64,000 bases of DNA from positions 1-64,000 of the IMG/VR virus record IMGVR_UViG_3300005613_000021. One strand, written 5' to 3'. Below the pieces are notes generated by a model. It searched no databases and was not told the DNA's origin. It worked only from the letters and a program-made list of their open reading frames with translations. This stretch comes from a virus. Position numbers and translations under genes: made by a program. Below are positions 1-64,000 of the stretch, one piece after another; position 1 is the stretch's first letter, and each line of letters starts with the position of its first letter.

Positions 1-177
1 TTTACCAGCAGCGTAGACCTTCTTTGCTGCATTTTTCTTGTTGATAAGTTTAGCACCACGCATTTCTATAGAATAGTTCTTTGGGTCAAAATAATAAACA
101 GAATCCTTTCCACGAATCTGCCAGTGCATATAGTGTTCACCACGTTGTAGGTGAAATCTTACCCTATATTTACTCAT
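1..177 (-). CDS. Hypothetical protein, 3' end beyond left edge
   Basis: An open frame of 59 codons runs leftward from the ATG at 177 to base 1 without a stop, so only the N-terminus is present. The protein is basic and begins MSKYRVRFHLQRGEHYMHWQ; it contains a stretch reading as a small beta-strand domain (WQIRGKDSVYYFDP). A second ATG lies one codon upstream at 180, but the GGAG at the end of the preceding gene is better spaced for 177. It overlaps the stop of the zinc-ribbon gene at 170-388, so the two are probably translationally coupled. I do not recognise the family. Confidence 0.6.
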   Translation of the reverse strand, partial: MSKYRVRFHLQRGEHYMHWQIRGKDSVYYFDPKNYSIEMRGAKLINKKNAAKKVYAAGK

Positions 178-388
178 CATTTTCTCCAAACATTATTTTC
201 CAACAGTTATCGCAAGTACCACTAATAAGCAACTCACGCTCCCCTACTGTGAGATAGTGCAGAATATCCTGAATATAACCACTACCACTCTGCCACCTAA
301 CAATATCATCTCCGTCTGCAATAATTTGATAGGTGATTCCACACTGTACGCATTGAATATCAAAAACCTGACCGTTTGCAGCAACCAT
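170..388 (-). CDS. Small zinc-ribbon protein
   Basis: This 72-residue protein (MVAANGQVFDIQCVQCG...) carries two Cys pairs, CVQC near residue 14 and CDNC near residue 61, the layout of a zinc ribbon. An in-frame ATG at 424 exists, but it overlaps the -10 box of the promoter at 407-435, so the start at 388, preceded by AAAGGAG, is chosen. Its stop overlaps the start of the next leftward gene. The role is unknown; small phage zinc ribbons often bind nucleic acid or host proteins, but nothing here shows a target. Confidence 0.65.
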   Translation of the reverse strand: MVAANGQVFDIQCVQCGITYQIIADGDDIVRWQSGSGYIQDILHYLTVGERELLISGTCDNCWKIMFGENDE

Positions 389-406
389 CTTTTTCTCCTT
401 TGTCCC

Positions 407-435
407 AGTATACACTATCGTCAATATCTTGTCAA
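407..435 (-). promoter_or_regulatory. Sigma70-type promoter, leftward
   Basis: TTGACA (430-435) and TATACT (407-412) are 17 bp apart on the minus strand. The spacer contains GACGATAGTG, a copy of the GNCGAT box shared by many promoters in this arm. It drives the zinc-ribbon gene starting at 388. Confidence 0.75.
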
Positions 436-445
436 GAACTTTAGT

Positions 446-464
446 TTTTCGCTGACTATATCCA
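446..464. repeat. 19-bp repeat, copy 1
   Basis: TTTTCGCTGACTATATCCA occurs exactly here and at 3262-3280. Here it lies between the tRNA-CAT gene and the promoter at 407-435. A perfect palindrome, ATCCTATAGGAT, sits beside it at 474-485 and may be the hairpin ending the tRNA transcript. Confidence 0.6.
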
Positions 465-502
465 TTCTGTCCAATCCTATAGGATCAGCTGAGACACAAA
501 AG

Positions 503-576
<74 letters not shown>

Positions 577-585
577 TTTCTATCC

Positions 586-614
586 ATCATACCATACTTA
601 TCGGCGTTTTGCAA
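586..614 (-). promoter_or_regulatory. Promoter of tRNA-CAT, leftward
   Basis: TTGCAA (609-614) and TATGAT (586-591) are 17 bp apart; an alternative pair is TTGAGA (615-620) with TATGGT (591-596), 18 bp apart. The spacer carries GCCGATAAG, the GNCGAT box. Transcription would start within a few bases of the tRNA 5' end. Confidence 0.6.
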
Positions 615-632
615 TCTCAAACTTGAGAAAAA

Positions 633-678
633 CGTAAGTTGTTGATATCAAAGCAGTTACGCCCATCCCGGCCGGCCG
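633..678. repeat. Composite palindrome-dyad element, copy 1
   Basis: Dyad CGTAAGT-N15-AGTTACG (633-661, one mismatch), then exactly 7 nt, then the palindrome CGGCCGGCCG (669-678). It lies between tRNA-Glu and the tRNA-CAT promoter. The orientation is opposite to copy 2, so the pair brackets tRNA-Glu and the structured RNA. Confidence 0.75.
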
Positions 679-698
679 TCAAAATTAGTGTACAAATA

Positions 699-770
699 TG
701 ACCCTATGGAGAATCGAACTCCAGTTTTTGCCGTGAAAGGGCAACGTCCTAGCCGCTAGACGATAGGGCC
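699..770 (-). tRNA. tRNA-Glu (TTC)
   Basis: The minus strand gives acceptor GGCCCTA with TAGGGTC, anticodon stem TTGCC/GGCAA with loop CTTTCAC (anticodon TTC), T-stem TGGAG/CTCCA with loop TTCGATT, and discriminator A. No CCA is encoded. Only 8 nt separate its 5' end from the closing helix of the structured RNA upstream, so RNase P cleavage of the tRNA would also define that RNA's 3' end. The shared promoter is at 1056-1083. Confidence 0.95.
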
Positions 771-778
771 TTTGCAAT

Positions 779-1052
779 GAGACAAACCAGCGAATCTTTT
801 ACGCCCCGATTCTATTGCCCAACAGCCTACCCTTTGACGGAACTGTGGAAACCGCCCACGGAAATCCTTCCTAGGCATAGTTCATGACTCATGCCGTCTG
901 GCTCTTGGGAACGGTTACTGGTTGTATCGAACCCTCTGTGGCCTCGCACCACGCATAGGTATCTTACACGATTGACTAAGGCATGTCAATATGGTGGTCG
1001 ATAGCCTTGTCCTATGCCGCCTAATCGCTTGGGGGTAAGGTTGTGTTGTCTC
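779..1052 (-). ncRNA. Candidate structured non-coding RNA, about 274 nt, co-transcribed with tRNA-Glu
   Basis: No reading frame of note crosses this stretch, but the minus strand folds extensively. A closing helix joins the two ends (GAGACAA 1052-1046 with TTGTCTC 785-779). A second helix pairs TTAC-CCCC (1038-1031) with GGGG-C-GTAA (807-799). A long arm pairs CCCAA/TTGGG, AGCC/GGCT and GACGG/CCGTC (909-894 with 840-818), 14 bp in three segments. Another arm pairs GCATAGG (1017-1011) with CCTATGC (959-953); inside it, hairpin TTGAC/GTCAA has a loop whose GCCTT (982-978) can pair with AAGGC (1008-1004), a possible pseudoknot. The promoter at 1056-1083 would start transcription almost exactly at the closing helix. 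It does not show the conserved sequences of tmRNA or RNase P RNA. Large phage RNAs next to tRNAs (GOLLD, ROOL) are known, but those are two to three times longer. Class and function are unknown. Confidence 0.72.
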
Positions 1053-1055
1053 CTA

Positions 1056-1083
1056 AGCATACCCTATATATCGTCATTGTCAA
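1056..1083 (-). promoter_or_regulatory. Promoter of the structured RNA and tRNA-Glu
   Basis: TTGACA (1078-1083) and TATGCT (1056-1061) lie 16 bp apart on the minus strand. The spacer contains GACGATATATAGGG with the GNCGAT box. The predicted start falls at about 1050. Confidence 0.7.
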
Positions 1084-1096
1084 GCGAAAACTTGAG

Positions 1097-1126
1097 AAAA
1101 ATTTTGTGAACCCCCTATTGGTAGGG
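1097..1126 (-). terminator. Possible terminator after the gene at 1170-1394
   Basis: On the minus strand CCCTA-CCAA-TAGGG forms a 5-bp hairpin (1113-1126), followed after 11 nt by TTTTT. The gap before the T-run is long for a classical intrinsic terminator. Confidence 0.35.
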
Positions 1127-1128
1127 CT

Positions 1129-1174
1129 CGGCCGGCCGGGGCGAACGTAAGTACTTATACCCCAAGCACTTATA
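1129..1174. repeat. Composite palindrome-dyad element, copy 2
   Basis: Palindrome CGGCCGGCCG (1129-1138), exactly 7 nt, then dyad CGTAAGT-N15-ACTTATA (1146-1174). The dyad overlaps the stop codon of the leftward gene that ends at 1170. Confidence 0.75.
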
Positions 1175-1394
1175 TCCACCCTTCAGCTTTTAGTATTTCC
1201 TCAGTGGGAATAACAATAGTACCAGGGGTGGCAGTAACATAGTCTCTAAATCCCCGCTCATCAATATAGAAAAACTCATCAAGTTCATCATGCTCATTAC
1301 ACTCCCACAATACAGTTCGTGCTGCATCCCTTTGTTTTTTACTAGTCGAATAGATTAGTTCTAGACTACCACACTTGATATAATACTTAACCAC
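1170..1394 (-). CDS. Hypothetical acidic protein
   Basis: A 74-residue protein (MVKYYIKCGSLELIYS...). It is read here from GTG at 1394, which lies 6 nt after GGAGG; a TTG at 1400 directly abuts that GGAGG and is less likely. The N-terminal half suggests a small alpha/beta fold and the centre is acidic (ECNEHDELDEF). It overlaps the end of the zinc-ribbon gene at 1387-1575 by 8 nt, so the two form a coupled pair from the promoter at 1619. No family recognised. Confidence 0.6.
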   Translation of the reverse strand: MVKYYIKCGSLELIYSTSKKQRDAARTVLWECNEHDELDEFFYIDERGFRDYVTATPGTIVIPTEEILKAEGWI

Positions 1395-1575
1395 AATCAA
1401 CCTCCGTGTGAGAGTATTCCATATCCTTATTACAGTTTAGACATACTGGCGTTCCATGATATTGATACCAATCAGGATTGACATGTGAAGTTTCATAATT
1501 GTTACCTATCTTACAATCTTCATCATAACAACACCACACACATACAATTTTACGGTCTGATACTTTTTTCATCAT
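1387..1575 (-). CDS. Small Cys-rich, zinc-ribbon-like protein
   Basis: This 62-residue protein has CVWCCYDEDC near residues 12-21 and CLNC near residue 46, a likely zinc ribbon. The longest frame starts at 1620, but that ATG is inside the -10 box of the promoter at 1619-1647, so ATG 1575 (or the next codon) downstream of AAAAGGAT is preferred; the 12-nt spacing is long. It is the first gene of a two-gene unit. Function unknown. Confidence 0.58.
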   Translation of the reverse strand: MMKKVSDRKIVCVWCCYDEDCKIGNNYETSHVNPDWYQYHGTPVCLNCNKDMEYSHTEVDCG

Positions 1576-1618
1576 ACTATTATTTATCCTTTTAGTGAGA
1601 TGGAAACAACACGTTTGC

Positions 1619-1647
1619 ATTATACCTTATTTGAGTCTGCCTGTCAA
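1619..1647 (-). promoter_or_regulatory. Sigma70-type promoter, leftward
   Basis: TTGACA (1642-1647) and a perfect TATAAT (1619-1624) are 17 bp apart. It serves the two-gene unit at 1170-1575. Confidence 0.78.
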
Positions 1648-1675
1648 TAAAAAATCTCCACCCTATGCCAATTTT

Positions 1676-1686
1676 GTGTATATTAT
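1676..1686 (+). promoter_or_regulatory. GTGTATATTAT box, possible promoter of the HNH gene
   Basis: GTGTATATTAT resembles the boxes before late genes at 19754, 21000 and 27083, but is only 29 bp from the ATG. No TTGACA is found upstream. Confidence 0.4.
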
Positions 1687-1704
1687 ATAGGAGGATACTT
1701 ATTC

Positions 1705-2295
1705 ATGAATAAAACATCACAGCCTAAAATAGACAATAATACTAAATGGGCAAAAAATAATTTAGATAAAGTACGTCAATACAAGCAAAAATATAAACAT
1801 AAACAAAAAAGATTATCTAGGGAATATATTAAAACTATTAAAGAGCAATCTGGTTGTAAGCTTTGTGGTAATAAAAATATTAACTGTCTAGATTTTCATC
1901 ATCGCCCAAATACAATCAAAAAAAATACAGTATGCAATCTGGTTCGACATGGGTATTCATTAAATATTATTAGAGCAGAAATAAATAAATGTGATATAAT
2001 ATGCTCAAATTGCCACAGAACACAACACTATACTGGTAAATATATGCGTAATAAAAAGGGTTTAAAAATATATAACATTAAATCAAATAGTAAATGTTTA
2101 TATTGTGATTGTAATAAGGTAGAATGTTTAGATTTTCATCATACTGAAGATAATAAAGAAAAAGGGATAGGTGCTATGGTAAGAGATAAAAATATATCTA
2201 TGGAGCAGTTAGAAACAGAGATAAAAAAATGTATCATACTCTGCTCTAACTGCCATAGAACATTTCATGCTAATGACAAGGAAAAAGAACATTAG
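1705..2295 (+). CDS. Free-standing endonuclease with two HNH domains in tandem
   Basis: A 196-residue, Lys-rich protein with two copies of one HNH zinc-finger nuclease unit. Copy 1 has C51-x2-C54, DFHH at 63-66 and CSNCHR at 100-105. Copy 2 has the same residues exactly 80 positions later: C131-x2-C134, HH145-146, CSNCHR 180-185. Such enzymes nick or cut DNA and often behave as homing endonucleases in phages. It is the only rightward gene in the left arm, is clearly more AT-rich than its neighbours, and its end overlaps the convergent gene at 2270-2983 by 26 bp, all consistent with late insertion. The RBS is GGAGG at 10 nt. Confidence 0.85.
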   Translation: MNKTSQPKIDNNTKWAKNNLDKVRQYKQKYKHKQKRLSREYIKTIKEQSGCKLCGNKNINCLDFHHRPNTIKKNTVCNLVRHGYSLNIIRAEINKCDIICSNCHRTQHYTGKYMRNKKGLKIYNIKSNSKCLYCDCNKVECLDFHHTEDNKEKGIGAMVRDKNISMEQLETEIKKCIILCSNCHRTFHANDKEKEH

Positions 2296-2983
2296 GCTTT
2301 TCTTTGTCTAAACACATATTACAACCGATAGAGTTTTTGGTTGGGGTGCAAGTAACAACACCACGACCACGACGAATCTCTGGACACGTTACAAACTTTT
2401 CGCCGCCCAGAACAACCAGCTTGGGTAGACTTTTACGCCATGCGTCAGCCTTGACTTTACTCCTTGGCCTTTTGGGTGCAATTTTTTGGTCGCTGTCACA
2501 CCAAGCAAACTTAGTAAAACCTTTAGACTTTGCTTCGTTCATATGGTTTTCATTGTGAACACTAGCGAATATGGAAAAGTATTTTCCTAATTTTGCTGGA
2601 ATCCTATCGTCATAGACGTGAGTATAAAACCACATTTTAGGTAGCTTACCACCATTAGAAACGATACTTTCACACGCCCACGCTACGTTATCGACAAAAT
2701 CAACATCTAGTTCTCCATTGAGGAACCAATCGCCACGCTCCATAAACCTAATAGCCTTACCCTTACGCTTTGCATCAATAATCATAGAACGAATACGGCC
2801 ACGCTCGGTGATGACGTTTTGCATACCAGCAGGACGCACACCGGGATAGATTTTCTCGGTCTGCTCGGCGTAGCATCCATTGCCCAGAAAATCACAAGAG
2901 GACGGGCAAGTATCACCAACTGGCCGACTGACCACAATACAATTTTCCTTGCCCAGCTTATCATTACCGTTTGCAGTTTTCAT
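2270..2983 (-). CDS. Cys-rich phage protein, Gp88-like
   Basis: A 237-residue protein with a Cys-rich N-terminus, CPSSCDFLGNGCYAE (about 26-40), and a C-terminal Cys cluster (VTCPEIRRGRGVVTC... CNMC). The middle part, with GDWFLNGELDVDFVDNVA and FYTHV, reads as an alpha/beta or TIM-like core. The CP-C-CYA signature resembles the phage Gp88 family, whose biochemistry is not settled; radical-SAM-like metal binding is a guess. The start has a good GGAG (AACGGAGAAAAACA) and the promoter is at 3008-3035. The C-terminus overlaps the HNH gene on the other strand. Confidence 0.7.
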   Translation of the reverse strand: MKTANGNDKLGKENCIVVSRPVGDTCPSSCDFLGNGCYAEQTEKIYPGVRPAGMQNVITERGRIRSMIIDAKRKGKAIRFMERGDWFLNGELDVDFVDNVAWACESIVSNGGKLPKMWFYTHVYDDRIPAKLGKYFSIFASVHNENHMNEAKSKGFTKFAWCDSDQKIAPKRPRSKVKADAWRKSLPKLVVLGGEKFVTCPEIRRGRGVVTCTPTKNSIGCNMCLDKEKPNVLFPCH

Positions 2984-3007
2984 TGTTTTTCTCCGTTGTG
3001 TCTCTCA

Positions 3008-3035
3008 AGTATACTCTATTATCGTCCAATGTCAA
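3008..3035 (-). promoter_or_regulatory. Sigma70-type promoter, leftward
   Basis: TTGACA (3030-3035) and TATACT (3008-3013), 16 bp apart, with GACGATAATAGAG in the spacer. It drives the Gp88-like gene. Confidence 0.75.
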
Positions 3036-3114
3036 CCAAAAACTTTGGAAAAAATAAAAATAATTTTTGGCACAGAATTTGCTACGAGTGCTTATACCCC
3101 CCAGAATGGTGGCC

Positions 3115-3160
3115 CGGCCGGCCGTTTTGCTCGTAAGTCCTTTAGATGCAACAACTTACG
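3115..3160. repeat. Composite palindrome-dyad element, copy 3
   Basis: Palindrome CGGCCGGCCG (3115-3124), exactly 7 nt, then the perfect dyad CGTAAGT-N15-ACTTACG (3132-3160). The dyad covers the end of the 23-residue gene at 3142-3213. Confidence 0.8.
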
Positions 3161-3213
3161 ATCATTAGAATAATATTCAGAATTATCCAACCAGTCATCA
3201 ATATATTATCCAT
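3142..3213 (-). CDS. Very small hydrophobic membrane peptide
   Basis: A 23-codon frame, ATG 3213 to TAA 3142, encodes MDNILMTGWIILNIILMIVS followed by two Cys and an Ile. Almost the whole peptide could be one membrane-spanning helix. It has a well placed RBS (GGAG, 7 nt) and a TATAAT box at 3241-3246, which is why it is listed despite its length. Its 3' end lies within the composite repeat, so the dyad could also be its 3' hairpin. A role in membrane or lysis control is possible but not shown. Confidence 0.5.
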   Translation of the reverse strand: MDNILMTGWIILNIILMIVSCCI

Positions 3214-3240
3214 AATATTTCTCCATTTAGTGAATCTGGT

Positions 3241-3249
3241 ATTATACAC
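3241..3249 (-). promoter_or_regulatory. GTGTATAAT box, leftward
   Basis: GTGTATAAT lies upstream of the small membrane peptide gene. No TTGACA is present at 16-18 bp; the position of the -35 is occupied by the 19-bp repeat (3262-3280), which may instead bind an activator. Confidence 0.5.
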
Positions 3250-3261
3250 CCAAACTCTCTA

Positions 3262-3280
3262 TTTTCGCTGACTATATCCA
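3262..3280. repeat. 19-bp repeat, copy 2
   Basis: Exact second copy of TTTTCGCTGACTATATCCA (first at 446-464). Both copies lie just upstream of a leftward promoter and just downstream of a hairpin; here the hairpin is AAACC-TAAT-GGTTT at 3289-3302. Confidence 0.6.
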
Positions 3281-3300
3281 AATTAGCCAAACCTAATGGT

Positions 3301-3495
3301 TTAGGTGTGACTATAATGAACAACACTGCCTTCTGGCACTACGCCAACTAAATATATTCTTTCAATTCTAACATCATTACCAAAATTACTCTTGGCGATC
3401 TTTTCCGCAGTCCATTCGCTTTGATGCTTTACATAACCAAGCGTATTGTAGTTCCGAATAACTGCCCAGGTGTGTTCTATTTGTTGCGTGTTCAT
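3301..3495 (-). CDS. Hypothetical protein, possibly from a leaderless mRNA
   Basis: A 64-residue protein, MNTQQIEHTWAVIRNYNTLG..., looks like a small alpha/beta domain. An upstream in-frame ATG (3504) overlaps the TATAAT box, so ATG 3495 is chosen. That ATG lies only 7 nt downstream of the -10 box, and no RBS precedes it, so the mRNA may start at or within a base or two of the start codon. The stop codon is part of a small hairpin. Family not recognised. Confidence 0.6.
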   Translation of the reverse strand: MNTQQIEHTWAVIRNYNTLGYVKHQSEWTAEKIAKSNFGNDVRIERIYLVGVVPEGSVVHYSHT

Positions 3496-3502
3496 ATCTG
3501 GC

Positions 3503-3531
3503 ATTATACCCTATATCGGCTTTTAGGTCAA
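3503..3531 (-). promoter_or_regulatory. Sigma70-type promoter, leftward
   Basis: TTGACC (3526-3531) and TATAAT (3503-3508), 17 bp apart, with GCCGATATAGGG in the spacer. The composite repeat copy 4 begins 17 bp upstream. Confidence 0.78.
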
Positions 3532-3548
3532 GTCTGCTTTAGAGAAAA

Positions 3549-3594
3549 CGTAAGTAGTTGCAGCGTAAGCACTTACACTCAGGTCGGCCGGCCG
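3549..3594. repeat. Composite palindrome-dyad element, copy 4
   Basis: Dyad CGTAAGT-N15-ACTTACA (3549-3577), exactly 7 nt, then CGGCCGGCCG (3585-3594). It is inverted relative to copy 3, and the pair brackets two small genes. Between it and the gene end at 3671 the minus strand is hairpin-rich (for example CTCG-TCGTGT-CGAG), possibly a terminator. Confidence 0.78.
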
Positions 3595-3670
3595 GCTCCC
3601 TCTCGTGAGGGGTGTGAGCCTCGCCGCATCTCTCGACACGACGAGACTGCACACACCACCACGGAGAGAG

Positions 3671-4048
3671 TTAGGCAAACAGACAGCCAAACAGTGGCTT
3701 GCGACAATTCACCGCACGCTCACAGTAAAACTGCCGGACATTACCATCCTTCGTTCTGCAAGTTACCAGATGGTTACTGCGTTCAAACTTAGGGTCGTTG
3801 CGACGATAGCTGCTACGAGCATTCATACGGGCAATGGTATTATCGTTCAAACAAACAACCGGCTCAACAACCTTTGCCATCCAACGCTTCGGTTCTCCCT
3901 TGAGCGGCTGGAGATAATCAAAGTTATAAACTTCTCCAACCTTGGCCTCGCACAGAGTAGCAGGACGACCATAGAACCCTGCCATAATAGCGAAAATACC
4001 AACAATACCAGCAACAACCAAACCGCTAATCAAAACCATGTCGTTCAT
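3671..4048 (-). CDS. Small membrane-anchored protein
   Basis: A 125-residue protein that begins with one strong transmembrane segment (VLISGLVVAGIVGIFAIMAG, residues 5-24) followed by a basic soluble part with four Cys, two near the C-terminus (CERAVNC). The lack of a typical cleavage site favours a signal anchor with the C-terminal part outside the membrane, or inside; orientation cannot be read. A GGAGG (CTTCGGAGGTTCTAAT) precedes the ATG. Family not recognised. Confidence 0.65.
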   Translation of the reverse strand: MNDMVLISGLVVAGIVGIFAIMAGFYGRPATLCEAKVGEVYNFDYLQPLKGEPKRWMAKVVEPVVCLNDNTIARMNARSSYRRNDPKFERSNHLVTCRTKDGNVRQFYCERAVNCRKPLFGCLFA

Positions 4049-4086
4049 ATTAGAACCTCCGAAGTGTGTAAATCAAACCTGAAACT

Positions 4087-4114
4087 ATTCTACCATAGGG
4101 AAGACACGTGTCAA
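4087..4114 (-). promoter_or_regulatory. Sigma70-type promoter, leftward, overlapping an upstream stop codon
   Basis: TTGACA (4109-4114) and TAGAAT (4087-4092), 16 bp apart. The TGA stop of the upstream gene (4111-4113) is inside the -35 hexamer. Confidence 0.7.
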
Positions 4115-4413
4115 CCCCCAACCAGCATTTTATCCTCAAACGGAGTACCGTCACTCAGGAACCATTCCCAATTTTTCTGGTAAACTCCAACTGGGGAATA
4201 CCGGTTGATTCGTTCTTTTGTGGTGTGTGTACGATAACCACCACTATTCAACTGCACCAGACCATTCGGGAAAAACCGAACGACCGCTGTACCATGCAGA
4301 CTAATCGAAACGCTGTCATCATACTCAATTTCAGCATAGGTGTTGTTTGCAATCTTGCGTGATTTACGATTGGTCTTTCCGTGAACCAGCTTGACGATTT
4401 CTCGGTATGTCAT
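4111..4413 (-). CDS. Conserved phage hypothetical protein
   Basis: A 100-residue protein with the run KIANNTYAEIEYDDSVSISL, then LHGTAVVRFFPNG and LNSGGYRTHTTKERINRYSP. This all-beta pattern is familiar from small proteins in many phages of actinobacteria and freshwater bacteria, whose function is unknown. A GGAG 8 nt before ATG 4413 supports the start. The gene stands alone, with its promoter at 4456-4484, and its stop is embedded in the next promoter. Confidence 0.72.
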   Translation of the reverse strand: MTYREIVKLVHGKTNRKSRKIANNTYAEIEYDDSVSISLHGTAVVRFFPNGLVQLNSGGYRTHTTKERINRYSPVGVYQKNWEWFLSDGTPFEDKMLVGG

Positions 4414-4455
4414 CTCTTTTCTCCGTGTCGTGGTTTCCTATCCCTTATATCGGCA

Positions 4456-4484
4456 ATTCTACCGTATGAACTTTAGCTTGTCAA
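4456..4484 (-). promoter_or_regulatory. Sigma70-type promoter with downstream GCCGATATA box
   Basis: TTGACA (4479-4484) and TAGAAT (4456-4461), 17 bp apart. The box GCCGATATAAGGG begins directly downstream of the -10, at the expected transcription start. Confidence 0.75.
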
Positions 4485-4566
4485 GCAGAAAAAAGAAAAA
4501 TTTTTTGCTTATCCCCCATAAGTGGGGTTGGCTCGCTCCATACCACCCCAAAGAGGGGTAGCCCCC

Positions 4567-4758
4567 TCACATTATCCGATCACGATCATAAGGGTAATTC
4601 CAGCTATAAGAGCCCCCGCTAGTATAATCGTATTTTTCTTCTTTTCTTTCATTATCACACTTCTCACAACCAAAAAGAGTAAAGGTAAGTGACCAAGTAA
4701 GACAAACCCCAATAACATATCCAATCACCACACTGATAAAATCCAGTTCAATCATCAT
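4567..4758 (-). CDS. Small membrane protein
   Basis: A 63-residue protein with one hydrophobic segment (FISVVIGYVIGVCLTWSLTF, residues 7-26) and a charged, Tyr-rich tail containing CEKC. It is the last gene of a three-gene unit: it starts at ATG 4758 (or 4755), overlapping the stop of the previous gene as ATGA. The GAGG spaced 7 nt upstream favours 4758. Downstream (4513-4558) are two C4-loop-G4 hairpins that may end the transcript. Function unknown. Confidence 0.6.
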   Translation of the reverse strand: MMIELDFISVVIGYVIGVCLTWSLTFTLFGCEKCDNERKEEKYDYTSGGSYSWNYPYDRDRIM

Positions 4759-4958
4759 ACAACAACCTCTTCATATTGAAAGTTTTCGACCTCATACGCA
4801 ATAGCAGACTCCAAAGCCCCGGAAACCGCTGCCAGATTTTCCTGTCGATCAACAGCTTCGCTCAGATCAATACTTGGAACACTTACAAAGCACTGATCGT
4901 ATTTTGCACCATCAACAGTTGTGATATTCGTACACTTATAAAACCGTTCATTTTGCAT
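4755..4958 (-). CDS. Hypothetical protein, middle gene of a three-gene unit
   Basis: A 67-residue protein, MQNERFYKCTNITTVDGAKY..., with an N-terminal beta-rich part and an acidic helical C-terminus (ESAIAYEVENFQYEEVVV). It starts at ATG 4958, overlapping the upstream stop as TGATG, with GGGGAGG 7 nt upstream; the TTG codon just before it is not needed. Function unknown. Confidence 0.62.
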   Translation of the reverse strand: MQNERFYKCTNITTVDGAKYDQCFVSVPSIDLSEAVDRQENLAAVSGALESAIAYEVENFQYEEVVV

Positions 4959-5146
4959 CAATAGTCCTCCCCATAGTAACCATAGTCCTCATCAACCCCA
5001 TATCCTGCATCACGCATGGCCGAATCAAAATCCCCATCCATGCTATCATCGTAATAATCATCCTCAACGTAACATTCCTCATCATAGTAGCCTTCTTCCG
5101 ACATTCCGTTGTCAAGGTCAATCCATTCATCGTCGTGGTAATTCAT
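4958..5146 (-). CDS. Very acidic small protein
   Basis: A 62-residue protein made largely of Asp, Glu and Tyr (DEECYVEDDYYDDSMDGDFD and similar). ATG 5146 follows AGGAG at 6 nt. Longer in-frame extensions upstream run through the promoter at 5178-5205 and are rejected. Its strong negative charge could mimic DNA, as in some phage anti-defence proteins, but the sequence alone does not show this. First gene of the 4567-5146 unit. Confidence 0.62.
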   Translation of the reverse strand: MNYHDDEWIDLDNGMSEEGYYDEECYVEDDYYDDSMDGDFDSAMRDAGYGVDEDYGYYGEDY

Positions 5147-5177
5147 CGTCATCTCCTGAGTTTGGGACATTTTCACA

Positions 5178-5205
5178 ATCTTAGCACAAAAATCGTCAGT
5201 GTCAA
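5178..5205 (-). promoter_or_regulatory. Sigma70-type promoter, leftward
   Basis: TTGACA (5200-5205) and TAAGAT (5178-5183), 16 bp apart, with GACGATTTTTG in the spacer. It drives the three-gene unit 4567-5146. Confidence 0.7.
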
Positions 5206-5238
5206 GCGAAAAAGCGGCGAGTCTTGGGTACTCCCCCA

Positions 5239-5394
5239 TTAGTAGGCCTCCTCTGGTGTCCAGCACTCATCAAACAAATCGACCCCGACTACATCCATCC
5301 AGTCGAGCGGGTGAGAACCAATATCGTCGATAGGCTCAACAATTCCTTCAGCCTCAAGAGCAGCAATCAAGAGCGTGGTGTTGATATCATCCAT
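5239..5394 (-). CDS. Small acidic hypothetical protein
   Basis: A 51-residue protein, MDDINTTLLIAALEAEGIVE..., acidic and largely helical. ATG 5394 follows AAGGAAAACGCA; longer in-frame starts overlap the promoter at 5431-5458. The stop codon (5239-5241) lies in the loop of a CCCCC-ATTAGTA-GG hairpin. Function unknown. Confidence 0.55.
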   Translation of the reverse strand: MDDINTTLLIAALEAEGIVEPIDDIGSHPLDWMDVVGVDLFDECWTPEEAY

Positions 5395-5430
5395 TGCGTT
5401 TTCCTTAGTGGTGGTTGTCATCATGATCCA

Positions 5431-5458
5431 AGTATACACACTGTATCGGCGTTGTCAA
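5431..5458 (-). promoter_or_regulatory. Sigma70-type promoter, leftward
   Basis: TTGACA (5453-5458) in the context GGGGTTGACA, and TATACT (5431-5436), 16 bp apart, with GCCGATACAG in the spacer. Confidence 0.76.
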
Positions 5459-5468
5459 CCCCTAATCT

Positions 5469-5627
5469 TCAATATTTTTCAAAAATCGTATCCAAGTAGA
5501 TTTCATCCTTAGTGATCACATATCCATACTCCATATTGGGGGTATAAACCCCAACGTATACTTTGCCATTCTCAAAACCTTCAAAACCCACCACCATACC
5601 AAAAATCGTGCAGAGTGTCAACATCAT
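5469..5627 (-). CDS. Hypothetical protein, 52 residues
   Basis: The frame from ATG 5627 to TGA 5469 encodes MMLTLCTIFGMVVGFEGFEN and a second half with alternating beta residues (GKVYVGVYTPNMEYGYVITK...). GGAG precedes the start by 4 nt, or by 7 nt if the second ATG (5624) is used. The first 15 residues are hydrophobic. A TTGACA-N17-TATGGT pattern overlaps the first codons and could instead be a promoter, which would make this frame doubtful. No clear promoter is seen upstream apart from a GTCGATATATAAAG box near 5660. Confidence 0.45.
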   Translation of the reverse strand: MMLTLCTIFGMVVGFEGFENGKVYVGVYTPNMEYGYVITKDEIYLDTIFEKY

Positions 5628-5699
5628 TTTTCTCCACTGGTTATTCTTGCCAATACTTTATATATCGACAACCGGCCGGAAAAACATTAGAGGAAAATA

Positions 5700-5795
5700 A
5701 AAATTTTGGGCTTGATTTTGGCTGGCTATTATCATATAATCGAACCGCCCAGTTTGGGTGGTACAACCCCCTAAAAGTAGGGTGTGGATCGCGCC
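5700..5795 (-). other. Intergenic 3'-UTR module, copy A
   Basis: Shares with copies B (7088) and C (7810) the order: GGCTGGCT and CATAAT-like box, a hairpin, AACCCC, then GGTG-TGGA-CG. The hairpin here is ACC-G-CCC/GGG-T-GGT (5744-5762), different in sequence from B and C but similar in position and pairing. It follows the stop of the gene at 5829-6068. Confidence 0.55.
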
Positions 5796-5808
5796 ACTAT
5801 TTAGTGAA

Positions 5809-5837
5809 CATAAGTTTAGCAAACATAACTACTTACA
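5809..5837. repeat. Degenerate dyad, copy 5, without palindrome
   Basis: CATAAGT-N15-ACTTACA keeps the 5-bp inverted arms and the 15-nt spacing of the composite element, but no CGGCCGGCCG lies 7 nt away on either side. A CCGGCCGG occurs 130 bp away at 5672-5679. Confidence 0.5.
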
Positions 5838-6068
5838 TTCATCTGTTTCGTTCACAAAACACGCTTCGTTTACTTCATCATGATCAATACCACTATCATT
5901 CCATGCTACATTGTCAGGAGTTTCAAGTGAACCCAATTCCCTCATAGTATCAACGAACTCATCATAATTAGCACAATCGCTGGCAATATTATAGAGTCCT
6001 TCATCATTACTAATCCAGAGGGCGACGTTCCACGTTTCGTAATTTTTGTAACCGTTGTAACCACTCAT
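5829..6068 (-). CDS. Conserved small phage protein (GYKNYETWNVALWI type)
   Basis: A 79-residue acidic protein beginning MSGYNGYKNYETWNVALWIS, then NDEGLYNIA. This N-terminal motif recurs in many phage hypothetical proteins, including those of cyanophages; their function is not known. GGAGAG 6 nt before ATG 6068 supports the start. It stands alone, with its promoter at 6114-6141. Its stop codon overlaps dyad copy 5. Confidence 0.75.
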   Translation of the reverse strand: MSGYNGYKNYETWNVALWISNDEGLYNIASDCANYDEFVDTMRELGSLETPDNVAWNDSGIDHDEVNEACFVNETDECK

Positions 6069-6113
6069 GATAGTCTCTCCAAGAAAACCAAAGTAACCGT
6101 AACCACTAGAAAC

Positions 6114-6141
6114 AGTATAACGGCTAAACCGTCGTTGTCAA
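6114..6141 (-). promoter_or_regulatory. Sigma70-type promoter, leftward
   Basis: TTGACA (6136-6141) and TATACT (6114-6119), 16 bp apart. The spacer has ACGACGGTTTAGCCG, a diverged version of the GNCGAT box. Confidence 0.75.
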
Positions 6142-6163
6142 GTTTGCTTTTCATTTCATTTTC

Positions 6164-6472
6164 CTACTTTGCCATTGACGTAAAAATTGTTGATCCTTTT
6201 TTTATCCCAATTACATTCCCTTCCGCATCATATTCTGCGTTACTTTCATATGTCCATCCATTCTCACAACGAAATTGTCCCCAGAAAATTTTATCTCCCC
6301 TAAACTTTTGTCCAACAGTTCGCGTCGATCTTGGCCCTACTTTCACTACTGTGCCAATAGGTTTCATTTCTTCAATAACGCCCCCCTCTTCATAATCAAA
6401 AATCTCAACCCATCCAGATACTACTTTGTTTTGCAGTGGGCAGTATCTTGTTTTTTCGATATAGCATTTCAT
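6164..6472 (-). CDS. Hypothetical beta-rich protein
   Basis: A 102-residue protein, MKCYIEKTRYCPLQNKVVSG..., with a predicted all-beta character and the run RTVGQKFRGDKIFWGQFRCE. ATG 6472 is 7 nt from GAGG; ATG 6478, two codons earlier, overlaps the upstream stop as ATGA and is the alternative. It is the second gene of a pair with 6475-6696. Family not recognised. Confidence 0.6.
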   Translation of the reverse strand: MKCYIEKTRYCPLQNKVVSGWVEIFDYEEGGVIEEMKPIGTVVKVGPRSTRTVGQKFRGDKIFWGQFRCENGWTYESNAEYDAEGNVIGIKKGSTIFTSMAK

Positions 6473-6474
6473 TT

Positions 6475-6696
6475 TCATACCTCACAAATAATCTTGCGAC
6501 ACTTGATTTTCTTAGCAGTAGGAAACTTCTCTTCTACTCTAAGCACAGCATCCATTTTGGTTTCGTACTTGGTTCCAAGTTTCCAAGACCAATTCTTACC
6601 GTCCATATCGAACGATATACTCCAACCCATAAAGATATGCTCATGGCGTTCTTGACCCCACATATCATATCGACCATATCTACCATACCTACTCAT
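6475..6696 (-). CDS. Hypothetical protein
   Basis: A 73-residue protein that begins with an Arg-Gly-Tyr-rich stretch (MSRYGRYGRYDMWGQERHEH) followed by a compact domain (WSISFDMDGKNWSWKLGTKY). ATG 6696 follows GAGAG at 6 nt; an extension to 6741 lacks an RBS and reaches the promoter. It is the first gene of a pair. Function unknown. Confidence 0.6.
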   Translation of the reverse strand: MSRYGRYGRYDMWGQERHEHIFMGWSISFDMDGKNWSWKLGTKYETKMDAVLRVEEKFPTAKKIKCRKIICEV

Positions 6697-6731
6697 AATC
6701 AACTCTCTCTTTCTTTCTTTCTTACTTTCCA

Positions 6732-6760
6732 AGTCTACCAAACTTTTCCTGCCGTGTCAA
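6732..6760 (-). promoter_or_regulatory. Sigma70-type promoter, leftward, overlapping an upstream stop codon
   Basis: TTGACA (6755-6760) and TAGACT (6732-6737), 17 bp apart, with GGAAAAGTTTGG before the -10, a spacer shared with the promoters at 8379 and 9234. The TGA of the upstream gene (6757-6759) is inside the -35 box. Confidence 0.75.
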
Positions 6761-6984
6761 CCCTCATACCAATCAGTATTGTGAGCATCCCAAGCGATTA
6801 TATACCCTTCACTGTCGATAGTGAGAGTTCCAAAATCGTAGCCAATTTCAAGTTGACCGTCATTGGCAACTGCTTCACTCAGCAGTTCATCACTTACTGA
6901 ACCTTCGTTCACCAGCTGATCGTGCCAACCAGTTGGGCGATCTTCGATATGGTCTTGAATCTCAGTTTTGTTCATAAACATCAT
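6757..6984 (-). CDS. Hypothetical acidic protein
   Basis: A 75-residue protein, MMFMNKTEIQDHIEDRPTGW..., with a helical first half and a beta second half (LEIGYDFGTLTIDSEGYIIA). Three ATGs (6984, 6981, 6975) follow the purine-rich AAGGAAAGGGAAAGAAA; the first is used here, but any could be the start. It stands alone, with its promoter at 7029-7057. Function unknown. Confidence 0.6.
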   Translation of the reverse strand: MMFMNKTEIQDHIEDRPTGWHDQLVNEGSVSDELLSEAVANDGQLEIGYDFGTLTIDSEGYIIAWDAHNTDWYEG

Positions 6985-7028
6985 TTTCTTTCCCTTTCCT
7001 TTCTTTCTCTCTTACTTCTTATATCGAC

Positions 7029-7057
7029 ATTCTATCATACGGAACTTTAGCTGTCAA
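7029..7057 (-). promoter_or_regulatory. Sigma70-type promoter with downstream GTCGATATA box
   Basis: TTGACA (7052-7057) and TAGAAT (7029-7034), 17 bp apart; GTCGATATAAG follows directly downstream of the -10 as at 4456. Confidence 0.75.
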
Positions 7058-7087
7058 GCAAAAAAAATCTGAAAAAATTATTTGCTT

Positions 7088-7186
7088 TTTTGGCACGGGA
7101 TTTGCTGGCTGTTTCCATAATGCCAACCCGAAGGGTTAGCTACTACAGCGGGGTCAACCCCTCTTAGGTGGGGTGTAGAGCGATCC
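7088..7186 (-). other. Intergenic 3'-UTR module, copy B
   Basis: Contains TTGGCACGG, GCTGGCTGTTTCCATAAT, the hairpin AACCC-GAA-GGGTT (7125-7137), CAACCCC, GGTGGGGTGTAGAGCG. It follows the stop at 7193 and precedes the next promoter; a T-rich tail on the minus strand suggests transcript ending. Confidence 0.6.
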
Positions 7187-7192
7187 ACCCCT

Positions 7193-7354
7193 CTAACGGG
7201 GGGAATAGATATCTTTCGCTTCGGCCTGTATTTTGATACCCTTGAACTGAACAGGCGTATATAGTTTAGGATATGCCTGAACATAGGTATCCTTCACCCA
7301 TTGTTTCTCGCCGGTGCTTTTCACCTGAACATATGTTAGCTTGGTGGTGGACAT
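7193..7354 (-). CDS. Hypothetical protein, 53 residues
   Basis: The frame from ATG 7354 to TAG 7193 encodes MSTTKLTYVQVKSTGEKQWV and continues as a small basic beta-type domain (KDTYVQAYPKLYTPVQFKGI...). GGAG lies 9 nt upstream, within the end of the preceding gene, so the two are coupled. The TAG stop lies in the loop of the hairpin CCCC-TCTAAC-GGGG (7188-7201). Function unknown. Confidence 0.58.
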   Translation of the reverse strand: MSTTKLTYVQVKSTGEKQWVKDTYVQAYPKLYTPVQFKGIKIQAEAKDIYSPR

Positions 7355-7358
7355 ACTT

Positions 7359-7685
7359 TCAATCTCCAAATGGGGACGTTTCGGTTTCGCTCAGTGTAGC
7401 ATACTGGGCGATTAGAGCTTCCACCCTTTCGGGGGAGCCGGGCTTTCCTACCTTTTCTATCATACGATCCTCACCCCCAATCAGACGGGGATCAGCTTTG
7501 GGCTTTGCAATCCTCAATTCCCGCAAGGCCGAGCGTGTAAACTTCAAAACCTTTTCACTCTGCACAACCTCACCATCGGCGGTACTCTTTTCGCACGGAA
7601 TCGCCATACCCTGCCAAATGGTGGTTGCTTGGTTCCAAGCCTTGCGAGTGATAGGAAATTGTGCCATTAGGCTTTCGGTACTCAT
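7359..7685 (-). CDS. Hypothetical helical protein
   Basis: A 108-residue protein, MSTESLMAQFPITRKAWNQA..., mostly helical and charged, with EKVLKFTRSALRELRIAKPK in the centre. It is the first gene of a pair with 7193-7354; its own promoter is at 7720-7748. AAAGGAG (CCCAAAGGAGAAAAAG) precedes ATG 7685. Function unknown. Confidence 0.62.
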   Translation of the reverse strand: MSTESLMAQFPITRKAWNQATTIWQGMAIPCEKSTADGEVVQSEKVLKFTRSALRELRIAKPKADPRLIGGEDRMIEKVGKPGSPERVEALIAQYATLSETETSPFGD

Positions 7686-7719
7686 TCTTTTTCTCCTTTG
7701 GGTTACTTTCTATATCGAC

Positions 7720-7748
7720 ATTATACCAAACCAAACTTGAGCAGTCAA
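7720..7748 (-). promoter_or_regulatory. Sigma70-type promoter with downstream GTCGATATA box
   Basis: TTGACT (7743-7748) and TATAAT (7720-7725), 17 bp apart; GTCGATATAG follows the -10 directly. Confidence 0.77.
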
Positions 7749-7809
7749 CAATATTTTTGGAATTTTTATGTCAAGAGATTTTGACACAATTTTTTCTCAT
7801 TTTCTGCAG

Positions 7810-7908
7810 ATTTGGCACGGTTTTCGCTGGCTGTTTCCATAATTCGACCGGCTAGTTTAGCCGGTACAATTGAGGGAGACAACCCCCCATTGGTGGGGTA
7901 TGGAGCGC
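7810..7908 (-). other. Intergenic 3'-UTR module, copy C
   Basis: Contains TTTGGCACGG, GCTGGCTGTTTCCATAAT, a perfect 8-bp hairpin ACCGGCTA-GTT-TAGCCGGT (7847-7865), AACCCC, GGTGGGGTATGGAGCG. Flanks match copy B closely while the hairpin sequence does not, which points to selection on structure. Confidence 0.62.
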
Positions 7909-7937
7909 TTCACCCCCTTTTTTGGGGGGGTAATGCC

Positions 7938-8129
7938 TCACTTGGGGGGATAGCTACCAATCCAGAGCAGATTGTCACGATACACCCTCGCAAGAGGGGT
8001 GCCATGCCTCTTTCGGATGAGCCTGAGTTGAGCAGCAAGCGTACCCCTGTGTTGAGGGGATGGCCCACACTGAACCCATTCGCCAGCCCACCTATTCAAT
8101 CGTTCATCACTTGAGTAGAAGCCTTGCAT
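7938..8129 (-). CDS. Small basic hypothetical protein
   Basis: A 63-residue protein, MQGFYSSDERLNRWAGEWVQ..., with a basic second half (RLIRKRHGTPLARVYRDNLL). A TTG at 8156 would extend it, but ATG 8129 lies 9-10 nt after AAAGG and is preferred. The TGA stop falls in a C2-loop-G2 stretch at 7936-7945. Second gene of a pair with 8147-8353. Function unknown. Confidence 0.55.
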   Translation of the reverse strand: MQGFYSSDERLNRWAGEWVQCGPSPQHRGTLAAQLRLIRKRHGTPLARVYRDNLLWIGSYPPK

Positions 8130-8146
8130 AGTGAACACCCTTTCAG

Positions 8147-8353
8147 TTATTCCCAATTCCTGTAACGCAACCGCAACACACCAGCGGCAGCACGAATACC
8201 ATTTTCGACAGACTCACGATCAACCCCCTCAAGGGTGGGGAGATGCTGTTGAGCAACACGAAGCCAAGTCTGAACTGTAAAATCGTTCAGCTTGTGAAAC
8301 TGATTTTGCAATTCGACAACACTAGGGACACGGCCAATTTCCAAAACGCTCAT
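8147..8353 (-). CDS. Small helical hypothetical protein
   Basis: A 68-residue helical protein, MSVLEIGRVPSVVELQNQFH... VLRLRYRNWE. ATG 8353 is 9 nt after AAGG; ATG 8359 is the alternative, and further extension crosses the promoter at 8379-8406. A C4-loop-G4 hairpin (near 8224-8240) is read through inside the gene and encodes part of THLPTLEGVD. Function unknown. Confidence 0.58.
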   Translation of the reverse strand: MSVLEIGRVPSVVELQNQFHKLNDFTVQTWLRVAQQHLPTLEGVDRESVENGIRAAAGVLRLRYRNWE

Positions 8354-8378
8354 TTTCATTTTCCTTTCAAGTGAAACT

Positions 8379-8406
8379 AGTCTACCAAAACTTTCCCACG
8401 TGTCAA
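8379..8406 (-). promoter_or_regulatory. Sigma70-type promoter, leftward
   Basis: TTGACA (8401-8406) in the context GGGGGTTGACA, and TAGACT (8379-8384), 16 bp apart, with GGGAAAGTTTTGG before the -10. A C4-ACTATT-G4 hairpin with the upstream stop codon in its loop abuts it. Confidence 0.76.
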
Positions 8407-8412
8407 CCCCCA

Positions 8413-8601
8413 CTATTGGGGTACTGTCATCCAACCACCAAGAATGGCTTTGATGTTGGCCTCGCAAAGCCTAATCATTTTCGGATCGTCGAAAGTGTAG
8501 CCTGTAGACTTTCGAACCACTTTCAGAACCTTCACCCCGCCATTGGGGAGGGTGACGTATTCTGCTGAAATTCCGACGATAGGTGAAATCTTTTTGATCA
8601 T
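8413..8601 (-). CDS. Hypothetical protein, 62 residues
   Basis: MIKKISPIVGISAEYVTLPN is followed by a beta-strand and helix pattern (GGVKVLKVVRKSTGYTFDDP). ATG 8601 follows AAAAGGAAAACGAAA. The stop codon TAG (8413-8415) sits in the loop of CCCC-ACTATT-GGGG (8408-8421), and the next promoter's -35 begins at once, so gene end, hairpin and promoter are packed into about 20 bp. Function unknown. Confidence 0.6.
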   Translation of the reverse strand: MIKKISPIVGISAEYVTLPNGGVKVLKVVRKSTGYTFDDPKMIRLCEANIKAILGGWMTVPQ

Positions 8602-8631
8602 TTTCGTTTTCCTTTTCTCTTGTGTTGCTGA

Positions 8632-8660
8632 AGTATACTCTACTGATCGTCACTTGTCAA
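8632..8660 (-). promoter_or_regulatory. Sigma70-type promoter, leftward
   Basis: TTGACA (8655-8660) and TATACT (8632-8637), 17 bp apart, with GACGATCAGTAGAG in the spacer. Confidence 0.77.
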
Positions 8661-8677
8661 GTTTTTCTTGAAAATTT

Positions 8678-9205
8678 TTATGCCATAGCAAACCCCCCAT
8701 TAGCATCCCACTCGATGGTGGGGATATGCTGGTGAATCATAGACTTTCCGAAACCGATACTATATCCGTCAACCCCCCTGTTGGGGGAGCAGTTTGAGAT
8801 CCATCGTTTGATATCGCGAACACTAGCAGTTTTCACGACAACCCCCCTAGTTGGGTGGACGAAAGCGAAAAACAGAATGTCGAACAATTCTGGCTTGATT
8901 CGGTGAAACTTATACCGCCCAGTTGAGGGGGCCGACAGACTACTCTTGCACTCCACCCGAATGGGGGAGCCATCGACTATAATGGCAAGATCGAAGCTAT
9001 TTTGAGAACCCCCCAGATGGGTGGTCTGTACTCCGATTTTCTGCAATCGCTTTGCTATTAGATTTTCGATTGCAACCCCCCTATCGGGGCATGTCTGGAG
9101 AGAGAGCATATAGCTTGACTCGTTCTTTTGGGGGGTATAAACCGCCTCCCCCCTATTTTGGGTGATTGTGGCGAGCGATTCAAGAATATCGGCGGTGGTG
9201 AACAT
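8678..9205 (-). CDS. PD-(D/E)XK superfamily nuclease
   Basis: A 175-residue protein with the core of the restriction-endonuclease-like fold: a helix with E47 (RGVAIENLIAKRLQKIGVQT), then D72 in SFDLAIIVDG and E85-C-K87 in IRVECKSS, the usual order of the metal-binding acids and Lys. Families with this fold include restriction enzymes and Holliday junction resolvases; which one this is cannot be told. At least six C-loop-G hairpins lie inside the coding region, for example CCCCC-TGTT-GGGGG (8774-8787) and CCCC-TATC-GGGG (9078-9089), mostly encoding short P-x-R-G or L-G-G turns. The promoter is at 9234-9261. Confidence 0.72.
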   Translation of the reverse strand: MFTTADILESLATITQNRGEAVYTPQKNESSYMLSLQTCPDRGVAIENLIAKRLQKIGVQTTHLGGSQNSFDLAIIVDGSPIRVECKSSLSAPSTGRYKFHRIKPELFDILFFAFVHPTRGVVVKTASVRDIKRWISNCSPNRGVDGYSIGFGKSMIHQHIPTIEWDANGGFAMA

Positions 9206-9233
9206 GCTAGGTTTCCTTGTGGTGAACTATTCA

Positions 9234-9261
9234 AGTATACCAAAACTTTCCAGACTGCTAA
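9234..9261 (-). promoter_or_regulatory. Promoter of the PD-(D/E)XK gene, leftward
   Basis: TTAGCA (9256-9261) and TATACT (9234-9239), 16 bp apart, with GGAAAGTTTTGG before the -10. The -35 is weaker than in neighbouring promoters. Confidence 0.6.
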
Positions 9262-9282
9262 CCCCCATTATGGGGGGATCGA

Positions 9283-9474
9283 TCAATTTTTCCATTCCCG
9301 AAATACTAGTTGGATATGCTTGCCATACTTGCTTTGAGCATATCGCAAAGCGGTATATCGACTGTTGTCCGTTGAACCAACGGCACCCAATAGCTTCCCG
9401 CTATCGTCAAAGACATTCCAAATCTTTCGACCACGAGTGTTCATTTCAGCGAGGATATCGTAATTTTTTTCCAT
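9283..9474 (-). CDS. Hypothetical protein, 63 residues
   Basis: MEKNYDILAEMNTRGRKIWN leads into VFDDSGKLLGAVGSTDNSRY, a small mixed alpha/beta domain. ATG 9474 follows a purine-rich AGGAAAGTTTGGAAAA. A longer in-frame start at 9567 would add a Gly-Lys-Phe-rich, low-complexity stretch (GKFGSLGKFSPLGKFGK) that corresponds to repeated AAGTTT promoter-like DNA, so it is rejected. Probably read from the promoter at 9752 together with 9536-9706, or from a weak promoter near 9500. Function unknown. Confidence 0.52.
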   Translation of the reverse strand: MEKNYDILAEMNTRGRKIWNVFDDSGKLLGAVGSTDNSRYTALRYAQSKYGKHIQLVFREWKN

Positions 9475-9535
9475 TTTTCCAAACTTTCCTAAGGGTGAAA
9501 ACTTTCCTAAACTACCAAACTTGCCAGACCCCCCA

Positions 9536-9706
9536 CTAGAGGTAGAGGGTTTCTGACCAATCCCCACAATGGGGGCATATCACCAACTCCCCCTCTTTGG
9601 GGTAGTCCTCAAGGGGGGCATAGCAACAATCTGAACAGGCGAACAGATCGTAGTCATTTTGGGGGGTAGTTTCTTCCACGTTTACTTTTGCAATGAAATC
9701 TGCCAT
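9536..9706 (-). CDS. Small zinc-ribbon protein
   Basis: A 56-residue protein with CSDCC near residue 23 and CPHCG near residue 45, a zinc ribbon in an acidic context. ATG 9706 is 8 nt after AGAGG; the earlier ATG at 9745 is too close to the -10 box. The CPHCG knuckle is encoded by a C5-ATTGT-G4 hairpin, and the TAG stop (9536-9538) lies in the loop of another (CCCC-ACTAGA-GG). Function unknown. Confidence 0.6.
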   Translation of the reverse strand: MADFIAKVNVEETTPQNDYDLFACSDCCYAPLEDYPKEGELVICPHCGDWSETLYL

Positions 9707-9751
9707 TTTGGCATCCTCTCGATTGTGGGTGTCATTTCTCTTCATGCCATC

Positions 9752-9780
9752 ATTATACCTTATTCATCGGCAATGGTCAA
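9752..9780 (-). promoter_or_regulatory. Sigma70-type promoter, first of the leftward arm
   Basis: TTGACC (9775-9780) in the context GGGGTTGACC, and TATAAT (9752-9757), 17 bp apart, with GCCGATGAATAAGG in the spacer. Confidence 0.77.
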
Positions 9781-9810
9781 CCCCTAGCATGAAAAAAAAT
9801 CAGATTTTTT

Positions 9811-9839
9811 TGTAAGTCTTTATATCCCAATGGGTTACG
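9811..9839. repeat. Degenerate dyad, copy 6, without palindrome
   Basis: TGTAAGT-N15-GGTTACG keeps the arm positions and 15-nt spacing of the composite element, with mismatches. A strong A/T hairpin (AAAAAAATC-A-GATTTTTTT, about 9793-9810) lies directly to its left. Confidence 0.4.
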
Positions 9840-9914
9840 TTCAAAAAAAAATCTTCCGTCGCCATTGGACACCTAGTATCGTGAGAATAGGTGAACAACG
9901 TACACTAGTTTGCA

Positions 9915-9989
9915 ACCCCCCATCCGAGGGTGTTCAGCCGTTCACCCCCCATCCGAGGGTGTTCAGCCGTTCACCCCCCATCCGAGGGG
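9915..9989. repeat. 29-bp tandem repeat, three copies, in the divergent spacer
   Basis: The unit begins ACCCCCCATCCGAGGG and continues TGTTCAGCCGTTC. It starts at 9915, 9944 and 9973; the third copy is cut after the C-G hairpin. The 404-bp stretch 9781-10184 has no gene before the rightward promoter and also holds hairpins at 10000-10015 (C6-ATAA-G6) and 10021-10035 (CCGCC-AAAAT-GGCGG). Coding polarity flips here, so an origin or regulatory role is possible. Confidence 0.7.
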
Positions 9990-9995
9990 TTTTTT
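9974..9995 (+). terminator. Intrinsic-terminator-like hairpin
   Basis: CCCC-ATCCGA-GGGG (9976-9989) followed at once by TTTTTT. It would stop rightward transcription before the late block; no rightward gene lies close upstream, so it may insulate the block. Confidence 0.5.
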
Positions 9996-10126
9996 CATTC
10001 CCCCCATAAGGGGGGTTGTTCCGCCAAAATGGCGGGGGTGGTCTAAACACAATCCAGAACACATATTTAAAATGTAATACCTAAACTATAAAGATTGCCC
10101 CACTATGATACTTCCATCGATAAAAC

Positions 10127-10155
10127 TTGACCCTTTGGTGTATAGATTCTATAAT
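10127..10155 (+). promoter_or_regulatory. Sigma70-type promoter of the late block, rightward
   Basis: TTGACC (10127-10132) and a perfect TATAAT (10150-10155), 17 bp apart. A GTGTATA box (10138-10144) lies in the spacer, 47 bp before ATG 10185, so two polymerase forms could use this region. Confidence 0.75.
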
Positions 10156-10184
10156 AGCATTATAATACTATTGCAGGAGAAACT

Positions 10185-10358
10185 ATGACACATATTTTTG
10201 CAGCATCATCGTTAGTAGTAACAGGAAATCCAGATAATCAACCATCATTAGACGAGCTGAAACTTGTTGATGGTAAAAGCATAGCGGAGTTAATACATGC
10301 CACAGAAAACCAAGGAAAAGATGATTCTAGGAAAAGTGAGCGAAAAACACTTTCTTGA
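10185..10358 (+). CDS. Small hypothetical protein overlapping the sigma-like gene
   Basis: A 57-residue frame, MTHIFAASSLVVTGNPDNQP..., has AGGAGA 4 nt before ATG 10185 and lies 30 bp from the TATAAT box, so it is likely the first gene of the rightward transcript. Its last 62 bp overlap the next gene in another frame, and its C-terminus (KDDSRKSERKTLS) reads as a by-product of that overlap. It may be a leader peptide coupling translation to the next gene. Function unknown. Confidence 0.55.
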   Translation: MTHIFAASSLVVTGNPDNQPSLDELKLVDGKSIAELIHATENQGKDDSRKSERKTLS

Positions 10359-10920
10359 AACGATAGACAAAATTTGCTACAAGCTGCTTCACAAGTTTAA
10401 ATTTGGCTATCATGACATAGAAGACATGAAACAACAAGCATATATTTTTGCCCTACAAGGACTAGAAAACTATGACACTAGCAAACCCCTAGAAAATTTC
10501 TTATGGACCCACATACGAAATCGACTTTTCAATTTCAAAAGAGACAAATACCAAAGACCAGATCGCCCATGTAATACTTGCGAGTTCTATGACAAAGACT
10601 ATGCCAAAAGCACCAGTCAATGCACACAGTTCAACTGCAAAATCAATTGCCCCTTATACAATAATTGGTATGTAAAAAACAACAATAAAAAGAATCTTAT
10701 GCAAGTAAGTCGCACCGAAGGGGCCGAAAACATTAAAAATAGAGAATTAGATTTTGTTAAAACCTTACAGAATCAAGAGATTCTCAACAAGATAGACCCA
10801 CACATTAAAGTAGAACTTCGCAAATATTATCTTATGGTCCTTTACGGCCAAAAAATTCCCAAAAAATATAACACCCTACTTCTGCAAAACATAAAAGAAA
10901 TACTATCAAGTCATGAGTAA
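10297..10920 (+). CDS. Sigma-70 region 2-like protein, putative late sigma factor
   Basis: A 207-residue protein. Residues 38-90 match sigma region 2 (YHDIEDMKQQAYIFALQGLE, then NYDTSKPLENFLWTHIRNRL and FNFKRDKYQ), the part that binds core RNA polymerase and the -10 element. A Cys cluster follows (C92-x2-C95, C109-x4-C114-x3-C118), which may bind zinc, and no clear region 4 is seen, as in the late sigma protein gp55 of T4-like phages. It heads the late block, fitting a late transcription role. GGAG lies 7 nt before ATG 10297. Its end overlaps the next start as ATGAGTAA. Confidence 0.7.
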   Translation: MPQKTKEKMILGKVSEKHFLETIDKICYKLLHKFKFGYHDIEDMKQQAYIFALQGLENYDTSKPLENFLWTHIRNRLFNFKRDKYQRPDRPCNTCEFYDKDYAKSTSQCTQFNCKINCPLYNNWYVKNNNKKNLMQVSRTEGAENIKNRELDFVKTLQNQEILNKIDPHIKVELRKYYLMVLYGQKIPKKYNTLLLQNIKEILSSHE

Positions 10921-11734
10921 AAAAAGAGGCCAGCTAAGTCTTAGCGAACAAAAACACATACGAGATCATTTTAAAACAGACAGTGTAGAAGACATAGCAG
11001 AATATCTAAATCGCAGCACTGCTCCTATAACAAGATTTATAGAAGAAAACCATCTACTAGCAGGAGATGAAGCTGATGAAGATAGTGACTATCTAAGGCA
11101 CAAACTTCACAAAAAAACTTTCTGGAAAGAAATAGAACGTCAGTTTGATGCTGATACCGGAGAATTAAAATATTTTGAGGACACATGGATAGGCCTTATT
11201 AAACAATTCCGTGAAGATGTGTTGCCCGCTGAGGAACTACAAATTAAACAATTTATCACTATTGACATTCTTATCAATCGATCTATGAAAGAACGCAAAC
11301 GCCACATAGCAGATACTGAACGAATCCAAAGAACGGTTGATGCTGAATACGCAAAACAAGAAGAAGACCGCGATAATGCATACTTAACCAATTTAGAAAC
11401 CCAGTTAAGTTTTGCCCGCAACAGCATCACATCATACACAAACGAATATACCAAACTTCTTGCAGAACAACAAAAAATAAGTAAAGATCTTAAAGCAACA
11501 AGAGAACAAAGAATCAAAAGAATCGAGGACGGCAAATCGTCTTGGACTGGTCTGCTGAGAATGTTGGAGGACGAAAAGATACGAGAGATCGAAGGTCGCC
11601 AAATGGAAATTATTAACATGAGTGTAAAAAAACATATTGATCACTTAGAACAAGTTCATATTTACCAAGATAAAAGTTCCGATATGCCCTTTTTAACACC
11701 AGAGGCGGTAGAAGCAAATGGCCAGACAGATTGA
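10913..11734 (+). CDS. Putative small terminase subunit or packaging protein
   Basis: A 273-residue protein with a likely helix-turn-helix near residues 8-45 (LSEQKHIRDHFKTDSVEDIA, then EYLNRSTAPITRFIEEN) and a long helical, coiled-coil region (about 120-225). Small terminases bind the packaging start site with an N-terminal HTH and assemble through coiled coils, and the gene lies just before the large subunit, so this is the best guess. Its length is above the usual 150-200 residues. The start overlaps the stop of the sigma-like gene. Confidence 0.55.
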   Translation: MSKKRGQLSLSEQKHIRDHFKTDSVEDIAEYLNRSTAPITRFIEENHLLAGDEADEDSDYLRHKLHKKTFWKEIERQFDADTGELKYFEDTWIGLIKQFREDVLPAEELQIKQFITIDILINRSMKERKRHIADTERIQRTVDAEYAKQEEDRDNAYLTNLETQLSFARNSITSYTNEYTKLLAEQQKISKDLKATREQRIKRIEDGKSSWTGLLRMLEDEKIREIEGRQMEIINMSVKKHIDHLEQVHIYQDKSSDMPFLTPEAVEANGQTD

Positions 11735-11981
11735 TAATAATTATAAGCAATGGCGCAATCAAGTATACAAAAGAGATCAGTATACATGTCAGTGGCCAAA
11801 ATGCGGAACTAAAAAATATTTGAATGCTCACCATATAAAAAGGTGGAGTGATTATCCCGGTTTAAGATTTAATCCTAATAATGGAATTACATTGTGTCGT
11901 AGACATCATAATTTTATTCATGGAAATGAGGATGGTTATGCTCCTTTGTTTTTTAAAATAGTGGCGGCCAAACAATCATGA
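11718..11981 (+). CDS. HNH endonuclease
   Basis: An 87-residue protein with the complete HNH core: C24-x4-C29, H38-H39 (LNAHHIKRW), N55 (NPNNGITLC) and C60-x2-H63/H64. The first His pair and Asn form the catalytic metal site; the Cys residues bind a structural zinc. HNH proteins next to terminase genes help cut or nick DNA during packaging in phages such as HK97, so this is likely part of the packaging set rather than a homing enzyme. It overlaps both neighbours (17 and 4 bp). Confidence 0.88.
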   Translation: MARQIDNNYKQWRNQVYKRDQYTCQWPKCGTKKYLNAHHIKRWSDYPGLRFNPNNGITLCRRHHNFIHGNEDGYAPLFFKIVAAKQS

Positions 11982-12445
11982 AAAATAAATACTTTGATAT
12001 TATCATAGATACCAGGGAGCAAAAACCTTGGGACTTTAACGATAATTTTAATATAACAAAGGCTAAATTAGACACGGGCGATTATAGCATCGCGGGCCTT
12101 GAAAATATTTTATGCATAGAGAGAAAAAGCAGCGTTAATGAGGTATCAAACAATATAACCGAAAAAAGATTCAAAGACGTACTAGATCGAATGGCAGGAT
12201 ATCCACATAAACACATACTATTTGAATTCGACCTGTATGACATATTACAATTTCCCCGTAACAGTGGCATACCTCCAAAATTATGGAAAAACCTTCGTAT
12301 AACGCCCCTATATCTGCTAAAATACATAACCGAAATAAACACAATATATGGTATACACACCCATTTTTGTGGCAATAGAGAAAGCGCAATGGCATTAGCA
12401 ATTAGCATAATGAAAAGAGTAAATGAGCAGCAAAATAGAAAATAA
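11978..12445 (+). CDS. ERCC4 (XPF)-type nuclease
   Basis: A 155-residue protein with the ERCC4 nuclease signature: IIDTREQ (9-15), GDYSI (32-36) and CIERKS (43-48), matching the family motif GD-x(n)-ERK-x3-D except that the last Asp is not clear. The fold is PD-(D/E)XK-like and family members cut branched or flapped DNA. There is no helix-hairpin-helix tandem, so it is a minimal nuclease. It lies between the HNH gene (ATGA overlap) and the large terminase (overlap of 23 bp). It may resolve branched DNA before packaging; this is inference from position. Confidence 0.8.
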   Translation: MKNKYFDIIIDTREQKPWDFNDNFNITKAKLDTGDYSIAGLENILCIERKSSVNEVSNNITEKRFKDVLDRMAGYPHKHILFEFDLYDILQFPRNSGIPPKLWKNLRITPLYLLKYITEINTIYGIHTHFCGNRESAMALAISIMKRVNEQQNRK

Positions 12446-14456
12446 AAAATTTGACGAAGCCTGGCTGGGCTTAGGAGATATTAGCAAGATTAAAATAGAT
12501 CGCAACTTAATGGTTGGGCGATCAAAATATGATATTGAACATCCTGATGCTCATCTTTTAAGAATAATGACAGATCCTACATACTTTGGATTTACTGTCA
12601 AGAGTTTGTTCGGAATAGAGCTACATCCTATACAAATAGCAATTCTACAGGAGTTTTGGAATCGTCCTTTTCCAATGTTTATTGCAAGTCGCGGTTTTGG
12701 TAAATCATTTATTCTAGGAATGTATGCTATGCTTAAATGCATGTTTGTTCCTGGAAGTAAAATTGTTATTGTGGGCAGTGCATTTCGACAAAGTAAAATT
12801 ATATTTGAATATATGGAAAATTTGTGGCGTAACAGCGACATTATTAGAAGTATATTCAGTGGGGCTAGTGATGGTCCTAGACGAGATGTAGATCGTTGCA
12901 CGATGCGTCTGGGCGAAAGTTGGGCAGTTGCTATTCCATTAGGAACTGGTGATAAAATTAGAGGTCTTCGTGCCCATATTATTATTGCAGATGAATTTGC
13001 ATCAATAAGTCCTGACATCTACGAAACAGTTGTGTCAGGCTTCGCTGCTGTTAGTGCTAGCCCCATACAAAACGTGAAGGCAGAGGCCAAGAAAAAGGCC
13101 ATGAAAGAAGCGGGCATATGGACGCCAGAGATGGATGAGTTAATGGTTAAGAAAAGTAACCAGGCTATTATTAGTGGAACTGCTGATTATAGCTTTAAGC
13201 ATTTTGCTCAGTATTGGAGAAGATATAAAGCTATAGTAGAAAGCAAGGGTGATACTAGAGAACTAGAAGAAATTTTTGGTGGTCCTGTGCCTGAAAATTT
13301 TAATTGGAAAGATTATAGTGTTATCAGAATTCCATACGAAATGATACCTAAGGGCTTTATGGATGATAAGCAAGTTGCTAGGGCGAAAGCAACTATTCAT
13401 AATGGTATTTATCAGATGGAGTATGCAGCTTGTTTCACTAGCGATAGCGAAGGTTTCTTCAAACGTAGCCTCATAGAGAGTTGCACTTGTAATGAGAAAA
13501 AACCTATAATTGGAATTGAAGGAGAAATTAATTTTGATCCTATTATCAAAGGAGATCCAAATAAACAATATATTATTGGCGTTGATCCTGCTAGTGAAAA
13601 AGATAATTTTAGCATCACAGTAATAGAACTAAACAAAGATCATAGAAGATTAGTATATTGCTGGACTACTAATAGAGGCAACTTTAGAGAAAGACAAAAA
13701 ACAGGACTTACTGAAGACCATGATTTCTATAGTTTCTGCGCTAGAAAAATAAGAAACTTAATGAAAGCCTTTAATGTTATTAGTATAGGTGTTGATGCTC
13801 AGGGTGGCGGTGTTGCTATTGAAGAAGCTTTACACGACCCTAAAAATTTACAAGAAGGAGAAAGCTTAATTTGGCCAAAGATAGATTATGATAAGCCTAA
13901 AGCTACCGATACTCAAGTTGGTTTACACATTATTGAATTAATACAATTTGCAAAGTTTGATTGGCTTGCAGGAGCTAATCATGGATTAAGAAAAGACTTT
14001 GAAGATAAAAAATTAATATTTCCTAGATTCGATTCACTAAGTATTGGTTTGGCTTTAGAAAAAGAGGGTAGAAATATTTTAGATGCAGACCTTAATCCTT
14101 TATACGATAGTTTAAGCGAATGTATTGTTGAGATAGAAGAGTTAAAAAATGAGCTTACAACCATAGTTATGACTCAAACTAGTAGTGGGGTAGGGGCTAG
14201 AGATAGGTGGGATACCCCAGAGGTTAAAGGTTCACATGGTAAAAAAGGAAAATTAAGAAAAGATAGATATAGTTCTCTTTTAATTTCTAACATGATAGCT
14301 AGACAATTAGATTTACAATTATTAGATCCTGAATATAATGTAATAGGTGGAGATAGTAGAAGTATTGTTGCTTCAAAAGATTCTGAAATGTACAAAGGAC
14401 CAGAATGGTTTACAAATGCAGCTAATGACGATATTTATATAGGAATTAACAAATAA
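12423..14456 (+). CDS. terL: Large terminase subunit (packaging ATPase and nuclease)
   Basis: A 677-residue protein with a Walker A motif ASRGFGKS (about 88-95), a Walker B motif IIIADE (about 186-191), and a C-terminal RNase H-like nuclease with acidic residues in IIGVDPASEKDNFS (about 383-396), ISIGVDAQGGG (about 453-463) and DADLNPLYDS (about 554-563). It drives DNA into the prohead through the portal and cuts the concatemer. The length is a little above the usual range; no intein or break is seen. The start overlaps the ERCC4 gene, with a weak RBS, suggesting coupling. Confidence 0.95.
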   Translation: MSSKIENKKFDEAWLGLGDISKIKIDRNLMVGRSKYDIEHPDAHLLRIMTDPTYFGFTVKSLFGIELHPIQIAILQEFWNRPFPMFIASRGFGKSFILGMYAMLKCMFVPGSKIVIVGSAFRQSKIIFEYMENLWRNSDIIRSIFSGASDGPRRDVDRCTMRLGESWAVAIPLGTGDKIRGLRAHIIIADEFASISPDIYETVVSGFAAVSASPIQNVKAEAKKKAMKEAGIWTPEMDELMVKKSNQAIISGTADYSFKHFAQYWRRYKAIVESKGDTRELEEIFGGPVPENFNWKDYSVIRIPYEMIPKGFMDDKQVARAKATIHNGIYQMEYAACFTSDSEGFFKRSLIESCTCNEKKPIIGIEGEINFDPIIKGDPNKQYIIGVDPASEKDNFSITVIELNKDHRRLVYCWTTNRGNFRERQKTGLTEDHDFYSFCARKIRNLMKAFNVISIGVDAQGGGVAIEEALHDPKNLQEGESLIWPKIDYDKPKATDTQVGLHIIELIQFAKFDWLAGANHGLRKDFEDKKLIFPRFDSLSIGLALEKEGRNILDADLNPLYDSLSECIVEIEELKNELTTIVMTQTSSGVGARDRWDTPEVKGSHGKKGKLRKDRYSSLLISNMIARQLDLQLLDPEYNVIGGDSRSIVASKDSEMYKGPEWFTNAANDDIYIGINK

Positions 14457-14457
14457 G

Positions 14458-14464
14458 GTGTAAA
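14458..14464 (+). promoter_or_regulatory. GTGTAAA box before the portal gene
   Basis: GTGTAAA lies 47 bp before ATG 14505, in the only gap between the terminase and capsid genes; a weaker match to the GTGTATA late box. Confidence 0.35.
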
Positions 14465-14504
14465 TGTTCATAAACCAATCACATTGCAATAGTATTGAGA
14501 GAAA

Positions 14505-16622
14505 ATGAAACAACACAACAATAATGAGTTAGAAACCCCTTTTGTTTTTTGGGGAGATAATAAGGATAGTCAAAAGGAGGCCCTAAACGCTTCTGCCGGT
14601 TCTTTAGAAGAATATATAGGTATTCAGCATCACTCTAAAGCAGCTTATGGTAGAACAACTACTAGACAAGATCTTTCAAATATACTACCAAATATTTCTA
14701 GTAAACCAGGCTTAACAAAGTCTGATTATGACTACTATCGTCCTTACGAAGCGGTTCCAAATCAGATATACAATATATTAAACAGAGCGGAATTTATTTA
14801 TCAGAGAGTAGGATTAGTAAAAAATGTAATAGATTTAATGGGGGACTTTGCTGCTCAAGGTATCACTGTTTCTCATCCCAATAAAAGAATAGAAAGATTT
14901 TATAGGAACTGGTTTAAGAAAGTTAATGGGAAAGATCGTAGCGAAAGATTCTTAAACAATCTTTATCGCATAGGGAATGTTGTAATGACAAGAAGAACAG
15001 CTAAGCTTTCTAACAAATCAATTAAAGATATGTATAAAGCTAATGCTGCAGATTTTACAGATCGAGACATTAAACAACAAATAACGACTCTTGGGGCAAA
15101 AGAAATTCCTTGGAAATATACATTTATTGATCCTCTATATATTGAAATCGCTGCTGGTCCGCTAGCTTCTTTTGTTGGCGGGAAAAAGGCATATGGTTTA
15201 AAGCTTCCTGCTCATCTTCGTAAGATCATTAATTCTCCCAAAAATGATGCAGAAAAGTTTATGGTTTCTAAATTGCCTCCAGAGGTAATTGAAGCTGCTA
15301 AAACTAGAAAACCATATTATCTAGATCCTGATAAGGTCATTGTTAATCATTACAAAAAGGATGATTGGCAGACTTGGGCATTTCCAATGATGTATTCCAT
15401 CATGGACGATATCACAGTCCTGGAAAAATTGAAGCTGGCGGATATGGCAGCATTAGATGGTGCTATTTCAAATACTAGAATTTTTAAACTTGGTAATTTA
15501 GACCATAAGATTGCACCAACTAAAGCAGCTGCATCCAAGTTGGCTTCTATATTACAAAACAATGTTGGTGGTGGCACTATGGATATTGTATGGGGTCCGG
15601 ATATTGAGCTGATTGAAAGTAAAACTAATGTTCATCAATTTCTTGGAGAGGCTAAATATACTCCTCATCTTAATAATGTATATGCTGGATTAGGAATCCC
15701 TCCAACTCTCACAGGAACCTATGGGGCGGCTGGTACAACAAACAATTTTATTAGTCTCAAGACTTTAACGCAGAGACTACAATACGGTAGAGATGTTTTA
15801 AAAAGATTTTGGCAAGAAGAATTAGACATGATTCAAAAAGTTATGGGCTTCAGATATTCTGCGAAAATAGAATTTGACAATATGGATCTTAGCGACGAAA
15901 CAGCAGAGAAGGCTCTTATTATTCAATTGGCAGACAGAAATATTGTTTCTAACGAATTTGTGCAAAAGAGATTTGGTGCTGATTCTGAGTTAGAAAATGT
16001 TAGAGTACAAAGAGAAAATAAAGAAGAAACTAAGCTTGGACCATATGTTACTAATGATTATAATTTAAGAAAAGTTGCACTACAATTAGGTATTGCTACT
16101 CCTAGTCAAGTTGGACTAGAACTTGATCCCAATAATAACAATGAGAAAACAATGTTAGAACTGAAAAGTCAATTTGCTCCCAAAAAAGATATCCAGGGCG
16201 TTTCTGGTCAAGGTAGACCCAAAACATCCAAAGATAGCCAACCAAGAAAACAAAAAGAGTTCGTTCCACAAACAGGAGCATCTCTTATAATGAAAGCATT
16301 AGGCTTACAAGATCACATATCTGAAATTGTTAATCCTGTGTTTCTGGAATTCTTTAGCAAAAAAAATATGAGAAGTTTGTCTCAATCAGAATATGAAATT
16401 GCTGATAATATAAAAACTTCAATACTATTTAGTATTAATCCTAAAGATAAAATTACTTCAGATTTAATTAAAGAAAAAATAAAAGCTTCTCAGAATAATC
16501 AAAATATTACTAATAAATATTCTGAATTCTCTAAACAAATCAAATCTCAAATAGATAAAGACTTAACAACAGAAGATTATAAACAATTAAAAGCATATTT
16601 TTACTCTATGGTGTATGCTTGA
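14505..16622 (+). CDS. Portal protein
   Basis: A 705-residue protein. It is called from its position between terminase and protease and from portal-like features: an N-terminal part with membrane- or clip-type helices (VGLVKNVIDLMGDFAAQGIT), a central wing with YIEIAAGPLASFVGG, a helical stem region (about 300-420) and the PPTLTGTYGAAGTTNNFISL stretch typical of phage portals near the tunnel loop. Portals form the dodecameric ring through which DNA enters. The C-terminal 150 residues are polar and helical and may be an extension specific to this group. The RBS is weak. Confidence 0.88.
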   Translation: MKQHNNNELETPFVFWGDNKDSQKEALNASAGSLEEYIGIQHHSKAAYGRTTTRQDLSNILPNISSKPGLTKSDYDYYRPYEAVPNQIYNILNRAEFIYQRVGLVKNVIDLMGDFAAQGITVSHPNKRIERFYRNWFKKVNGKDRSERFLNNLYRIGNVVMTRRTAKLSNKSIKDMYKANAADFTDRDIKQQITTLGAKEIPWKYTFIDPLYIEIAAGPLASFVGGKKAYGLKLPAHLRKIINSPKNDAEKFMVSKLPPEVIEAAKTRKPYYLDPDKVIVNHYKKDDWQTWAFPMMYSIMDDITVLEKLKLADMAALDGAISNTRIFKLGNLDHKIAPTKAAASKLASILQNNVGGGTMDIVWGPDIELIESKTNVHQFLGEAKYTPHLNNVYAGLGIPPTLTGTYGAAGTTNNFISLKTLTQRLQYGRDVLKRFWQEELDMIQKVMGFRYSAKIEFDNMDLSDETAEKALIIQLADRNIVSNEFVQKRFGADSELENVRVQRENKEETKLGPYVTNDYNLRKVALQLGIATPSQVGLELDPNNNNEKTMLELKSQFAPKKDIQGVSGQGRPKTSKDSQPRKQKEFVPQTGASLIMKALGLQDHISEIVNPVFLEFFSKKNMRSLSQSEYEIADNIKTSILFSINPKDKITSDLIKEKIKASQNNQNITNKYSEFSKQIKSQIDKDLTTEDYKQLKAYFYSMVYA

Positions 16623-16636
16623 ATTTGGAGGCTAAA

Positions 16637-18199
16637 ATGCAATTATTTCAACAAGAATATGATGATGGTATAGCAGAACAAATTATGGGTAATAAATCCC
16701 TGTCGTTTGCTTCTGTAGCTGAGCCATTATGTATAGATGCTGTTTTTAAGCAAATGAAAGCGCTTGCTTCTATTCAAGACACTGATATGTATTACGTTCA
16801 GTCGATCTTGGTTTCTTCTAACTGGAACAAAAACGATGATATTTTTGAACCAGAAGAGATATGGAAAGCAAAAGAAACCCCAGAACATAAACCAACTAAT
16901 TTAAATCATGACGAAAAAATTATTGTAGGACATATTATATCTAATTATCCTATTACAGAAGACGGGATTTTAATAGATAAAAATACTCCAGTAGAAAATC
17001 TACCTAAAAATTTTCACATATTAACTGGTTCAGTAATTTATAAGGCTTATACAGATCCATCGCTTAAGGATAGAACTAGAGATCTTATTGCTTCTATTGA
17101 AGAAGGAAAAAAATATGTTAGCATGGAATGTTATTTTGATAATTTTGATTATGGAATCACTGATACTGCAACTGGCTCATATAAAGTTGTAGCAAGAGAT
17201 AACGATAGTTCTTATTTAACAAAATATCTTAGAGCATATGGCGGAACTGGAGAAAAAGATAACTATAAAATTGGTAGAGTATTAAGAAACATTACTTTTA
17301 GTGGTAAGGGATATGTTGACAAACCGGCGAACGTTAATAGTATAATATTACAAACTAAGCTGGAAAATTTTGATGATATGAAAAAAGATAAAATAAAAAA
17401 CTTTATTTTTGAAAATAAAGGTGTATCATTAGATAACATAGAAACTCATACTGTGGAGGCTTGTATAATGAGCAAACAAGAAGAACTAGAAACTATGATA
17501 AATAAAGAAATTGCAGAAGAGCAAGTTGTTGCTTGTGATTCTGAAAGTACAGAAAACTTTGATGCTTCTGTCGAAGCTCAAGAAGTTACTGTTGCAGAAA
17601 TGCAAATTAAACTACAAGAAGCTGAAGCAGCTATGAAAAAATACATGGCAGAAAAAGAAGAAGACAAAAAGAAAACGAAAGAGGCTGAAGCTACCATGAA
17701 AAAGAAAATGGAAGAAGAAGCCGTTATGAAGAAAAAGCTTGAAGAGAGCGAAGCCGCTATGAAGAAGATGGAAGAAGAAGTAAAGAGCATGAAGAAAAAA
17801 GAATTAATGGCAAAAAGAACAGCCTCCTTAATAGACTGTGGTTTTGAAGATTCCGAAATTCAAGAATCTTTAGCTGCATATGACGCTCTTGATGATGAAG
17901 CTTTTGATTCAGTTATTGCCATGATGAAAAAGAAAATGGCAAAGAAAGAAGAAAATAAAGAAGCTGAAGCTGCTATGCCCCCAGCACTTAAAGAAGCCTT
18001 AGACAAGAAAAAAGAAAAAGAATCAAAGGCAGAAAATGAATTTGATACAACAGATGAGATTTTAGAAGAGGTTGAAGAGACTGAAGCTCTAGATCTTACT
18101 GTTGGTGGTGAAGACGATTCTGAAGCCAACACAACTAGCGCGGCTTTAATTGATTTTGTTTATTCTAGACTCGGCAAAAAACTAAATAAGGGAGAATAA
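16637..18199 (+). CDS. Prohead protease fused to a scaffold domain
   Basis: A 520-residue protein. The N-terminal 260 residues look like an XkdF-type prohead protease (LNHDEKIIVGHIISNYPI, ILTGSVIYKAYT, KYVSMECYFDNFDYG). After residue about 310 follows a long Glu/Lys/Met-rich coiled coil with AMKKKMEEE-like repeats, as expected for a scaffold core, then an acidic C-terminus. Fusion of protease and scaffold is common in phages. ATG 16637 has a perfect GGAGG at 5 nt; a TTG at 16619 is not needed. An internal ATG at 17468 (MSKQEELE, preceded by GGAGG) could give a separate scaffold product. Confidence 0.8.
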   Translation: MQLFQQEYDDGIAEQIMGNKSLSFASVAEPLCIDAVFKQMKALASIQDTDMYYVQSILVSSNWNKNDDIFEPEEIWKAKETPEHKPTNLNHDEKIIVGHIISNYPITEDGILIDKNTPVENLPKNFHILTGSVIYKAYTDPSLKDRTRDLIASIEEGKKYVSMECYFDNFDYGITDTATGSYKVVARDNDSSYLTKYLRAYGGTGEKDNYKIGRVLRNITFSGKGYVDKPANVNSIILQTKLENFDDMKKDKIKNFIFENKGVSLDNIETHTVEACIMSKQEELETMINKEIAEEQVVACDSESTENFDASVEAQEVTVAEMQIKLQEAEAAMKKYMAEKEEDKKKTKEAEATMKKKMEEEAVMKKKLEESEAAMKKMEEEVKSMKKKELMAKRTASLIDCGFEDSEIQESLAAYDALDDEAFDSVIAMMKKKMAKKEENKEAEAAMPPALKEALDKKKEKESKAENEFDTTDEILEEVEETEALDLTVGGEDDSEANTTSAALIDFVYSRLGKKLNKGE

Positions 18200-18200
18200 A

Positions 18201-18656
18201 ATGGCTCTAAAACCTGATCGTATCGAATTACTAACTGATGTCTCATTTTTCATGAGCACAACTGCTACTAGAGGCGGTGTTGTATCTGTATCCACAGCTT
18301 CCACTGGTGTTGGAGTTGCTATGGACGATGCTAATGCTGTTGTTTCTTATGCAAGCAATCCAAGTGGCGCATATCCAGTCGGAGTATTACTTAATGATGT
18401 TGTAGATCTTGATCTAACTAGACAGCACATTAATTGGCACAAAGACGAAGTGCAAAAGGGTGGTAAGGTTACTATCCTAAGAAATGGTCAAGTCACAACT
18501 AATAACATTGACGGCAATCCAGCTGCTGGCCAAGTCGCTTATGTTCATAGTGGTGGTAATGTTAGTGCTACTCAAGAAACTGGCGCAGTTGCTGTCGGTC
18601 AGTTCCTCAGCGCTAAAGATTCCGATGGTTATGCTAAAGTTTCAATCAACGTCTAA
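18201..18656 (+). CDS. Putative capsid decoration protein
   Basis: A 151-residue, Gly/Val/Thr-rich protein with an all-beta pattern and one conserved-looking helix (LNDVVDLDLTRQHINWHKDE). Its place between the protease/scaffold and the major capsid protein, its size and its composition fit a head decoration or cement protein. GGGAG 6 nt before ATG 18201 gives strong translation, as expected for an abundant structural protein. The family is not recognised directly. Confidence 0.68.
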   Translation: MALKPDRIELLTDVSFFMSTTATRGGVVSVSTASTGVGVAMDDANAVVSYASNPSGAYPVGVLLNDVVDLDLTRQHINWHKDEVQKGGKVTILRNGQVTTNNIDGNPAAGQVAYVHSGGNVSATQETGAVAVGQFLSAKDSDGYAKVSINV

Positions 18657-18675
18657 ATAAATGGGAGAAAAAACA

Positions 18676-19689
18676 ATGTCAGCATCTTACGATAAATTCG
18701 AGCCTTCTCAAGAATTAACTGATCTTCTAATGCGCTCTGGCTCAGCAGAGAAGAATCAGTCTTTAGAGGCCAACGCACAGTTTGCCAAAGCTTTAGAACT
18801 CCCATTAAGACAAGGTGTTCTCAATGGTGATATTCTAGACGGCATTTTCGAGCCAGTTAGATTATCAGAAAGTGCCACTCCAGAATTTCCATTGGATTTT
18901 CTTGCCCCAGGCACTGAAAAAGATTTTGTTGCTTATACCATCCCAAATCATGGTTATATTCCAGAGCGTCATGTTGAAGGCGATTATGTCATGGTTCCAA
19001 CCTATGACATTGGTGCCAGCATCGACTATCTCTTAAAATATGCTCGTGATGCTCGTTGGGATGTTGTTGGTCGTGCTATGGAAGTTATGGAAGCCCAGTT
19101 TGTCAAGAAGATGAACGATGACGGTTGGCATACTTTACTAGCAGCTGGTGTTGATCGCAATATCGTTGTTTATGACGGCGATGCTGAAAACGGTCAGTTT
19201 ACCAAGCGTCTGGTAAGTCTTATGAAGACCGTTATGCGTCGTAATGGCGGTGGTAATAGCACCTCTAATAACAGAGGAGCTTTAACAGACCTGTATGTTT
19301 CTCCAGAAGCAATGGAAGACATTCGTAACTGGGGTGTTGATCAAGTTGACGAAGTTACTCGTCGCGAGATCTACACAGCTGCAGATGGTAGTGTCAATAG
19401 AATCTTTGGCGTTAATCTACATGACCTAGATGAACTAGGTAGTGGCCAGGAGTATCAACTATTCTACTCCAATGAGCTAAGTGGCACCATGCCAACTGGC
19501 CACAATACCGAAGTTGTCGTTGGTCTAGACTTACGCAAGAGAGATTCTTTTGTGATGCCAGTTCGTCAAGAGGTCCAGATCTTCGAAGACGATTCGCTTC
19601 ATAGACAAAAGAGAGCTGGTTTTTATGGATGGGCAGAGCAAGGCTTTGCTGTTCTAGACAACCGCAGAGTTATCCTCGGATCTCTCTAA
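18676..19689 (+). CDS. Major capsid protein
   Basis: A 337-residue protein placed directly after the decoration gene and before a strong terminator. The N-terminal helix (FEPSQELTDLLMRSGSAEKN), the run GAPGTEKDFVAYTIP-like FLAPGTEKDFVAYTIPNHG, and the spine-like helix DVVGRAMEVMEAQFVKKMND are consistent with an HK97-type shell protein. ATG 18676 follows GGGAG at 8 nt; the ATG at 18661 includes that RBS and is rejected. Codon use here is richer in GC than in the fibre genes, typical of a highly expressed gene. Confidence 0.88.
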   Translation: MSASYDKFEPSQELTDLLMRSGSAEKNQSLEANAQFAKALELPLRQGVLNGDILDGIFEPVRLSESATPEFPLDFLAPGTEKDFVAYTIPNHGYIPERHVEGDYVMVPTYDIGASIDYLLKYARDARWDVVGRAMEVMEAQFVKKMNDDGWHTLLAAGVDRNIVVYDGDAENGQFTKRLVSLMKTVMRRNGGGNSTSNNRGALTDLYVSPEAMEDIRNWGVDQVDEVTRREIYTAADGSVNRIFGVNLHDLDELGSGQEYQLFYSNELSGTMPTGHNTEVVVGLDLRKRDSFVMPVRQEVQIFEDDSLHRQKRAGFYGWAEQGFAVLDNRRVILGSL

Positions 19690-19716
19690 TTGTTCTATAA
19701 CTACTTCCAAGTAGAA

Positions 19717-19745
19717 AAGGGCTGGCACCTGCTAGCCCTTTTTTT
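19717..19745 (+). terminator. Intrinsic terminator after the capsid gene
   Basis: GGGCTGGC-ACCT-GCTAGCCC (19719-19738, 8 bp with one G-T pair) followed by seven T. It closes the head transcription unit. Confidence 0.93.
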
Positions 19746-19753
19746 ATAGGATT

Positions 19754-19760
19754 GTGTATA
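19754..19760 (+). promoter_or_regulatory. GTGTATA late-promoter-like box
   Basis: GTGTATA directly after the terminator and 46 bp before ATG 19800, with no TTGACA upstream. A promoter is needed here because the upstream unit is terminated. Confidence 0.55.
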
Positions 19761-19799
19761 TATTAGTATAAAACTAAATCACTTCAAAGGAGAGATATG

Positions 19800-20207
19800 A
19801 TGGCAGCTAGCCAGTATGATTTTAATATAGAGCAGGGCTCTTCCTTTAGGATGACAGTAGTATATAAAGACGCCAACAATAACCCGATAGATATTAGGGG
19901 ATGGTGTGCTAGAATTATTTGGACCACAAATACTGGTGAAGTATCAACTTTTACTACAGAAAACTCAGACCCTTCACTGTATAATTTTATTATTTTAGAT
20001 GATAATTCTGGAACTATTAAATTTGAGCTACCGGCCAATGTAACAAATAGTTATAATTTTTCTAGTGCTAAATATGATTTTGAGTTGCAGTCAGATGATG
20101 ACCATTATACTGATGGTGGCAAGTATATTATTAGAATCCTTTATGGTAATATTACAATCTTAAAAAGATATAGTAAATCAAGCACATTATTAGAGTGTAC
20201 AGTTTAA
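19800..20207 (+). CDS. Small beta-sandwich structural protein (BppU N-terminal-like)
   Basis: A 135-residue protein with the pattern IEQGSSFRMTVVYKDANNNP, then RIIWTTNTG... and a closing strand pair, resembling the N-terminal domain of BppU-like phage proteins that attach fibres or receptor-binding parts. The product of 27672-28109 has the same layout (SITRGQTFNMLFDL...). ATG 19800 lies 7 nt after AAAGGAG; ATG 19797 is the alternative. It starts the fibre unit after the terminator. Role inferred from fold pattern and neighbours. Confidence 0.55.
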   Translation: MAASQYDFNIEQGSSFRMTVVYKDANNNPIDIRGWCARIIWTTNTGEVSTFTTENSDPSLYNFIILDDNSGTIKFELPANVTNSYNFSSAKYDFELQSDDDHYTDGGKYIIRILYGNITILKRYSKSSTLLECTV

Positions 20208-20208
20208 T

Positions 20209-21000
20209 ATGGCAACCTTTAAAATAGAGGTTTTAGAGTCCGAAACATATATTATTGATGTTAATACTAGTACTTCTGATAGTGTGACTAGTACCTCTTC
20301 ACAAGATAAATTTTTTTTGGAAATAGAACAGGATATTGATGGGACAACTGAGACCGCCAAAAATATTATTGAGATAGTTACATCTTTAGATGCTGATTCT
20401 GATCCATCTAGACTTACTGTAGATCAAAACAATGTTATTAATTTAGTTATTAGTACAGATTTTACAGTCAGTCACCCAACAATCTCTGCAGCATCTTCTG
20501 TAGATAACAATGGTAATTTATTTATTCAAGATATTTTTCTTGATCAGTATGGCCATATTACTGGAATAAATTCCGCGTATGCTACAGGAACTGGTATCGG
20601 AGGAACTCCATCCACGTTTCTAGACCTAGAAGACACACCTGCAAGTTATAGTGGTTATGATAATTATCTACTATCGGTAAATTCATCATTATCTGCAATA
20701 GAGTTTGTTTCTAGCAGATCAAAAAGACAGCACAGAACCATATCTTCTGACGATGTATTAAACTTTGATGATGATATAATTTTGCTTGACTCTTCTTCGC
20801 AACAGCTACAAGTCACTATGCCATATGCTACGGGATTGGAAGGATATACAATAACGATAAAAAAAATTGCTGGAAATAATAATTGTATTATAAATCCACA
20901 ATCAGGAGAAACTATAGATTCTAGAAATTTATTTAACATACACTATATTAATGAATCTGTGTCGTTATTTTCAAACGGCAATGATTGGTATATAGTATAG
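20209..21000 (+). CDS. Fibre-like structural protein
   Basis: A 263-residue, Ser/Thr/Asp-rich protein. The centre holds FIQDIFLDQYGHITGINSAY, a fibre-type motif seen in phage tail and head fibres. The C-terminal 90 residues form a beta domain ending NDWYIV that is shared with the product of 21049-22551 (ending SDWYII). It follows the previous gene with a 1-bp gap. Probably part of a head or tail appendage; which one cannot be told. Confidence 0.6.
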   Translation: MATFKIEVLESETYIIDVNTSTSDSVTSTSSQDKFFLEIEQDIDGTTETAKNIIEIVTSLDADSDPSRLTVDQNNVINLVISTDFTVSHPTISAASSVDNNGNLFIQDIFLDQYGHITGINSAYATGTGIGGTPSTFLDLEDTPASYSGYDNYLLSVNSSLSAIEFVSSRSKRQHRTISSDDVLNFDDDIILLDSSSQQLQVTMPYATGLEGYTITIKKIAGNNNCIINPQSGETIDSRNLFNIHYINESVSLFSNGNDWYIV

Positions 21001-21006
21001 TGTATA
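21000..21006 (+). promoter_or_regulatory. GTGTATA late-promoter-like box
   Basis: GTGTATATTATTG overlaps the last base of the previous stop codon and lies 49 bp before ATG 21049; no -35 hexamer is visible. Confidence 0.5.
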
Positions 21007-21048
21007 TTATTGTAGTATTGTCGCCACTATTTAAATACGGAGAAAAAA

Positions 21049-22551
21049 ATGTCATACCATCCAAGCAGAGTTAACCAAGGAGCAGGAGCCGAAATACCAA
21101 GTGGTATTGTTTATTATGGGCACTCTCCTAGTGGTCAAGTTTATGAAGCCGATTCAGCTTTTACAATTGGTGGAGGTTTTTTAAATGCTAGCAATATCAA
21201 AATACAAAATAATGGAACTATAGGAGTATCTAATTTACCTGGAGCTATTACAATTGGTTCTGACGGTACTGTAAGCGTTCTTGGGGATTTGACAGTTAAT
21301 GGAACAACAACCACTGTTAATTCTACAACGGTTACTGTTCAAGATCCAATTATTAGATTAGGAGCAAGTGGAACAGGAAATCCCACTATTGATGATAATA
21401 AAGATAGAGGTGTTTCTTTTGCTTATTATACCGATGTTGCTAAAACTGGTTTTTTTGGTTTTGATGATAGTACTGGCAAATTCATGTTTGTGCCACAGGC
21501 TACTATTAGTGGAGAAGTAGTTGTTAGTGGAGATAGTGGTACTATAGTTGCTGATTTACAGGGTAATGCCGATACTGCTACTAGATGGACATCTACTTTG
21601 ACTTTACAGTTAGGAGATGAGTTATCTGGTAATGTTATTTTCGATGGAGATGAAGGAAATGCCACATTAAATGCATCATTAACTAATGCTGCTATAACAG
21701 GCTTGACAGCCCTAACCACAGCTTTGGATTCTACTAATGACTATATCATGATTTATGATGATGATGCTGGCAGTCTAAAAAAGATAAATAGAAATACGTT
21801 TGTTAGTGGTCTTGGTGCAATGAGCAGTTTTATAGTTTCCGATGGCACTACTAATGAAACTGTAAACGATGGAGAAACTATTACGTTTTCAGGTGGGGTT
21901 GGTGCTGAATTTGTAGTTACAGGTATTGGGGGTGTCCCCACTATTACTGTGAATAGTGTGGATAGTGAAATTTTTCATGATAATCTTAGTGGATATGTAG
22001 CTAATGAACACATTAACCATACAGGAGTGGTTTTTACTGCTGGTAGTGGTCTTACTGGTGGTGGAGATATCTCTTCAAGCAGAACTTTTAATGTTGGTGC
22101 TGGTACTGGTATTGGTGTTGATGCTGATACCGTGAATCTTACCAATACCACAGTTTCTGCTGGAAGCTATGGTTCTGCTAGCGGAGTTGCTACTTTCACT
22201 GTAGATTCTCAAGGTAGACTTACCGCTGCTAATACTGTTAATATTCAAGTTGATAGTTCACAAATCGTTAAGAGCATCGAAACTATTAGCTCTAGCAAAA
22301 CTCTAGATAAAGATATTACATTAGTTAATGCTACTGGGGCTAGTGTTACTGTTACTTTACCAGAGAATGCAACAGCAGGAACAATTAAGGTTGTTAAAAG
22401 AATCGATGGCAATGCTGAATCCGGCCCCTATGATGTGTTGATATCTAGGGCTGGTTCCGATAATATAGACGGATCCAATATTTTCCAGCTTTATTATCAA
22501 TATGAAACTCTTACATTTGTTAGCAATGGTTCAGACTGGTATATAATTTAA
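21049..22551 (+). CDS. Fibre/appendage protein
   Basis: A 500-residue protein with fibre features: SVLGDLTVNGTTTTVNSTTV, QDPIIRLGASG and GVSFAYYTDVAKTGFFGFDD, a set known from tail fibres and other appendages of marine and freshwater phages; a repetitive middle with GSGLTGGGDISSSRTFNVGA; and the C-terminal WYII domain shared with the previous gene. Such proteins usually form trimers and bind host receptors. RBS CGGAG at 8 nt. Good confidence in class, low in exact role. Confidence 0.75.
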   Translation: MSYHPSRVNQGAGAEIPSGIVYYGHSPSGQVYEADSAFTIGGGFLNASNIKIQNNGTIGVSNLPGAITIGSDGTVSVLGDLTVNGTTTTVNSTTVTVQDPIIRLGASGTGNPTIDDNKDRGVSFAYYTDVAKTGFFGFDDSTGKFMFVPQATISGEVVVSGDSGTIVADLQGNADTATRWTSTLTLQLGDELSGNVIFDGDEGNATLNASLTNAAITGLTALTTALDSTNDYIMIYDDDAGSLKKINRNTFVSGLGAMSSFIVSDGTTNETVNDGETITFSGGVGAEFVVTGIGGVPTITVNSVDSEIFHDNLSGYVANEHINHTGVVFTAGSGLTGGGDISSSRTFNVGAGTGIGVDADTVNLTNTTVSAGSYGSASGVATFTVDSQGRLTAANTVNIQVDSSQIVKSIETISSSKTLDKDITLVNATGASVTVTLPENATAGTIKVVKRIDGNAESGPYDVLISRAGSDNIDGSNIFQLYYQYETLTFVSNGSDWYII

Positions 22552-22552
22552 T

Positions 22553-25057
22553 ATGTATAGTTTAACTTTACAAAATGCTGCTGGCGATAGTACTATTACT
22601 AGTGGAGATATATTAGGTAGAATTAATTTTGCTGTGCCTTCTGAATCAGATGGCGCAGCTGCTACTTATATTGTATCTCAAATTTATTCTCAAGCAGAAG
22701 GATCTTTTACAAGTGCGTCTAATCCCGCATCTATAGTTTTATCCACATCATCAGCAGACTCTACTCCTGCTACTGGAAGACTAAAAATTAATAGTGATGG
22801 ACATTTCATTCCACTGTCTAGCGGAACTTATGATCTAGGTTCATCATCATTCCCATTTAGGAATCTTTATATTGACGGAGGTTATGTAACTGCTCCCACT
22901 GGAGTATTTGACGTAATATCTTTCAATACAGAGGATGAGTCAATACTAACAAAGGGACAGCTTAGTTGGGATGATACTGAGGGTAGTCTTGATATTGGTT
23001 TAACTGATAATACTACTATTCATATTGGCGAACATAGGTATTTCCGAATTCGCAATGAAACTGGCGGCACTTTGTATAAGGGTCAAGTAGTTTATGCCAC
23101 AGGGGTTCATAGTAATGGTTTGATCACGCCAGATAAATATGTTGCTGACGGATCTATCCGTGAAGTTCGCTTTATGGGCGCTGTGCTTGAGGATGTTAAT
23201 AACAATAATAACGGTTATGTTGTTGATTTTGGTCACTTGCACGATATGGATCTGGACGGCTCTGCCTCTAACTATGCCGTAGGCGATGAAACTTGGGCTG
23301 CTGGAGATATTCTTTATGTTCATCCTACGGTTGCTGGTAAACTTACCAAAAACGAACCTAAGCACAGTATTAGTGTTGCGATAGTTCTTGATCCGGGTAA
23401 TGGAAATGGTAATGGTAAGATGTTTGTGCGACCGGCTAGTTACGGTCACATTAACGATAATCATGACGTTGACGTTAGCGGTTTGCTTGATAATCAATTT
23501 TTGATCTATAACAGTGGCTTAGATTACTGGCAACCAAGTTCTGGATTGTATTATGTTGATGGGGATCTTGGGATTGGAACGGCTACGCCATCTTCTAAAT
23601 TAGAATTACTGGGAGATGGAGGCACATCTGATACAGGCATCTTGACAGTAAATGATCCAAGCACTGGAGGTACAACTTCTTGGATTAAACTTTACGCTGA
23701 AGATAGCTCTGGTTTTGACCCACCTCTTACTTGGCATATTGCCTATGGAGATCTTATTTTCTTTAGAGATTTAGAATTTAGGACTTCTTTTAGTTCTGTT
23801 CCAGAAGTCACTATTCAACCAAGTGGAGCCTTCCATGTTGTTGGAGACGGCTCAGTTCATACCCCCAGATATAAGGCTTATGACTTAGCTACAGATTATA
23901 ATACGGCGGCTAAACCGGCCTTTACTTGGGTCAACGATGATGATAATGGTATGCTGCGTCCATCATCTAACAATATTGCTTTTAGTACAGCCGGTCTAGA
24001 AAGATTAAGAATTGATAGTGCTGGTAAAGTTGGGATTGGAGTGCAAGTGCCATCACAAAAACTTGACGTTGATGGTTCTATTAGAACAATAGATGGTGGC
24101 GTTGGCCATCACGACAATGGCTGTTATGTTGCATATCCCGGAGGAGGAACTTACAGATCGGCTGTATCAGAAACGGGCTATTTGAAAATAACACTTCCAG
24201 TTAGCTGGACAAATACCATAATATCTTTTGATATAGATATTTATGAATATACTACTCAAAAAATTAAAAAATTTAGAGTTGGCGGATACACATATAGCGT
24301 TACTACGCAATGGATTCATGAATCTGCAATGATGGATAGTGATAACGATTTTGCCAAATATAAAGTTCATTTTGGTCATGATGGAACTAATTGTGCCGTT
24401 TATATTTCAAGAATTAGCAGCCTAAATGCTGATCTTGGAGCAGCTACAGATTGGAATGTCCCGCAAATATCTATTAGTAATTTATTTGCTGGATATGGTA
24501 GCCTTACTATGACTGATTGGGCTGATGGATGGACTGTTGGATTTACAACTACCCTTGGAACTACTACTGGAAGCATTACTGTTAGTAGGCCGTATAGACA
24601 GCATGATACTAATTGCTCATTTAATGGAACAATAGATGCCGCAAATATTGGTGCTGGCGTAGACAATAGTGTTGTAATTCTTGATAGCGACGGCAAGCTC
24701 AGAACTGACGAAATAGATAGCAGGGTTTGGGGAACTAGTCTTGTTGATGGTGCGGGTACTTCAAATTATGTCAGCAAATGGAGTGATAGCAATACATTAA
24801 CTAATAGTATAATTTATGATAATGGAACTAATGTTGGAATAGGGACGGATACGCCGTCCTACAAACTAGATATCAACGGAACATTCAGTGCTAATAGTAT
24901 CAACATTAACGACCAGTTTACTTTCCCCACAACAGATGGTTCCGCTGATCAAGTATTAGTAACCAATGGTAACGGTGTATTATCTTGGCAAAACCAAACA
25001 GGTTCTGGGACACCAACATCGTCTTCGTCTTATGCAATGATTCACGTTTTCGGATAA
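22553..25057 (+). CDS. Large fibre protein with GIGT-P repeats
   Basis: An 834-residue protein with three copies of a fibre repeat: DLGIGTATPSSKLEL (about 340), KVGIGVQVPSQKLDVDGSI (about 495) and NVGIGTDTPSYKLDINGTF (about 765). These 'GIGT-x-P' units are common in long trimeric fibres. Between them lie non-repetitive beta domains, including a tail knob-like segment (about 510-690) that may contact the receptor. It follows the previous gene after 1 bp and belongs to the same unit. Confidence 0.78.
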   Translation: MYSLTLQNAAGDSTITSGDILGRINFAVPSESDGAAATYIVSQIYSQAEGSFTSASNPASIVLSTSSADSTPATGRLKINSDGHFIPLSSGTYDLGSSSFPFRNLYIDGGYVTAPTGVFDVISFNTEDESILTKGQLSWDDTEGSLDIGLTDNTTIHIGEHRYFRIRNETGGTLYKGQVVYATGVHSNGLITPDKYVADGSIREVRFMGAVLEDVNNNNNGYVVDFGHLHDMDLDGSASNYAVGDETWAAGDILYVHPTVAGKLTKNEPKHSISVAIVLDPGNGNGNGKMFVRPASYGHINDNHDVDVSGLLDNQFLIYNSGLDYWQPSSGLYYVDGDLGIGTATPSSKLELLGDGGTSDTGILTVNDPSTGGTTSWIKLYAEDSSGFDPPLTWHIAYGDLIFFRDLEFRTSFSSVPEVTIQPSGAFHVVGDGSVHTPRYKAYDLATDYNTAAKPAFTWVNDDDNGMLRPSSNNIAFSTAGLERLRIDSAGKVGIGVQVPSQKLDVDGSIRTIDGGVGHHDNGCYVAYPGGGTYRSAVSETGYLKITLPVSWTNTIISFDIDIYEYTTQKIKKFRVGGYTYSVTTQWIHESAMMDSDNDFAKYKVHFGHDGTNCAVYISRISSLNADLGAATDWNVPQISISNLFAGYGSLTMTDWADGWTVGFTTTLGTTTGSITVSRPYRQHDTNCSFNGTIDAANIGAGVDNSVVILDSDGKLRTDEIDSRVWGTSLVDGAGTSNYVSKWSDSNTLTNSIIYDNGTNVGIGTDTPSYKLDINGTFSANSININDQFTFPTTDGSADQVLVTNGNGVLSWQNQTGSGTPTSSSSYAMIHVFG

Positions 25058-25069
25058 AGGATAAAAATA

Positions 25070-25447
25070 ATGGCTAATCCAGATATTAAAAACCCTACTT
25101 CTATTTATGGCAAAACAACATATATTACTCCTAGTGGAACAGCCGAAGAAAATCTGTTAACAAACAGTAGTGGTAGCAATAAGATATTAAAAACAACCAC
25201 CCTTATTGCTTGTAATATTGATGGAAACAATAATACTGACTGTTCTGTTACATTATATGATAACGCTACGGCTGGATCTGGAACGGGTTATCCGATTATT
25301 AGTACTGTTACTATACCCTTTGACAGCACCGTTGCTTTGCTAGATAAAAACTCACCAATATGGATAGAAGAAGATCATAGAATAGATGTTAATATCAGCG
25401 CCGGTGGAACTATTAATTTTATACTTAGCTATGAGGAATTGAACTAA
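25070..25447 (+). CDS. Small beta-structured virion protein
   Basis: A 125-residue, all-beta protein (TTTLIACNIDGNNNTDCSVT... INFILSYEELN), the pattern of a jelly-roll or immunoglobulin-like domain. Similar small proteins occur next to fibres in marine-type phages, where they may cap or connect fibre parts. AAAGG precedes the ATG. Its stop overlaps the next start as TAATG. The family is not recognised with certainty. Confidence 0.55.
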   Translation: MANPDIKNPTSIYGKTTYITPSGTAEENLLTNSSGSNKILKTTTLIACNIDGNNNTDCSVTLYDNATAGSGTGYPIISTVTIPFDSTVALLDKNSPIWIEEDHRIDVNISAGGTINFILSYEELN

Positions 25448-26163
25448 TGACTTACCCCAGCACATCAAACGCGAATGGTATCTGGACATTAAGAGACGTA
25501 TTTCTTGCGAGGAAAGGTGACATTTGGCCCTTTAATACTTTGTATGATGAATACTTTGGTGATGTCGCGTTGTTACTCCAAGATTCTGAATCCGATGAAT
25601 CAGCCAATCAAATTACATTAACCTATACAAATGCATCGGTTACAGCTGTAGCGTCGAAGGTTGGCACGAAAAGCATTTATCTCACTGACACTTCTTCTAG
25701 GGTTGTTTTCCCAAGAAGCCCCGCTTGGTTTCAAGGAAGAGATTTCACAATCGAATGTTGGGCCATGTTTCCCAATTACAGCAGTTCTGCGAGTTATCAA
25801 TTGTTTCGTGGCGGAACTACTGGTCCATTCTTTTTAGTCTTATCCGACAAAATACGAGTCTCTCGCACTAATGCTGTAATTGCAACCTCCGCAACACTTA
25901 ATCTAGCAGCAAACACATGGTATCACTTTGCTCTCACTCGTAGAGATAACGGTAGTGGCAACAGTGATTATTACGAGGCTTTTGTGGATGGTGTATCTGT
26001 TGTAACCGGCACACGAGTCGAATCATTTACTAACACTCTGAATGGGTATTTTGGAGAACAGGAGATGTACATAGACGCATACCGAATCACAGACGGTACA
26101 GCCCGTTACACCCAAAACTTCACCCCACCGACTGAAACCTTCCCCACTTCTAACTCGACATAA
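25447..26163 (+). CDS. LamG/concanavalin-like lectin domain protein
   Basis: A 238-residue protein whose residues 60-225 match a LamG-type jelly roll: SRVVFPRSPAWFQGRDFTIE, CWAMFP, LNLAANTWYHFALTRRD, YYEAFVDGVSV and MYIDAYRITDGTARYTQNFTPP. Such domains bind glycans and decorate virion surfaces. By eye it is richer in G and C than the genes on both sides, a sign of recent gain. The N-terminal 60 residues may attach it to the virion. Translational coupling by TAATG with the upstream gene. Confidence 0.8.
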   Translation: MTYPSTSNANGIWTLRDVFLARKGDIWPFNTLYDEYFGDVALLLQDSESDESANQITLTYTNASVTAVASKVGTKSIYLTDTSSRVVFPRSPAWFQGRDFTIECWAMFPNYSSSASYQLFRGGTTGPFFLVLSDKIRVSRTNAVIATSATLNLAANTWYHFALTRRDNGSGNSDYYEAFVDGVSVVTGTRVESFTNTLNGYFGEQEMYIDAYRITDGTARYTQNFTPPTETFPTSNST

Positions 26164-26183
26164 AAATAAGGTATTAAACACAA

Positions 26184-26726
26184 ATGAGCAGCTCAAAGGA
26201 TTATTATGGTGAACCACCTTACTACAGACATAGATCTAGTGGTAATATCGTTAAATTGTCTCCAAGAATTAGACTCAAAGATGGCAGTACAAGAACTGAT
26301 CATTCAAAATATGTTCTTGACCCATTAGTTCTAGAGGAATTAAACATTGAACCCACAATATTAACAGATAGAGATATAGAAATTGCTCAAGATTTTTTTG
26401 AACATAGAAAAAAACAAAACAAAATAAAACATATTGAACAAAACCTACAGCAGAAAATAAATGCTGGTTTTGTTGTTCCTAAAAACCTTTATCCTGCCGG
26501 TGTGATTCTTGGACTTTCCGATCAAGACGTTACATTATTAACCGGCGCTTACATACTTTTAAAAGAAAGCGTAGAAAATAATACTGCAAATTCAACATAC
26601 ATAACTGATAAAAGTGGCAAAATTTACTGTCTTAGCTTGGAACAAATGACTCCATTGATGTTAGCGTATGGAAATTATAGAAGTAAATTAACTATAGATT
26701 ACAATCAACAAATTAATAACTTATAA
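26184..26726 (+). CDS. Hypothetical structural protein
   Basis: A 180-residue protein with a charged N-terminal arm (YYGEPPYYRHRSSGNIVKLS), a helical centre with a run of Lys/Gln (about 70-95) and a compact C-terminal half (VILGLSDQDVTLLTGAYILL). It lies between the lectin and the connector genes and is likely a virion or assembly protein. No clear RBS is seen beyond AATAAGG. Family not recognised. Confidence 0.55.
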   Translation: MSSSKDYYGEPPYYRHRSSGNIVKLSPRIRLKDGSTRTDHSKYVLDPLVLEELNIEPTILTDRDIEIAQDFFEHRKKQNKIKHIEQNLQQKINAGFVVPKNLYPAGVILGLSDQDVTLLTGAYILLKESVENNTANSTYITDKSGKIYCLSLEQMTPLMLAYGNYRSKLTIDYNQQINNL

Positions 26727-26736
26727 GGAGAATAAT

Positions 26737-27048
26737 ATGGCAGATTTACCAATATTAAACGCAGTAGAACCAACAGTAATTCCGGCCAAAACCTATGATC
26801 GGGTTTGGGTGGAAGAAATAGTAATTCGCGCTCCAGATCCTAATGGTGACGTTACGGGCGAAGTTAAACTCCACAAATACGGGATGTTTGACGGCGTTGC
26901 TGAATTAGAACCCGGAAACGGCCAGTGGATAAGGGTTGAAAATATGTTGGCTAAATCTGCTGAAGATACCGACCTACAAACTGCTATGACCGCACTTTTG
27001 GCATATGTTGGCAAGGTTGGGGTTGAGAATAATATTATTCAACAATAA
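26737..27048 (+). CDS. Small hypothetical protein of the connector region
   Basis: A 103-residue protein, MADLPILNAVEPTVIPAKTY, then DRVWVEEIVIRAPDPNGDVT, with an all-beta first half and a helical end. It has a strong RBS (AAGGAG) and is followed by the GTGTATA box of the next unit. By position it may be a neck or head-tail joining component; the sequence does not prove this. Confidence 0.55.
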   Translation: MADLPILNAVEPTVIPAKTYDRVWVEEIVIRAPDPNGDVTGEVKLHKYGMFDGVAELEPGNGQWIRVENMLAKSAEDTDLQTAMTALLAYVGKVGVENNIIQQ

Positions 27049-27082
27049 TAATTTATTAATGTAATTCCATTATAGTCATATG

Positions 27083-27090
27083 GTGTATAA
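27083..27090 (+). promoter_or_regulatory. GTGTATAA late-promoter-like box
   Basis: GGTGTATAATG lies 44 bp before ATG 27127, in a 78-bp gap, without a TTGACA at the proper distance. The best match among the late boxes. Confidence 0.6.
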
Positions 27091-27126
27091 TGTTATTAGA
27101 GTTTTAAATTTAAGAAGGATATAAAT

Positions 27127-27663
27127 ATGTCATGGCAGCTAGAAATTCCTATTATTACTAGGGTTTGGATTAATGACCTTGACCCTAATCCAACATATTC
27201 AGACGCTCGAATTAAACAAGTGGTGGTGGTTGCAGCAATGAATGTTAATAGGGAAGTTTCTTTTACCGAAACATATTCTGTTGATATTGTTAATGAGACC
27301 ATTAGCCCAGACCCTACTGTTGAATCCAGTTTAGATAATGATTTTACGGCCTTGGTAGCTTTGAAGGCTGCTTGTATTTTGGATCAAAGCACATACAGAA
27401 CCAAAGCTATTAACGAGGGAATAAAAACTAGTCTTGCTTCTGCAAGCCTTCATACCGCAGGTAATCTAAAAGGATATAAAGATTTACTAGATGTTGGTCC
27501 ATGTGGAATGTATGAGAAATTAAGACAAGAATTTGAAATAGGTAATCCCAATATGGTGCAAGCTGTGTTGAGTCCTTTTGCTGGTAATAAATTTGATCCC
27601 ACAAGCATGAATATACATTATGGAGATGCTAGATATGGTGGTCCAAATAATTTTTACAGTTAG
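27127..27663 (+). CDS. Putative head-tail connector protein
   Basis: A 178-residue protein with an alpha-helical core (FTALVALKAACILDQSTYRT, KAINEGIKTSLASASLHTAG) and a C-terminal arm (GYKDLLDVGPCGMYEKLRQE...). Length, helix content and position between the head genes and the tail tube fit an adaptor that docks on the portal (gp6/gp15 type). AAGAAGG precedes the ATG. The family is inferred, not recognised. Confidence 0.5.
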   Translation: MSWQLEIPIITRVWINDLDPNPTYSDARIKQVVVVAAMNVNREVSFTETYSVDIVNETISPDPTVESSLDNDFTALVALKAACILDQSTYRTKAINEGIKTSLASASLHTAGNLKGYKDLLDVGPCGMYEKLRQEFEIGNPNMVQAVLSPFAGNKFDPTSMNIHYGDARYGGPNNFYS

Positions 27664-27671
27664 GTGAGAAT

Positions 27672-28109
27672 ATGGCATTTTGTATAGATAACATAAATGT
27701 TATTAGTATTCCAGATAATGATCCTGGCGCTGGATGTCTAGTAGCTACGACCAATAATATCAGTATTACTAGAGGTCAAACGTTTAATATGTTGTTTGAT
27801 TTAGAGTTTCAGACAGTCGCAGAAGACGGAACCGTTTCTTCCTCCCCTGCTGATATAGACGGTTATTCTGTTAATATGTCTATAAAACAATCTTCTACAA
27901 GCACCAGTGGATTATTATTTGCGTCCACACAAAATAGAATGATTGATATAAACTATACCACTGCCAGAGTTTCAGTAAATATTCCTGTCAAACACACCTT
28001 AAGATTACCTTTAGGTAGCCTATATTATTTAATAAGACTTATTGCTTCTGATGGAAATACACAAATAATTATTCAGGGCATAGTAACAGTATCGGATAGT
28101 TCTGCATGA
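27672..28109 (+). CDS. Small beta-sandwich structural protein (BppU N-terminal-like)
   Basis: A 145-residue protein with SITRGQTFNMLFDLEFQTVA, a middle YSVNMSIKQSS and VSVNIPVKHTLRLPLGSLYY LIRL-type closing strands. It shares this plan with the product of 19800-20207 and is probably its paralogue, suggesting one attachment fold used twice. Its stop overlaps the next start as ATGA. Confidence 0.55.
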   Translation: MAFCIDNINVISIPDNDPGAGCLVATTNNISITRGQTFNMLFDLEFQTVAEDGTVSSSPADIDGYSVNMSIKQSSTSTSGLLFASTQNRMIDINYTTARVSVNIPVKHTLRLPLGSLYYLIRLIASDGNTQIIIQGIVTVSDSSA

Positions 28110-28612
28110 TCAACTCTACTTTTAATCAAATTTTTGTAGACCAGATTCACAGAATGTTTGGAGAGAATGGGCTTTCTAGACCTTGTAAGCTTGTATCTAA
28201 AGATAGTAAGAAAACTTTGTGTCCTAATTGTCAGATAGATCCTATTAATGGTAAGTCTAGCGGTAGATACAAACCTGGAGGCCCTGTTAATTTTCCATAC
28301 GGTCAGTTGTGTCCTATCTGTAATGGTGTGGGTTTTGTGTTTGATACTACCGGTAATGAGGTGGTTATTGATCTTCTGGTGATATACGACTATAAGAAGT
28401 TTTTTAGCTTTAATACCAATGTAAACATTCCTGAAGGTACTATACAGATAATTGCTAAGTTCCAAGATCTTAAAAAATTACAAAAAGCTAATACATTGAT
28501 TGTAGATACCGATGGTGGATATATACCCAATAATGAATACGAACCTCTTTCACAACCTCAACCAATAGGTCTTGGAGACAGTGATTTTCTGTTCATGTAC
28601 TGGAGAAACTAA
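28106..28612 (+). CDS. Zinc-finger-bearing neck or connector protein
   Basis: A 168-residue protein with two Cys pairs, CPNC (about 38-41) and CPIC (about 70-73), linked by a Gly/Pro-rich segment (GKSSGRYKPGGPVNFPYGQL), a zinc-finger arrangement reminiscent of DnaJ-type modules. The rest is a beta domain. A structural role in the head-tail joint is inferred from its position between two connector-like genes; ATGA overlap with the gene before. Confidence 0.55.
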   Translation: MINSTFNQIFVDQIHRMFGENGLSRPCKLVSKDSKKTLCPNCQIDPINGKSSGRYKPGGPVNFPYGQLCPICNGVGFVFDTTGNEVVIDLLVIYDYKKFFSFNTNVNIPEGTIQIIAKFQDLKKLQKANTLIVDTDGGYIPNNEYEPLSQPQPIGLGDSDFLFMYWRN

Positions 28613-28615
28613 CTA

Positions 28616-29263
28616 ATGAGCGACATTAAAATTTTTGGAAAATTATTAGGCAATATTAATCAGTTCAAAAAGTTTATATTGCAGAGTATGTCTGATAATC
28701 TTAACAAATATTTGTTTACTAAAATAAATTCAGTAGAAAAAAAGATAAGAAATATAGTAATACAGAGTATTAAAAATCAACCAGAATACACTTCTTTAAA
28801 ATCAGGCACTCTTCGTAATCAACTAGGTATACCTAATACTGCTGCTATTGATTCGGTGATTTCAGCGTTAGATGATATACAGGTTAAAATCATTAAACCT
28901 TCGGTAAAAGGGGATGGTGTTGAGGCTAAAATAGTTATTAATATGATAAAAGACAATTATTTAGAAATTTTATCTGATAGCGGAGCTTCTTACATAACAG
29001 AAAAAGGCACACAAATAGAATGGTTGAGATGGCTACTCTTAGAAGGTAATAATAGTGTAATTATAGGGTATAGATATATGCCTATTACTCATCCTAATTC
29101 TAGGACAGGTAAGGGCATTATGACTCAATTTAAATCTGGCATATTCAGAGTCCCTCCAGAATTTGCTGGTACGTTTGGAAACAATTGGATTACTAGAGGA
29201 TTAGACGCCGCATTGCCGCAGGTAGAATCATACTTTAATAATATGGTGAAACAAGCATTATGA
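28616..29263 (+). CDS. Putative tail-completion/HK97 gp10-like protein
   Basis: A 215-residue protein with a long N-terminal helix (about 10-50), a beta core (VQVKIIKPSVKG... VEAKIVINMI) and the C-terminal run FRVPPEFAGTFGNNWITRGL. The layout is like tail-completion or head-tail joining proteins of the HK97 gp10 group. Its start follows the previous stop after 3 bp; its stop overlaps the next start as ATGA. Confidence 0.5.
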   Translation: MSDIKIFGKLLGNINQFKKFILQSMSDNLNKYLFTKINSVEKKIRNIVIQSIKNQPEYTSLKSGTLRNQLGIPNTAAIDSVISALDDIQVKIIKPSVKGDGVEAKIVINMIKDNYLEILSDSGASYITEKGTQIEWLRWLLLEGNNSVIIGYRYMPITHPNSRTGKGIMTQFKSGIFRVPPEFAGTFGNNWITRGLDAALPQVESYFNNMVKQAL

Positions 29264-30234
29264 GTTTTATAGGTATAGATAAATACAGTGCGAATAGCAT
29301 GACTGCCCAGTTAGAAAACAATATGGTTTCTTTCTTGGACAATGGTCTGTTAAAAATAGGCGCTTTTGGAAATGTCTCTTCATCTGTTTCCAATATTTAT
29401 GGCTCAGACATGAGCGAATTAAGGCCTGTAGAAAATGCTAGTTATGATAGTTATACTTTATGGCAGTCTCCTAGGAAAAACTGGGTTTATGAAAATATTT
29501 CTGGTGTGGATTATAGTCCCATAGCGGTTAGTGGAATTACAGCAAGCGGAGTCATTGGATCTCCTGTATTCTATCCTGGCCCAACTGGAAATAGCACATT
29601 AGGATATACTATAAATTACGAAGAAGGTTCTGTATTATTTGATAGAGAAGTTAGTCGAGCAGCTAAAGTAAATGTCTCATATAGTTATAAACTCTTTGAT
29701 GTAGAAGTAGCTAGTAAATCTCAATTATGGAAAACTTTACAAGAAAATTCTTTTGATCCTAATAATTTTAGCAGCAGAACTTACTATGCCACCGGAGATT
29801 ACAATATTCCTTCTGAACACCGAACACAATTACCTACTATTGTGGTAGAAACTGTAAATCGCAGCAAAAATGAACCTTGGAGATTAGGAGATTATAGTCT
29901 TGTTTCTGAGCAAAAAATGCTTTTGCATGTAATTGCAGAAAATAAAGCGGATAGAGATAAAATTAATGATATTATGAATAGACAAACTACTAGAACCATT
30001 AAACTCTACGACCTGAATAAACTAGTACAATCTGGCACCTATCCTTTAAATTTTGATGGAAGTGTTAATCCTAGCGGTTTAGAATACGACGAAATTTTAG
30101 ATAATAGTGATTATTTTTGGATGAATTGTAGATTTAAAAACATTACCGTATCTGATATGCAGTTTTATGGTATTGATCTATATGGTTCTACAATAGAAAT
30201 TACAAATGAATTAATTTTATATCAAAATTCATAA
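29260..30234 (+). CDS. Conserved tail/neck structural protein
   Basis: A 324-residue, beta-rich protein. It contains SPVFYPGPTGNSTLGYTINY and EEGSVLFDREV, then a segment with helix (AENKADRDKINDIMNRQTTR) before the C-terminal strands. Position directly before the tail tube gene suggests a tail terminator or stopper complex component. No family recognised with confidence. Confidence 0.5.
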   Translation: MSFIGIDKYSANSMTAQLENNMVSFLDNGLLKIGAFGNVSSSVSNIYGSDMSELRPVENASYDSYTLWQSPRKNWVYENISGVDYSPIAVSGITASGVIGSPVFYPGPTGNSTLGYTINYEEGSVLFDREVSRAAKVNVSYSYKLFDVEVASKSQLWKTLQENSFDPNNFSSRTYYATGDYNIPSEHRTQLPTIVVETVNRSKNEPWRLGDYSLVSEQKMLLHVIAENKADRDKINDIMNRQTTRTIKLYDLNKLVQSGTYPLNFDGSVNPSGLEYDEILDNSDYFWMNCRFKNITVSDMQFYGIDLYGSTIEITNELILYQNS

Positions 30235-30238
30235 TTTA

Positions 30239-30246
30239 GTGTAATA
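30239..30246 (+). promoter_or_regulatory. GTGTAATA late-promoter-like box
   Basis: GTGTAATATAC lies 46 bp before ATG 30285 of the putative tail tube gene, with no -35 hexamer. Confidence 0.5.
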
Positions 30247-30284
30247 TACAATAACGTTCACCCTTTTATAACGGAGAAAATACT

Positions 30285-31166
30285 ATGGCAGCAAATAGAG
30301 TTTATTTCGCTTCTCACGGTTTAGCTATTGACGGATCAACTGTTCAAGGTGCTCAAAGCGTAGGGATTAGCATGACATTTAACACCTTACAGGCTTTCCA
30401 GCTAGGTACTTTAAGTATTTACGACAATATCGTAACAGATGGAGAGGTTACTATTAGTGCTACTAAAAACTTAGATGGTAGTGCTCTTATGTTTGCTGGT
30501 GGTAATGTTGGTGATTATGGTACAACCACCTATGAGATTACAGTTGCCAGTCAAGATGATGAAGAAGGTCTTGATGGTACTGGAGCTACTAGTACTACTA
30601 TTACAGGCGCTTTTCTTTCTAGTCTCGGTTACAACTTTCCACTCGATGGCTGGTGTACCGAAGAAATTAGTTGGATTGCAGACAATAAACAGGTTGGAAC
30701 TAGCGGTATTTCTGCCCCATCCTCCACTACAGGTACTGCTGCTTTCCGACACCATGTAAGTTGGGATGGTGTTCACTCTGGTGATAATGTTACAAATATT
30801 AGCGTAAATACAGATTTTGCTCGTGAAGCACTATTCAAGTTAGGTCAGTTTAATCCTTATTATCGTTTTGCTAATTTTCCAATTGAAATTACTGTAGAAT
30901 TTACAGTTAACAATTACGAAATTGATCAAACATCACTTGATCTAACACAAGAAAGTTGTACTGGTACCAATTTTGGTAAAACAGATATTAGTGTTTATGT
31001 GTGTGATGCTAACGATAGTTCTGCTACTGCTAAGTATACAGTTACTGCTAGTGGTTGCGTATTAAGTTCAGTAAATCAAGAAGGTGGTGGTACTGATGGT
31101 GGTAATGCTACAACCACATACACCTATACTACCTACAACGATTTGTTTGTTACTACAGCTGCTTAA
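30285..31166 (+). CDS. Putative major tail tube protein
   Basis: A 293-residue, Thr/Gly/Ser-rich, all-beta protein (MAANRVYFASHGLAIDGSTV...). It has its own promoter-like box and a strong RBS (CGGAG), as expected for one of the most abundant virion proteins. The position, right after the neck genes and before the chaperone-like genes, fits the tail tube. A Cys-containing C-terminal domain (about 215-290) may decorate the tube. No sheath gene follows, so the tail is likely non-contractile. Confidence 0.62.
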   Translation: MAANRVYFASHGLAIDGSTVQGAQSVGISMTFNTLQAFQLGTLSIYDNIVTDGEVTISATKNLDGSALMFAGGNVGDYGTTTYEITVASQDDEEGLDGTGATSTTITGAFLSSLGYNFPLDGWCTEEISWIADNKQVGTSGISAPSSTTGTAAFRHHVSWDGVHSGDNVTNISVNTDFAREALFKLGQFNPYYRFANFPIEITVEFTVNNYEIDQTSLDLTQESCTGTNFGKTDISVYVCDANDSSATAKYTVTASGCVLSSVNQEGGGTDGGNATTTYTYTTYNDLFVTTAA

Positions 31167-31172
31167 TATCAA

Positions 31173-31967
31173 ATGAGCTTTGTCTATCAGTTTGATAATG
31201 TTGGAGTAAAAATTGATGGAGCAGTACAGAAACTAGTTCAAAAGGTGTCGGTGAAAGCCGACACCGGACTAGAATTTGTAACATTACCAGATAGTGGAAC
31301 ACAGGAAGTATATAGTAAAAACAAAAATATTACTATTGATATTGAATATTTACATGACGGCACTTTTATAGATCCTACCATACCTCCTCTTTCTGATAGC
31401 TTAGGTTTTATAAATATTACCAGAAGTAGTATTCAAGATATTAGGTTTTCTGGATGTGTCTTAGTAGGTACAGCTAGTAGAATAGATGCCAATTCTAATT
31501 CTTGGGGAAAAAAAACGTATACATATATGGCTTTGTCTTATGATCATATAGACTCAACATTTAGTAGTACTACACCTATAACAGGAAGCGCAGAAGCAAG
31601 CAGGGCATGTTACACAGATGTTCTTGAAGAACAACAAATATCATTTGAGTCTTCTTGTTCTATAGAAAGAGAACTTGTATATTCTCCAACAAAAAAAAGA
31701 CCTTCTCACATTATTATAAAATATCCTATCGTATCTACTTCTAGTGTTAGTTTTTATGAAACAGGAGTAGACCTAAAATCAACAGGAGCTTTGAATTGTG
31801 ATACAGGAACATTGTCAACAGATGGTGCGGCAGGTATACCTAACGCATATTTGGACAATATAAGTGTAGAAGGAGCAACAGTAGATGGAGACCCTAAAAT
31901 TATCACCTATAGTTACAAATCGACACAAATAACAGGAGAATTAACTAGGATTATCGAAGTAACATAA
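31173..31967 (+). CDS. Second tail tube-like structural protein
   Basis: A 264-residue, beta-rich protein (MSFVYQFDNVGVKIDGAVQK...) with several Cys in its second half. Its size and place directly after the presumed tube gene suggest a related or partner tail protein, such as a tube initiator or minor tube subunit. There is no visible RBS before ATG 31173, only 6 bp after the previous stop, so translation may rely on coupling. Confidence 0.5.
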   Translation: MSFVYQFDNVGVKIDGAVQKLVQKVSVKADTGLEFVTLPDSGTQEVYSKNKNITIDIEYLHDGTFIDPTIPPLSDSLGFINITRSSIQDIRFSGCVLVGTASRIDANSNSWGKKTYTYMALSYDHIDSTFSSTTPITGSAEASRACYTDVLEEQQISFESSCSIERELVYSPTKKRPSHIIIKYPIVSTSSVSFYETGVDLKSTGALNCDTGTLSTDGAAGIPNAYLDNISVEGATVDGDPKIITYSYKSTQITGELTRIIEVT

Positions 31968-31978
31968 AGGAATCAGTA

Positions 31979-33028
31979 GTGGAAAATTTCTTATACGATC
32001 TTAAATTTTATCGTATTATTAATGGATATTTTGAAATACAGATTAAAGATCAAAAATATAAAATAGTATATCCAGATAATAATAAAAAATACGAAGCAGA
32101 AAAACTATACGTATCTATACTGCAAGACTCTAGATTTGACACAGAATATCTGAATGATGTACAGCTACAAAAAATATTGCAGTACAATAATGTCTGGAAT
32201 TCTGATAAACAGGAAAAGATAAAAGAGATAGAACAAGCTATAGATAAGCTTAAAATTATTTTATATAAGGAATACTCTAAAAAAGATATAAGAGAAAGAA
32301 CCAAGGAAGAATTAGAAATCCTTAGAAAATATCAGAATGACTTATTATTAAAAAAACACAGCTTAGATTATCTAACTTTAAAATTTTTTGCCAATAATAT
32401 TAAAAATCAATATTTAATTTCTCAATGTGTTTTAACTCTTGATGATCAACCGGTTTTTGGTAATGATTATCAGAATATGGATCTTTCATTATTGAGACCC
32501 ATAGTGTCGGAAGTAGAAAAAAATCAAATTACAGCTTCTGATTTAAGGGCTATATGCACAGGAGACTTATGGAGAAGATATTTGTGTAGTAAAGATATTT
32601 TTGGTCCATCTATACATCTTAACGATGACCAAATAAACCTACTATCTCTGCAAAAAATGTATGATAATGTTAGAGGTCATCCAGACTGTCCAGAAGAAGA
32701 TGTCATTATGGATTCTGATGCTTTAGACGGATGGTTTTTAAATCAAAAAGATAAAGTTAAAGAAAGAAAGAAAAAAAACGAAGCTTTAAGCAAGGTTCGG
32801 GGTAAAGTAGGTAGTCATGATTTTATATACATTATGACTAATGGAGATAAGGAACAGATACAGGCTGTGGAAAGTATGAATGATTTGAGAGGAAAATCTC
32901 TTGTTAAATCAGTAAAAGAAACTGCTAAATCGGATAAAAAAACCAATTGGCGAGATGTTCCATACATTAAGCAAGAATTAAAATCTCAAGCATTCAAGAA
33001 TCAAAAACAAGGAGTACCTAACCAATGA
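31979..33028 (+). CDS. Tail assembly protein, chaperone region
   Basis: A 349-residue, Lys/Glu-rich, mostly helical protein. The GTG at 31979 follows AAAGGAA at 6 nt and is taken as the start. A central helical part (about 75-130, LDKLKIILYKEYSKKDIRER) leads to a compact segment with SLDYLTLKFFANNIKNQYLI and a basic C-terminus. Genes just before the tape measure usually encode tail assembly chaperones; this is the first of three such genes. No family recognised. Confidence 0.45.
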   Translation: MENFLYDLKFYRIINGYFEIQIKDQKYKIVYPDNNKKYEAEKLYVSILQDSRFDTEYLNDVQLQKILQYNNVWNSDKQEKIKEIEQAIDKLKIILYKEYSKKDIRERTKEELEILRKYQNDLLLKKHSLDYLTLKFFANNIKNQYLISQCVLTLDDQPVFGNDYQNMDLSLLRPIVSEVEKNQITASDLRAICTGDLWRRYLCSKDIFGPSIHLNDDQINLLSLQKMYDNVRGHPDCPEEDVIMDSDALDGWFLNQKDKVKERKKKNEALSKVRGKVGSHDFIYIMTNGDKEQIQAVESMNDLRGKSLVKSVKETAKSDKKTNWRDVPYIKQELKSQAFKNQKQGVPNQ

Positions 33029-33348
33029 AACAGGAAAGAGTTGTAGAATTAATAAAAGCTATAGAAAAAAGATTTCAAACAACAATGATAGGTTCTTTAG
33101 CCAGGATAGAAGATCATTTCGGTTTTATTTGGGGACATGATAAAGAAATGATATCTATAGAACAATCAGACAATAGAAATGTATGGCAAGATTTAAGAGA
33201 AGATATTTTAGATCACTGTAACTATCAAATGCGATCAACATTGACAGATTTAAGAAAATTTCTACAAGAAGAAAATAAAGATCAAGTTAAACTGACCAAA
33301 TCTTGTAAAATTGACACACAGTTAAGCAATAGTAACCAAGGAGAATAA
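33025..33348 (+). CDS. Small helical protein of the tail chaperone region
   Basis: A 107-residue, charged, helical protein (MKQERVVELIKAIEKRFQTT...). Start overlaps the previous stop as ATGA. Located between two tail assembly genes, so a helper role in tape measure assembly is likely but unproven. Ends 2 bp before the next ATG, within its RBS (CAAGGAG). Confidence 0.5.
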   Translation: MKQERVVELIKAIEKRFQTTMIGSLARIEDHFGFIWGHDKEMISIEQSDNRNVWQDLREDILDHCNYQMRSTLTDLRKFLQEENKDQVKLTKSCKIDTQLSNSNQGE

Positions 33349-33350
33349 TA

Positions 33351-34214
33351 ATGAGTGAAGATTCTTTTGTAATGGAAATTAATGACAAGAAGGTTGAATT
33401 TTTAGTAAAGTCACCATCTTTTAAAGACCAAAGAGAGGCACAGAAAGTTTATAATCAAGCATTCTCAGACGCCGTAAAATCTGGATGTATTGTTCGAGGA
33501 AGACTTGAAGATCTCTTAAAAGAGCAAGGTTTGTGGGACGATAAGAAGGAAATGAGACTTAATACTATTCAGCATGAATTATTAGGCCATGAACAAACTT
33601 TGTCTAAAGGCGGTATCAGCTTACAAAGAGCAAGAGGAATTGCTCTAGAAATGAGAAAATTACGAGATGATTTAAGAGAGCTAATTAGTTCTAGAACTAA
33701 TTTAGATAATAATACTGCAGAAGGACAAGCTGATAATGCTAGATTTAATTACTTAGTATCTGTGTGTTTGGTGTATTCAGAGAATAAGAAACCTTATTTT
33801 GTTAGTTATGAAGAATACTTAAATAAATCAGCAGATCCTGTTGCTATTAAAGCAGCACAAATTTTGGCATCTAGATTATATGGACTAGATGATAGTTATG
33901 AGAAAAATTTACCAGAAAATAAATTTCTTACAGAATATAAATTTGTTGATGAAAATTTAAGATTTATTAATAAGCAGGGTAGACTAACAGATTCGGAAGG
34001 TAGGCTTGTTGATGAAAATGGTAGATATATCAACGAAGATGGTGAATTTGTTGATAAAGACGGCAAAAGGGTAGATAGGTCTGGAGAATATGTCGTTGAA
34101 TTTAAACCATTCTTGGATGAGGATGGAAAACCTGTAAAGCTGGAAACAAAGAAAGTTGAAAATGAACAATCTGAAAAACCTAAAAAACAGGAGATACAAG
34201 ATACAGCAGAATAG
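33351..34214 (+). CDS. Tail assembly chaperone-like protein with 7-residue repeats
   Basis: A 287-residue protein. Residues 1-200 read as a tail assembly chaperone-type domain (FLVKSPSFKDQREAQKVYNQ, FNYLVSVCLVYSENKKPYF). Residues about 203-245 are a tandem repeat of seven residues, [RK]-x-V-D-x-x-G (RLTDSEG, RLVDENG, RYINEDG, EFVDKDG, KRVDRSG). The tail end is charged. It lies directly before the tape measure, the usual place of the chaperone pair; no frameshift site was found by eye. Confidence 0.6.
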   Translation: MSEDSFVMEINDKKVEFLVKSPSFKDQREAQKVYNQAFSDAVKSGCIVRGRLEDLLKEQGLWDDKKEMRLNTIQHELLGHEQTLSKGGISLQRARGIALEMRKLRDDLRELISSRTNLDNNTAEGQADNARFNYLVSVCLVYSENKKPYFVSYEEYLNKSADPVAIKAAQILASRLYGLDDSYEKNLPENKFLTEYKFVDENLRFINKQGRLTDSEGRLVDENGRYINEDGEFVDKDGKRVDRSGEYVVEFKPFLDEDGKPVKLETKKVENEQSEKPKKQEIQDTAE

Positions 34215-34246
34215 TATTGGTTTTGGAACCATGGTATTTTCGAAAA

Positions 34247-34285
34247 GAGACACTATATTCTTTACAGGGTATAGTGTCTTTTCTT
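34247..34285 (+). terminator. Intrinsic terminator before the tape measure gene
   Basis: GACACTATA (34249-34257) and TATAGTGTC (34270-34278) form a 9-bp stem with a 12-nt loop, followed by TTTTCTT. Part of the transcripts may pass it to reach the tape measure gene, since no promoter box is clear in the 89-bp gap. Confidence 0.8.
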
Positions 34286-34303
34286 ATTAGGAGATAAAAC
34301 AAT

Positions 34304-37300
34304 ATGGCACAAGGCTATAATCTAACAGTACAATTGAATATTCAAGGTCCTAAAAACCTAAATAGCGTTGTTAATAACATTAACCAGAAACTACAAAATA
34401 TACAAGCTACTGTTAATGTTAAAACTTCCCCTCAAACAACGCAAGCCTTGAAAAACATAGCCAATGCTTCTAAAGGAGTTAAAAATAATGCCGATGATGC
34501 TGCTAATAGTATGGAAAAATTTGGCAAATCTGCTGGCCTCGCGATTAGGCGTTTTGGTGCCTTTACTGCTGCTACCGCTGGCTTCTATGCGGTTACTAGG
34601 GCTACGACACAATCGCTAGAAAAATTTATTGAGTATGATAGACAACTTACTAGAATTGCTCAGGTGACTGGAACAGCTAAAGAAAGCTTAGGCAATCTCT
34701 CTAATACTATTACTCAGCTTTCTACTAGTTTAGGTGCTAGTAGTTCTGAATTGGCTAGGGTTTCGGTAATTCTTTCACAAGCTGGACTTTCAGCTGAACA
34801 AACAAGACAGGCTTTGGAGGCGTTAGCTTTAACTACTTTGGCCCCAACTTTTAGCGATATTAATCAAACTGTCGAAGGTAGTATCGCTTTGATGAAACAG
34901 TTTGATATTAGCACCAAACAATTAGAAGCTTCTTTAGGCAGTATCAATGCTGTCGCTGGTCAGTTTGCTGTAGAAGCTGGTGATATTATTACAGCTATTC
35001 AGAGAACTGGTGGTGTATTTGCTGCTGCTAGTAATGGTGTGAGTCAGGGAGTAGATGCTCTTAACGAGTTTATTGCTGTTTTTACTAGCGTCAGAGCTAC
35101 TACTCGTGAAAGTGCTGAAACAATTGCTACTGGCTTAAGAACTATTTTTACCCGTATTCAAAGAGAAGATACTCTTGATGCTCTTAAGGCTTTTGGAATA
35201 GAACTGACTGATCTAGAAGGAAAATTTGTTGGGCCATTTCAAGCTATACAAAGATTATCAGAAGGGTTAAGAAGTTTAGATCCTAGAGATGTAAAGTTTA
35301 GTGGTCTAGTAGAAGAACTTGGTGGTTTCAGACAAGTTGGCAAAGTCATTCCTCTTATTCAACAATTTACCACAGCTCAACAAGCCCTTAATGCTGCACA
35401 ACAAGGGTCTGGATCTCTGGCTCAAGACGCCGCCATAGGTCAACAGTCTTTAGGTGTTCAAATATCTAAAGTACAACAAGAATTTGATGCTCTTATCAGG
35501 AGTATTGGTCAAACAGCAGAGTTTAGACAATTTATTCAACTTAGTCTTGATCTGGCTAGTGCATTAATACAAATAACAGATGCTGTTAAACCATTAATTC
35601 CAGCTCTTACTGCTTTAGGTGCGGTTGGACTTGCTAGAGGTATTCCTTCTATTGCTAGAGGATTCAAGAAGAGTATTGGAGCTACTGGATATAACAATGG
35701 AGGTGTTGTTACTGGTAGCTCTTTAAATTTTGCTGGTTCCTACAATAGTGGCGGTTTAATTGGAGGAAAGCCAGGAATTGATAAAAATATTATTCGTGCT
35801 TCTAAGGGTGAATACGTTATTCAAAAACCTGCAGTTGATGCTTTAGGAACGTCTTTTCTTGATAATTTACAAAAAAACAAACAAGTACCAGGGTATGTAA
35901 CAGGAGGCTTAGTAGACTATCCCTCATCAAGAAGATTTGTAAGAAGTAGTAACTTTACCTATGAGAAACCTCCAGGAGTTAGCATAACAGAATCCTTGCA
36001 AAACGAAACCCCATTAGCTTTTCAAAGATTTGATGCTGTTGATGTTGATATTAAAAATCAGGGATTTAATGGCAAGGCACTAGCTGAAAAAGTATCTAAC
36101 AAAAATTCTGGTAAAACATATTTGAGAGCATTAGAGAGTGGGGACTATAGAACCAGAGGTATTGCTTTTGAAAATGTATTATACGACACTAAACAAGTTT
36201 CTTATAAGCCAGAAGGACGTAATGCCACCTCAAGAATAGACAATATGAGAGGTTCAAATTTTGTAGAAATTAAAAGCGTACAAGAAAGAGTTCCTAATGA
36301 GGCAATATTAGATAAAACTATTGGTGCTATTTTTGCTTCTAGAGGTGGTATAGATGAAATGGTAATGCAAAGAGCTTCTAGGTCTGCAGTTACTAGTAAG
36401 AAAGATATTTTAGATGTTGGACAGGTTTCTGTGTTCTATGACACAACATCATTAAGAGACATTCAAAAAACAAAAAAAAACAAAGAGTTGACCTCATCTT
36501 TAAAATCTACAGCTGTTTCTAAAATTGGTAATATTAAATCTAGAAAATTGCCAAGAGCGTATACCGGAGGTAACCAAAAAGAAGGAGACATTAGAGTTAC
36601 CAGAGGTGAATATGTAATCAACAAACAGGCTGCAGAACAAATAGGAATAAATAGATTAAACGAACTTAACAACGCTCATAGAAACAATATGGCTGAAGAC
36701 CTACCTAAATTTCATACTGGTGGAGCAATTGGTTCTATTCCTGGATATAATACAGGTACTACAGTTGATAATGTTAGTCGGGATAGAGGTATCGGCAGTA
36801 CTATCGGCCTAGTGTTTGCGTTACAAGGTGCTGCTAGTCTATTCTCCACAAGTATAGAAGAGGCAGCTTCTCAAGGGGCCGCAGAAATGGGGGCTGGTAT
36901 ACAGGGTGCTGTTTCTGGTATTAATCTTGGTATTGTTGGTGGAGAAATTGCAGGCTTTATTCCAGGCTTGTCCAAATTTTCTGGAGGGATAGGATTAGCT
37001 ACCGCTGCTGTTGCTGGAACAGCTTCGGCATTTATACAATCTAAAAATGCTGCTATTGATTTTGCAAATAAATTATCTAAACAGAGAATAGAAGATGCAA
37101 CACAGAAAGTATCTTCTGCTCTTGACAAGCTAAGTAAAGAAGCAAATAATTTTAATGCTTTTAGACAAGCTGTTTCTGGAATAAGACAGTCCACTCAAGA
37201 AATTAGTTCTGTAAGAAGTAGACAAATTGAAAGTAATAGATTGGGTTTTGCTAATATCCCAGAATACTTATTGGGAACTACAGCCACAGGAGAAAGAACT

Positions 37301-40300
37301 CAAGAACAAATAGCTGTCGGAACATCCCAAGAGACGCTCTCTGCACAAAGATCATTAGTATTAGAAATGAGAGGATTTAATGCTTATTTAAGCACTTTGG
37401 GAGGATATTTAGGAGATAATCAACAAGCACAAGAAAATCTCGCTAATGCAATTAGAGGCATTAATGAAGTAAGAGCACAAGAAAGTGCTAGAGAGTTTGC
37501 GGGAGTGGCAGATTCAATTACTCAACTTGTAGAACAAAGACTAAAAGCAGGTATTGGTATTGATCAGATAATAGACAGTCAACAATTTAAATCTTTCAGC
37601 GAGGCTTTGGCAAGAGCAAATCCGCAAGTCGAAAAATTTATTTTAAATACACAAGCAAATACATCATTATCAGCAGAAGAAAAAAAACAAAGAATAGATA
37701 GAGTAGTAGCTCAAAGAGCAGAAATAGAAATTATACAAAGAACTGCAGCTTTTAGACAACAAATAGAGATAGATAATGCCGAAAAAATTGGTAGAAATTT
37801 AGAAACTATTTTGAGTAGAGTGTTCAATAGTTTTGAACAAATATTTAATCGTACTGCTTTAGATATAGGAAGATCTTTTGATATAATAAATACAGACATT
37901 GCTGCGTTGTCTGGTAACGCCTCTATAGGTCTTGGACAAGATAGAGGCTCTAATATTCTTTCTAATCCTTCAGCATATAGTAAACGAGAATTCAATTTGG
38001 TTGTCAGCGGACTTAAGCCCATACTGGGAGACCAGGCAGAAACAATAGCTGGCTTGGCTAGGGGTTCTGTTTCATTAGAAGCAGGAATAATATCTGCAAT
38101 AAATAGAGTTGTAAAAGAAAATCCACAAGCTACTGATACTGCTGTTGCAAGATTGGTAGGTCAAGAAATATCAAATCTGGTTACTGAATTAAATCTACCT
38201 CCAGATGTAGCAAGGACTTTATCAGATCAAATTAGCGCAGGTCTACAGAAATTAAGAAGTAAGGGTAAAGACCAAATAGGATTAGATTCCCAAGATGTCA
38301 GAGAAAGCGTATCTGGTTTCGCCAGCACAATAGACGCACTAAAGGGATCACTGAACACACTATTATCTGCACAAAAAATATATCAGTCAGGATTAGAACA
38401 ATATACCAAGGTATTAAATAATATTACAGGAATTTTAGCACAAAGAAATCAGTATGTTTCAAAGAGTTTGGAAATTCTTGCTCAGGGAGCCATTAATCTG
38501 GACGAAGCTTTTGGTAGGATATATAGTGCTAGAGATATTAGCATACAACAAGAGAAAAGCATAGAAAGACAAACATTTGGTCTGTCAGATCCTGATGAAA
38601 TTTTTAACAAAATTATAGATTTAAATTCTAGAAGACAATTATTACAAACTAATTTACAGTCAGCACAAGATCAGGGGCCAGCTAGTTTTGCTCAGTTTAG
38701 AGACCTTAGTGTTGAGTTAGTTAACACCAATGTCGAATTAAATAATATGCAGCAGGCTTTACAAACTCTTGCTGACAGTTCTAATGTAGCTCAAGCAGCA
38801 CTTTCTGAAATATCTAGAGTTCAACAACAAAGACAGCAGCAAGCTGGATTTTTGGAAAGTTTGGTTTCTTCTACTCCAGAACAGATAACAGCTCTTAATC
38901 AGGCATATGCTGACTTACAAAGACTTCTTTCTGGCCAAAGTAATACTATTTATACAAGCATAGAAGCTCAAAGAACATACGCCCAAACATTGAGACAAAC
39001 AAGAAGTACATTCCAAGCCCAAGAAGCTGCACAGGGAGTATTAGCACAAGAAAGAGGCAACGTAACGTCTTTAGTTAAAGAATTAGCTCCATTTCTTGGT
39101 TCTTCACAAGAAGCGAATAATTTAAGGGCAGAAGTTTTAGCAAGGCAAGTCAATCAATTGGGAATGTTAACTCCACAATTTTCTAGAATAATTGAGTCTA
39201 TTAGAAATCCTGAAGGAGATCCACAGCTACAAGAAGCTATTAGAGTTTATAGAGAGGCCGTTACTGAGCAGTCTAGGGCAAATCAATTACTTGGGCAGAT
39301 TCAAGCTATTAATGCTAGGATGGCTGAGCAAAATAGCGCACAAGCAGTGGTAAATGGTCTTGCTAAAACAGTTCTTACTGTGAACGTTAATAATGCTGGA
39401 GACATAGCAGCGGCCATTCAACCTGCTGTATTACCTCAACCAATAGTTCCTCAAGGAAGAGCTAGTGGCGGTGTTATATACGCAGCTGCTGGACAACAAG
39501 TAGAAATGAAGTCCAGAGGGACAGATACAGTACCGGCGATGTTAACACCTGGAGAATTTGTTGTTAATAGACAGGCAACAGCAAAGAACAGAGGATTATT
39601 AGAAAGTATTAATAGCGGCAAAACACAATACTATCAATATGGAGGTTTTGTAAGCAATCTGTTTGATGCAAATCAACCCAGAGGAAAAACAGAAAAAGTT
39701 CCTGCCCTAGAACAATGGCAACAATTAGCTCAGGGAGTCAGAACCGCACCTAAACTTTTTACTGCTAGTAGTTTTGTTAATTTTGACAGAGCCCAAAACA
39801 TTACAGTTGAAGACACTCTTCCTCAAACACAGGGCAATTCAACCTTAAATGATATACAAGACTTAAAAACTTTTATATATAAACAATTTAAAAATGATTC
39901 AAATATTCTTCCAGGACGCGTTTCTGATATAGTGGTAGAAAAAGCAGGAAAATTTGATGCTAACTTACCTAGTACTGTCGCTGATTTTGGTACAGCTAGC
40001 AAAATTGCAAAAGCAGCCATAGAAATAAATCCAAATATAAAAAGCATAAAGGATTTTCCTGACTTTGGTTTCGGCATAGAAAGAAAAGTAGACACAGCTT
40101 CTCCTTTAGTTAGGCAAATATCTCAAAAAACAAATATTCCTATACAAAATATTCTTGATTATATTGGGACCAGAAGTACAAGATATCCATATCTTGATAG
40201 CTTGATGCTTGGGGCCAGTCCAGAAGATTATATCAATATATATCCACAATCTAAAGGAGCCGCATCAGCAACAGAAGTGAGTGCTATTAGGAGGGGTTTG

Positions 40301-43300
40301 TATGGTGTTGATACAAGAAACACCAATCTTTCACCATCACAAAACTTAAACGAACAGACATATCCAGAATACAATAAAAAATTTAACAGCTTTAGATTGG
40401 TGAAACCTAATTTGAATGGTATTGATATAAATTCTTCTCCACCTACTAATGCGTTTGCAGATTCTTGGAATATTACTGGCAAGAACTATGGTCTATATTC
40501 ATCTATAGGTCCGATACAAGCGGAACCATTTGGACCAAAGGTGACCTCTAAACCAAGAGATTTTATTAGACGTGGAAGCATAAGTATTAGCGGTAATGGT
40601 TCTAGCGGTGAAGTATTTGAAGGAACAAGAGTGATTGGAGATGATTTATTAAAAAGAAGTAAAAATATCTACGATAGATATATTGACACCAAAGAAATAT
40701 TAAAAAATGGAGTCGCAGAAGATCCTGAAGTAGAATCATTTATAAAAGAGTTAGAGTCCTTGTATAGTGGAGAAACACCATTTTCACCATTAAATGCTAA
40801 ATTTTTTAATGATAAAAGAACTCCTATTATGGGTTTAAGTTCCTCTGTCTATAGAAGTTTTAACAGATTGGCGCAAGAAGACAAATTATCGGCTGCGATT
40901 CGTTGGCCTCTTGGTTTGAATGGTAATTTTAAAACACTTGGCTTAATAAGAAACGAAGAACAAATAGATCGCTTGAAATCTCAAACAGATTTAATTAAAA
41001 AAGAGATAGCCGATGAAGAAAAGTCTAAATTTTCTATAGTCAATAAAACTGCTAAAATACCTTTTAAGGCTGTTACCCCAATAGATAAAAGACTGGCTAA
41101 TTTTCCTGCTTTTACAAATATTGATTTTAGCGTTCCATATAAAGAATATTCCGGTAATCTGTATGACGAAATACAAGGTTTATATGACGATAAAAAAAAT
41201 AAAGCGATAATTCCTAATTATGAAAATTATAGAAGTTTCTTAAAGGGTGACTCCAATAATGATCTGCTATATGGAAATTTACAGGCTTACTTAGGCAATA
41301 TATTTAATAACTTAAATAATAATAGATCCGAAATCTCAGAATATTTATTTTCAGATAATGCCAAGCTAAATACTAAATTGTTTAGGCTTGCCTCTGTAGG
41401 ATATAAAGGATCATCTAAGCCTAACATTTATTCTTTTGGTACAAAAGGATTATTTACTAGAGACTTTGCTGCTACAGATAATTTAGCTAGAGACATCGAT
41501 AAAAAGAAAGACAAATTATTAAAACCAGCACCATTTGAAAAACCTATAGAACAGAAAGCTGAAGACGAATTTGCGGTAAAACAATATAATGATATGTTTA
41601 CAGATACTAGGGGTTATTTTGGTAGAGCCCCAAGTTTCAGGCAATATGTTAGAACTGGTGGAGCAGGTATAGCTAGAGATATCCAAGAAGCAAAAAAATA
41701 TTCTCAAGGTCTATCTGGACAATTCTTAGTTAGTACAAATAATGGCAATCTTGCATTGCCAATTAGAGCTATGTCATCAGGTTTTTCTGAAGCATTTGCT
41801 AGTGTTGGAACAGGCAAACTTTCTCCTTGGACTGATAGAATTGGAAGAGTAAATACGGCAGCTGCTGCTGCAAGCTTTGGTCAGTCATATTGGCTGCAGA
41901 ATTTTGCTGGTGCTGAGGGCGTTGACCTAGAACAACAATCAGACCCTAATGTTGTGGAAAGAGCACAGAGGGCTATCGAAGGAAATCCTAAAACTCCAAC
42001 TACTATCAAAGAGTGGTTTGATTTGTATATGGATCCATATCTGAAATATAACCAAAGAGGCATTAGAACTAAAGGATTATCTAATATATATCGCAGCATG
42101 GTGGATCAGTCATATTATGAAAAGAAGAGGAGAGGACCCGTCCCTAGTGCTCAAGAAGCGGCAGCATATTTTACTAATCTTGGATCATGGTATGATGGAA
42201 TCAGAAGGTGGCCTGGACAAGATGGAATAGTTGAAGATCTTGATGGAGAAAAAGATATCAAAGAAAGAGCAAGATATCTTTATAGGAATAGTAAAAACTT
42301 TACAGGGGGTCTTTATAATACAGCAAATAGATCACATTTAAGTTTGGGTGGAGGTATTTATGGGGGTTTGCCTACATTCAACCAGATATCGCTGATTAAT
42401 GGAGTTAATCCACGAATAATGCAGCAGGTGATGAATGAGGGTGTTGCTGCACAGGCACAGTTACTATCGCGGGGAGGAGAAGTTGACCCACTATATCTTG
42501 CAGAAGGTGGGCCGGTATTACTTGATAAGGCATTAAAACAACAGGCCATATCTCAACAGAAACAAACATATAACCCATTTGCTGGTCCGTCTTCTGAAGA
42601 CAGATATAGAGAAGAATTACTACTCCAAAGACAAAGACGAGAAGAACAAATAGCAGAGTTAAGAGCATCTACTCCATTTACTAAAGCAATACAAAGAGCA
42701 CCTAAAGATGCATTTGGCAACACAACAATAGCACCAAATGCTACTATTAATGATAGTATTAGAAATATACCGGGATTTGGTTTAGACATTCTAGGAACGT
42801 TTCCAGGAATTGTAGGATCATTGGTTACTGGACCAGGAGCAGCAGCAGAACAACTTTCTAATGCTGTAACTGGTGGAGATAGTCAGTTTATGTCTGACAT
42901 GTTTAGATATAATTTAAGCACAGGTACTGCACTAGGACCAAGATTAGCATCTGGTATTTATTCTGAAGATATGATGTCAATGCCAGGATCTTATATTGCT
43001 GGAGGTAGTCAAGAAGATATAGTATCTCAAATGCAGCCAGCATCAAGGGTGGCGGCTACCGCTTTAGACTTTGTAAGTCCAGATATTGGGGATATCCCTA
43101 GAGGTATTAAAACTGCTAGTGCTTTAGGTTCTCTTTTAGGTTTTGTAAAGAAAGCGCCGATACCCAAAATTACTATGCCAGACAGACTTGGTGGATATGT
43201 TGCTGATTTAGAATCTGTCTTAAAAACCAATAAAGGCTTATCATTAGAAGATCAGACTTCTTTGGCTCAAGATATATTTACTCTTAGAAGTAAAATGAAA

Positions 43301-46174
43301 ACAAGAGGTAGAGAGGGAGCCAGGGGGGCTGATCCAGAAATAGATGCTATTTTAAAGAAATATGAAACAAAGCCAGAAATTGAAGCTGGAGATGTTGGAG
43401 GGGCTGGAAAAACACCAGCTATTGATCCACAAGAACTTACTTCAACAGGCAGATACAAGTTAGACACAACAATAGCAGCCCCCAAAAAAGAAATGGCAGC
43501 TCAAACTGGCAAAGCAGAACCACCAGCAGAAATTAAAGAAATTCTTGATCAAGGTAGGCAATTTTACGAATCAAGGAATACAACACCCACAAAAGACACA
43601 TCATTAAACGATGCCATTGTAACACAAAGGGCTGAGGCAATGAGTCCTGAGCTAGAAGAATCAATGCGTCTCGGCCAAGAATTTGCCAAAGAAAGGGCAG
43701 CAAGGCAAACTGAGAATGCTAGCATAGTAGCCGAGGATGCGAATAAAGCAGCCGCACTTAAACAGCAAAGAGAGGAACAAGCTGCACTGAAACAGAAACA
43801 AGATGCGTCAGCAGCTGCACTTAAACAACAAACAGACAGGGAACTATTGCAGTTTGCTAAAGAGCAAAAAATTAACCCTAGAATTCCTCCTGGAGTTGAT
43901 AAAAGAAGATTTGATACTTGGTACAGAGACAGAAATAATCCAGCATATAAAGACGTTAAGAATGCTGTCATTAATGATGTCCTGGCTAGAGCAGAGTTCA
44001 GACAAGCACAAATGGGCGAAGTGCCGAATAGAATACCTGGAGTAGATAGAGATTTATTTGAATATGACTTTGGTGATGTTGTTAAAATAGGTCCTGAACG
44101 TACTGGAACTGTAGGTCTTCAAGCTAGTGCAAATGAGAAAGAATATGCAAAAATTGCTAAAATAATAGCTGAAAAGCAGGGTAGGCCTTTTACTATTATT
44201 CAAGCTAGAGATATGATTGCTGAATCGGTAGGTTTATTGCATTCTGATATGCCTGATTTAGAGCAGTTAGCGAAAAGGGGATTATTCCCATCAAGAGCAG
44301 AAGTTGGAACAACATTGGCTCCTAACCAAGAGCTAGGCAAGCCATTACCATCAAGTCCGCTAGAGGTGTTTGAGCAGATGTTTCCTGAATATAAAGCCAC
44401 AGGAGGAATAGTACAACAACCAAAATATTTAGCTACAGGTGGATCTACCAGTGTGGCTATGACACCAAGAGGAACCGACACTGTTCCAGCGATGCTTACT
44501 CCTGGCGAGTTTGTGGTGAATAGAGAATCCGCCAAAAATAACATGGGTCTGCTTAAGGCTATTAATCGTAGAAAGGGTGGTATAACTCCTACTTATTTAC
44601 AACAGGGTGGAGAATTAACAAAAGATCAGCAAAATTTAGTAAATATGATGGGAATTCCACAATTTAGACTAGCAGACGGAATTAATCCTAGACTACCAGA
44701 AGAAGTAGCTATGGCCAAAAACATAGCTAGCAATACACTCAAACAAGAAAATACTCAAAGAGAAATGATGGGAGATACCCGTTTAGCTGCTCCTCAAATA
44801 GAAGAAATAGTTAGTAATTTCTTTAATAACGCAAACTTATCTCCAAACAACGAATACGGAGAAGTTGGTTTAGACAGCTTAATTGGTGGTTCTAGATCTG
44901 CTATTGGTAGAGAACTAGATATGCAAACAGTATTTAAATACGGAATAAGTAATCTTAGCGATGCCCTATCTACAAGTAGAGGTAGTCCTTTAGGAGAAGT
45001 ATTATCTGATCAAGACAGATTCACAAGAGATCAGATTCAAGCTTTGTTGGAACGTACAGGAATTATGAAAAAATATGTTGCTCCAACATTTAATCTAAAA
45101 AATGGAGGAAAGGTAGAATATTTAAAAGGCGGAGGACAGCTAGTAGATTACAGTCCTAAGGGTACTGATACTGTTCCTGCTATGCTAACTCCTGGCGAGT
45201 TTGTTGTTAATCGTGAAGCAACTCAAAAGAATCTTGGACTATTAAAAGCTATCAATAAAAGTAGTGGTGGTGTGGTTCGTAACGGTGTGTTATATGCTGC
45301 TAACGGAGGTCCAACAATAGATGATACTCGTGCTGAAATTGCTGGACAAAGAGCTTTTGATAATTTGTGGAGCGCTATAACTTCATTAGCTTCGGATATT
45401 GCAGGATTAATGATACCATCTACAGAAGTAACACCAGCCGCCACGGCCACCTCAAGAACAGAAGAGATGATCAGACCATCTGTACAATCTACAGACAATG
45501 ATTGTTGTGATAGGATCATATCAGCTTTAAGAGAAGGTTCTGTGTCAGATATTCAGCCCCCACCTATGGATTTTGGTATGGTTAATCAACCACAGACACC
45601 TATGACAGACGATGGCACTTCTACCAGTATGTCATCTATTGCTTCTGATATTTTTTCAGCAATAAGAGAGAGTTTTTCTCAAACTTCAATCTCAACATCA
45701 ACACCAACAACACCAGTCGAATCTGCTACAAAAGCAGATGCTCCCAGTATTGATTTTAGTCCATTTACCCAAAGTGTAGCAGATTTTAGCAGTGCATCCG
45801 CACCACTAACTTCTGCTATACAAACACTGTCACAAGTCGATTTTGGTGTAATAAACAATGGAGCAGCTAGCCTATTATCTAGTTCTATAGCTCTTGGAGG
45901 ATCTTTTGGTAGATTTAACGAGTCTGTCAATCAATTTTCGCAAAAAACTAATGATTTAATTTCGGCTATAAATGGAATGAGCTTAGATGGTACTATTACT
46001 GTGGGAGGCAATATTTCTGTGCAACCAATGACTGTAAACATTGCTGGATTAGAAGCAATCGAAGCAAGATTACAGGGTTTTGGTGAGTATATAAGCCAAG
46101 CCTTGGCAGCAGGCTTAGCTCAAGCTAATCCAGGATTTGATACGTCCGCAATTACAGTGAGCACTAGTATTTAA
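34304..46174 (+). CDS. Tape measure protein, 3,956 residues, with nuclease-like insert
   Basis: The longest gene in the window. Residues 60-400 are a classical tape measure N-terminal region (AVTRATTQSLEKFIEYDRQL, LSTSLGASSSELARVSVILS, IATGLRTIFTRIQREDTLDA, LVEELGGFRQVGKVIPLI). Hydrophobic Gly-rich helices lie near 830-910. The motif G-E-[YF]-V-[IV]-[NQ] occurs five times (about 500, 766, 1740, 3390, 3620), three as GTDTVPAMLTPGEFVVN. Residues about 575-725 resemble a PD-(D/E)XK fold (RGIAFENVL, SRIDNMRGSNFVEIKSVQ). Residues about 1800-2550 form a long, non-repetitive globular region of unknown type. By the usual 0.15 nm per residue, the tail could approach 590 nm if all residues counted, though globular inserts reduce this. 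The RBS is TTAGGAG. Confidence 0.95.
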   Translation: MAQGYNLTVQLNIQGPKNLNSVVNNINQKLQNIQATVNVKTSPQTTQALKNIANASKGVKNNADDAANSMEKFGKSAGLAIRRFGAFTAATAGFYAVTRATTQSLEKFIEYDRQLTRIAQVTGTAKESLGNLSNTITQLSTSLGASSSELARVSVILSQAGLSAEQTRQALEALALTTLAPTFSDINQTVEGSIALMKQFDISTKQLEASLGSINAVAGQFAVEAGDIITAIQRTGGVFAAASNGVSQGVDALNEFIAVFTSVRATTRESAETIATGLRTIFTRIQREDTLDALKAFGIELTDLEGKFVGPFQAIQRLSEGLRSLDPRDVKFSGLVEELGGFRQVGKVIPLIQQFTTAQQALNAAQQGSGSLAQDAAIGQQSLGVQISKVQQEFDALIRSIGQTAEFRQFIQLSLDLASALIQITDAVKPLIPALTALGAVGLARGIPSIARGFKKSIGATGYNNGGVVTGSSLNFAGSYNSGGLIGGKPGIDKNIIRASKGEYVIQKPAVDALGTSFLDNLQKNKQVPGYVTGGLVDYPSSRRFVRSSNFTYEKPPGVSITESLQNETPLAFQRFDAVDVDIKNQGFNGKALAEKVSNKNSGKTYLRALESGDYRTRGIAFENVLYDTKQVSYKPEGRNATSRIDNMRGSNFVEIKSVQERVPNEAILDKTIGAIFASRGGIDEMVMQRASRSAVTSKKDILDVGQVSVFYDTTSLRDIQKTKKNKELTSSLKSTAVSKIGNIKSRKLPRAYTGGNQKEGDIRVTRGEYVINKQAAEQIGINRLNELNNAHRNNMAEDLPKFHTGGAIGSIPGYNTGTTVDNVSRDRGIGSTIGLVFALQGAASLFSTSIEEAASQGAAEMGAGIQGAVSGINLGIVGGEIAGFIPGLSKFSGGIGLATAAVAGTASAFIQSKNAAIDFANKLSKQRIEDATQKVSSALDKLSKEANNFNAFRQAVSGIRQSTQEISSVRSRQIESNRLGFANIPEYLLGTTATGERTQEQIAVGTSQETLSAQRSLVLEMRGFNAYLSTLGGYLGDNQQAQENLANAIRGINEVRAQESAREFAGVADSITQLVEQRLKAGIGIDQIIDSQQFKSFSEALARANPQVEKFILNTQANTSLSAEEKKQRIDRVVAQRAEIEIIQRTAAFRQQIEIDNAEKIGRNLETILSRVFNSFEQIFNRTALDIGRSFDIINTDIAALSGNASIGLGQDRGSNILSNPSAYSKREFNLVVSGLKPILGDQAETIAGLARGSVSLEAGIISAINRVVKENPQATDTAVARLVGQEISNLVTELNLPPDVARTLSDQISAGLQKLRSKGKDQIGLDSQDVRESVSGFASTIDALKGSLNTLLSAQKIYQSGLEQYTKVLNNITGILAQRNQYVSKSLEILAQGAINLDEAFGRIYSARDISIQQEKSIERQTFGLSDPDEIFNKIIDLNSRRQLLQTNLQSAQDQGPASFAQFRDLSVELVNTNVELNNMQQALQTLADSSNVAQAALSEISRVQQQRQQQAGFLESLVSSTPEQITALNQAYADLQRLLSGQSNTIYTSIEAQRTYAQTLRQTRSTFQAQEAAQGVLAQERGNVTSLVKELAPFLGSSQEANNLRAEVLARQVNQLGMLTPQFSRIIESIRNPEGDPQLQEAIRVYREAVTEQSRANQLLGQIQAINARMAEQNSAQAVVNGLAKTVLTVNVNNAGDIAAAIQPAVLPQPIVPQGRASGGVIYAAAGQQVEMKSRGTDTVPAMLTPGEFVVNRQATAKNRGLLESINSGKTQYYQYGGFVSNLFDANQPRGKTEKVPALEQWQQLAQGVRTAPKLFTASSFVNFDRAQNITVEDTLPQTQGNSTLNDIQDLKTFIYKQFKNDSNILPGRVSDIVVEKAGKFDANLPSTVADFGTASKIAKAAIEINPNIKSIKDFPDFGFGIERKVDTASPLVRQISQKTNIPIQNILDYIGTRSTRYPYLDSLMLGASPEDYINIYPQSKGAASATEVSAIRRGLYGVDTRNTNLSPSQNLNEQTYPEYNKKFNSFRLVKPNLNGIDINSSPPTNAFADSWNITGKNYGLYSSIGPIQAEPFGPKVTSKPRDFIRRGSISISGNGSSGEVFEGTRVIGDDLLKRSKNIYDRYIDTKEILKNGVAEDPEVESFIKELESLYSGETPFSPLNAKFFNDKRTPIMGLSSSVYRSFNRLAQEDKLSAAIRWPLGLNGNFKTLGLIRNEEQIDRLKSQTDLIKKEIADEEKSKFSIVNKTAKIPFKAVTPIDKRLANFPAFTNIDFSVPYKEYSGNLYDEIQGLYDDKKNKAIIPNYENYRSFLKGDSNNDLLYGNLQAYLGNIFNNLNNNRSEISEYLFSDNAKLNTKLFRLASVGYKGSSKPNIYSFGTKGLFTRDFAATDNLARDIDKKKDKLLKPAPFEKPIEQKAEDEFAVKQYNDMFTDTRGYFGRAPSFRQYVRTGGAGIARDIQEAKKYSQGLSGQFLVSTNNGNLALPIRAMSSGFSEAFASVGTGKLSPWTDRIGRVNTAAAAASFGQSYWLQNFAGAEGVDLEQQSDPNVVERAQRAIEGNPKTPTTIKEWFDLYMDPYLKYNQRGIRTKGLSNIYRSMVDQSYYEKKRRGPVPSAQEAAAYFTNLGSWYDGIRRWPGQDGIVEDLDGEKDIKERARYLYRNSKNFTGGLYNTANRSHLSLGGGIYGGLPTFNQISLINGVNPRIMQQVMNEGVAAQAQLLSRGGEVDPLYLAEGGPVLLDKALKQQAISQQKQTYNPFAGPSSEDRYREELLLQRQRREEQIAELRASTPFTKAIQRAPKDAFGNTTIAPNATINDSIRNIPGFGLDILGTFPGIVGSLVTGPGAAAEQLSNAVTGGDSQFMSDMFRYNLSTGTALGPRLASGIYSEDMMSMPGSYIAGGSQEDIVSQMQPASRVAATALDFVSPDIGDIPRGIKTASALGSLLGFVKKAPIPKITMPDRLGGYVADLESVLKTNKGLSLEDQTSLAQDIFTLRSKMKTRGREGARGADPEIDAILKKYETKPEIEAGDVGGAGKTPAIDPQELTSTGRYKLDTTIAAPKKEMAAQTGKAEPPAEIKEILDQGRQFYESRNTTPTKDTSLNDAIVTQRAEAMSPELEESMRLGQEFAKERAARQTENASIVAEDANKAAALKQQREEQAALKQKQDASAAALKQQTDRELLQFAKEQKINPRIPPGVDKRRFDTWYRDRNNPAYKDVKNAVINDVLARAEFRQAQMGEVPNRIPGVDRDLFEYDFGDVVKIGPERTGTVGLQASANEKEYAKIAKIIAEKQGRPFTIIQARDMIAESVGLLHSDMPDLEQLAKRGLFPSRAEVGTTLAPNQELGKPLPSSPLEVFEQMFPEYKATGGIVQQPKYLATGGSTSVAMTPRGTDTVPAMLTPGEFVVNRESAKNNMGLLKAINRRKGGITPTYLQQGGELTKDQQNLVNMMGIPQFRLADGINPRLPEEVAMAKNIASNTLKQENTQREMMGDTRLAAPQIEEIVSNFFNNANLSPNNEYGEVGLDSLIGGSRSAIGRELDMQTVFKYGISNLSDALSTSRGSPLGEVLSDQDRFTRDQIQALLERTGIMKKYVAPTFNLKNGGKVEYLKGGGQLVDYSPKGTDTVPAMLTPGEFVVNREATQKNLGLLKAINKSSGGVVRNGVLYAANGGPTIDDTRAEIAGQRAFDNLWSAITSLASDIAGLMIPSTEVTPAATATSRTEEMIRPSVQSTDNDCCDRIISALREGSVSDIQPPPMDFGMVNQPQTPMTDDGTSTSMSSIASDIFSAIRESFSQTSISTSTPTTPVESATKADAPSIDFSPFTQSVADFSSASAPLTSAIQTLSQVDFGVINNGAASLLSSSIALGGSFGRFNESVNQFSQKTNDLISAINGMSLDGTITVGGNISVQPMTVNIAGLEAIEARLQGFGEYISQALAAGLAQANPGFDTSAITVSTSI

Positions 46175-46197
46175 CACTATCATAGTAGGTCTTAATT

Positions 46198-49100
46198 ATG
46201 TCTAATAAATTTTTTAATTACAGATACAGAGCAACTGCACCAGCAGCAGCATATGGTACAGCAAATTTCAATGTAAATGATAGTGCTGGTTATAATACCA
46301 TCCATTCTCTGGTTGGCACCACCGCTGGATCTCAACAAAGATTCACTTATAGTTTGACAGTAGCGAATCAGTCTAGCGTATATGAATACGGAATTGGATA
46401 TTTGACCAGTCTTGGTGGAGGGTTATATCAATTTACAAGAGAGCAATCTGTTTCTTCTAGTCAAGGAGACAATAGTAAAATAAATATTTCGTTAGCATAC
46501 GGAAATGTAACAATCGATGTTATTGCACCAAATCCTAGCTATACGAATTATAAAAGATTAAATAGTAATTCAACACTATCAAATATAAATAGCACTTATT
46601 TTGTTGATGCTACTGGAGACATTACTTTATCTTTACCAGCTATTGATATTGATTCTGTAATTATTGGCATAGCCTTAACTTCTTTGAGTGGATCGGAAAA
46701 CGAAAGAACAGATGCTGTTACTCTTGATGCTAATGGATCAAATACTATAAATGGCGGAGCTACCTATGCCTTAAGTAAGAAAAATGATTTTGTAAGAATT
46801 ATATCTGATATAGACAACAATAATTGGATAGTATTAGACCCTATACAAGATACAGCTTCTTCGAGCGGTCCAAATGGGGCTATTCAATTATCTGACAATG
46901 GTGTTCTTGGTCATAATAATGGATTTTTCTTTAATGACGATGCATTATTCGTGGGTGGAGATGATGCAGTATCGGCTGTTGTTCAAGTTGGTGGAGAATT
47001 AATGAACACAATCTTTAATCTTCAGTCTGGAGACCTAGATTTTACAATCAATACCAACGGTATCGGCAATACTTTTTTTGTTGATGGGTCAACTAATAAT
47101 GTCGGAATTAATACTAACACCCCATTAGATTTGCTCAACATAAATACCGAAGGAGTGGAAGGTATTACTATTAGTACTTCTACTAGTGGATCTATTCCTA
47201 CTATTGCTTTTGTTAATAATGATCCAGATTTTACTGAAGGTTTGGACATTGGCAGAATTGATTTTGTAGGTTCTAATACGGCAGAAGAAAATATTACTTA
47301 CGCTAGAGTCATAGCAGAAGCATCAGATGAGACCGATGGTTCAGAGCAAGGATTACTAAAATTTTTAGTAGATAACAACGGGACTTTACAGAATGTTGCT
47401 CTATTAAGCTATGAAGATATTCAAATTGGTCCAAATAATTCTATATCTGGTGGTATTGTTATAGGTTCTAATACTACCAATAAAGGAGATAATGTATGTA
47501 TTGGTTATTACAATACTAATTGTGGTGTTAGTAGTATTAATATTGGACATCAAAATACTATAGAAAGCGGTTCGTATGCTGGTGCTATCGGATCAGCTCA
47601 TACAGTAACAGGTTCTCATGTTTGGTTATTTGGTGGTTCTGGAGCAGACATTACTGGCAATAATAGTACTTTTTTATTGTCTAACGATAATAATTATATA
47701 CAAGTTAAACATGATCAGCAAAAAAGAGTAGGAATCTATGTGGATTCTACAGGAACCGATTTCAGTATTGTTAATACCAGAATATCTTCAACAGGGACAC
47801 AGCATCTGCAAAACTTCTTGTTTAGAAACAATGCTGGAGATCAAATTACAGGAATTTCTCAAGGTATCATTGTTGATGATCCTTCACAGTCTGGTGAATA
47901 TACAAGCTTTTTTTTAAAGGTTTTAGAGTCCGGCAACTTAGTTGATGTATTAGATATATCTGCTGATTATGTTAGTATTTCAAATGTATCTGGTTTATCA
48001 AACACTGTGTTTATAGGAAGACTATTAGAGATAAGCGGTACAGGAGCAAATAATACTATTATTGGTGTTTCTAATGTTCTTTCTGATAATAGTGGTAACA
48101 ATACTATTGTGGGATATAACAATGAGTTAGCGACTTCTGGTAATCATCATGTTGTTACTTTAGGAAGCAATAATACTTCTGATGATAACTATACTACAAC
48201 TGTTGGTGTTTCTAATCGAAACAGCGGATTGTATTCTGCTGTTGTTGGATATAATAATGGTGTTTATGGGGAAAATATTTCTATTGTTGGTGTTAATAAC
48301 GATGTGTCTGGAAATAATTCTGCTGTTCTTGGTTATCAAAATAATATAGATAATATAAATTGTTATGTATTTGGACAGGGCAATTCTTCTGTATATTCAG
48401 GAGTTACAATATTAGGAAACGACATTACTGCAACAGGACACGAACATACATACATAAAAAATACCACTGTTGTTATTACAGGAGACTATATAGCTCTTGA
48501 TGCTACATCAGACATAAACTTTAAGTCTAGACCTATTTTGGAAGGTAGTGGTTATGTTTTGGTTAGTGGAGATAGTGTTAGCTATTTAGTCAATGATTCT
48601 AATTATGTTTCTAGTGGAGATAATATTAGCGAATTAGTTAACGATTCAGGATATATTAATAGTCAGGCCAACGTAACCGGCATTTCTTATACTTCAGGAA
48701 TTTCGTCTGGAATATTAGTCCTAAGCCATCACACAGGAACAGTAACCGGCATATTAAGTGGCGTTGCCCATAGTGGTCAAAATATTAGTATTTTTGCTAA
48801 TGATGTGGGATATATTACTGGAGAAGCATATGTTACTGGTATTAATTATGATGGTTCAGGAGAGTTGGTTTTAAGTCATCATAGTGGAACTGTTACTGGA
48901 ATTTTAATAGATGTTGTACATAGTGGGGACAACATTACTAATTTAAATAATGATGCTCTGTATATTACAAGTAGTGATTTTGCTAAACCTAAATTAAAAT
49001 TCGATGTTTCTGCAACAGGAGATAATACTTTTATATTCAGTGGTGCTGGCACCGATGGTGTTGGAAACGACGAAAACCCAACTCTGTATTTGTACAAAGG

Positions 49101-49311
49101 ATTTAATTATGATTTTGACATAAACGTATCGAGTTCTCATGCTTTGGAAATAAAATTAGGATCTTCGTTATATACTAGTGGATTAACAAATAATACTGGT
49201 GTTAATAGTGGTATTGTGTCTTGGAGCGTTAGACATGATACTATTAATAGTGGAATTTATTATATTTGCTCTAATCATGCTGCTATGAGTGGAGATATTA
49301 GAATAGTTTAA
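46198..49311 (+). CDS. Tail-tip fibre with YadA-head-like repeats and cupredoxin-like end
   Basis: A 1,037-residue protein. The N-terminal 220 residues carry a beta domain akin to the WYII domains of the upstream fibres (NWIVLDPIQD). A GINT-x-P fibre repeat follows near 300 (NVGINTNTPLDLLNI). Residues about 410-760 are rows of 'IG..N' units (INIGHQNTIESG, TTVGVSNRNSG, AVVGYNNGVYG), as in YadA-like adhesin heads. Repeats of 'TGILSGVAHSGQNI' type come next. The last 90 residues end YYICSNHAAMSGDIRI with H981, C1024, H1027 and M1030, the ligand set of type 1 copper proteins. Probably a trimeric receptor-binding fibre. Confidence 0.75.
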   Translation: MSNKFFNYRYRATAPAAAYGTANFNVNDSAGYNTIHSLVGTTAGSQQRFTYSLTVANQSSVYEYGIGYLTSLGGGLYQFTREQSVSSSQGDNSKINISLAYGNVTIDVIAPNPSYTNYKRLNSNSTLSNINSTYFVDATGDITLSLPAIDIDSVIIGIALTSLSGSENERTDAVTLDANGSNTINGGATYALSKKNDFVRIISDIDNNNWIVLDPIQDTASSSGPNGAIQLSDNGVLGHNNGFFFNDDALFVGGDDAVSAVVQVGGELMNTIFNLQSGDLDFTINTNGIGNTFFVDGSTNNVGINTNTPLDLLNINTEGVEGITISTSTSGSIPTIAFVNNDPDFTEGLDIGRIDFVGSNTAEENITYARVIAEASDETDGSEQGLLKFLVDNNGTLQNVALLSYEDIQIGPNNSISGGIVIGSNTTNKGDNVCIGYYNTNCGVSSINIGHQNTIESGSYAGAIGSAHTVTGSHVWLFGGSGADITGNNSTFLLSNDNNYIQVKHDQQKRVGIYVDSTGTDFSIVNTRISSTGTQHLQNFLFRNNAGDQITGISQGIIVDDPSQSGEYTSFFLKVLESGNLVDVLDISADYVSISNVSGLSNTVFIGRLLEISGTGANNTIIGVSNVLSDNSGNNTIVGYNNELATSGNHHVVTLGSNNTSDDNYTTTVGVSNRNSGLYSAVVGYNNGVYGENISIVGVNNDVSGNNSAVLGYQNNIDNINCYVFGQGNSSVYSGVTILGNDITATGHEHTYIKNTTVVITGDYIALDATSDINFKSRPILEGSGYVLVSGDSVSYLVNDSNYVSSGDNISELVNDSGYINSQANVTGISYTSGISSGILVLSHHTGTVTGILSGVAHSGQNISIFANDVGYITGEAYVTGINYDGSGELVLSHHSGTVTGILIDVVHSGDNITNLNNDALYITSSDFAKPKLKFDVSATGDNTFIFSGAGTDGVGNDENPTLYLYKGFNYDFDINVSSSHALEIKLGSSLYTSGLTNNTGVNSGIVSWSVRHDTINSGIYYICSNHAAMSGDIRIV

Positions 49312-49324
49312 TAAGGATTTTTAA

Positions 49325-50815
49325 ATGTCAATATCTGTAGAAGGAATAAATTTTACGAGACCCTCTGTGAATTTTTCCACAGAATTTAGAAAAGATTCTG
49401 ATGGAAATAATATAGGGCAAAGAGATACCATTACTATACAAGATGTTGTTTTAAGTAGTGATAATAATGATTTAGCTGGATTTTATAGCAATCTTGTAGA
49501 CAAGCTTACTGATACAGAAATGGTAACTGTTGACTATCCCGGTAATAGTGGGTCAGTAGGTAGGATTAAAAATCTTAGTTTAGATAATGATTCTGATTTT
49601 GTTAATAAGCTTTCTTATTCCGTTACTTTAGAAGCTATACCTCAAAGAAGTTTATATAGTCTTTATGAGTTAGGTGATCTTAGTGGGGTTGTCAATTCAT
49701 TGACAGAAAGCGAGAGTTGGGATGTTCCTTATGATCTTTATGTCTTAGCAATTCCTACAGGTCAGGGCACGGGTTTTTTTTATAACAAACCTATCACTTA
49801 TGAATATAATTTAAATTTTTCTTGTGGTTATCATCCTAGCGGCTCAGGAATAACGTCAAGCTTAGATGCTGCCAATAAAATATTAACAACTTTAGGAAAA
49901 ACTTCCCCAAGTAGCGGATTAGTTTCTGGTATAGACTCAAGGTATATCAATTGTGGCGTATCTTCTGTGCAATTAAATAGAGGTACTGATGGAACAACAA
50001 CACTGAATATTAAGTCCTTGTTTCTACCTAGCGGAACAGGTGCCAATCCTGGTAATTTTACAGCTTCTTTAAATAGAAATGAATCCAAAGATGAGATACA
50101 ATATTATTCTAATAGAGATATTAAAGTAACTATTAATGCACTTCCTGTTGGTGTTGGCTATACTTCTAGTGGAAATACTCCCTGGAGTATTACTGGGGTG
50201 CCTACTGGATTAGCAGAAAGCGCTTATGGTGTTATTGAATCCATAAAAGATGCTCTTATAGACACTAGTGGAATGATAGAAATAGAAGAAACTATGCCAG
50301 GAAAAAAACAGAGTTGCAGCCTGCCGCATACAGCCTTAACTTCTACAGGGTGTTGGAGCACAAAATTATTTAGCATGACTAAGGACTACTCAAATAACAG
50401 CGCTACTTTGAATATTGAACAGACTACACAAAATATTGGTATGTGTGATTATAGTGCTAGCGGATACAAGATTAATTATGAGATTATTAAACATAGCCCT
50501 AGAGACAAACAGAAAGTTTATGCAGAACCAAGAGGCTGGTCTAGTCCAGATTATTGGGTGCAAGATATGAACACATTTAAAGATGAATATTATGAATACA
50601 GCATAAACGTGGCATCAACATTAGCTTGTTCTAGAGGAGATACTGGAATCACTGGTATAGCTAATACTGTTTTTACTGGTATAGATTTACTTTCTGGATC
50701 TGGCATTATTACCAGTAAAGTAATTAGTGTGAGTAAAGACACATGCTCATTAAAAATTGTACAATATTCGGGTGAAAATTTATCTGAAACAGGCATAGGT
50801 TATTCAAATCCCTAA
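49325..50815 (+). CDS. Tail-tip structural protein
   Basis: A 496-residue beta-rich protein (MSISVEGINFTRPSVNFSTE...) with several Cys (CNCGV-like VSSVQLN, KKQSCSLPHTALTSTGCWST). AAGGAT precedes the start. It is the first of two proteins of about 500 residues in tandem between the fibre and the cadherin-like gene; both have long runs of alternating strands and may build the same ring or spike. No family recognised. Confidence 0.55.
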   Translation: MSISVEGINFTRPSVNFSTEFRKDSDGNNIGQRDTITIQDVVLSSDNNDLAGFYSNLVDKLTDTEMVTVDYPGNSGSVGRIKNLSLDNDSDFVNKLSYSVTLEAIPQRSLYSLYELGDLSGVVNSLTESESWDVPYDLYVLAIPTGQGTGFFYNKPITYEYNLNFSCGYHPSGSGITSSLDAANKILTTLGKTSPSSGLVSGIDSRYINCGVSSVQLNRGTDGTTTLNIKSLFLPSGTGANPGNFTASLNRNESKDEIQYYSNRDIKVTINALPVGVGYTSSGNTPWSITGVPTGLAESAYGVIESIKDALIDTSGMIEIEETMPGKKQSCSLPHTALTSTGCWSTKLFSMTKDYSNNSATLNIEQTTQNIGMCDYSASGYKINYEIIKHSPRDKQKVYAEPRGWSSPDYWVQDMNTFKDEYYEYSINVASTLACSRGDTGITGIANTVFTGIDLLSGSGIITSKVISVSKDTCSLKIVQYSGENLSETGIGYSNP

Positions 50816-50829
50816 AAGGAATAAAAGAC

Positions 50830-52332
50830 ATGATATCTGGTATAGGAGGCATATCTTTTGTGCCTCATGCAATGATAGATATTTCTCCTCAGTATTTTTA
50901 TTATGGCGATGATGTTATAGGAGGATTTTTAAACTTAGAAATACAGGGTACACATCATGCTGAAGATAGTGATTCATATACTTCTTTTATAGAATCTGTT
51001 GTTGGTCTTATCGATAGTTGTGCCACTATTAATATGTCAAATGAATGTACTCCTGAAAGCACTATAGATAAATTAGATAATTCTGTTGGAGTTGTGAGAG
51101 ATGCTAGAGTTAGTCCTGTTGGGGGATTAGATATAAATTACAACATAATTGTAGAATGTTCAAAGGATAGTGACAAAAACAAATTAATAGTGAATAATAG
51201 TGATATCGATTTTGAAACCATACTTGGAAATGATATGATAGTTAGAGCATATTCTGAATCAATAGTGGTCAATTATGCTGATACTAGCACTTTCTCTATT
51301 AATGATAAAAAACTAGTCAAAAATGCTGGCAAGTTTACTATACAAATAGAAGTGTCTGCTTATGATAATGATCAGTGCGATACTAATGATTTAAATTTTG
51401 AATTACTTATGCAATTTTTAGAAAATAGAGTAGATACTATTGTTACTAGTCCTAGTGAGGTTAATATTAATATACCTTCTACTTTTGTTACTTGTGCTAC
51501 GAATATAAAAAAAACAACAAAGAAAACTAGCGCTAGTATCGATTTTGACTTACATATACTTCCTCAAAACGATACCAAGGCTATTGTAGAATTTAGTGAA
51601 ACTTTTGAATCTGATCAGCTAAAAGGAGGTAAAAGTATTACAAAAATAAAAGGATCTATATTAGGAGTTGATAGTAGCCAGACTGTTTTATATCCAAACT
51701 ATGATGGTTATGATAATGCTTCAGCCGCTTATAATGATATTAGGGAATATTTTGTTAGTGGTATTACAGATCTTTTTGTATCTAATTGTTCCAATGGTAG
51801 TGGAACAGGTATGCCCAATATAGGAGATACATGCTATCAATTGACCAGTACTAGGTTGTCTGAATTTCCATCAGCCAATAAAATAGATTTTGAAATGACC
51901 TATAAAGATACAGAGACTTGTGATTTATTGGGTTATAAAATATCTAGTCAATATGAAGAAAGACCTTCCGTAAGTGGTAGGGCAGAACATTTTGCTCCTG
52001 GTAGACAGGCTAGTTATAAACCTTTAGTATATGCTAGTCAAGCTACATCAGCCCCTAAATATAAATTAACAATAAAAGGAGAATTGCCTAGCAGTTGTTT
52101 ACAACAATCTGTTGGTAAAAGCAATACAGTGCTTAAAAATAATAGTTTGTTTGCTAATAGTGTCAACATGGACAGTCTTATTACAGAATTAAAGTCAGCT
52201 GTTAGCGGAGAGCTTTCTGATCAAAAAGATATTTGGTCATTAACTGGTGGAAATATAATGCAAATTAATAAAGTAGAAACAGAAGGTAGATACACATATA
52301 GTATTACAGAGGAATACATAGAATGTCAATAG
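50830..52332 (+). CDS. Tail-tip structural protein
   Basis: A 500-residue beta-rich, Asp/Ser-rich protein (MISGIGGISFVPHAMIDISP...). Its second half has GGKSITKIKGSILGVDSSQT and a Cys-containing segment (VSNCSNGSGTGMPNIGDTCY). AAAAGGA precedes the start. Length and position suggest a partner of the preceding protein in the distal tail. Its stop overlaps the start of the next gene by 10 bp. Confidence 0.55.
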   Translation: MISGIGGISFVPHAMIDISPQYFYYGDDVIGGFLNLEIQGTHHAEDSDSYTSFIESVVGLIDSCATINMSNECTPESTIDKLDNSVGVVRDARVSPVGGLDINYNIIVECSKDSDKNKLIVNNSDIDFETILGNDMIVRAYSESIVVNYADTSTFSINDKKLVKNAGKFTIQIEVSAYDNDQCDTNDLNFELLMQFLENRVDTIVTSPSEVNINIPSTFVTCATNIKKTTKKTSASIDFDLHILPQNDTKAIVEFSETFESDQLKGGKSITKIKGSILGVDSSQTVLYPNYDGYDNASAAYNDIREYFVSGITDLFVSNCSNGSGTGMPNIGDTCYQLTSTRLSEFPSANKIDFEMTYKDTETCDLLGYKISSQYEERPSVSGRAEHFAPGRQASYKPLVYASQATSAPKYKLTIKGELPSSCLQQSVGKSNTVLKNNSLFANSVNMDSLITELKSAVSGELSDQKDIWSLTGGNIMQINKVETEGRYTYSITEEYIECQ

Positions 52333-55300
52333 ATAAAAGTAAAGAACTATACGACAAAATATTAAGTGAATTAGAGTTATTTTCTGATGAATTAAGTTTT
52401 GATGCTATGGCTACAAAACCAGCCATAATAAATCAGTATAATTTACTTTCTAATATTCCAGTAAACCTTAGTGTATCAAGTGGGAATCATGTTGTTTTAG
52501 GTCATAGAATTCCCATGAGCTATATTGATATAAATAGTGTTAGTGATTGTGATTCTGATTGTAATATACTTAGTTTTTCTGGTATTAACGCTAGTGGAGA
52601 TATAACATACGCAACAGATAATATTATATCAATTAAAATAGAAAAGGATATTAGTTCATTCGCTGCCGGATCTACTATCAGTGGTAGTGATGAAATTAGT
52701 TTTACTAGCACAGGAGTAACTCCCGGTTCTTGTTCGGGATTTTCTGATTACAGCATATCTGATCAAATATCGGTGGATAATGCTTTAATTTCTTTCGTAA
52801 CAGGAATAGGTTCAGAAATACCTTTTAGTGGAGGTAGCGGTAATGTTGAATCATCTTATTTTGAAAGATTGGGTTCTGGAACATTTATTATAGCCCCACC
52901 ATTATCATCACAAGATGATTATTTTTATATCTATACAACTGGAACTTCATCATATCGTGGTGTTGCTCATCCTTCAGAAACTGGAATAAAACAAGTAGTA
53001 GGAGGATCGTCAGAATGGAGTGCATTATCAAATAATTTTATTTTATGTCTTTATAATTCTGATCCTTCTTCTATTTTTAAATATAATGTAGAACAAGATA
53101 ATTGGACTGCTATAAATCCTTTTAATACTGGCATTAATACTGAACTTACTAATATTATAAAACTAGAGAATGATGCAGGCTATTATTTAGTATTAGGCAC
53201 TGGTACTGGTGAATATGTTTTATATAATAGTATCTTTGATTTTGCAACAGGCATACTAGATTCGACCGATGAAGGATACAAAATACTACCTGCAAACATA
53301 GCTTTGATTCCTAGTTATGTAACTACTGGATGTCAATGGCAGGTTGATAGTTCTCAAGACATGAGACTAGGTGACAGTGAATATCATATATTTCTTACTG
53401 ACTATGATTATAGTGGTAACTTAACCTATCCATTAAAACTAAAAAATATTAATTTTTCTCCGATAATAGAAAATGGTGATTTTGTATTGTCTGGAAATAT
53501 TGTCAGCGGAACTACTTATCTTAGTAATTATTTAAATTATCGTACAGATATTATTAATGTAGCAGATAAACTTGTAATATCTCTTTCTAGCACAGGTACT
53601 AATAATAGTCAACTTGTTATATGGGACAATAGCACACTAACAACAGACAGCATCTATTCTTCTGAGAAAAAAAATAGATTGGTCAGATTAGTGAATGACC
53701 AAATACTATGGTGCTCATCTAGTAATAGTGGTATTTCGACAGTAATAGATCCGTATGAGATAAAAGAGTACCCGTTTCCTGTTCCACTAACAGGCAATAT
53801 TAGTGTTGCTACTAGCTGTCCATTAGAATTTAGAACATTGATGCTGGATGCTGCTGGCACAAACGCATATATTGTTAATGATTTAGACAGAACTTACGAA
53901 ACCCTATCTTTTACAGGCTCTTTGTCTATGGGTAGGTATCATGATATTATTGTGCTAGATCAGCTACCAAACAGCTCTGATCATTCTCATAACTTTTATT
54001 TGATGCCTGATGAAACTTATTCTAATGATTTTCCTAAAGCAAACCTTATTACCATATCTACAACAACCACCTCTTTTACCGGCATCACTATTGATGGTGA
54101 TTTTACTATAGATGAAACAACTACTACTGGCTTAATTGAGATAGGTAGATTTTTTGTTCCATCAGGAGCGGATGATGAATTTGTTGGGACTTATACTTTT
54201 GGTATGGACGATGCTTTGGGCAATAGTTCTATTTTTGATTTAACCTTTAACAATGGTAGTGGTATTATTTATGTAAAATCTGGAATATATTTAGATTATG
54301 AAGATCAAAATTTTTATTATGGATATATAACTGGAGTAGACCTTTATGTTGATAGGGGTAATTCTAATAATAATTTTACCCTAAGATTACTACCAGTTAA
54401 TGAAGCCCCTACAGGAATAGTATTTGATCCCCCAAATAGTGGTGGTTACAATATTAATATTCCTGTTGATGAAGATAAACTTGTTGCAACTTTTGATGTA
54501 AAAGATCCAGATACTGTATTTACCGGTATTTTTGACAGATTAAAACAATTTAATAATGTTATAGGTGTTTCAGGTGTGGACGCTGATATCTTTAATGTTA
54601 ATTTTAATGATATTTTACAAGAAGGTAGTATATTTGTAAAGAATGGGACAGCTTTTGATATTGATAGCAAAGACTTGTATGAATTAACTTTATACGCTGG
54701 TCAGAGTGGGTCTGGCTTTAGCACATCTGGAAATTGGACTCTATACCTAACAGACAATCCGCCAATATCTATAGATATAACACCATCTCAAACTGGTCTT
54801 CCAGAAAATTTTATTCCTCCACAGACAGGTTTTAAGCTATCTGATTTTATTGTTCAAGATAATGATACTAACAGAAATAATTTTGTAAGTCTTATTGGTA
54901 ATGACGCCAGCTATTTTAGTATCGATTACGATTTTGCTAGTGGCACAGGCTCTTTAGTATTAGAGCCAGACGTTGTACTAGATTATGAGACAAAACCTAC
55001 AGTTACTGCAACTTTAGTGGCAGGAAATCTACCTGGTATATATTCTGCAACTAGAACATTTACAATTAATGTACAAGATGTGGAATTTGAAATATCAGGA
55101 ATTACAGCAACACCAGATATATTTTATCTTTATGAAGACGTAGACACTTCTACTGGTAGTATTAAACTTTGTGACTTAAAATGGACAGATCCTGATTTAG
55201 ATCTTAATCCTGGTGCCGATATGGTTGTTTTTGATTTGAGATATACTGGAACTAATTTTGGTAGTGCTTTGGATAAATTTACAGTGGTGGATAATAGTAC

Positions 55301-58145
55301 TAAATATCCAAAAATATACTTAAAACAAGGAGCCGTATTGGATTATGAAGTAGCAACTAGATATGACATATTCGTTTACGCCAGGCCAGATTTTAATCAG
55401 GATTCATATGGAACTCAAATCACTTTAGTCGTAAGAGATATTAACGACCCACCCAATGTAACATTTGATCCAACGGGGATACTTTTAGCAGAAACGACAC
55501 CCTCCAATGCTGGCTCCTTTAAAGTTTGTGATATTGTTGTAGCGGACGAGGAACTATCTTCTGTTAATTTTGCTTTGACTGGACAGGATAGTTCTTATTT
55601 TACAATGCAGATTAAAGAAGGAATACCAAATAGTTTGTCTGGCGAAAATGTTGGTAGTATATATTTTAATAGCGGCATCAATTTGAATATAGACAGTAAA
55701 AATAGCTATACTGCAACAGTTTTAGCTACCGATTCAAGTGGATTAGTTGGAACGGGTAATTTTACAATAGAGATAACCGACGATCCATTTTGTGAATACA
55801 GAATAAACCTAGTTTCTCTTGTTAACAATAATTGTGCAAATCAAGAGAACGGTAGGATAGTGCTTGATATTTTATACACGGGAGAAGATAACAATAGTTG
55901 CACAATCAATAGCCCTCTTTCTGTTTCATGGATTAATTTACCATCTGGAGTAAGCTCTTCTTTTGGAGGTAGAAATCTTAATAATTTACCGACAGGAAAT
56001 TACAGTGGCTTTATTTATGGTGGAGAAATACCTTTAGAGGAAATTTCATACACTATAAGTTCCACTTCTGATTTAGAATTCTTACAAGCAACTAAAATTT
56101 ACAATAGTTGTGAGACAACAGGAATATTACAAGTTGTATGGCAAGGAGGAGTTCCTCCTTATTATGTGTCTTATGGTACTGCAAGAGCAGTAGTTTCTTC
56201 TGGTTTTAAAGCTAACTTAAACGTGATAAATAATACGGTAAATATCAGTCCAACAGTGCTTGATTCATTAGGCTGTGAGGTTTCTTCTGAAGAAGATATA
56301 TCTTTTGAGTTTCCTGGGGTTTCTTTTGTAGAATATCAATCTCAAAGCCCTCCTATTATATATGATGACACTATAGAAAGTTTTAAATTAAATGTCTCTA
56401 ATGGCGATGGTCCAAATCAAGTTGAAATATATCATACTACAACAGGCGAAAGAGATAGTCTATTTGCTTCTTTTGATATGTTTGATACAACGATATTAGA
56501 AAGTATAGATAAGTCAAACAATATATATTATTACAATTTCAAAAATACTTTATATCCAGGCTATTATATTTTTGATTTTATAAATTCAGATGGTTGTTCT
56601 GTGTCTTCTTCATTGTTATTAGCTCAGAACATAACACCAATGTCTTTAAATGTAGACATACAACATGACGCCCCTTCAGATAATGGTTCTTTTACTATTT
56701 CTCAACCAATATTAGAAACATTATTTGTTCCATATAAAATGATACTAAATAATAGTAATGTACTATCTTATATTAATGGTATTACAGAAAAAACAGATAT
56801 AAAATTTGAAATAAATGGAAAAATTTATAAAAGAAAATCCCTTAATGGAGTAGTCAACTGTGATGATTATTCGATATTGAATATCAAGTTTTTAGGCATA
56901 AAAGACACAGATTGGTATTATACTATTAGTTTTTTTCAAGGGTTTGATCTTACAGATGCTGAATTAAATATTCTGAGCTCTGATATTTATTTAGTGCTGC
57001 CTAATGAAGAAAAGATTAAAATTGTAACAGAATTAAACAACAATATCAATACTATTAAATTATTGAAAGGTTCTATTATTACTGGAACTTCCAGAATAGC
57101 ACAATATTCTTATAATAGAGAATTAGGGTTATATTATTTTGAACAAAACTACATACCTTTGGAAGCTAAGTCTTTTGTTTTTGACACATTAACCTTAACT
57201 AATAAATATATACCAGGAACTGTTACTAGAATAAGCTTTTTGGAACATCCTGATATCTCAGATAATTTAAGATCAGATCTTCTTGAATCAATATCTTTTT
57301 CTGGTACTGATACCCAATCAAGGATTTTAAATAATAGAAAATTTTTACTGGCTTTAAATAATTTTGGAAAATCTACAATTATGTATAGTAAAACAGAGAA
57401 TTATTATACTCATGACGGGTCTATCGTTAATAGTATTACTGGAGGTTATGGGGAATATAATATCAATTATTATTATTACAATAAGGAAACAAAGTGCTTG
57501 AATTTATTAAAATATAATAATGAAACATTAACAGAAGCAGAGGCACAACCTATACCTCATGGATCATATGTAGTTAAAATTAGAGACATATATGGAAATA
57601 AAATAAAATCTGTAAACAATATTGCATATGATACTGTTTACACAAATTATCTAGATTATATCTTAAATACCTTAGACACTACTACAGAAAACATGAACTT
57701 TGAATATGGAGATATTTTGGTTAATATAGTTGATACAACCAGACAAGACATACCCGATGATGGAGGACTACCAGGCTCTGAACCAGAGACACCAACCCCG
57801 GTGCCTCCTGCTACTCCTTCAAATAGGGTTACCGAAACAACATATCGGGTATCGCCCAACACCGATTATAAAAATTCTGTTACTATACAAACTTCTCCAA
57901 TTAAAGTGTCATTTATAGTTACCGGTCCATATGGGTATAGTAAAAAATTCCACGACACATCAATACTAACACAATTGCCTCCTGGTGTATATTACATAGA
58001 AGGAGACAAAACAGATCTAAGGAATAAGTATCTATATCAAGACAAAAAGAGTTTTGCTATAAATAAAAATACAAATATTTTTGTACAACTAAGATTTAAT
58101 TCATATCGGGATACAATACAGATAGAAGATACTTGTGAATTATAA
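52323..58145 (+). CDS. Giant adhesin-like tail protein with cadherin-like domains
   Basis: A 1,940-residue protein. The N-terminal third is Ser/Thr-rich with a propeller-like pattern. Residues about 660-1160 hold four to five cadherin-like domains, recognised by V-x-E-x-x-P or D-E-x starts, L-D-Y-E-[TV] cores (LDYETKPTVTATL, LDYEVATRYDIFVYAR) and D-x-N-D-P-P linkers (VRDINDPPNVTFDP), which bind calcium in the family. Later domains are beta-rich and unassigned; a Pro-rich hinge (GSEPETPTPVPPATPS) lies near 1815-1830. It is likely a long surface fibre or the central tail-tip adhesin. It begins inside the previous gene. Confidence 0.72.
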   Translation: MSIDKSKELYDKILSELELFSDELSFDAMATKPAIINQYNLLSNIPVNLSVSSGNHVVLGHRIPMSYIDINSVSDCDSDCNILSFSGINASGDITYATDNIISIKIEKDISSFAAGSTISGSDEISFTSTGVTPGSCSGFSDYSISDQISVDNALISFVTGIGSEIPFSGGSGNVESSYFERLGSGTFIIAPPLSSQDDYFYIYTTGTSSYRGVAHPSETGIKQVVGGSSEWSALSNNFILCLYNSDPSSIFKYNVEQDNWTAINPFNTGINTELTNIIKLENDAGYYLVLGTGTGEYVLYNSIFDFATGILDSTDEGYKILPANIALIPSYVTTGCQWQVDSSQDMRLGDSEYHIFLTDYDYSGNLTYPLKLKNINFSPIIENGDFVLSGNIVSGTTYLSNYLNYRTDIINVADKLVISLSSTGTNNSQLVIWDNSTLTTDSIYSSEKKNRLVRLVNDQILWCSSSNSGISTVIDPYEIKEYPFPVPLTGNISVATSCPLEFRTLMLDAAGTNAYIVNDLDRTYETLSFTGSLSMGRYHDIIVLDQLPNSSDHSHNFYLMPDETYSNDFPKANLITISTTTTSFTGITIDGDFTIDETTTTGLIEIGRFFVPSGADDEFVGTYTFGMDDALGNSSIFDLTFNNGSGIIYVKSGIYLDYEDQNFYYGYITGVDLYVDRGNSNNNFTLRLLPVNEAPTGIVFDPPNSGGYNINIPVDEDKLVATFDVKDPDTVFTGIFDRLKQFNNVIGVSGVDADIFNVNFNDILQEGSIFVKNGTAFDIDSKDLYELTLYAGQSGSGFSTSGNWTLYLTDNPPISIDITPSQTGLPENFIPPQTGFKLSDFIVQDNDTNRNNFVSLIGNDASYFSIDYDFASGTGSLVLEPDVVLDYETKPTVTATLVAGNLPGIYSATRTFTINVQDVEFEISGITATPDIFYLYEDVDTSTGSIKLCDLKWTDPDLDLNPGADMVVFDLRYTGTNFGSALDKFTVVDNSTKYPKIYLKQGAVLDYEVATRYDIFVYARPDFNQDSYGTQITLVVRDINDPPNVTFDPTGILLAETTPSNAGSFKVCDIVVADEELSSVNFALTGQDSSYFTMQIKEGIPNSLSGENVGSIYFNSGINLNIDSKNSYTATVLATDSSGLVGTGNFTIEITDDPFCEYRINLVSLVNNNCANQENGRIVLDILYTGEDNNSCTINSPLSVSWINLPSGVSSSFGGRNLNNLPTGNYSGFIYGGEIPLEEISYTISSTSDLEFLQATKIYNSCETTGILQVVWQGGVPPYYVSYGTARAVVSSGFKANLNVINNTVNISPTVLDSLGCEVSSEEDISFEFPGVSFVEYQSQSPPIIYDDTIESFKLNVSNGDGPNQVEIYHTTTGERDSLFASFDMFDTTILESIDKSNNIYYYNFKNTLYPGYYIFDFINSDGCSVSSSLLLAQNITPMSLNVDIQHDAPSDNGSFTISQPILETLFVPYKMILNNSNVLSYINGITEKTDIKFEINGKIYKRKSLNGVVNCDDYSILNIKFLGIKDTDWYYTISFFQGFDLTDAELNILSSDIYLVLPNEEKIKIVTELNNNINTIKLLKGSIITGTSRIAQYSYNRELGLYYFEQNYIPLEAKSFVFDTLTLTNKYIPGTVTRISFLEHPDISDNLRSDLLESISFSGTDTQSRILNNRKFLLALNNFGKSTIMYSKTENYYTHDGSIVNSITGGYGEYNINYYYYNKETKCLNLLKYNNETLTEAEAQPIPHGSYVVKIRDIYGNKIKSVNNIAYDTVYTNYLDYILNTLDTTTENMNFEYGDILVNIVDTTRQDIPDDGGLPGSEPETPTPVPPATPSNRVTETTYRVSPNTDYKNSVTIQTSPIKVSFIVTGPYGYSKKFHDTSILTQLPPGVYYIEGDKTDLRNKYLYQDKKSFAINKNTNIFVQLRFNSYRDTIQIEDTCEL

Positions 58146-58172
58146 GAACAAACCCAACAACAGGATAAAGTT

Positions 58173-61100
58173 ATGACTTGTCAAGATATTAATCCAACAT
58201 GCACCTTTAAATATTTAGAAGCAGTTAGTGTATGGGGTCAGGTTCCTCCACCAGAACAGTTAAAAAATGTATTAGGAGACGCAACTGGTGAAGATGATCC
58301 TATGAAAAAGATTCTAGGATTTACTTGCACATTGGGAATGGGTACTTCATCAAGCACCCTTACTATTGATCTTTCTGGTTTTCATGCAGATGCTGAGGAC
58401 ACTGTTGGCAGAGTAGCTATATTTAAATGTGATGAGTTTGGTTTCGGGGGAGTAATTAAAAGCGTAGTTCATTCAGAAAATAGTAATGGGCAAAAAACCA
58501 AAATAGAGATGACAGATTGTAAAGAATTACTGGTTCGTTATGATCTTTTTCTTAATGAGTGGCACGATACAACTAATAGTGTTAGTAAATCAGGTGGTTT
58601 CGTTAATATTAATTACAGGGGTTGGAATTGCACAAATGTTCACAGGGCCATAGAAGGAGATAGCTGGGGGGATTATATTGCTAGTAACTACGGAGGAAAA
58701 CAGGTTGGAATAAATAATTACGGTACGGCTCTTCCTGATGCTGGCCAGGACTGCGCGAAGTTTGGTACTAGTACAGATGGAAAGGTATCTCAAGGAAATA
58801 CTACATATTACAAAATATGTCAAGCATTAACAACCTTATCAATTCGTTGGTTTAATACCAAATCTTATCCTTTAAAAATTTGGATTGATGCAGTAAGAAA
58901 TATAGCAAGTGAAATACCGTATGTAGCAACATCTGCAAAGTCTATGACACTTTTAGATCTTATCAACAATGTTTGCGAAGAGGCTGGTTACGATTGGACT
59001 TTTCACACTCCAGATGGTAATAGTATTTATATGAGATTTATAGATAAGAAACAAGAAGTTGCATTTGGAGAAGTAAAAAATAGAATATTGAATGCCAAAA
59101 ATAGCGGAACAAATAAGCTGTTAAACTATTCGATAGGTGCTGAGTTTAAAAACGAAAAGACCAGAAGAGTAGTATTAGGTTCTAAAGTTAATTATATTAA
59201 AGAATTATATTTCCCAAGCAATAATCAAAGTGGAGGTATTGAAAATAATGGTCGGGCACACAAAGTTGCAGCAGTTTTAGGTTTTACAAATGACGGTAAA
59301 GCAATTTATGCAACAGATTCTGCCGGTCAACCAACTACTTACGCTTGGGACCTAAATATTAATACTAGTACACTTAATGTAGCATTATCAACAGTGGGTT
59401 TTCCTGGATTTGGAACATCTACTATATTAGGCGAAATAGAAATGATGGCCACTTCAAATTTAGCAACATGGAAACTATTTGGAATTTTAAATCCAGCCAG
59501 CATTTCTGCTAAATGTATGAATCATCTTGGAATTGATAGAGCAACTGCTTTTAGTAAGGTTTCTACGGCTGCTGCCGATACTCATAGTCAAGCACAGGCT
59601 GCTGTAGAGGCTGTAAAATTTTCTACAAGAAAAAATGTTGGAGAATTAGTATACGAAGAAGTATGTTATTCTTGGATTAAAAATTTTTATGATCGATATT
59701 ACGGTAAATACTATCTTTGCATATTGCCCAAAAAAATGTGTTACAATGATCCAACAGGATATATGCAGGCAAATGACATATTTCTTGGGCCAGGATCTGC
59801 AGCTTTTATGATGGACGAACCTACTGATAGCGGATGGGGAGATTTTACTAACAATACTATTGGTCTTAACGACTGGACTAGATTCAAAGACAATAGTGGC
59901 AAGACTAAATGTTTCTGTAGAATAGACGGCACAGACAATTTGGTAAGAAACGTTTTCAATTCACAAAGAAGCTTTTTTACAGATCCTTCAAGAATACAGT
60001 CAGATTTTGCTGTACAAGGCAATTACATATATTCTGACGCAGAAGTGGATGGGCGGGTATTTTTTGTAGATGATGGAACTGGCAATAGTTCTATGGGAAT
60101 ACTAGTAAAATTACCTAATATTATTCCCCAAGTATGGAATGATACTAGCAACAAGGGATTAAATAGTCATGGTTTAAGACTATTAGATCTCTTCAGTGGT
60201 AGTACAAGTTTTATAAATGGGGCTTCACAATATGGGGGAACTACTGATTTTAGTTATGCAAATGTTTTTAAGGCGGCAGACTTGGCTGCTAGAATAGATT
60301 CTGCTGCTATTCCACTCAAAAGTAAAATAGTAAATTATGGACCATGGCTTTCTCATGATAGAAGTAGCGACTGGGATGACGGAGGAGTGGAACTAAGACA
60401 TGTTGAAGACCTGAATCCTTGGACATATGGTGGATATGCCAATATGAATACGGCTGGAAGTAAGTTGGCTACAGATGGTTTAAAAAATAGGGTGAGATAT
60501 GAATCTGGTAGTATAACTATAGCTGAAACACCACAACAAAATATGGAAGGAGGAGGAACCAGTAAAACAGATCCTGTTATAGCTAGTATAGTTTGTAAAC
60601 TTGATGCTGGTGGAGCTACTACAACATATAATTATCAAACATATGTACAAAAATTTGGACAAAGTGCTGAAGCCTTTAATAATTATACTAAATTACAAAT
60701 CAGTAACAGAAGATCAAATGCCAATATCTTAAAAGATATGAATCTAGAAATTAGTAGGGCATTTTCAAGTGCAATGAGATCTTTTGGGAATATCAGAGAA
60801 AGGTTTTTTGAACAAATGTCTGTTCCTTTGAGCACATCCTCTAGTAGTTTGAATAATGTTTTGATTTTGAGCTATCCTGATACTCTGACATATCCAGGAA
60901 GAATAGAGGCTGGTATTGATAAAAAATATACATCTGATTATTTTCAAGATCAAAATAATTACAGCAAATATGCTATTGTTAGTTTAGATATGATTTTTAG
61001 TCCTTTTTCTACTACTATTGGTCCCGGCCCTGCTATGCCAGGTTTTACTGCAGCTTTAGGTAGTAGTGACTATCCTGCAAACGCCACAAAGCCCAGAGTT

Positions 61101-61991
61101 CCACCAACTAGCTCAACACAAATAATACCAATTTATAATCTATCATTAAATCCTTACAGCACAAGTGCTATGATGGGTAATTTTAACGGAGCTGGTAGTG
61201 GTCGCGGATTCTATACAGAATATATTGCTTTCGGCAGTGTTCCGGCCAATACTTTTGCAGCCAACGCTACGCAAGAAAGTTTTAGAGACAGTCAAACAAA
61301 TCTTCGTGGTGCTGCACTTAGAGGCCCATTAGTTTTGCACTCTTGGGGATATGATACCAATGGGCAGCCCGTACCAGGTAGTCCCACTACTTTTAATAGC
61401 GGATGGCTAGGAAACCCCAGTAGCTGGCCTATTGGACCAATTGATTTAAGATGGGACAGAAGGAGAGGCGTCTGGGTATCTCCTCCTTCCGCTTCTTTGG
61501 TAGTAGCAGAATTAACATCTGATCTGACTATATATAGTTCTGCAAGTGCTAGTATTATTAATGTTCCTAATTTATATAGCACAAGTATAAATGGGTCAAT
61601 TACTGTTTATGACTTTATAGGACAAGGCATTAGTGCAGGGTGTAGGGTATTGGCATATCATTTTGGTCCTGGGGCAGATTATATGGTTGTTAATGCTGGC
61701 ATGTGTTTAGTTAAGGCTGATGCTCATGGCTGCGAACCTTCTACTAATGTTGGACAACCAATGATTCCGCAAGATAAGCATCTTTATGGCTTTGGTCCTA
61801 ATGGTAGACCAGCTATGTACAGCATAGAAGAATTATTTAGTCAGCCCAATCTTACAGGTGGAAGTTTAAAGGTTCTTGGCTACGAAGAACTCAATGATAA
61901 TGGACACCCTTGCATGGTAGACATTAGTGTTATTGATTGTAGCGGTAATTCATTAGGAGGGGGAGGAATAATAGAAAATGAGATTGATTAA
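58173..61991 (+). CDS. Putative tail hub/baseplate protein
   Basis: A 1,272-residue protein and the last rightward gene. The N-terminal region has FTCTLGMGTSSSTLTIDLSG, VGRVAIFKCDEFGFGGVIKS and KIEMTDCKELLVRYDLFLNE, the barrel-and-strand order of gp27/gpD-type hub proteins, and VNNVCEEAGYDWTFHT-like LINNVCEEAGYDWTFHTPDG fits a hub domain. The rest is Ser/Gly-rich, with no lysozyme or peptidase signature found. In siphoviruses the hub lies at the tail end after the tape measure. AGGATAAAGTT precedes ATG 58173. Its stop overlaps the convergent gene by 4 bp. Confidence 0.58.
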   Translation: MTCQDINPTCTFKYLEAVSVWGQVPPPEQLKNVLGDATGEDDPMKKILGFTCTLGMGTSSSTLTIDLSGFHADAEDTVGRVAIFKCDEFGFGGVIKSVVHSENSNGQKTKIEMTDCKELLVRYDLFLNEWHDTTNSVSKSGGFVNINYRGWNCTNVHRAIEGDSWGDYIASNYGGKQVGINNYGTALPDAGQDCAKFGTSTDGKVSQGNTTYYKICQALTTLSIRWFNTKSYPLKIWIDAVRNIASEIPYVATSAKSMTLLDLINNVCEEAGYDWTFHTPDGNSIYMRFIDKKQEVAFGEVKNRILNAKNSGTNKLLNYSIGAEFKNEKTRRVVLGSKVNYIKELYFPSNNQSGGIENNGRAHKVAAVLGFTNDGKAIYATDSAGQPTTYAWDLNINTSTLNVALSTVGFPGFGTSTILGEIEMMATSNLATWKLFGILNPASISAKCMNHLGIDRATAFSKVSTAAADTHSQAQAAVEAVKFSTRKNVGELVYEEVCYSWIKNFYDRYYGKYYLCILPKKMCYNDPTGYMQANDIFLGPGSAAFMMDEPTDSGWGDFTNNTIGLNDWTRFKDNSGKTKCFCRIDGTDNLVRNVFNSQRSFFTDPSRIQSDFAVQGNYIYSDAEVDGRVFFVDDGTGNSSMGILVKLPNIIPQVWNDTSNKGLNSHGLRLLDLFSGSTSFINGASQYGGTTDFSYANVFKAADLAARIDSAAIPLKSKIVNYGPWLSHDRSSDWDDGGVELRHVEDLNPWTYGGYANMNTAGSKLATDGLKNRVRYESGSITIAETPQQNMEGGGTSKTDPVIASIVCKLDAGGATTTYNYQTYVQKFGQSAEAFNNYTKLQISNRRSNANILKDMNLEISRAFSSAMRSFGNIRERFFEQMSVPLSTSSSSLNNVLILSYPDTLTYPGRIEAGIDKKYTSDYFQDQNNYSKYAIVSLDMIFSPFSTTIGPGPAMPGFTAALGSSDYPANATKPRVPPTSSTQIIPIYNLSLNPYSTSAMMGNFNGAGSGRGFYTEYIAFGSVPANTFAANATQESFRDSQTNLRGAALRGPLVLHSWGYDTNGQPVPGSPTTFNSGWLGNPSSWPIGPIDLRWDRRRGVWVSPPSASLVVAELTSDLTIYSSASASIINVPNLYSTSINGSITVYDFIGQGISAGCRVLAYHFGPGADYMVVNAGMCLVKADAHGCEPSTNVGQPMIPQDKHLYGFGPNGRPAMYSIEELFSQPNLTGGSLKVLGYEELNDNGHPCMVDISVIDCSGNSLGGGGIIENEID

Positions 61992-62710
61992 CAATAGTTA
62001 TCAATTATTTTTATAGACCTATTTTCTGTGTATGGTTCGGTTGTGGTGTATGCCAGATAATTTTTATGTATAGAACATTTATACAAACCACTTAAAATAT
62101 TCTGTTCTTTTTTTAAATTTTCATCCAATATAATAGAATTATTACCTTTTCTTGAACAGTATGTGACGACAAATTTATTAGAATCAAAAATTTTAGATAT
62201 TCTTATAATACTTGCATTATCAATAATTTGATTAGTGCTAATTTTTTTTCTACTAACAATATCAATAATGTCTATATTTTTACCTCTATTTTCGGAAGAG
62301 GTGCAATATAACAAACCGTTGTGTAACACTCCATTAAAAGATCTGTGTAGTACTTTAATGTTTTTATATTCAGCATCAATACTAACTACATAGTAATATA
62401 CAGCAGACTGGGGGTTTTTTTTAAATCCACAAGTATATGTCAAAAGAGAACTGTCCGAATAAACACAAGGATTGCATTCAACTAAGACATAACCATAGCC
62501 TTTGACATATTTAGGTAAATTTATTTTTGATGCAATTTTATTATTCTTTATATCTTCAATTAGGTGTATTTTCCAAGGTTTGATGGAATAAATCTGTTTA
62601 CTAAATTGATCAAATATAGTTTTTTTTGCATAACAGCACAACATATTTATAGTTCCATTACTGTCATAAAGATATGGTTGACTATAATTTTGTAACTCTA
62701 TAGTATTCAT
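61988..62710 (-). CDS. Hypothetical beta-rich protein
   Basis: A 240-residue, AT-rich coding sequence on the minus strand (MNTIELQNYSQPYLYDSNGT...), with four or five repeated strand clusters that could be propeller blades (YVVSIDAEYKNIKVLHRSFN, VVTYCSRKGNNSIILDENLK, YLAYTTTEPYTENRSIKIID). It follows the Pro-rich gene with a TAATG overlap and ends convergent with the hub gene. Family not recognised. Confidence 0.6.
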   Translation of the reverse strand: MNTIELQNYSQPYLYDSNGTINMLCCYAKKTIFDQFSKQIYSIKPWKIHLIEDIKNNKIASKINLPKYVKGYGYVLVECNPCVYSDSSLLTYTCGFKKNPQSAVYYYVVSIDAEYKNIKVLHRSFNGVLHNGLLYCTSSENRGKNIDIIDIVSRKKISTNQIIDNASIIRISKIFDSNKFVVTYCSRKGNNSIILDENLKKEQNILSGLYKCSIHKNYLAYTTTEPYTENRSIKIIDNYC

Positions 62711-63768
62711 TACTCAAAATCTAGATCGTCTATATTGATAGACAGAGGATATCCTGGCGGAGGATATCCTGGCGACGGAGGCTTGGTAGTGGTAGTGGTT
62801 GGGCCAGGTGTTGTAGTTGTAGTTGTAGGGGGACAATAACATTGGTAATCAACAATACAATATATTTGTCTAGTATTGGTTGGAATACCATCGCAGTAAC
62901 ACTGGACTATGACCACACCCCATAATCGCTGGGGATAGCACCCCGAAGGGCATTGTGGTATTGTGACTGGTGGGCATTGGGCGCAATAGTAACTTCCCTG
63001 ACAGCCGTCCCCTGGAGGCGGCGGCTCTCCGGGTCCTGGCTCTGGAGGGGGAGCACACACCCAATCCACTATACACCAATGCACTCGACCACAATTGTCC
63101 TCAAAAAGCCGATAAATAGGATATAGTATATTCGGTGGCGGACAATCTGGTGGTGGTGGGACTGGTGGACATGGATATATGGGTATACAAGGTTCTCGCG
63201 TAGTTGTAGTACCTGTTGGTGGTGGTAACGTTGTTGGTGGTGGTGGTAACGTTGTTGTTGTACAGCAAGGGGGTAATGGTGGATATATTTTACCAGTACC
63301 TGAAGGACAGCATGTTTGGTCATACCCATCACAATTAAAACAGTGTTCTGGTTCTCCATATTGAGTTACCCATGAATCTAATGTTCTCCAATCATCTGGT
63401 GTTGCTTCTGGTTTTAGAGGATTTTCACACCTAACTTGAAGCTCCATATATCCTGGATAAAGTTCGTATGGTGGAGTAAAGCAGCAAGCTCCAGCCCCAC
63501 CCATACCAAAAAATATGTAACTAGGATCCCCAGTTCCTAAAGGTGGTGCTGGTTCTTCGTCATCTCTTACTACCACAGGTCCAGAAAGAAAAAGAAATGG
63601 ATAGCTTGTTTCTATTATTCTCCATTCTACTGGAAGAAGACATGCGCAACAGCAATAAAAACCTTCTAAACCTTCTTCAGATCCTAGTAAGGTTGGTTCC
63701 CAGCTATCGCTTTTTAAGCTGAAACCACTACCATCTTGACCTGCCGACCCTAGTAAGACGAATGACAT
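62710..63768 (-). CDS. Pro/Thr/Cys-rich protein
   Basis: A 352-residue protein of odd composition: a CCCACLLPVEW segment near residue 40, then a long C-terminal two-thirds rich in Pro, Thr and Cys, with mucin-like runs (CCTTTTLPPPPTTLPPPTGT, and TTTTTTPGPTTTTTKPP near the end). The Cys residues often come in CPP or C-x-C pairs. It may be a stiff surface or secreted stalk protein. The DNA has matching GGT/GTT repeats (63200-63260). AAGG (AAGGTAGTTAAAACCA) precedes ATG 63768. No family recognised. Confidence 0.62.
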   Translation of the reverse strand: MSFVLLGSAGQDGSGFSLKSDSWEPTLLGSEEGLEGFYCCCACLLPVEWRIIETSYPFLFLSGPVVVRDDEEPAPPLGTGDPSYIFFGMGGAGACCFTPPYELYPGYMELQVRCENPLKPEATPDDWRTLDSWVTQYGEPEHCFNCDGYDQTCCPSGTGKIYPPLPPCCTTTTLPPPPTTLPPPTGTTTTREPCIPIYPCPPVPPPPDCPPPNILYPIYRLFEDNCGRVHWCIVDWVCAPPPEPGPGEPPPPGDGCQGSYYCAQCPPVTIPQCPSGCYPQRLWGVVIVQCYCDGIPTNTRQIYCIVDYQCYCPPTTTTTTPGPTTTTTKPPSPGYPPPGYPLSINIDDLDFE

Positions 63769-63773
63769 TGGTT

Positions 63774-64000
63774 TTAACTACCTTGCCATTTATACCATCC
63801 TCTATTTGGCATGTAGTCACCCTTTTCATCTTTTCTTTTTGGGAAGAGAGTTCCTCCCTTTTTATGTTGACCAAACGCGAGAGTGGCACCACACTTCGTG
63901 CATTTTAGCTCATAATACTCATTGTCTTCTACTGTTCTTACGGCAAATCTAATGTTCGTATTTTTACACATACCACATTCTGACTCGCCAAAAATTTCTT
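63774..64000 (-). CDS. Zinc-ribbon protein, 5' end beyond right edge
   Basis: An ATG exists at 63971, but the frame stays open to the window end and the added residues read IFGESECG, directly before MCKN. Together they give CGMC, which pairs with CTKC about 20 residues later as a four-Cys zinc ribbon, so the true start is probably outside. The C-terminal motif FGQHKKGGTLFPKRK with NRGWYKWQG recurs in small phage proteins linked to DNA metabolism; their function is unclear. It ends 6 bp before the Pro-rich gene. Confidence 0.62.
   Translation of the reverse strand, partial: EIFGESECGMCKNTNIRFAVRTVEDNEYYELKCTKCGATLAFGQHKKGGTLFPKRKDEKGDYMPNRGWYKWQGS

What the first reader, a model, noticed from the sequence alone, without database searches (positions are those of the whole stretch)
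779..1052. Structured RNA of unknown class just upstream of tRNA-Glu
Seen directly: a promoter whose start point coincides with a helix joining both ends of a 274-nt non-coding stretch; a second long-range helix (TTAC-CCCC with GGGG-C-GTAA); a three-part arm of 14 bp; and an arm with a possible pseudoknot. The RNA ends 8 nt before tRNA-Glu, so tRNA processing would also mature it. GOLLD and ROOL show that phages carry large RNAs beside tRNAs, but the size and helices here do not match them as far as I can tell. This is my best candidate for an undescribed element.
Basis: partly seen in the sequence, partly recalled or inferred. Interest (0 to 1): 0.85.

Follow-up and report, generated by a model that had tools for sequence, protein, structure and literature searches.

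The report
Two anticodon-less tRNA-shaped phage RNAs
Next to a transfer-RNA gene this virus of bacteria makes two small folded RNAs, one of them shared by some fifty related viruses and absent from the RNA family database, that look like transfer RNAs whose message-reading arm was replaced or lost, and that may be decoys for the host cell.

Summary
The stretch is a real, undescribed structured-RNA locus, but not one 274-nt RNA. The minus strand holds two RNAs, 6 nt apart, after a phage-type promoter and before tRNA-Glu.

RNA B (923-785) belongs to a new family. A model finds it in about 50 related IMG/VR phage contigs; Rfam has no match. 96% of base-pair cells are kept and 21 of 31 pairs show two-sided changes (95%, 20 pairs in 29 copies found without using the RNA sequence). 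Its ends form a 7-bp stem stacked on a 5-bp arm, the acceptor/T-arm geometry of tRNA.

RNA X (1042-930) has no sequence relatives. It stands where relatives carry RNA A and shares A's layout: closing stem, pseudoknot domain instead of an anticodon arm, T-arm. A's fold, pseudoknot included, is supported by covariation, and its model's next-best matches are tRNAs.

Relatives carry arrays of such RNAs drawn from about 16 types; one (T) is a plain tRNA body with the anticodon arm replaced.

Closest known: T4 species 1/2 RNAs. Processing by tRNA enzymes and a decoy role are inferred.

The parts
1056..1083 (-). Promoter: TTGACA (1083-1078), CGATA in the spacer, TATGCT (1061-1056); start expected near 1050
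   Evidence: same type occurs 607 times in 1.25 Mb of relatives, none in the mono-shuffled control
930..1042 (-). RNA X, class alpha: closing stem AACCTT (1042-1037) with AGGGTT (935-930), pseudoknot domain where a tRNA has its anticodon arm, T-arm
   Evidence: fits descriptor (about 5e-6 per nt per strand in shuffles; descriptor set after seeing A, Y and X); same place and spacing as RNA A before B; no sequence relative; RNA A model gives only 2.1 bits
953..1017 (-). X stem P2 GCATAGG (1017-1011) with CCTATGC (959-953); inner stem TATC (1003-1000) with GATA (963-960)
   Evidence: also in the minimum-energy fold
971..1008 (-). X pseudoknot AAGGC (1008-1004) with GCCTT (982-978) in the loop of hairpin ATTGAC..GTCAAT (990-971)
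   Evidence: equivalent pseudoknot of RNA A supported by covariation (pair 38-129 C-G 16 / G-C 13)
938..952 (-). X T-arm GTGG-TGCGAGG-CCAC, 7-nt UGCRANN loop
   Evidence: sequence; same loop type in RNAs A (one subtype), Y and I
785..923 (-). RNA B, new family present in about 50 phage contigs
   Evidence: 143.9 bits, E 2e-43
785..923 (-). B closing stem P1, 7 bp: AACCAGT (923-917) with GCTGGTT (791-785)
   Evidence: 7th pair U-G in 46 of 52 rows, C-G in 1
850..916 (-). B stem P2 AACCGTT (916-910) with GGCGGTT (856-850), enclosing variable hairpin P3 (895-874) and GGAA/TTCC (871-860)
   Evidence: P2 98.5% and P3 92.1% of cells paired; all 6 P3 pairs with two-sided changes
819..848 (-). B variable, optional hairpin P4
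   Evidence: absent in L009, L019, L056, L098
792..812 (-). B 3' hairpin P5 GAATC/GATTC, loop GGGGCGTAAAA, contiguous with P1
   Evidence: 100% of cells paired, all 5 pairs with two-sided changes; loop GGNNCGUAAA conserved
699..770 (-). tRNA-Glu (UUC), 14 nt after B, same strand, no promoter found between

Best explanation
One transcript starting near 1050 carries RNA X, RNA B and tRNA-Glu. X and B are separate folded RNAs whose ends imitate the acceptor stem and T-arm of a tRNA, while the anticodon arm is replaced by a pseudoknot domain (X) or a branched domain (B). The host's tRNA-processing enzymes (RNase P at 5' ends, tRNase Z or exonucleases at 3' ends) would cut them out like tRNAs and leave stable RNAs that cannot decode. 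Most likely they are tRNA mimics: decoys or inhibitors that occupy host factors recognising the upper half of tRNA, such as tRNA-targeting defence nucleases, EF-Tu or ribosome-rescue factors. Shown: B as a separate conserved unit and its fold, the fold of X's counterpart A, the tRNA-like layout, shared strand and promoter. Inferred: X's fold, processing, stability, decoy role. I put about 0.9 on the structural account of B, 0.75 on X being class alpha, 0.65 on processing by tRNA enzymes and 0.3 on the decoy role.
For: B: (96.3% of cells paired against 85.3% shuffled; covariation 0.302 against 0.132; slid versions at most 0.074); holds in 29 distinct copies found through a neighbouring protein or in the window; one copy per phage in 17 of the 18 records with a match, two in the other. 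tRNA geometry: 7+5 bp with no unpaired base between on the 3' strand. A: (44 pairs with pseudoknot, 95.1% paired, covariation 0.282 against 0.128). The A model's best matches outside its family are tRNA genes, aligned acceptor to closing stem and T-arm to T-arm. RNA T scores above Rfam's tRNA threshold in L014 (29.9) and L028 (32.5) although its anticodon arm is replaced. A-B spacing is 6-7 nt in 14 loci; X-B is 5 nt by the same measure (sequence). B precedes a tRNA also in L073, 7 nt apart. T4 tRNAs in precursors with spacers under 5 nt are RNase P substrates (PMC11143913). Mosaic content of the arrays is what an arms race would give.
Against: No transcript data. X has no sequence relative, so its fold rests on analogy and on a descriptor chosen after the event. 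B's 3' loop (11 nt) is not a T-loop, and B has no D-arm. No host factor, defence system or binding assay points to decoys in particular. A2 was fitted to the structure, although the unfitted alignment A1 shows the same changes. E-values of the A model against tRNAs are weak (0.04-0.21; 0.7-3.4).
Confidence: 0.45

Rival explanations
1. The RNAs are tmRNA-like or act on trans-translation: tRNA-like upper half with a pseudoknot domain, binding SmpB, EF-Tu or the ribosome.
For: RNA A and X share the order closing stem, small D-like hairpin, P2, pseudoknot, T-arm with the tRNA-like part of tmRNA (layout of tmRNA from own knowledge).
Against: No Rfam tmRNA match, no tmRNA by ARAGORN, RNAs too short for a tag frame plus four pseudoknots, no SmpB in 22 related records.
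Confidence: 0.12
2. They work with RNA-binding proteins as scaffolds or regulators, like bacterial Y RNAs with Ro60, or as antisense or sponge RNAs for mRNAs, rather than as tRNA decoys.
For: Strongly conserved loops such as GGNNCGUAAA in B look like binding sites; Y RNAs also mimic tRNA (own knowledge).
Against: No TROVE/Ro60 protein in 22 related records, no Rfam Y RNA match; B's conserved loop was not tested for targets.
Confidence: 0.2
3. They are passive: leader or spacer RNAs that help fold, protect or process the following tRNA.
For: B lies 14 nt before tRNA-Glu here and 7 nt before tRNA-Gln in L073.
Against: In most relatives the arrays are not followed by a tRNA but by a new promoter or small genes.
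Confidence: 0.1
4. One reading: one 274-nt RNA held together by long-range helices.
For: The minimum-energy fold joins the ends, and the 7-bp Watson-Crick match is expected by chance in only 1% of shuffles.
Against: With G-U pairs the chance is 11%; no counterpart in 12 relatives; B occurs without X in about 50 phages; the long-range helix TTACCCCC/GGGGCGTAA would use B's conserved P5 loop.
Confidence: 0.06
5. Chance folding without function.
For: Folding energy is unremarkable (z -1.2).
Against: Covariation of B and of A; constant spacing.
Confidence: 0.02

Closest known systems
Phage T4 species 1 and species 2 RNAs (rnaC, rnaD)
   Same: Small stable phage RNAs beside tRNA genes, 139 and 119 nt, 6 nt apart; species 1 ends in a T-arm (CCGGG-UUCGAAU-CCCGG) directly before its 3' closing strand and has long helices instead of an anticodon arm.
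   Different: No match to the models of A or B; T4 has two such RNAs, the relatives here carry longer arrays drawn from about 16 types; A and X have a pseudoknot, and X a UGCRANN T-loop.
tmRNA, tRNA-like part
   Same: Acceptor and T-arm joined to a long helix with a pseudoknot in place of the anticodon arm (RNAs A and X; tmRNA layout from own knowledge).
   Different: About 110-160 nt, no tag reading frame shown, no Rfam or ARAGORN hit, no SmpB gene in the phages.
tRNA
   Same: Acceptor/T-arm stack; RNA T passes Rfam's tRNA threshold in L014 and L028; the A model's nearest outside matches are tRNAs.
   Different: No anticodon arm, so no decoding; A and X lack the canonical UUCRA T-loop; B has an 11-nt loop and no D-arm.
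GOLLD and ROOL
   Same: Large phage-borne RNAs near tRNAs (own knowledge).
   Different: Several hundred nt (own knowledge); no Rfam match here.
Bacterial Y RNAs (YrlA)
   Same: Closing stem of both ends with tRNA mimicry (own knowledge).
   Different: No Rfam match and no Ro60/TROVE gene in 22 related records.

Membership tests
RNA B family defined here (model R1) | P1-P5 stack, P2/P3, loop GGNNCGUAAA | tested here: met
   143.9 bits, E 2e-43, full length; note that the window copy was among the 44 sequences that built the model
Class alpha (layout of RNA A) | Closing stem, P2, pseudoknot in hairpin loop, T-arm in that order | tested here: met
   X fits the descriptor; descriptor post hoc; 30 real hits against 11-12 per shuffle in 1.09 Mb
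RNA A family (model R2) | Sequence and structure score | tested here: not met
   X scores 2.1 bits, E 0.28 in 290 nt; X is not filed as a member of family A
T4 species 1 / species 2 RNA | Homology in sequence and structure | tested here: not met
   no match of R1 or R2 up to E 10
T4 species 1 / species 2 RNA | Small non-decoding RNA beside phage tRNA genes with a tRNA-like end | tested here: met
T4 species 1 / species 2 RNA | Stable RNA made during infection | not testable with these tools
   no expression data
tmRNA | Rfam or ARAGORN match | tested here: not met
tRNA | Cloverleaf with anticodon arm | tested here: not met
   only tRNA-Glu itself is found in 560-1200
GOLLD / ROOL | Rfam model match | tested here: not met
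Bacterial Y RNA | Rfam match | tested here: not met
Bacterial Y RNA | Ro60 (TROVE) partner in the genome | tested here: not met
   0 of 22 records (several may be fragments); positive control rang

The most novel reading that the evidence does not exclude
A lineage of large phages keeps a fast-changing island of tRNA-shaped decoy RNAs, assembled from about 16 interchangeable families in tandem and cut out by the host's own tRNA enzymes, as an RNA counter-defence arsenal against host systems that attack or sense tRNA.
Probability: 0.28. Interest if true: 0.92.

Novelty: new variant of a known kind. Interest (0 to 1): 0.72.

Why it matters
T4's two tRNA-like stable RNAs have, to my knowledge, had no established function for half a century. 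Here is a lineage in which such RNAs are numerous, modular and supported by covariation, with one intermediate (T) that is still a recognisable tRNA without its anticodon arm. That gives a set of sequences with which one can test what phages use non-decoding tRNA look-alikes for, and RNA families that can be added to Rfam so that phage annotation stops skipping them.

Tried and rejected
Protein coding: only 40-41 codon frames, and relatives of B vary from 94 to 176 nt with indels that are not multiples of three. Energy z-score as evidence: weak for the window RNAs. Relatives of X: blastn over all loci, an exact 18-mer scan (one chance hit in an apparently protein-coding, GC-rich, unrelated contig, L180), and scans with two neighbouring proteins gave none. 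Weak B matches in L116/L117 lie in what reads as a protein gene and were discarded. A search of reference phages found only tRNA matches for the window stretch and nothing for the T-A-B array. Ro60 and SmpB hypotheses were tested and not supported. Literature searches found no description; the library lacks most subscription journals. Host: not established; the only bacterial-genome hit is a 4.6-kb contig in a Lake Lanier MAG, probably a phage fragment.

Full report
What is in the window. The window is the first 64 kb of a 96,536-base IMG/VR virus contig. On the minus strand, between a promoter at 1083-1056 and tRNA-Glu at 770-699, lies a stretch without a credible reading frame. Rfam 15 has no match in 560-1200 except the tRNA, even at E 10. 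The energy z-score of the stretch is only -1.2, so folding energy alone would not have shown anything.

Relatives. A protein encoded 1.2 kb upstream (2983-2270, Pfam GP88/DUF7227) has 54 relatives in viral contigs, many on contigs of 100-243 kb with many tRNA genes. blastn with the RNA found its 3' half, but never its 5' half, in about 35 of these loci. Two exact-pattern scans added further contigs. The contigs with B appear to belong to one phage lineage. Host and biome are not established; one hit lies in a Lake Lanier MAG.

RNA B. 44 copies were aligned (A1) and a covariance model was built (R1). It finds B in about 50 contigs, one copy per phage except L030, which has two, one of them only 94 nt (22 records searched whole, 18 with a match). 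Base pairs: 96.3% of cells paired against 85.3% in shuffles; 21 of 31 pairs with changes on both sides; covariation 0.302 against 0.132; sliding one strand by a single base drops it to at most 0.074. Because the pattern scans select for sequence, I recounted with the 29 distinct copies found through the protein or in the window: 95.4% paired and 20 pairs with two-sided changes, against a shuffle maximum of 85.7% and 14. The unfitted alignment shows two-sided changes in P5 and P3 too. B has a 7-bp closing stem (AACCAGU/GCUGGUU) followed without a gap by a 5-bp hairpin, together the 12-bp stack of acceptor and T-arm; that hairpin's loop, GGNNCGUAAA, is among the most conserved parts.

RNA A, the usual neighbour. 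In many relatives another RNA, A, stands directly before B; the spacing is 6-7 nt in 14 loci, and other RNAs sit between them elsewhere. 29 copies give a fold with a pseudoknot: 95.1% of 1267 cells paired, 19 of 44 pairs with two-sided changes, covariation 0.282 against 0.128, slid at most 0.074; the pseudoknot pair 38-129 is C-G in 16 and G-C in 13. Order of elements: closing stem, small D-like hairpin, P2, pseudoknot, inner hairpins, T-arm, closing stem. The model of A (R2), searched over 1.09 Mb, found after its own family five tRNA genes among the next seven matches, aligned acceptor to closing stem and T-arm to T-arm.

RNA X, the window's 5' half. X lies where A lies, 6 nt before B's stem. 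It fits the same layout: closing AACCTT/AGGGTT, P2 GCATAGG/CCTATGC, pseudoknot AAGGC/GCCTT in the loop of ATTGAC..GTCAAT, inner TATC/GATA, T-arm GTGG-TGCGAGG-CCAC. The descriptor matches about 11-12 times per 1.09 Mb (both strands) in shuffles, about 0.002 expected in a 290-nt strand; real loci gave 30 hits. It was written after seeing A, X and a third RNA, Y (L009, L007), so this is support, not proof. X has no sequence relative and is not a member of family A.

Arrays. At least 16 RNA types were noted in these loci, mostly in tandem with short linkers such as AATACAA: B in 52 of 79 loci by blastn, A in about 40, H in 34, J in 18, D in 15, T in 9, others in fewer. T has the acceptor, D-arm and T-arm of a tRNA with covarying pairs, and three hairpins where the anticodon arm should be; Rfam's tRNA model accepts it in L014 and L028. 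This shows that tRNA bodies with a replaced anticodon arm exist in these arrays. None of the other types matched Rfam in the loci scanned, and a T-A-B array found nothing among reference phages.

Mechanism. Shown: separate folded units, tRNA-like ends, same strand as the tRNA with no promoter found between. Inferred: excision by RNase P and 3' tRNA enzymes, as for closely spaced T4 tRNA precursors (PMC11143913), and persistence as stable RNAs. The function that fits best is occupation of host factors that see the upper half of tRNA, most likely in counter-defence; lineage-specific, mosaic content would fit an arms race, but no experiment shows it. Rivals are given with their tests.

Comparison. 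Phage T4 makes two small stable RNAs at the end of its tRNA cluster, 139 and 119 nt, 6 nt apart. Species 1 ends in a canonical T-arm directly before its closing strand. They are the nearest known kind, but R1 and R2 do not match them. tmRNA, Y RNA, GOLLD and ROOL memberships were tested and not met. I therefore rate this a new variant of a known kind: new families, new arrangement, known general idea.

Limits. No expression data, no host, X unsupported by its own relatives, R-scape not available, IMG/VR contigs often fragments, contigs very near the window possibly withheld by the tool.

Noticed in passing
L026 8069-8151, L036 7929-8011, L005 6373-6454 and 31 more loci: RNA 'H', about 82 nt, in 34 of 79 loci, often standing alone after its own promoter; very conserved core AATGATATCAAA..CGAGTATGGC, partial covariation; no Rfam match in the loci scanned.
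   Followed up: partly
L014 13040-13143, L028 6733-6833 and 7 more loci: RNA 'T': tRNA acceptor, D-arm and T-arm with the anticodon arm replaced by three hairpins; Rfam tRNA 29.9 and 32.5 bits.
   Followed up: partly
window 585-678, 1081-1172, 3007-3142, 3502-3594; also in relatives: Repeated intergenic element: GGCCGGCC, ACGTAAGTNCTTAT and AT-rich stretches before CGATA promoters. Perhaps a phage regulatory element.
   Followed up: no
window 1083, 3035, 5458 (minus) and 607 sites in relatives: Phage-wide promoter type TTGACA-N(1-5)-CGATA-N-TAnnnT; a fixed CGATA in the spacer is unusual for sigma-70 promoters.
   Followed up: partly
L036 9448-9510: Pistol ribozyme (55.7 bits) 180 nt before tRNA-Arg.
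   Followed up: no
L014 8619-8800: Likely group I intron (47.4 bits, just below Rfam's 50) after tRNA-Thr.
   Followed up: no
L030 6219-6461: Two B RNAs in tandem, one reduced to 94 nt without P4: a candidate minimal core.
   Followed up: no
L010 5077-5238, L031 5690-5827, L034 5872-6032: The inner part of B's P2 arm is swapped for unrelated hairpins while P1, P2 and P5 stay: domain exchange inside one RNA family.
   Followed up: no
window 1705-2295 (+): HNH endonuclease gene on the opposite strand inside the minus-strand cluster, perhaps a homing insertion.
   Followed up: no
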